From a bacterium (GTDB lineage Bacteria > JAJVIF01 > JAGGVT01), in assembly GCA_021157815.1 (NCBI GenBank), contig JAGGVT010000199.1, positions 1 through 15,831 of the forward strand: a stretch of DNA of 15,831 bases. Direction: 5' to 3'. Positions 1 to 15,831 of the stretch are shown piece after piece. Below the pieces are notes generated by a model. The model did no database searches. It was given only the letters and a program-made list of their open reading frames with translations, and was not told where the DNA came from. Position 1 is the first letter of the stretch. Every line of letters starts with the position of its first letter. The translations under genes and the position numbers were made by a program.

Positions 1-73
1 GTCATTCCGGGCTTGACCCGGAATCCATCTTCAAGCCTGGAAGACGTGGATTCTGAATCAAGTTCAGAATGAC
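1..73. repeat. Double-hairpin dispersed repeat, copy 1
   Basis: The element opens with GTCATTC and closes with GAATGAC, giving 7-bp terminal inverted repeats. Inside are two hairpins: ATTCCGGG/CCCGGAAT with loop CTTGA, and ATTCTGAA/TTCAGAAT with loop TCAAG. A second copy lies at 15730-15804. The first 31 bases and the last ~30 bases are the same in both copies, while the centre differs in sequence and length. The design resembles the dRS3-like small repeats (ATTCCC...GGGAAT) known from Neisseria and other bacteria. It carries no gene. It starts at base 1, so it may extend further left. Confidence 0.85.
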
Positions 74-214
74 AATTTGCCATCTTTGAGGAAAGATAAA
101 ATTAAAACAGGGTTTCTCAACAGCCCCTGGAAGTCCGCCGCACAAATGGTAATCTACACTGCAATTAGAAATCACTAGTTCAATTAGATATGGAAAATAT
201 TGTTCGTGTTTATT

Positions 215-1189
215 TCAAAACTCGATTGAATAGCTTGCGAGGTGGATGTCTTTGAATTTGTCGGGGTAATCGTCGCCGACAATCCATGGCATTATGTCTT
301 TGGCTTCGCCGTAGTGGAGCATGAATCGCTTGCAGCCGAGGGATAATCCGCTAGTGGGTTTGCCGTTGATGCGTCCCCAACGTACGATTGTCCAGGGAGT
401 TATCGCGATTTCGATTCCCCAATTTTTGCGATTTTCTGTGGACTTGTCTATAACGCCACCATTTCTGGTTTTGATTTTTATTTTTTCCTTATCGGTTGCG
501 TAATGAATCCAAGGGAGCGGTTTGATTGACCATCCGGTGCGGATTCGTTTGACCGTTTCGCCTTTGCCGTCGATGTAGTCGCTGTCCATTTTCTCCGAGC
601 AATAGCCGTAATCGAGTCCCGGGAGGATTGTCTGGATTATTCCGAAACATCCTCCCTCGCCTTGTTTTTCAGCGGTTAAATCGATTTCATCATCGGTGGT
701 TTTCCCGTGGAAAATATTCGAGCGGTGATACATTCCGAATTTAGTCCATGGTGTGATGTAGCCAGCGTAGGCATCGTAACGCTCGGTGCCATGTAAGCTG
801 CGCCGTGGGAAATCAGTGTCGTTGCGGACAAGATAGTCATATCCGAGCTCGCCTTGAATCACAAATCCGGCGCCGAATACTCCCGCGAATTTCAGCGGGT
901 AGATTAGCGCGACAGGATCAGCATCGAGCTGGTCGAGATTTATTTTGTCACCGGGGAAATGCCTCAGTGAATGAGACTGCCCGATTCGGAATCGACGAAT
1001 ATTCGCTAGTCCTGCGGGGTTGAAGAAGAGGCATTGTTCATCGCCGCTGACAGCGGTCATGGCAGTGCCGAGTCCGAGTGTTCGCGCGCTTAATTGTGAG
1101 TATTGCGGCGGTGATTGATTACCGGATGATGCCAGCGACAATCCAATCAGGAGGAAAGTGAATAGTATTGATATTGAAAGCAGTTTCAT
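215..1189 (-). CDS. Outer-membrane beta-barrel protein, PorV/PorQ-like
   Basis: A 324-residue protein with a clear signal peptide: Lys2, a hydrophobic stretch at about residues 3-19, and a likely cleavage near LA-SS at 20-21. Residues 35-62 (ARTLGLGTAMTAVSGD, then NPAGLA) match the N-terminal motif shared by PorV/PorQ and related FadL-like outer-membrane barrels. The rest alternates short polar and aromatic stretches and ends in Phe, as expected of a barrel. Cargo or partner cannot be read from sequence; no other type IX secretion gene is nearby, so a secretion role is unsupported. The ATG at 1189 has no clear Shine-Dalgarno (preceded by CTAAACAAAAA), but it is the start that gives a proper signal peptide. 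It is the last gene of the minus-strand block. Family call is by motif only. Confidence 0.7.
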   Translation of the reverse strand: MKLLSISILFTFLLIGLSLASSGNQSPPQYSQLSARTLGLGTAMTAVSGDEQCLFFNPAGLANIRRFRIGQSHSLRHFPGDKINLDQLDADPVALIYPLKFAGVFGAGFVIQGELGYDYLVRNDTDFPRRSLHGTERYDAYAGYITPWTKFGMYHRSNIFHGKTTDDEIDLTAEKQGEGGCFGIIQTILPGLDYGYCSEKMDSDYIDGKGETVKRIRTGWSIKPLPWIHYATDKEKIKIKTRNGGVIDKSTENRKNWGIEIAITPWTIVRWGRINGKPTSGLSLGCKRFMLHYGEAKDIMPWIVGDDYPDKFKDIHLASYSIEF

Positions 1190-1215
1190 TTTTTGTTTAG
1201 GCAGTTAATGTGTTC

Positions 1216-1260
1216 AGCAACGCCTTCTTCCCGGTTAATGAGAAACCGGGCTACGTTGCT
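1216..1260. repeat. Nested hairpin repeat with CCGGGCTAC tail
   Basis: The outer arms AGCAACG (1216-1222) and CGTTGCT (1254-1260) are perfectly complementary. They enclose a second perfect stem, CCCGGTT (1230-1236) with AACCGGG (1244-1250). The tail CCGGGCTACGTT is shared, with small changes, by hairpins at 4130-4144 and 4184-4196. It lies between the satellite array after the M42 gene and the start of the barrel-protein gene, so it could end one transcript or sit in the leader of the next. No U-run follows on either strand, so I do not call it a terminator. Confidence 0.6.
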
Positions 1261-1266
1261 TATCAA

Positions 1267-1385
1267 CTTACTAACCTGCTAACTTACTAACCTGCTAACT
1301 TGCTAACCTGCAACTTACTAACCTGCTAACTTACTAACTTACTAACCTGCTAACTTACTAACCTGCTAACTTGCTAACCTGCTAA
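1267..1385 (-). repeat. 8-bp satellite array A (15 units)
   Basis: Fifteen head-to-tail units fit CYTRCTAA on the plus strand, TTAGYARG on the strand of the flanking genes. One unit (1307-1313) has lost a base. Only plus-strand unit positions 2 (C/T) and 4 (A/G) vary. CTTACTAA and CCTGCTAA largely alternate. The array begins 2 nt after the stop codon of the M42 peptidase gene. The unit length is not a multiple of three and each unit contains TAG on the minus strand and TAA on the plus strand, so three units close all three frames on both strands. Confidence 0.95.
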
Positions 1386-1387
1386 CT

Positions 1388-2443
1388 CTAAAAAAACTTA
1401 ATATTCTTCTTCAGGCTTTTCGCATACTCGGTAAGCAGTTTCGCGATTTTTTCGAGGTCGCCGAGATGAACGACTTCCACAGTTGTGTGCATGTATCTGT
1501 TCGCAAGCCCTATCAGCGCAGTTGGGACACCGCCGCGTGATATATTAATGGAATCAGCATCGGTGCCGGTCCTTCCGCCGCTTGCGGTGTGTTGGAGTTT
1601 GATTTTGTTTTTCTTCGCGACGCTTAAGATGCCGTCAAGAACAACGGGATGAATCGCGGGACCGAAGTCAACCACAGGGCCATCGCCGCATTTGACATCA
1701 CCGTATTTCTCCTTGACACATCCGGGATGGTCGGTTGCCTGAGTAACATCGATTGCAATCGCGACATCAGGTTCCAGATGATACGCGGCTGTCTTTGCGC
1801 CGGTGCCGCCGATTTCCTCCTGTACGGATGAAACGGCAATCACGCAGGCATCAATTTTCGAACCTTTGAGCATCCTTAGTACTTCAGCGACAGCCCATAT
1901 CCCGATTTTGTTATCCATACGGCATCCCACGGCAAGGTTGTTTTTCAGCATCTCGAATGTTCCGTTGATGGAGATATAATCACCGACAGAGACCATTTTC
2001 TCGGCATTCTTTTTATCTTTCGCGCCGATATCAATCCAGAGTTCCTCGTGTTTAGGAACTTTTTTCCTGTCCTCAGGGGGAGTCATGTGGATCGCTTTCT
2101 TACCGATTACTCCAAAAATATTTCCTTTTTTGTTATGGATAACCACGCGCTGGGCGATGAGTGTCATCGGGTCAATTCCTCCGACCTGCATGAAATGGAC
2201 ATAACCCTGGTCGTTGATAAATGTGACAATCAGTCCGACAGCATCGCCGTGGCCGACAAGCATAAGGCGTGGTTTGCCTTTCGGATTGAGGATTGCGATA
2301 GCGTTGCCGTACGCATCATATTTGGTTTCGTCGGCGTACTGTTTCGCGTATTTCATCCAGACCTCCTGCGCGCTGCGTTCGAATCCGGATGGCATAGGCA
2401 TGTTCGTTATTTCTTCCAAAAACACTAGTGATTCTTTTCTCAT
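1388..2443 (-). CDS. M42 family metallo-aminopeptidase
   Basis: A 351-residue cytosolic peptidase of the M42 family (deblocking/glutamyl aminopeptidase, FrvX/CelM type), which removes N-terminal residues from peptides and usually forms a dodecameric tetrahedral shell. The metal and catalytic residues are in place: His65 and Asp67 (GHGDAVG), bridging Asp177 (CRMDNKIG), catalytic pair Glu209-Glu210 (VQEEIGG), Asp232 (AIDVTQ) and His319 (RYMHT). GRTGTDAD at 291-298 and the region before RYMHT fit the family C-terminus. Length is normal. The ATG at 2443 follows GAGAGG with good spacing. The N-terminal SGFE at 19-22 is the usual family start. Array A begins 2 nt after its stop. Substrate specificity cannot be read, so no gene symbol is given. 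Confidence 0.93.
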   Translation of the reverse strand: MRKESLVFLEEITNMPMPSGFERSAQEVWMKYAKQYADETKYDAYGNAIAILNPKGKPRLMLVGHGDAVGLIVTFINDQGYVHFMQVGGIDPMTLIAQRVVIHNKKGNIFGVIGKKAIHMTPPEDRKKVPKHEELWIDIGAKDKKNAEKMVSVGDYISINGTFEMLKNNLAVGCRMDNKIGIWAVAEVLRMLKGSKIDACVIAVSSVQEEIGGTGAKTAAYHLEPDVAIAIDVTQATDHPGCVKEKYGDVKCGDGPVVDFGPAIHPVVLDGILSVAKKNKIKLQHTASGGRTGTDADSINISRGGVPTALIGLANRYMHTTVEVVHLGDLEKIAKLLTEYAKSLKKNIKFF

Positions 2444-2582
2444 TTGGTTTTCCTCTCGGTTGTTTTTTTTAACATACGTTAATTAAGCACATTAGCCCCT
2501 GTGACAAAGTACTAGTTTTAGCAGAGGAAGAGGCATAATGTCAACATAAATCCGGGCGATGGTTTGTCGCGTTACAGATTTT

Positions 2583-2598
2583 CGGACAAGGCTGTCCG
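2583..2598. other. Small perfect hairpin in M42-htrA gap
   Basis: CGGACA AGGC TGTCCG gives a 6-bp stem with a 4-nt loop in the space between the HtrA gene and the M42 gene. There is no T-run on either side, so it is not a convincing terminator. Apart from this and array B I see no feature in 2444-2628 other than the M42 ribosome binding site. Confidence 0.4.
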
Positions 2599-2628
2599 CG
2601 TTCCAAATCAATCTACTAAATTCATCCA

Positions 2629-2736
2629 CTTACTAACTTACTAACTTGCTAACCTGCTAACCTGCTAACTTGCTAACCTGCTAACCTGCTAACTTACTAA
2701 CCTGCTAACCTGCTAACCTACTAACCTGCTAACCTA
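2629..2736 (-). repeat. 8-bp satellite array B (13 units plus partial)
   Basis: Thirteen intact 8-bp units of CYTRCTAA (TTAGYARG on the minus strand) run from 2629 to 2732. A partial unit CCTA at 2733-2736 follows, so the array runs into the stop codon (TAG, 2734-2736) of the HtrA gene. All four permitted variants occur, including CCTACTAA at 2717-2724. It is the same unit as arrays A and C, in the same orientation relative to its gene. Confidence 0.95.
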
Positions 2737-3945
2737 TTCCTGTAGCTCAAGTTCAATCTCGACCTTCATTTTCTTATCGCCCCTGTAAATAGCAAGAGTA
2801 ACCTTGTCGCCAATTTCCATCTTGCGGATTATCTTCTGGAATTCCATCGGGGTTGTGATTTTTTCACCGTTAACCGCGACAATGATATCTCCGCCAATGA
2901 ATATTCTAAACTGCCTGAAAGCCACAGCACTATCTCCACCTTTTAATCCGGCTTTGTATGCGGGTGAGCCGGGTTCAACTCTTTGAATGAGAAGCCCCTC
3001 GGTAACCGGAAGGTTGAGATACGAGGCGAGTGTCGAGACAACGGGGAACGTTTCCACTCCCAGATATGGTCTTCTGACTTTGCCATATTGAATGAGGTCA
3101 TTCATTACCTGTCTCGCAATGTTGATTGGAATAGCAAATCCTATTCCCTCGCTTCCGCCTGACTGGGAAAATATTGCGGAGTTGATTCCGATAACCTCAC
3201 CGTATGAATTGATGAGAGGACCACCTGAATTGCCGGGATTGATTGTGGCATCTGTCTGAATCATGCCTTCAAGTTCCTGGTTATTTATTTTTATTGTGCG
3301 ATTCAACGCGCTGATGAAACCAACCGTGCATGTTCCAGACAAGCCGAATGGATTTCCAATCGCAACCGCGCGTGAACCGACTTTGAGTTTGTCACTGTCT
3401 CCAAGAGATGCGACAGGCAGTGATTCGTGCGGCTCCTCCTTGAGTTTGATAACCGCCATGTCGCTGATTTCATCGTATCCGACAACTGTCGCCTCCTCGC
3501 TTTCGCCGTTTGAGAAGGTAACGTACAATTCGCCGCGGCTGGTCAGGGCGTTGCGAATTACATGGAAGTTCGTCAGGATATATCCCTTTGAATCGACAAC
3601 AACACCGCTTCCAGTACCTTTTTGCGGAATAAGGTCACCGCGCCAGAAATTATAGGCGTATCGTACTGTTGTGATATGCACAACCGCGGGAGAGACATCC
3701 TGGTAAATGGACTGCACAATTTTCTCTTCCGTATCGACCTGCGGATATTCTAATCTGATATTATTGTCAACCGGTTGAGCGGTTGGAATGGTTGAATCGG
3801 GTTCAAGATTAGCAGCTGTTTGATTCGCGGATGGTGAATCGTTCGCGATGTTTGTGAAAATTAGATAATTCAATCCGACCACCGCGACAGTGCCACCCAT
3901 CACAGCCGAAAGGAATATCAGAAGGAATAATTTTTTTATTGACAT
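2734..3945 (-). CDS. HtrA/Deg-type periplasmic serine protease with PDZ
   Basis: A 403-residue trypsin-like serine protease for protein quality control in the cell envelope. Residues about 5-30 form an uncleaved anchor or signal segment, followed by a low-complexity linker to about 75. The protease domain at about 78-290 has the full triad: His128 (TNFHVI), Asp162 (ISDMAVIKL) and Ser240 (NPGNSGGPL). One PDZ domain (about 293-398) begins at PYLGV and contains the GGD insert common in this family. Having one PDZ domain and a membrane anchor, it is nearer DegS/HtrA-like proteins than DegP. The ATG at 3945 follows GCGAGG. A promoter is visible at 3980-4009, so it probably has its own transcript. 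Its stop codon lies inside satellite array B. Confidence 0.95.
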   Translation of the reverse strand: MSIKKLFLLIFLSAVMGGTVAVVGLNYLIFTNIANDSPSANQTAANLEPDSTIPTAQPVDNNIRLEYPQVDTEEKIVQSIYQDVSPAVVHITTVRYAYNFWRGDLIPQKGTGSGVVVDSKGYILTNFHVIRNALTSRGELYVTFSNGESEEATVVGYDEISDMAVIKLKEEPHESLPVASLGDSDKLKVGSRAVAIGNPFGLSGTCTVGFISALNRTIKINNQELEGMIQTDATINPGNSGGPLINSYGEVIGINSAIFSQSGGSEGIGFAIPINIARQVMNDLIQYGKVRRPYLGVETFPVVSTLASYLNLPVTEGLLIQRVEPGSPAYKAGLKGGDSAVAFRQFRIFIGGDIIVAVNGEKITTPMEFQKIIRKMEIGDKVTLAIYRGDKKMKVEIELELQE

Positions 3946-3979
3946 TCAAAACCTCGCATAATGATTTTTCAGACAATGA

Positions 3980-4009
3980 ATTATACAGAAATAATAATGA
4001 TATGACCAA
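3980..4009 (-). promoter_or_regulatory. Predicted sigma-70-type promoter of the HtrA gene
   Basis: On the minus strand, TTGGTC (4009-4004) and a perfect TATAAT (3985-3980) are separated by 18 bp. Transcription would start near 3973, giving a leader of about 27 nt that contains the GCGAGG ribosome binding site. No CpxR, sigma-E or other stress-type motif was recognised. Confidence 0.6.
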
Positions 4010-4058
4010 GCCTTATGGGTATTGGTTCGCAAATGTGGGTGGATAAAAATCAAGGAGA

Positions 4059-4192
4059 ACCCCGGCGAGGGGACGCTGGGTGGCAATTTGATTTCACAGA
4101 GTTTGGCAGGAAGACCCCGGCGAGGGGACGCCGGGTTACGGTTTGCGTTGTAGGCAGGCAATTTTCCCGGGAAATGGATTCCCGGGCTACAT
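4059..4192. repeat. Cluster of three CG-rich hairpin repeats
   Basis: Two near-identical direct copies of ACCCCGGCGAGGGGACGC (4059-4076 and 4114-4131) each form a CCCGGCG/CGCCGGG-type stem around AGGGGA. The second is perfect and the first has one mismatch (CGCTGGG). A third hairpin follows: CCCGGG...CCCGGG around AAATGGATT at about 4164-4190. The second and third end in CCGGGTTACG and CCCGGGCTACATT, the same tail as the hairpin at 1250. The cluster fills the space between the HtrA promoter and array C. An ORF across it on the plus strand is not credible. Confidence 0.7.
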
Positions 4193-4203
4193 TAACTTTT
4201 AAA

Positions 4204-4267
4204 CCTACTAACCTGCTAACCTACTAACCTGCTAACCTGCTAACCTGCTAACTTGCTAACTTGCTAA
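4204..4267 (-). repeat. 8-bp satellite array C (8 units)
   Basis: Eight intact units of the CYTRCTAA repeat, without indels, ending 5 nt from the stop codon of the HD-GYP gene. It is dominated by CCTGCTAA, with two CCTACTAA units at one end and two CTTGCTAA units next to the gene. Orientation relative to the gene is the same as in arrays A and B. Confidence 0.95.
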
Positions 4268-4272
4268 CGTTT

Positions 4273-5811
4273 TTATGCATTCTGATTCTCCAGAAGGGGC
4301 GCGATATCAAGAGCGCGTTCGATTGAACTGTTCTCTAATTCTCTCAGGTCGATATCCAGAGGTTCGGGCATTGTGGCTCCATTGCTGCCTCTGAGCAGGG
4401 TTATCATTGGCTGGAATGGCCTTTGGTAATTCGCCTCACGTACGATGCCCTCCTCACCTGATCTTAGTTTCACATATGTTCCGGGCGGATAAATTCCGAA
4501 AATATTCAGGAATATGGTTGTTATCTCAGATGAAACGAGCACATTCGGTGACTGGTAGATCATCTGCGCGGCGGCGTGGAAATCGCGTTTGACATTATGC
4601 AGCGGGTCGGTGATTGCCATGTCATAGACATTGGCAACAATCATAATCTGCTCCATTATGCCGAGTTTTTCTCCCTTGATGCCTCTAGGGAATCCCTTGC
4701 CATCAAATCGCTCGTGATGGTTTAACACAATAGTGAGCATTTTTTCATTGAACCCGCCATGTTTCATCAGGTAGCGGTATCCGGTCATGGGATGATTGCG
4801 ATACACATCCGGATTCTTATCCTCATCTGCCGGATGGATAATCTTGCCGACATCGTGCATCAAAACCGCTTCTCCAGCCGCGATAATATCGCCCTTTTTA
4901 AAATCGAACACCTTTGCAAGCGCTGTGAAAACCACAAGGGTATTAAACGAATGGGAGTATATTTTTGAATTGAAGAGGAAAATGTCCATCAGGCTCAAAG
5001 TTTTGGATTCATCCGCCAGCATCTGAGAGACAACGTCCTGCGCAACATCCCTGACCGGTGCAAGGTCCACATTGCTGCCCTCCTGCATTGTCTTCAGAGC
5101 TTTCTCAAGAGTGTTTACAGCGCGGAGTTTTGTCTCCTGCCTGACAGCCTCCCTATGTGTGATATTTTCCATGAGACTAACATATTCCCTTCGCTTAAAT
5201 CGCGGTTCACGCGGCATTTCATCAGCGAAGAAAAAGCCCTCGTTGAAATCCTGTGATGTTTTCGCTGGTTCATCCCATGTTTCATGCACATCCGGGATTT
5301 GTTCCGCAATCTCTTCGGCAATAATCTCTATTTTGTCAGGTTCACCCTCAATCGTGGATGTTTCCTCAGGTGCCAGCTCGGTTATTGATATTGGTTCGCG
5401 ATACCTGACCTTTTGAATTCCCCGCGCGGTTAGTATTTCCAGGATTGCGGGTGTAATCAGCGTTCCGCGTGCGAGAAGAAGTTCATCATCCTCGTCAAAC
5501 AAATCCTCTTTGAGTTCCGATTCAACCTCAATATCATCCAGTTTGAAGAACATATGTTTTTTTTCCTGTTCCTGAGTTTGAGTTATATCGCCGACGCTCT
5601 GCGCAAGAGAAAGGCTTTTCATCTGTGAATCAGCATAGAGGACATCCGCTACAACAGCCATGCAGGATTCGCATATTTCAATATGCTTAAGCCAGAAATT
5701 CTCCTGTTCCGGCGAGAGTTTATGCTCTAAAAGAGCAAGAGCGATTCCCTCATCCACAAACCTTCTGCAGAGGTCTTCCTTTTTTATTATTTTCTTTATT
5801 TTTTCTTTCAT
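4273..5811 (-). CDS. zf-HC2-like anti-sigma module fused to HD-GYP domain
   Basis: A 512-residue cytosolic protein. Residues 15-50 carry Cys15 and then His43-x3-Cys47-x2-Cys50, the zinc-binding pattern of ZAS (zf-HC2) anti-sigma factors. Residues about 88-140 resemble the N-terminal region of many HD-GYP proteins (LARGTLITPAILEIL). An acidic linker runs to about 205. The HD-GYP domain (about 225-435) has His287, His319-Asp320 (MHDVGKI), His340, His365-His366-Glu367 and DGKGFP (370-375). This class hydrolyses cyclic di-GMP. The usual Asp ligand of the VAD motif is Asn394 here (VANVYD), and the Glu four residues before the first His is Lys283, so activity is uncertain. The tail (440-475) fits the usual HD-GYP C-terminus. 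The gene starts 32 nt after the ECF sigma gene, supporting the anti-sigma reading. The domain architecture is seen; regulation by a nucleotide signal is inferred. Confidence 0.85.
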   Translation of the reverse strand: MKEKIKKIIKKEDLCRRFVDEGIALALLEHKLSPEQENFWLKHIEICESCMAVVADVLYADSQMKSLSLAQSVGDITQTQEQEKKHMFFKLDDIEVESELKEDLFDEDDELLLARGTLITPAILEILTARGIQKVRYREPISITELAPEETSTIEGEPDKIEIIAEEIAEQIPDVHETWDEPAKTSQDFNEGFFFADEMPREPRFKRREYVSLMENITHREAVRQETKLRAVNTLEKALKTMQEGSNVDLAPVRDVAQDVVSQMLADESKTLSLMDIFLFNSKIYSHSFNTLVVFTALAKVFDFKKGDIIAAGEAVLMHDVGKIIHPADEDKNPDVYRNHPMTGYRYLMKHGGFNEKMLTIVLNHHERFDGKGFPRGIKGEKLGIMEQIMIVANVYDMAITDPLHNVKRDFHAAAQMIYQSPNVLVSSEITTIFLNIFGIYPPGTYVKLRSGEEGIVREANYQRPFQPMITLLRGSNGATMPEPLDIDLRELENSSIERALDIAPLLENQNA

Positions 5812-5843
5812 ATCAGCTTACCTGCTTAAATGCTATTTTGCTC

Positions 5844-6482
5844 TCACGCGGCTGTGCGGCTGCTGTCCTCCATCATGATTCGCCTTAATGTTACAAGCGA
5901 TTTCTGAATCAGCGCGCCAACACTTCCCTCAGGCATTTTCAGTTCATCGGCGATTTCCTTGTATTTCATGTTTCTAATATATCTCATGGTTAGCGCCTGT
6001 CTTGCCAGTTCAGGAAGTTTGGCTATCTGCCGTTTGAGATCCTGAATTTCACTTTTCTCAAGAACCTTGACATCCGGGGCAAAATGGCTGTTGTCCGGAA
6101 TATCCATTGGCAGGTCATCAAGCGAAATGTTATCCACTCCTCTACCGCGTTTGATGGTAAGTATCTTGCGGTAATACTGGCGCACTCTATTGATTGTCAG
6201 GCTGTGAATGTATGTTTTCAGAATTGACTGCTTTCTGAAATTCTTAATTCCCTTAACAAGGTCCTCGAAAACGTCATGGCAGATATCCTCGGCATCCTGG
6301 TCAGACAGCCTGTAATTTTTTCCCTTTATGAGCTGATAGACATAAGCGTAGAAACCATCATACAGAATTTTCCACGCGTGGTCGTCGCCAGCTTTAAGCA
6401 TATCAACAAGCTCGGATTCCGAAAGGTCTCCAAAACGCCTTTTCGATTTAGCTTTCATTTTATCCAGTGCAGATTCGCTCAA
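5844..6482 (-). CDS. ECF-type RNA polymerase sigma factor
   Basis: A 212-residue sigma-70-family protein with only regions 2 and 4, as in ECF sigma factors. Region 2 (about 22-105) contains DQDAEDICHDVFEDL and a Leu-rich, Arg-rich 2.4 segment. Region 4 (about 146-203) contains LPELARQALTMRYI and the helix-turn-helix YKEIADELKMPEGSV. The start is uncertain: the longest form begins with TTG at 6482, while an ATG at 6458 (residue 9) would remove only a non-conserved lead. Neither has a strong Shine-Dalgarno. The gene heads a two-gene unit with the anti-sigma/HD-GYP gene downstream (32-nt gap). Target promoters cannot be predicted from this window. Confidence 0.92.
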   Translation of the reverse strand: MSESALDKMKAKSKRRFGDLSESELVDMLKAGDDHAWKILYDGFYAYVYQLIKGKNYRLSDQDAEDICHDVFEDLVKGIKNFRKQSILKTYIHSLTINRVRQYYRKILTIKRGRGVDNISLDDLPMDIPDNSHFAPDVKVLEKSEIQDLKRQIAKLPELARQALTMRYIRNMKYKEIADELKMPEGSVGALIQKSLVTLRRIMMEDSSRTAA

Positions 6483-6509
6483 TTCAGACTCACGCTTAGA
6501 GTGTTCTTA

Positions 6510-6524
6510 AATTGATATTCAATT
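6510..6524. promoter_or_regulatory. Perfect 15-bp palindrome upstream of sigma gene
   Basis: AATTGA TAT TCAATT is a perfect 6-3-6 inverted repeat lying 28-42 bp upstream of the TTG start of the sigma gene, in an A+T-rich stretch. The position suits an operator or part of a promoter. I could not pick a convincing -35/-10 pair for the sigma gene. An A+T-rich palindrome of this length can arise by chance. Confidence 0.3.
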
Positions 6525-6655
6525 ACGAAATGAAAACTCAATTCCGTATTAATATCGCCATAAAAGGTATGTTATGGACGAAAAGAGGTATTTATTATGG
6601 TGCAGTTGGTGTTGAATTAAAACAAGACATTAAAGTTGTGGTGCGGCAGGGGACT

Positions 6656-6705
6656 GAAGCTCCGGCTTTCCGGCAAGGGTGCCGAAGCTCCCGGCATTCC
6701 GACAA
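6656..6705 (+). repeat. Imperfect direct repeat of ~21 bp
   Basis: The phrase GAAGCTCCGGCTTTCCGGCA (6656-6675) is repeated as GAAGCTCCCGGCATTCCGAC (6684-6703) with a few changes. It sits in the 6483-6736 gap between the divergent sigma and ilvE units and is more G+C-rich than its surroundings. It looks like a decayed dispersed repeat. A 102-codon ORF through it is not credible as a gene. Apart from the palindrome at 6510 I see nothing else in this gap. Confidence 0.5.
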
Positions 6706-6736
6706 CATCATGCTAAAGAATCGTTGTTTGAAGGCT

Positions 6737-6765
6737 TTGAAATGTGTTTTTCTTAATGTTATAAT
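6737..6765 (+). promoter_or_regulatory. Consensus sigma-70 promoter for the ilvE leader
   Basis: TTGAAA (6737-6742) and a perfect TATAAT (6760-6765) are separated by exactly 17 bp. Transcription would start at about 6771-6773, only a few bases before the ATG of a short Ile/Leu-rich ORF at 6777, making a nearly leaderless message. It is the best promoter in the window. Confidence 0.75.
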
Positions 6766-6776
6766 CGCTGGGCGTT

Positions 6777-6848
6777 ATGAGAAATTTAATTGCAGGCATC
6801 GGCATTATTATTCTTGGTGAGCTTGTCATAAAGCTTCACCTGAACTGA
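6777..6848 (+). CDS. Putative branched-chain amino acid leader peptide
   Basis: A 23-codon ORF that begins ATGAGAAATTTAATT and ends at TGA 6846-6848. The peptide reads MRNLIAGIGIIILGELV and then IKLHLN: 6 Ile, 5 Leu and 1 Val in 23 residues, including the run Ile-Ile-Ile-Leu at 10-13. It lies directly behind a consensus promoter, 6 nt before an intrinsic terminator, and upstream of an ilvE-like gene. That is the layout of ilv/leu leader peptides, whose ribosomes stall when charged Ile, Leu or Val tRNA is scarce. Weak points: there is no Shine-Dalgarno, the 5' leader would be about 5 nt, and a hydrophobic micropeptide would show similar composition. Confidence 0.55.
   Translation: MRNLIAGIGIIILGELVIKLHLN
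6816..6840 (+). promoter_or_regulatory. Hairpin inside the leader ORF (possible pause hairpin)
   Basis: GGTGAGCTT (6816-6824) pairs with AAGCTTCACC (6831-6840) through 9 bp with one bulged base and a 6-nt loop. A ribosome stalled on the Ile codons at 6804-6812 would cover its 5' arm. This is where the 1:2 pause hairpin of a classical attenuator belongs. I did not find a strong alternative pairing of its 3' arm with the terminator 5' arm. Confidence 0.45.
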
Positions 6849-6854
6849 TATTTC

Positions 6855-6886
6855 AACCCCCACACAAGTTTGTGGGGGTTTTGCTT
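6855..6886 (+). terminator. Intrinsic terminator upstream of ilvE (attenuator)
   Basis: AACCCCCACA (6855-6864) and TGTGGGGGTT (6871-6880) form a perfect 10-bp stem with loop CAAGTT, followed by TTGCTTT. The hairpin is strong; the T-tract is interrupted by GC. It lies 6 nt after the short leader ORF and about 40 nt before the ilvE-like start codon. With no other gene between it and the promoter at 6737, it must act on a short leader transcript, either as an attenuator of ilvE or as the end of a small RNA of about 115 nt. Confidence 0.8.
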
Positions 6887-6926
6887 TAATTCATTCTATT
6901 TGATTTATATTCAAGGAGATATATCA

Positions 6927-7817
6927 ATGGCTAAGATTCATACTTGTGTAAACGGCAAACTGGTTCCCAAAGATGAAGCCACAATTTCACCCTACGACCA
7001 CGGATATCTGTACGGCGACGGCACTTTCGAGGGCATCAGAATCTACAACGGTCGCATTTTCAAGTTCAAGGATCATATGGACAGGCTATATGATTCATTG
7101 AAAGTTCTTCGAATTGAGATAGCGATATCTCGTGAGGAGCTTGAAGCTGATATCATTAAAACAATCCAGAAGAACGAATTATACGATAAAGGCTACATTC
7201 GCCTTGTGATTTCACGAGGGATTGGCGACCTGGGCATCAATCCGCGCAAATGCACTCATGATCCGACTGTGGTAATCATCGTTGATTCAATTCAGCTTTA
7301 TCCCGAGGAGATGTACGAAACCGGAATTGATGTTATTACATGTTCAACCCGTAGAATGGTTTCGCAATCGCTGAATCCCAGAATCAAATCACTTAATTAC
7401 TTATGCAACATATTCGGAATCTTCGAGGCAAATAAACAGAACGCGCAGGAGGGAATCATGCTCACAATTGACGGGTATGTTTCCGAGGCGACTGTTGACA
7501 ATCTCTTCCTGAAGAAAAACGGCCAGATATGGACTCCACCTCTTTATCTTGGAATCCTCGAGGGCATTACCCGCAACACTGTCATGGATCTTGCGGTAGA
7601 AAAAGGCTATAAGATGGAAGAAAAAACATTCACTATTTTCGATGTTTACACCGCGGATGAGGTATGGCTGACAGGTTCAGGAGCGGAGCTTATTCCAATC
7701 AAGGATGTTGATGGTTTGATAATCGGCGAGGGTAAAGCTGGTCCGGTTTTCAAGGAACTGAGAGCTGCATTCCAGGAGCTGACAAGGACGACGGGGTTTG
7801 AGATTCCAAGGAAGTAG
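6927..7817 (+). CDS. ilvE: Branched-chain amino acid aminotransferase (class IV PLP)
   Basis: A 296-residue fold-type IV PLP aminotransferase, most likely the branched-chain enzyme that interconverts Val, Leu and Ile with their keto acids. Visible family features are YDHGYLYGDGTFEGIR (23-38), PLP-binding Lys154 in PRIKSLNYL, SEATVDNLF (186-194) with Glu187, TPPLYLGILEGITR (203-216) and LTGSGAELIPI (248-258). Length fits. The ATG at 6927 is preceded by a strong AAGGAGAT; an in-frame TTG at 6870 lies inside the terminator hairpin and is rejected. The relatives D-alanine aminotransferase and aminodeoxychorismate lyase cannot be fully excluded by sequence, but the Ile/Leu-rich leader upstream favours ilvE. 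It appears monocistronic, as a strong terminator follows at 7862. Confidence 0.85.
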   Translation: MAKIHTCVNGKLVPKDEATISPYDHGYLYGDGTFEGIRIYNGRIFKFKDHMDRLYDSLKVLRIEIAISREELEADIIKTIQKNELYDKGYIRLVISRGIGDLGINPRKCTHDPTVVIIVDSIQLYPEEMYETGIDVITCSTRRMVSQSLNPRIKSLNYLCNIFGIFEANKQNAQEGIMLTIDGYVSEATVDNLFLKKNGQIWTPPLYLGILEGITRNTVMDLAVEKGYKMEEKTFTIFDVYTADEVWLTGSGAELIPIKDVDGLIIGEGKAGPVFKELRAAFQELTRTTGFEIPRK

Positions 7818-7861
7818 ATAGTAGTCAAAGGTTGATTTTTATATCTCATCCCCCCCTTAAT

Positions 7862-7889
7862 CCCCCCGCGAGCGGGGGGAGTTTTTTTT
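7862..7889 (+). terminator. Strong intrinsic terminator after ilvE
   Basis: CCCCCCG and CGGGGGG form a perfect 7-bp stem around CGAG (one more pair is possible), followed by AG and eight T residues. It lies 44 bp after the ilvE stop codon. The core sequence, a C-run, GCGAGC and a G-run, also resembles widespread intergenic repeats. Confidence 0.88.
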
Positions 7890-7938
7890 ATATTTGCATC
7901 ACTGATCTATATATTTGCGAAGGGGAGAAACAACACTC

Positions 7939-7978
7939 TCCCTTCCCGTTCGCGGGGAGGGGTGGGGTGGGGGTTTTT
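7939..7978 (+). other. TTCG-loop hairpin overlapping a G-quadruplex motif
   Basis: TCCCTTCCCG (7939-7948) pairs with CGGGGAGGGG (7953-7962) around a TTCG loop, with a few T-G pairs. Overlapping its 3' arm is a run of four G-tracts (GGGG A GGGG T GGGG T GGGGG, 7954-7973), followed by TTTTT. The G-tracts with single-base loops fit a very stable quadruplex, which would exclude the hairpin. Upstream, GAAGGGGAGA (7919-7928) can also pair with TCTCCCTTC (7937-7945). It could be a second terminator or a remnant of an intergenic repeat. Confidence 0.55.
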
Positions 7979-8107
7979 GGTTTGCGATGACTTTTCCGAC
8001 AATCTCTAAAACCCTCTGCTATTTTTACTTGTGTAATTTGTTATTATGGCAATTGATTTAGCTCAACAATTTTGGTAGTTTTAAATTAGTTTAAATTTGG
8101 CAGTTGA

Positions 8108-8163
8108 CTGGTTTGAAGTGAACCAGGCAACCGGGGATTGCTTATCGTGCCGGGCATTTGGTT
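8108..8163 (+). promoter_or_regulatory. Possible structured leader upstream of rapZ
   Basis: CTGGTT (8108-8113) pairs with AACCAG (8121-8126). Instead, AACCA (8121-8125) can pair with TGGTT (8159-8163), with GGCA/TGCC (8126-8129 and 8148-8151) inside. The two folds share AACCA and exclude each other. The rapZ start codon is about 30 nt further on and has no good Shine-Dalgarno. I do not recognise a known riboswitch class. The rest of 7979-8107 is A+T-rich with no confident promoter. Confidence 0.25.
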
Positions 8164-8192
8164 TTTAAATTTCATTTTTTAAAAGCAAAGCA

Positions 8193-9065
8193 TTGACATC
8201 TGAAACACCCCAGATAGTAATCATCACAGGAATCTCCGGAGCGGGGAAATCATCAGTCCTGCGCTGTTTCGAGGACATGGGATTTTTTACGATAGACAAT
8301 CTGCCACCGCCGCTCATGGACAAATTCATTGAGGTTTTTTATTCGTCCGGCTCGGAAATAAAAGGAGTCGCGTTGGTTATGGATGTCCGGGGTGGAACAT
8401 TTTTTACTGACACAATTGATGTTCTCGAAAAGCTAAAAAACTCCGGTTACGATGTCAAGATAATTTTCCTTGACGCGCAAAATGATCTTTTGATTCGACG
8501 ATTTAAGGAAGCCAGGCGTCCGCATCCTCTTGGCGGCAAAGAAGGTGTCGTTGTCGGTCTCGCCAGGGAGCGCGCCGCTCTTGAAGAACTAAAAAGAATG
8601 GCTCACACAATCATCGACACTACAAATTACACGATGAGCCAGTTGAGAAACAGAGTCATGTCAATCATGTCCGTTGACGAGCAGATTAATCCGCTCAGAG
8701 TCAGGATTGTCAGCTTTGGATATAAATATGGCGTACCGCTTGACGCTGACCTTTTAATGGATGTAAGATTTCTTCCTAATCCGCATTATGACGATACTCT
8801 CAGGCCTTTCACCGGAAAAGATGATGTGATACAGGACTATGTAATGAATCATCCTTCGGGAAAGGAATTCATTAAAATATTTGGAGAGTTTGTCAGTTTT
8901 TTAATCCCTCATTATATTGATGAGGGTAGATTCAGCCTTACAATAGCGGTAGGATGTACAGGCGGAAAACATCGCAGTGTTGTTATTGCGTTGAAACTCA
9001 GCGAAACGCTTTCGAAACTTGGGGTGGATGCAAACATTATTCATAGAGACATCCACAAGGATTAA
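8193..9065 (+). CDS. rapZ: RapZ/YvcJ family nucleotide-binding protein
   Basis: A 290-residue P-loop protein of the RapZ (YvcJ/YhbJ) family. In E. coli RapZ is an RNA-binding adaptor that directs small RNA GlmZ to RNase E and so controls glucosamine-6-phosphate synthase; in Firmicutes YvcJ is a nucleotide-binding protein. Seen here: Walker A GISGAGKS (13-20), FFTIDNLPP (31-39), RRPHPL (108-113), FGYKYG (175-180), and the C-terminal GCTGGKHRSV (254-263). Length is normal. The start is a TTG at 8193, the only usable start between the upstream in-frame stop (8166) and the P-loop; it lacks a strong Shine-Dalgarno, so translation may be modest or leader-controlled. It is followed 65 nt later by the GAPDH gene on the same strand. 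Whether it acts on a GlmZ-like RNA in this organism is unknown. Confidence 0.93.
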   Translation: MTSETPQIVIITGISGAGKSSVLRCFEDMGFFTIDNLPPPLMDKFIEVFYSSGSEIKGVALVMDVRGGTFFTDTIDVLEKLKNSGYDVKIIFLDAQNDLLIRRFKEARRPHPLGGKEGVVVGLARERAALEELKRMAHTIIDTTNYTMSQLRNRVMSIMSVDEQINPLRVRIVSFGYKYGVPLDADLLMDVRFLPNPHYDDTLRPFTGKDDVIQDYVMNHPSGKEFIKIFGEFVSFLIPHYIDEGRFSLTIAVGCTGGKHRSVVIALKLSETLSKLGVDANIIHRDIHKD

Positions 9066-9079
9066 TACCAGCCTTGTGG
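9053..9079 (+). other. Inverted repeat spanning the rapZ stop codon
   Basis: CCACAAGG (9053-9060) and CCTTGTGG (9072-9079) are perfect 8-bp complements with an 11-nt loop that contains the rapZ stop codon TAA. No T-run follows, so intrinsic termination is doubtful. It could stabilise or process the mRNA at the rapZ-gap junction. Confidence 0.45.
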
Positions 9080-9130
9080 CGTTTAGTATTGTATTATGCT
9101 ATTCAAAAAGTAAAAGGTGAGGTATAAAAA

Positions 9131-10153
9131 ATGCGTGTTTTTATCAATGGATTTGGAAGAATAGGCAGAATGAGCATGAGAATTGCTCATCAGGTAAAAG
9201 AGTTCGATTTTGTCGGCATCAACGATGCGACCTATTTTGACCAACTCGTTCACCTTTGCCACTACGACACCACGTATGGAAAATTCGAGGGTGTTCTTGA
9301 ATATGACGGACCAGCGGATGATCCAACGAAGGGAACTCTTACGCTTGGCAGGCACACATTAAAACCGGTTACTGAGCGTGACCCGGCAAAACTCCCTTTA
9401 AAAGACCTGAATGTTGATATCGTGCTTGACTGCACAGGCGTTTTTAAAGAACGCAAACAAGCTGAGAAATATCTTGAGGCCGGCGCGAAAAAAGTAATTC
9501 AATCCTCCCCGGGAAAAGATGTGGATAAAACGATTGTTTATGGAATCAACCATAAGGAATACAATCCGAACAAGCACAATATTATTTCAAATTCATCATG
9601 TACCACAAACTGCCTTGCTCCAATTATCAAAATCCTTGATGAGAATTACAAAATACTCAACGGGTTAATGACTACTATTCACGCTTATACGGCATCCCAG
9701 AAACTTCTCGACCACTATCACAAGAAGGATTGGCGTCGGGCAAGAAGCGCCGCGGAGAATGTTATCCCGACATCCAGTGGAGCCGCGAAACAGATTGGCG
9801 TAATATTCCCTCATTTAAAAGGCAAATTGAACGGATATGCCCTGAGGATCCCCCAGCCGACAGTCAGTCTTGTTGATGTTGTAGTGCATGTCGAAAATCC
9901 GCCGAAAAGCATTGATGATATTAACGCAAAATTCGCAGAAGCCGCTGATGGCACTTTGAAAGATGTTCTTGGTTATACCGAACTGCCGCTTGTCAGCCGT
10001 GATTACTTCGGTTGCCCTCTGAGTTCGGTGGTTGACGGGCCTTTGACTGATCTTAGCGGAAACCTTATTAAGATTGTCGCATGGTATGATAACGAGTGGG
10101 GTTATTGCAACAGGTTGATTGACATAACAAAATGGGTAGCTACACATGGTTAA
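9131..10153 (+). CDS. gap: Glyceraldehyde-3-phosphate dehydrogenase, type I
   Basis: A 340-residue glycolytic enzyme that oxidises and phosphorylates glyceraldehyde-3-phosphate to 1,3-bisphosphoglycerate. The Rossmann motif is INGFGRIGR (5-13). Asp32 after Asn31 suggests NAD preference. The catalytic Cys157 lies in SNSSCTTNCLAP and the base is His184 in TTIHAYT. PTSSGAAK (213-220) and WYDNEWGY (318-325) are intact. Some segments depart from the commonest GapA form, such as RIPQPTVSLVDV at 239-250, but no key residue is missing. The ATG at 9131 follows AGGTGAGG. It lies 48 nt upstream of pgk on the same strand, so the two are probably co-transcribed and catalyse consecutive steps of glycolysis. 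Confidence 0.97.
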   Translation: MRVFINGFGRIGRMSMRIAHQVKEFDFVGINDATYFDQLVHLCHYDTTYGKFEGVLEYDGPADDPTKGTLTLGRHTLKPVTERDPAKLPLKDLNVDIVLDCTGVFKERKQAEKYLEAGAKKVIQSSPGKDVDKTIVYGINHKEYNPNKHNIISNSSCTTNCLAPIIKILDENYKILNGLMTTIHAYTASQKLLDHYHKKDWRRARSAAENVIPTSSGAAKQIGVIFPHLKGKLNGYALRIPQPTVSLVDVVVHVENPPKSIDDINAKFAEAADGTLKDVLGYTELPLVSRDYFGCPLSSVVDGPLTDLSGNLIKIVAWYDNEWGYCNRLIDITKWVATHG

Positions 10154-10201
10154 GACATTTTCAGAATATGTTCCAATTAAAAGGAAAGACGGTCGTGTAG
10201 A

Positions 10202-11389
10202 ATGAAGATAGAATTGAAAAAAGTTGAAGATGTCGATTTGCAGGACAGGACTGTTTTTGTCCGTGTGGACTACAACGTCCCGCTGGATAATGCAATCATT
10301 GTTGATACCACGAGAATTGACAGGTCACTTCCCACACTTGACCTTCTACTCGACAAAGGCGCAAAGGTGATTCTGGCATCTCATCTCGGACGCCCGAAAG
10401 GAATAAAGGAATCGAGGTTTTCCCTTGCACCTGTAGCCAAATACCTGACCAGATACGCCAATGAGGATGTTCCGCTTATTGAGAATTATATCGAGGATTC
10501 AGGCGCATCAGTCCGGGAGGCGCTTGCCAATCACAGGATTGTTCTTCTTGAAAACCTTCGATTTTATGAAGAGGAAAAGAAAGGCGATGCTGAGTTTGCA
10601 AAAACTCTGGCATCTTTCGCTGATATATATGTAAACGATGCGTTCGGAACATCACACAGAGCGCATGCCTCCATGGCTGGCGTTCCAAAACACATACCCG
10701 GTTACGCCGGACTGCTTCTCAGGCATGAAATTGACAACCTGTCCAGAATCTTGAACATAAAAGACGCTGACCGACCTTTCATTTGCGTTCTTGGTGGCGC
10801 GAAAGTCGCGGACAAAATACCAATTATCAGTAATTTGCTCGAACGCGCTGATATAATCATGATCGGCGGCGGCATGGCATTTTCATTCCTGAAATGCCAG
10901 GGAATGAATGTTGGCTCAAGCCTGGTTAACGATAATTCAGTGGATGAGTGCCGCTATATTCTTGAAAAGGCTCAAAGGCTGGGAATAGATTTTGTCCTGC
11001 CAATGGATGTAGTCATCGCGCCGGGTGTTTCATCACAGACCGGGGAAAATGTCGATGTGGATAATATCCCGCATGGCATGATGGGTCTCGATATCGGACA
11101 GGAAACCAGGGAGGTTTTCATCAGCATACTACAAAACGCCCGTACTATTTTCTGGAACGGGCCTATGGGAGTTTTCGAAGAAGAACCGTTCAGAAAGGGT
11201 ACCGACATGCTCGCGAAAGCGATTTCCGCCTGCGATGCTTTCAGCGTTATAGGCGGCGGTGATAGTGTGGTCGTTGTAAATGAGCTAGGCATCGCGGATG
11301 ATTTCGATCACATCTCAACCGGAGGCGGCGCGAGTTTGGAATTCATAAGCGGCGTTAATCTTCCGGGAATCGCAGCGCTGCTTGATTAA
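10202..11389 (+). CDS. pgk: Phosphoglycerate kinase
   Basis: A 395-residue enzyme that transfers phosphate from 1,3-bisphosphoglycerate to ADP, the step after GAPDH. The substrate-side motifs are VRVDYNVPLD (20-29), SHLGRPKG and LENLRFY. NDAFGTSHRAHASM, LGGAKVADKI, GGGMAFSFLK, WNGPMGVFE, GGGDSVVVVNE and STGGGASLEF cover the hinge and nucleotide-binding half. Length is normal and no domain is missing. The ATG at 10202 is the only ATG near the family start; AAGGAAAG lies upstream at a rather long spacing of about 13 nt. It is the last gene of the gap-pgk pair. No clear terminator is visible after it; the next 137 nt are A+T-rich and carry the presumed promoter of the accessory cassette. Confidence 0.98.
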   Translation: MKIELKKVEDVDLQDRTVFVRVDYNVPLDNAIIVDTTRIDRSLPTLDLLLDKGAKVILASHLGRPKGIKESRFSLAPVAKYLTRYANEDVPLIENYIEDSGASVREALANHRIVLLENLRFYEEEKKGDAEFAKTLASFADIYVNDAFGTSHRAHASMAGVPKHIPGYAGLLLRHEIDNLSRILNIKDADRPFICVLGGAKVADKIPIISNLLERADIIMIGGGMAFSFLKCQGMNVGSSLVNDNSVDECRYILEKAQRLGIDFVLPMDVVIAPGVSSQTGENVDVDNIPHGMMGLDIGQETREVFISILQNARTIFWNGPMGVFEEEPFRKGTDMLAKAISACDAFSVIGGGDSVVVVNELGIADDFDHISTGGGASLEFISGVNLPGIAALLD

Positions 11390-11470
11390 GTGAAGTGATT
11401 AAGTTTAAATTGCACTTAAATTGAGCCAATCTAACAGATTTTTGTCATATAATTGAGAAACTATTGTGTG

Positions 11471-11499
11471 TTGATTTTTCCTGATTTGTATTTTAAATT
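11471..11499 (+). promoter_or_regulatory. Candidate promoter of the three-gene cassette
   Basis: TTGATT (11471-11476) and TAAATT (11494-11499) are separated by 17 bp in the A+T-rich gap after pgk. The start codon GTG at 11527 is preceded by AGGGTG. In such A+T-rich DNA other pairings are possible, so this is a weak call. Confidence 0.35.
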
Positions 11500-11526
11500 A
11501 TTATATTCCTTAATCAGGGTGAATAC

Positions 11527-12366
11527 GTGAAAGAGAATTCTTCATCGTTTGCTGAGTATGAAAATCCACCAGTATCCGAAGTGGCGCTTTCTATCCAGTT
11601 TGAATCCTTGCAAAAACTAAAAACACCGTACATTGGGCTACTATGGCAAAAATATATTGATTCCCGCAGTAAATTAAATAAGGTTTGGGAGCAACCACTG
11701 TTGAAGGATAGATTTGAATTGTTTCATGATGAAAAGCTCGCACCAAGAATTGAATTATCAAATATCCCTCCACTTCAAAGATATTGGTTCTTAAATGAAT
11801 CAGAGACAGAGCTTGTCCAGATTCAGGATAATCGATTCGTTCGCAACTGGCGTCGATTAGACACTTCAAAAGACTACCCTCGTTATAACAAAAATCGAGA
11901 GGACTTCATCAAGGATTTTGAGATATTTGAAACATTTCTTAAAGAGCATAACATTGGCGAAATATTGCCTAATCAATGTGAAGTAACCTATGTAAATCCA
12001 ATTCCTGCTGAAGGCAAGTATGAAAGACCTGACCAGCTTCATAATGTTGTAACCTTCTTTCAATCTGAATACAGTGATTCTTTTCTTCCGGATTTGGAAA
12101 ACATAAATTTCACTTTGCAATATGTTATTCAAAAAGAGGATAGCCTTCCTTTGGGGCGTCTTTATATATCTTTGCAATCTGTCACATCTAAAGATAATTC
12201 ACTGATTTACCTAATAAAGCTTGTTGCGCGTGGTAAACCTATTGGAGAAGGGATTGACGGAGTTTTAGGTTTTATGGATATTGGTCATGAGTGGATTGTT
12301 AGAGGGTTTTCATCAGTTACAGCATCTTACATGCATGAATTGTGGGGTAGAAAATATGAGTCCTGA
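11527..12366 (+). CDS. TIGR04255-like family protein
   Basis: A 279-residue protein without signal peptide or membrane segment. The N-terminus YENPPVSEVALSIQF (11-25) and the C-terminal IGHEWIVRGFSSVTASYMHEL (from 252) match my recollection of the TIGR04255 family, a sporadically distributed group of unknown function of about this length. The GTG start at 11527 follows AGGGTG. The gene and its two downstream neighbours are visibly more A+T-rich than the adjacent pgk gene and use more A/T-ending codons, suggesting acquisition by transfer. The next gene starts within its last 11 nt, so translation is probably coupled. Function is unknown; a defence or toxin role would be a guess from the sporadic distribution and cassette layout. 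Confidence 0.7.
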   Translation: MKENSSSFAEYENPPVSEVALSIQFESLQKLKTPYIGLLWQKYIDSRSKLNKVWEQPLLKDRFELFHDEKLAPRIELSNIPPLQRYWFLNESETELVQIQDNRFVRNWRRLDTSKDYPRYNKNREDFIKDFEIFETFLKEHNIGEILPNQCEVTYVNPIPAEGKYERPDQLHNVVTFFQSEYSDSFLPDLENINFTLQYVIQKEDSLPLGRLYISLQSVTSKDNSLIYLIKLVARGKPIGEGIDGVLGFMDIGHEWIVRGFSSVTASYMHELWGRKYES

Positions 12367-12856
12367 TACTCTTACTGAGAGACATCTAAGTAGTGCCACA
12401 ATCAGTGAATCAGAACTGTTGTCTGATTGGATTGAATCATTCTGCCAGCAAAAAGTTACTTATACATTGGGCACTTTTAAAATATCCGTTAATGACGCAC
12501 CTCCAGTTCGATGGTTCCAAACCGCAATAAATAAACTAATTGATCTGAATGATTTAAAAGATAACTGGGATTCTGAAGGTGCCCCTTCGATAGATATTGA
12601 TTGTATCCTTGCAGCAATAGTTTTATTAGCGCAAATCACACAGGATAATACTCCTGAACCATATATCTTTCCAACTCTTCAAGGTGGAGTACAAATTGAA
12701 TGGAGCACAAAAAAAGCTGAAATTGAAATTGAGATTATTAATAAAAACACAATTCTTGTATTATTTGACAAACCGAATGGTGAAGAACTGGATTGGGAAG
12801 AAGAAATCTATGACAACATACCAAGACTGGTTAACTGCGTTAAGCAGTTAATATAA
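12356..12856 (+). CDS. Conserved hypothetical protein, cassette gene 2
   Basis: A 166-residue acidic, soluble protein. Two motifs stand out: LKDNWDSEGAP (67-77) and FPTLQGGVQIEW (105-116), followed by alternating beta-type residues (AEIEIEI). I recall these motifs from small conserved hypothetical proteins of accessory regions, but no function is established to my knowledge. The ATG at 12356 overlaps the stop of the preceding gene by 11 nt and follows GGGGTAG. An in-frame upstream start at 12281 would mean an overlap of 86 nt and is rejected. The tight overlap argues that it works with the upstream TIGR04255-like protein. Confidence 0.7.
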   Translation: MSPDTLTERHLSSATISESELLSDWIESFCQQKVTYTLGTFKISVNDAPPVRWFQTAINKLIDLNDLKDNWDSEGAPSIDIDCILAAIVLLAQITQDNTPEPYIFPTLQGGVQIEWSTKKAEIEIEIINKNTILVLFDKPNGEELDWEEEIYDNIPRLVNCVKQLI

Positions 12857-12872
12857 ATCCATCCTCCAAAAC

Positions 12873-13316
12873 ATGCCCTTTTACTCAGAATATGTTGATA
12901 ATACAACCATTTCTAATGAGGAAATCCTCTGGCGAAGAATACCTTTAATCAAAGGAAAAAATGGAATGTATAAGTATGATAACAGTCGCGAAACTTGGCG
13001 ACCAACATCAGCTGCATTTAGATTAAGTGGTGTTGATTCTGCGATGTCAGTATTCATTGAGAGTATTGTTAGAGCATCAAATCGAGGTCCGGAAGATATT
13101 ATTCTTGATAATCAAGTCTTGTCAAGTTTAACCGTTAAACAAATTCGCTCGCACGAACTTGGTATTTTTAAAGATGAAAATGTGGATTCCGCTCATGCAA
13201 ATGTTTTTGATACTAAACCAGACAGATCTCGAACAGCTCAAAAAAGACTTCGAAAAGAACTTGCATTAATATCTCTATGGGTAATACCTCCACCTGAAAT
13301 GAAAAGTGAATCTTAA
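12873..13316 (+). CDS. Conserved hypothetical protein, cassette gene 3
   Basis: A 147-residue soluble protein. It shows WRRIP (20-24), RPTSAAFRLSG (43-53), MSV (58-60) and AHANV (107-111), then a basic stretch KRLRKEL (124-130). The order RRIP / SAAF / SV / AHA is what I recall from a group of conserved hypothetical proteins in accessory loci; its role is unknown. It starts 16 nt after gene 2. No good Shine-Dalgarno is visible before the ATG at 12873, so it may depend on re-initiation. It ends 8 nt from the stop of the convergent phosphatase-family gene, leaving no room for a terminator. Confidence 0.65.
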   Translation: MPFYSEYVDNTTISNEEILWRRIPLIKGKNGMYKYDNSRETWRPTSAAFRLSGVDSAMSVFIESIVRASNRGPEDIILDNQVLSSLTVKQIRSHELGIFKDENVDSAHANVFDTKPDRSRTAQKRLRKELALISLWVIPPPEMKSES

Positions 13317-13324
13317 GTGTTTTC

Positions 13325-15550
13325 CTAATCCCCCTGCAGATATCCAATGCTTCTGAGCAGGTTTCTGGTTTTCTCATTTACTTTTTCGTTTCTATCAAAA
13401 CCCGCGAACATTTTGTCGCTCATGGGGAGGAATGTGAATGGTGCGCCGTCAACAATCTCGGGGATCTCGATATCGAACAATGAGTAAACGGATGGCGCTA
13501 TATCCAAAATTGATGGCGTGTTATTATCTATTCGTCTGTTGGAGAAGAATATTCCGACTGTTGTGTTCGGGTCATAGGCGCAATGGTCGCCGCTCCAGAG
13601 GCGATCGTTGAATTCGAGTTCCTCCAGTGGCGCGCCGCCGAGGCAGGTTTGCCAGCTGATACGGTAGCCGTCCGCCATTCCGACAACCAGATCGGGCGCC
13701 TGATCCATGTGGTTGCCGTGATAGATTTCCTTGCCGTCATACGTGGCATCGAAAACAACCGCATTGTCATATTCGGGATCGCGCATCGCGAGAAGAATTT
13801 CATTAATCCGATTTTTGATTTCCTTCTCCGCATCTCCCGGCTCGACAATGCCCTGAGTTTCCCGTCCTTTCAGGTTTAGATAAATCTGTCCAAGCCCCAT
13901 CGCGTATGCGGTGGTATGCGACCAGTCAACGTAGGAGAAAAACTGGCCTTTGTCGCCCTCGAATAAATCCTCGAGAATTCGCTGGTTTGCGGCTTCCAAC
14001 TCGGGTTTCACTTTCAGAAAACCGTTGTTAATGAGAACTCGATTCAGGTTGACCGACCTTCGAAATGAATTGAATCCATGGTCGGAAACCACGACAAGAA
14101 CCGTGTTGCCGTCGATGATTTCATCCATGACCTTGCCGACATAGGCATCCGCGCGTTGGTATATTTTCAAAACCTGATTGCCCAGGCGGGCCGCATCCTC
14201 GGGATCATAGCGTGGATGCTCCTCATCAAGCAGGCGGAAAAACATGTGCTGGATTCGGTCAGTCGCCTGAAAAACTCCGATGAATATATTCCAGTTGTCT
14301 TTTTGAAGTTCGTTGAATACGATTTCCTCACGGCGTGACTCAATCATGTCAACCATCTCAAGGAACAAATTCTCATCGAGAAGTTCCTCGTTGTACGCCC
14401 ACGTATCGATAGCCCATCCCTGTGTCCAGTATAAATCGCCGAGTTCATCCGCCAGTTCCGCTGAATAGGAGCGGGGATAACTGAGATCGACGATTTTCGG
14501 CGGCAGTTCGGGATTGAAATTAATCGGTGTCATGTAGAGTCGGAAATTCCCTATCGGCTCACCGCTCGGCCCACTGCCCGGAATTTCTATCATGTTCATC
14601 AGGAAGATGCCGTCGATTTTCATCAAACTGTTGATTGGAAATCCAACCTGCCACCAGTCGGACCATTCACCCTCCCCTATTGTCTGCTTTTGCCCCTGGA
14701 TTGTGATTGTCGCCGTTTTATCCTCGCGGTCGAACACAAGGTCGAATTCAACCTTGATATCCTCGCCTGTAATCGGATTCCTGGGACCGAAAACGTAGTC
14801 GTTTACCACATCGCCGGGAAGGATGATAATCTCTTTAGTCTGTCCGCCAAATTCAGTGTCGCGGCCGGATTTCGCAAGCCCTTTTGTGTGGCCTGACAGG
14901 ATATCGAGATCATCCACGTAGAAACTGAATGTCCCCTGTGTGCCCTTGGCATCGGGGACTCCAAGACCCGGAGTCATTCTGCTTCCGGGAACCTTGCTGA
15001 CTGGGAAACTGATTGGCGCCTGAAACACAGTCGTTGAGATTCCGTTTCGAGTCGAGACCTCCCAGATTGTGTCGCCATCGCGAAGGTTTTCCGCCTTCGG
15101 CAGCCGTATCGGAAGGAAATTAAAAAGGTATTTCCCCGGAGTTTGTTTTGCCCATGACGGCAGAATGTTGTATTTGTAATCGCGACGGAGGAAATCGTAA
15201 ATGTTCGTCTTGCCGGGATTCATGCCGGTCAGCAGTGAACTCCACGAGACCGGGCTTTCGGGTGGCGTGGATGTCATCAGCGGGTGAAAGCACCCTGATT
15301 GTGCAAGCCGCGCGAAATTGGGAAGCTTCCCTTCAAGCATCCATTGCTCGGTCAGTTCGGCATCCATGCCGTCGAATCCAAGAACGACCAATTTCTTATC
15401 GATATCAGTTCTCATCGGCACGACAGGGACATCCTGCTTTTGTTTGTTAACAATAAACAACACGAAAATAATCGCTATTATCATCACTACAAGAGCGATT
15501 ATTCGTTTGCGATTCTGTGTGCCTTTTATTTTTTTTTCCTTGTCAGCCAT
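13325..15550 (-). CDS. Membrane-anchored alkaline phosphatase superfamily hydrolase
   Basis: A 741-residue protein with a basic N-terminus (KEKKIKG...NRKR) and one transmembrane helix at about 16-34, so the catalytic domain should face the periplasm. The fold is the metal-dependent alkaline phosphatase/phosphodiesterase/phosphomutase type: Asp60 in GFDGMD, a nucleophile region at 93-108 (TSTPPESPVSWSSLLT), Asp431 and His435 in ATDRIQHMF, Asp490-His491 in VVSDHGF, and His656 in SGDHCAYD. A beta-rich insertion of about 150 residues (200-350) separates the nucleophile from the later metal ligands. It resembles predicted AlkP-superfamily phosphohydrolases/phosphomutases of the COG3379 kind. Substrate is unknown; envelope phosphoesters or glycans are possible. 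The ATG at 15550 follows GGTGG. It is convergent with the accessory cassette. Confidence 0.88.
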   Translation of the reverse strand: MADKEKKIKGTQNRKRIIALVVMIIAIIFVLFIVNKQKQDVPVVPMRTDIDKKLVVLGFDGMDAELTEQWMLEGKLPNFARLAQSGCFHPLMTSTPPESPVSWSSLLTGMNPGKTNIYDFLRRDYKYNILPSWAKQTPGKYLFNFLPIRLPKAENLRDGDTIWEVSTRNGISTTVFQAPISFPVSKVPGSRMTPGLGVPDAKGTQGTFSFYVDDLDILSGHTKGLAKSGRDTEFGGQTKEIIILPGDVVNDYVFGPRNPITGEDIKVEFDLVFDREDKTATITIQGQKQTIGEGEWSDWWQVGFPINSLMKIDGIFLMNMIEIPGSGPSGEPIGNFRLYMTPINFNPELPPKIVDLSYPRSYSAELADELGDLYWTQGWAIDTWAYNEELLDENLFLEMVDMIESRREEIVFNELQKDNWNIFIGVFQATDRIQHMFFRLLDEEHPRYDPEDAARLGNQVLKIYQRADAYVGKVMDEIIDGNTVLVVVSDHGFNSFRRSVNLNRVLINNGFLKVKPELEAANQRILEDLFEGDKGQFFSYVDWSHTTAYAMGLGQIYLNLKGRETQGIVEPGDAEKEIKNRINEILLAMRDPEYDNAVVFDATYDGKEIYHGNHMDQAPDLVVGMADGYRISWQTCLGGAPLEELEFNDRLWSGDHCAYDPNTTVGIFFSNRRIDNNTPSILDIAPSVYSLFDIEIPEIVDGAPFTFLPMSDKMFAGFDRNEKVNEKTRNLLRSIGYLQGD

Positions 15551-15573
15551 ATTAATCCACCAGCATATGATAG

Positions 15574-15591
15574 ATGCTTGCGCAAAAGCAT
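15574..15591. other. Small hairpin in the leader of the phosphatase-family gene
   Basis: ATGCTT GCGCAA AAGCAT gives a perfect 6-bp stem about 25-40 nt upstream of the phosphatase-family start codon (minus strand). The rest of 15551-15729 holds no credible gene. Minus-strand A+T-rich sequence around 15636-15660 could hold a promoter, but no pair of boxes stands out. Confidence 0.3.
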
Positions 15592-15729
15592 TGCAAAATC
15601 AGGACAGCTTAGATAAAGCCATCCTGAAAGTAATTGTATCATATAATCGCTTTAATCAGGAACTTGTAAAATCAAGCGCGACAACCCCCTTTTTCTGATA
15701 TACCCCCTAAATCCGCGATTGAACTCGTT

Positions 15730-15804
15730 GTCATTCCGGGCTTGACCCGGAATCCATCTTGACAAGCGAAAAAGATATGGATTCTGAATCAAGTTCAGAA
15801 TGAC
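15730..15804. repeat. Double-hairpin dispersed repeat, copy 2
   Basis: Second, complete copy of the element at 1-73: GTCATTC...GAATGAC termini, the ATTCCGGG/CCCGGAAT hairpin, a variable centre, and the ATTCTGAA/TTCAGAAT hairpin. It is in the same orientation as copy 1. The conserved outer parts are identical between the copies, while the centre is two bases longer and different in sequence. It does not interrupt a gene and shows no flanking target duplication that I can recognise. Confidence 0.88.
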
Positions 15805-15831
15805 AATTTATCACCCAATTGGTGAATTCAA

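Follow-up and report, generated by a model that had tools for sequence, protein, structure and literature searches.

A possible translation-permissive leader, with an Ile/Leu/Val-rich ORF and a closely placed terminator, upstream of a lone ilvE-like gene

Introduction

Does a short open reading frame (ORF) rich in Ile, Leu and Val codons, lying between a promoter and an intrinsic terminator, control the branched-chain aminotransferase gene behind it, and with which sign? The question is raised by a 15 831-nt stretch of bacterial DNA, referred to here as the window, in which a first-pass annotation had proposed a transcription attenuator ahead of ilvE. The sign of such control may depend on where the leader stop codon lies. 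With a stop codon set 5 nt ahead of an intrinsic terminator, termination in an E. coli reporter fell from ~90% to <10%, and uncoupling translation abolished this stop-codon effect and restored termination; in amino-acid attenuators the terminator lies >20 bp from the leader stop, and over the first 100 nt a ribosome rarely catches up with a polymerase that does not pause (PMC4824070). Ile/Leu/Val-rich leader peptides followed by terminators are also described upstream of ilvB in Actinobacteria, where the switching is unclear (PMC1262725; PMC10272879).

Results

Anatomy of the region upstream of ilvE

The leader is headed by a sigma-70-type promoter on the plus strand (TTGAAA-17-TATAAT with a TG-extended -10, positions 6737-6765) that matches the consensus at 11 of 12 positions; by consensus scoring just one more site in the 15.8-kb window reaches 11. 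Its start site is expected at ~6771-6773, 7 nt past the -10. A plus-strand ORF of 23 codons (6777-6848; MRNLIAGIGIIILGELVIKLHLN and a stop codon) begins nearly leaderless, with a 5' leader of 4-6 nt from the predicted start site, and no Shine-Dalgarno precedes it. Twelve of its 23 residues (52%) are Ile, Leu or Val, including Ile-Ile-Ile-Leu at codons 10-13, and the hydrophobicity of the peptide (Kyte-Doolittle 2.12 over 19 residues) would allow it to form a membrane segment. Within the ORF, in its 3' half, lies a plus-strand hairpin, hairpin 1 (GGUGAGCUU...AAGCUUCACC, 6816-6840), with a folding energy of -12.0 kcal/mol and a predicted probability (P) of 0.99. It is possible that hairpin 1 acts as an RNA polymerase pause hairpin, although inspection by eye found no clear pause consensus in the leader.

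Downstream of the ORF, a terminator scanner called a plus-strand intrinsic terminator (6855-6888) with a broken U-tract, UUUUGCUUUA. Its stem (6855-6880) has 10 perfect pairs, -17.0 kcal/mol and a predicted P of 0.93; the tail, counting the last two Us of the stem, reads UUUUGCUUUAA. The ORF stop lies 6 nt before this stem and 78 nt before the ATG of ilvE (6927-7817, plus strand), which has its own Shine-Dalgarno, AAGGAG, at 6913-6918 on the same strand, 8 nt ahead of the ATG. The gene product is a fold-type IV aminotransferase (PF01063) and scores over the cut-offs of the branched-chain amino-acid aminotransferase models NF006185/PRK08320 and TIGR01122. A terminator scan found a second, strong plus-strand terminator behind the gene (7861-7880; TCCCCCCGCGAGCGGGGGGA, then U8), which makes ilvE monocistronic; next to that U8 the tail of the leader terminator looks weaker, and since its U-tract is broken the leader terminator may simply leak. 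Every element and spacing that the first-pass annotation had listed is present, the nearly leaderless start included.

Between the terminator and ilvE (6881-6926) there is no convincing second promoter: the predicted start of the top candidate, TTGCTT-18-TATATT, falls within the ilvE Shine-Dalgarno. From sequence, a transcript begun at ~6772 would reach ilvE solely by passing the terminator.

Just upstream of the promoter lies a copy of a G+C-rich dispersed repeat (GAAGCTCCGGCTTTCCGGCAAGGGTGCCGAAGCTCCCGGC..., 6640-6716, plus strand; 33 matches in the genome), a neighbour rather than a part of the leader. Its copies occur in both orientations and sometimes form close opposite-strand pairs (e.g. 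C98, C31, C207 and C193). Divergent from ilvE, on the minus strand, are a gene for a sigma-70-family (ECF-like) factor (5844-6482) and, downstream of it, an HD-domain (HD-GYP-like) gene (4273-5811).

Rarity and distribution of the leader

How unusual the ORF is was gauged against shuffled and genomic backgrounds. An ATG ORF of 15-40 codons with at least 50% Ile/Leu/Val arose in 0.56% of dinucleotide shuffles of 6772-6926, and one with at least 12 such residues in 0.14%. Genomic ATG ORFs of the same size reached at least 50% in 12 of 2853 cases (~0.4%), a background rate taken from a sample of 20 stretches (~307 kb) of the organism's own genome. Since the ORF was picked by a reader out of 15.8 kb, these rarity figures are not corrected probabilities. 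The ORF also folds above codon-order shuffles (fraction 0.028), and the predicted RNA 6772-6886 is more stably folded than its shuffles (z -3.06). Among 212 called genes sampled, few are preceded by a terminator-like hairpin, and just one other has both promoter and terminator, an automatic count that serves as a rough guide only, as it placed the ilvE start wrongly and overlooked the case in the window itself.

Homology searches place the leader unit in no known family. Beyond itself, the ORF has no homologue in its own genome or in three class relatives, and the unit matches nothing in Rfam, Pfam or NCBIfam. The T-box model (RF00230) has no match in the window at the gathering threshold and none among the relaxed matches at 6620-6960; relaxed Rfam matches to the rnk leader and NsiR1 were rejected, being far below their cut-offs.

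Three genomes, of the same class at closest, served as relatives. Their ilvE is 57-58% identical to that of the window and has different neighbours, and no comparable upstream ORF or terminator precedes it in any of the three. Contig scans for closer relatives gave nothing in the first instance and, in the second, distant ilvE homologues (48-54% identity) among the matches listed. Two class-relative loci (L004, 1440-1495; L005, 1340-1421) carry a promoter TTGAGC-17-TATACT, and their predicted ilvE transcripts have a stable hairpin at the extreme 5' end (CCCGTTCCCG...), followed in L005 by U5. These hairpins were considered as terminators and rejected; because that of L005 sits at the very start of the transcript, it is read as a putative 5' hairpin.

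Across 98 ilvE-type upstream regions, scanned with automatic start-site calls and with the strand inferred for several minus-strand loci, an Ile/Leu/Val-rich ORF directly before a non-T-box terminator occurs only in the window. One other locus (L070) has an Ile/Leu/Val-rich upstream ORF and a terminator, but this terminator belongs to a T-box. Terminators upstream of Firmicutes ilvE homologues are largely T-boxes: by Rfam, a T-box ends ~70-160 nt before the ilvE match in 6 of 17 Firmicutes and other non-class loci (L070, L109, L121, L131, L132 and L140), and a seventh (L073) has one elsewhere in the locus. A terminator governing a lone ilvE is therefore known in kind, which qualifies the earlier remark that attenuation is not commonly described for such a gene.

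Branched-chain metabolism of the genome

The source genome (3.2 Mb, 221 contigs, 91% complete) has no ilvB over the cut-off, the best hit (21 bits) lying in a region that by eye is 2-oxoacid:ferredoxin-oxidoreductase-like, and at this completeness it has no ilvD match. The same searches for ilvB, ilvC and ilvD were positive in 14 of 14 control genomes. Likewise, no over-cut-off ilvB and no ilvD match occurs in the three class relatives, of which one is 99% complete, and ilvE is kept in all four genomes of the class. LeuA matches are below the cut-off. There is one ilvC-like gene in the organism's own genome, standing alone (C137), and its presence leaves it uncertain whether branched-chain biosynthesis has been lost. 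In front of this lone gene, L067 positions 1-190 hold a tandem array of GTTAGCAGGTTAGCAA-like units. A search with PF13458 (LivJ/LivK-type binding proteins, including those for branched-chain uptake) found no match, and the uptake side of a salvage picture is thus unsupported. We infer from gene content that the lineage probably lacks the usual route of branched-chain amino-acid synthesis and that IlvE may serve in salvage or breakdown.

Folding of the leader with a masked ribosome

The nascent transcript was folded with the ribosome footprint masked at each codon in turn. With the ribosome on the Ile run, the P of hairpin 1 falls from 0.99 to 0.00-0.18, bearing out the earlier suggestion that stalling there would open it. 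The terminator stays at 0.92-0.93 all the same, because nothing in its stem can pair with the strand freed from hairpin 1. Its P is 0.91-0.95 with the ribosome at any codon up to 6840 and 0.78 at 6843; with the ribosome at the stop codon it drops to 0.25-0.29, a result valid for footprints that extend at least 12 nt past the A site.

For an antiterminator partner, the best duplex with the 5' arm of the terminator is -3.8 kcal/mol, which 68% of shuffles equal. Five attenuators of E. coli K-12 (thrL, leuL, ilvL, trpL and hisL) put through the same procedure gave antiterminator duplexes of -12.0 to -23.4 kcal/mol, so that the absence of an obvious 2:3 antiterminator, remarked on in the first-pass annotation, is upheld. 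In thrL, leuL, trpL and hisL the terminator 5' arm is captured upstream with the ribosome at particular codons (P ~0.4-0.7). The masking scan misses the ilvL switch at most codons, and there only the duplex energy (-17.7 kcal/mol) reveals the antiterminator.

Set beside classical attenuators, the leader has the run of pathway codons (12 of 23 Ile/Leu/Val, with Ile-Ile-Ile-Leu) and an intrinsic terminator that separates the leader ORF from the structural gene. It has no antiterminator that excludes the terminator and is favoured by stalling at control codons, and its terminator, instead of lying more than ~20 nt beyond the leader stop, begins 6 nt after it (18-61 nt in the E. coli controls). 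Textbook attenuation is not supported, as two tested features fail, and for this reason we do not file the leader as a textbook attenuator: of the earlier reading, the promoter-ORF-terminator anatomy is supported, and the starvation-responsive mode, with a terminator at ~0.93 under Ile-run masking and a 6-nt gap, is not. A feature of the pyrBI type is present by geometry, namely an ORF whose translation would end near enough to the terminator (6 nt) to block it.

Discussion

The 6-nt gap between stop codon and stem, against the >20-bp rule, predicts a polarity opposite to that of amino-acid attenuators. We postulate that a ribosome on the Ile/Leu/Val-rich ORF would follow the polymerase closely and arrive at the stop 6 nt before the terminator, where it would cover the base of the terminator 5' arm, block the hairpin and let transcription enter ilvE. 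When charged Ile-, Leu- or Val-tRNA is short, the ribosome would lag at the Ile run, the terminator would fold and ilvE would not be transcribed. Since the ribosome modelled at the stop codon opens the terminator and a lag at the Ile run does not, the ORF would couple ilvE to branched-chain plenty. We tentatively favour this translation-permissive leader, in which the completed peptide lets the polymerase through and ilvE is transcribed while the supply of branched-chain amino acids is ample. Evidence for it comes from the order of promoter, ORF, terminator and ilvE, and from the finding of a rare Ile/Leu/Val-rich ORF at a predicted transcript start ahead of a branched-chain aminotransferase gene. 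Control of this sign fits an aminotransferase used for salvage or catabolism, in a lineage where neither ilvB nor ilvD is recognisable. Against it count the missing Shine-Dalgarno of the putative ORF and its 4-6-nt 5' leader, the broken U-tract, the ilvC homologue, the unmatched PF13458 and the lack of a clear pause consensus. The full picture, of a reversed-sign leader peptide in a deep lineage without recognisable branched-chain biosynthesis, is doubtful.

Nearly as likely as reversed polarity is a leaky terminator behind an ORF present by coincidence, with no amino-acid sensing, a possible arrangement that would yield a short RNA, with a constant share of polymerases reading through into ilvE, the ORF arising by chance from U-rich leader sequence or going untranslated. 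The broken U-tract, the ORF without Shine-Dalgarno, the missing antiterminator and the absence of the ORF from the class relatives all point this way, and a half-percent coincidence is plausible in a feature chosen out of a 15.8-kb window. It would, however, leave to chance that an ORF of a kind making up ~0.4% of its size class begins where the transcript is predicted to start, stands before the gene of a branched-chain enzyme and folds beyond its codon-order shuffles (0.028).

Classical starvation attenuation as in ilvL and leuL, with stalling at the Ile run leading to antitermination, is unlikely. The Ile-Ile-Ile-Leu run does lie upstream of hairpin 1, and perhaps UAAAGC (6829-6834), once freed from that hairpin, pairs with GCUUUA (6883-6888) over the U-tract; sequestration of this kind has been proposed before, in the ilv-leu leader of S. 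aureus (PMC5794164). This helix has a P of 0.77-0.96 with the ribosome at the Leu codon at 6813, versus 0.00 without a ribosome, but only 0.00-0.14 with the ribosome at the Ile codons themselves. The 6883-6888 tail, moreover, is able to pair only when the polymerase has already transcribed the release point, the stem of the terminator is retained, and the stop lies 6 nt from the terminator as against >20 bp in known cases (PMC4824070) and 18-61 nt in the E. coli controls.

We also consider it improbable that 6772-~6886 is an independent small transcript that codes for a small membrane peptide or functions as an RNA, with ilvE read from an unrecognised promoter. A self-contained promoter-ORF-terminator unit, a hydrophobic peptide and folding above shuffles are what it would explain; it is opposed by the want of a good promoter at 6881-6926, of a family match and of any homologue. 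Least probable by a clear step is a terminator governed by another factor (an antitermination protein or a ligand) with an incidental ORF, which accords with the rarity of the promoter-terminator-gene order in the genome sample and is at odds with a leader of only ~155 nt holding no recognisable aptamer or T-box.

Known systems resemble the translation-permissive reading in part. The ilvL, leuL and thrL attenuators of enterobacteria and the S. aureus ilv-leu leader share with the window a pathway-rich ORF, a hairpin within it, a terminator and a structural gene; the window differs in having no antiterminator, a terminator 6 nt rather than >~20 nt after the stop, and a lone ilvE in a genome with no recognised ilvB or ilvD. 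The E. coli leader peptide pyrL senses UTP via polymerase pausing. As in our proposal, a close ribosome at pyrBI prevents the terminator, and translation favours read-through (PMC5021804, PMC4824070), whereas in the window the variable would be the translation of branched-chain codons and the pause site is putative. At the tnaCAB leader of E. coli, a ribosome at the leader-peptide stop promotes catabolic gene expression when the amino acid is abundant. TnaC acts via tryptophan-induced arrest and Rho. In the window, unlike at tnaC, the terminator is intrinsic and there is no known arrest motif; the tryptophan-induced arrest is described in PMC8429421. Firmicutes T-box leaders before ilvE homologues likewise place a branched-chain aminotransferase gene under terminator-based amino-acid control, but they are ~220-nt tRNA-binding RNAs without a leader peptide, and the window has no T-box match.

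If the translation-permissive reading is true, moving the stop next to the terminator can invert the leader-peptide logic of the enterobacterial ilv and leu operons, and a single hairpin would be enough for a sensor of amino-acid plenty serving a catabolic or salvage gene. The polarity of uncharacterised leader peptides could then be predicted from a simple, searchable measure, the distance from stop to terminator.
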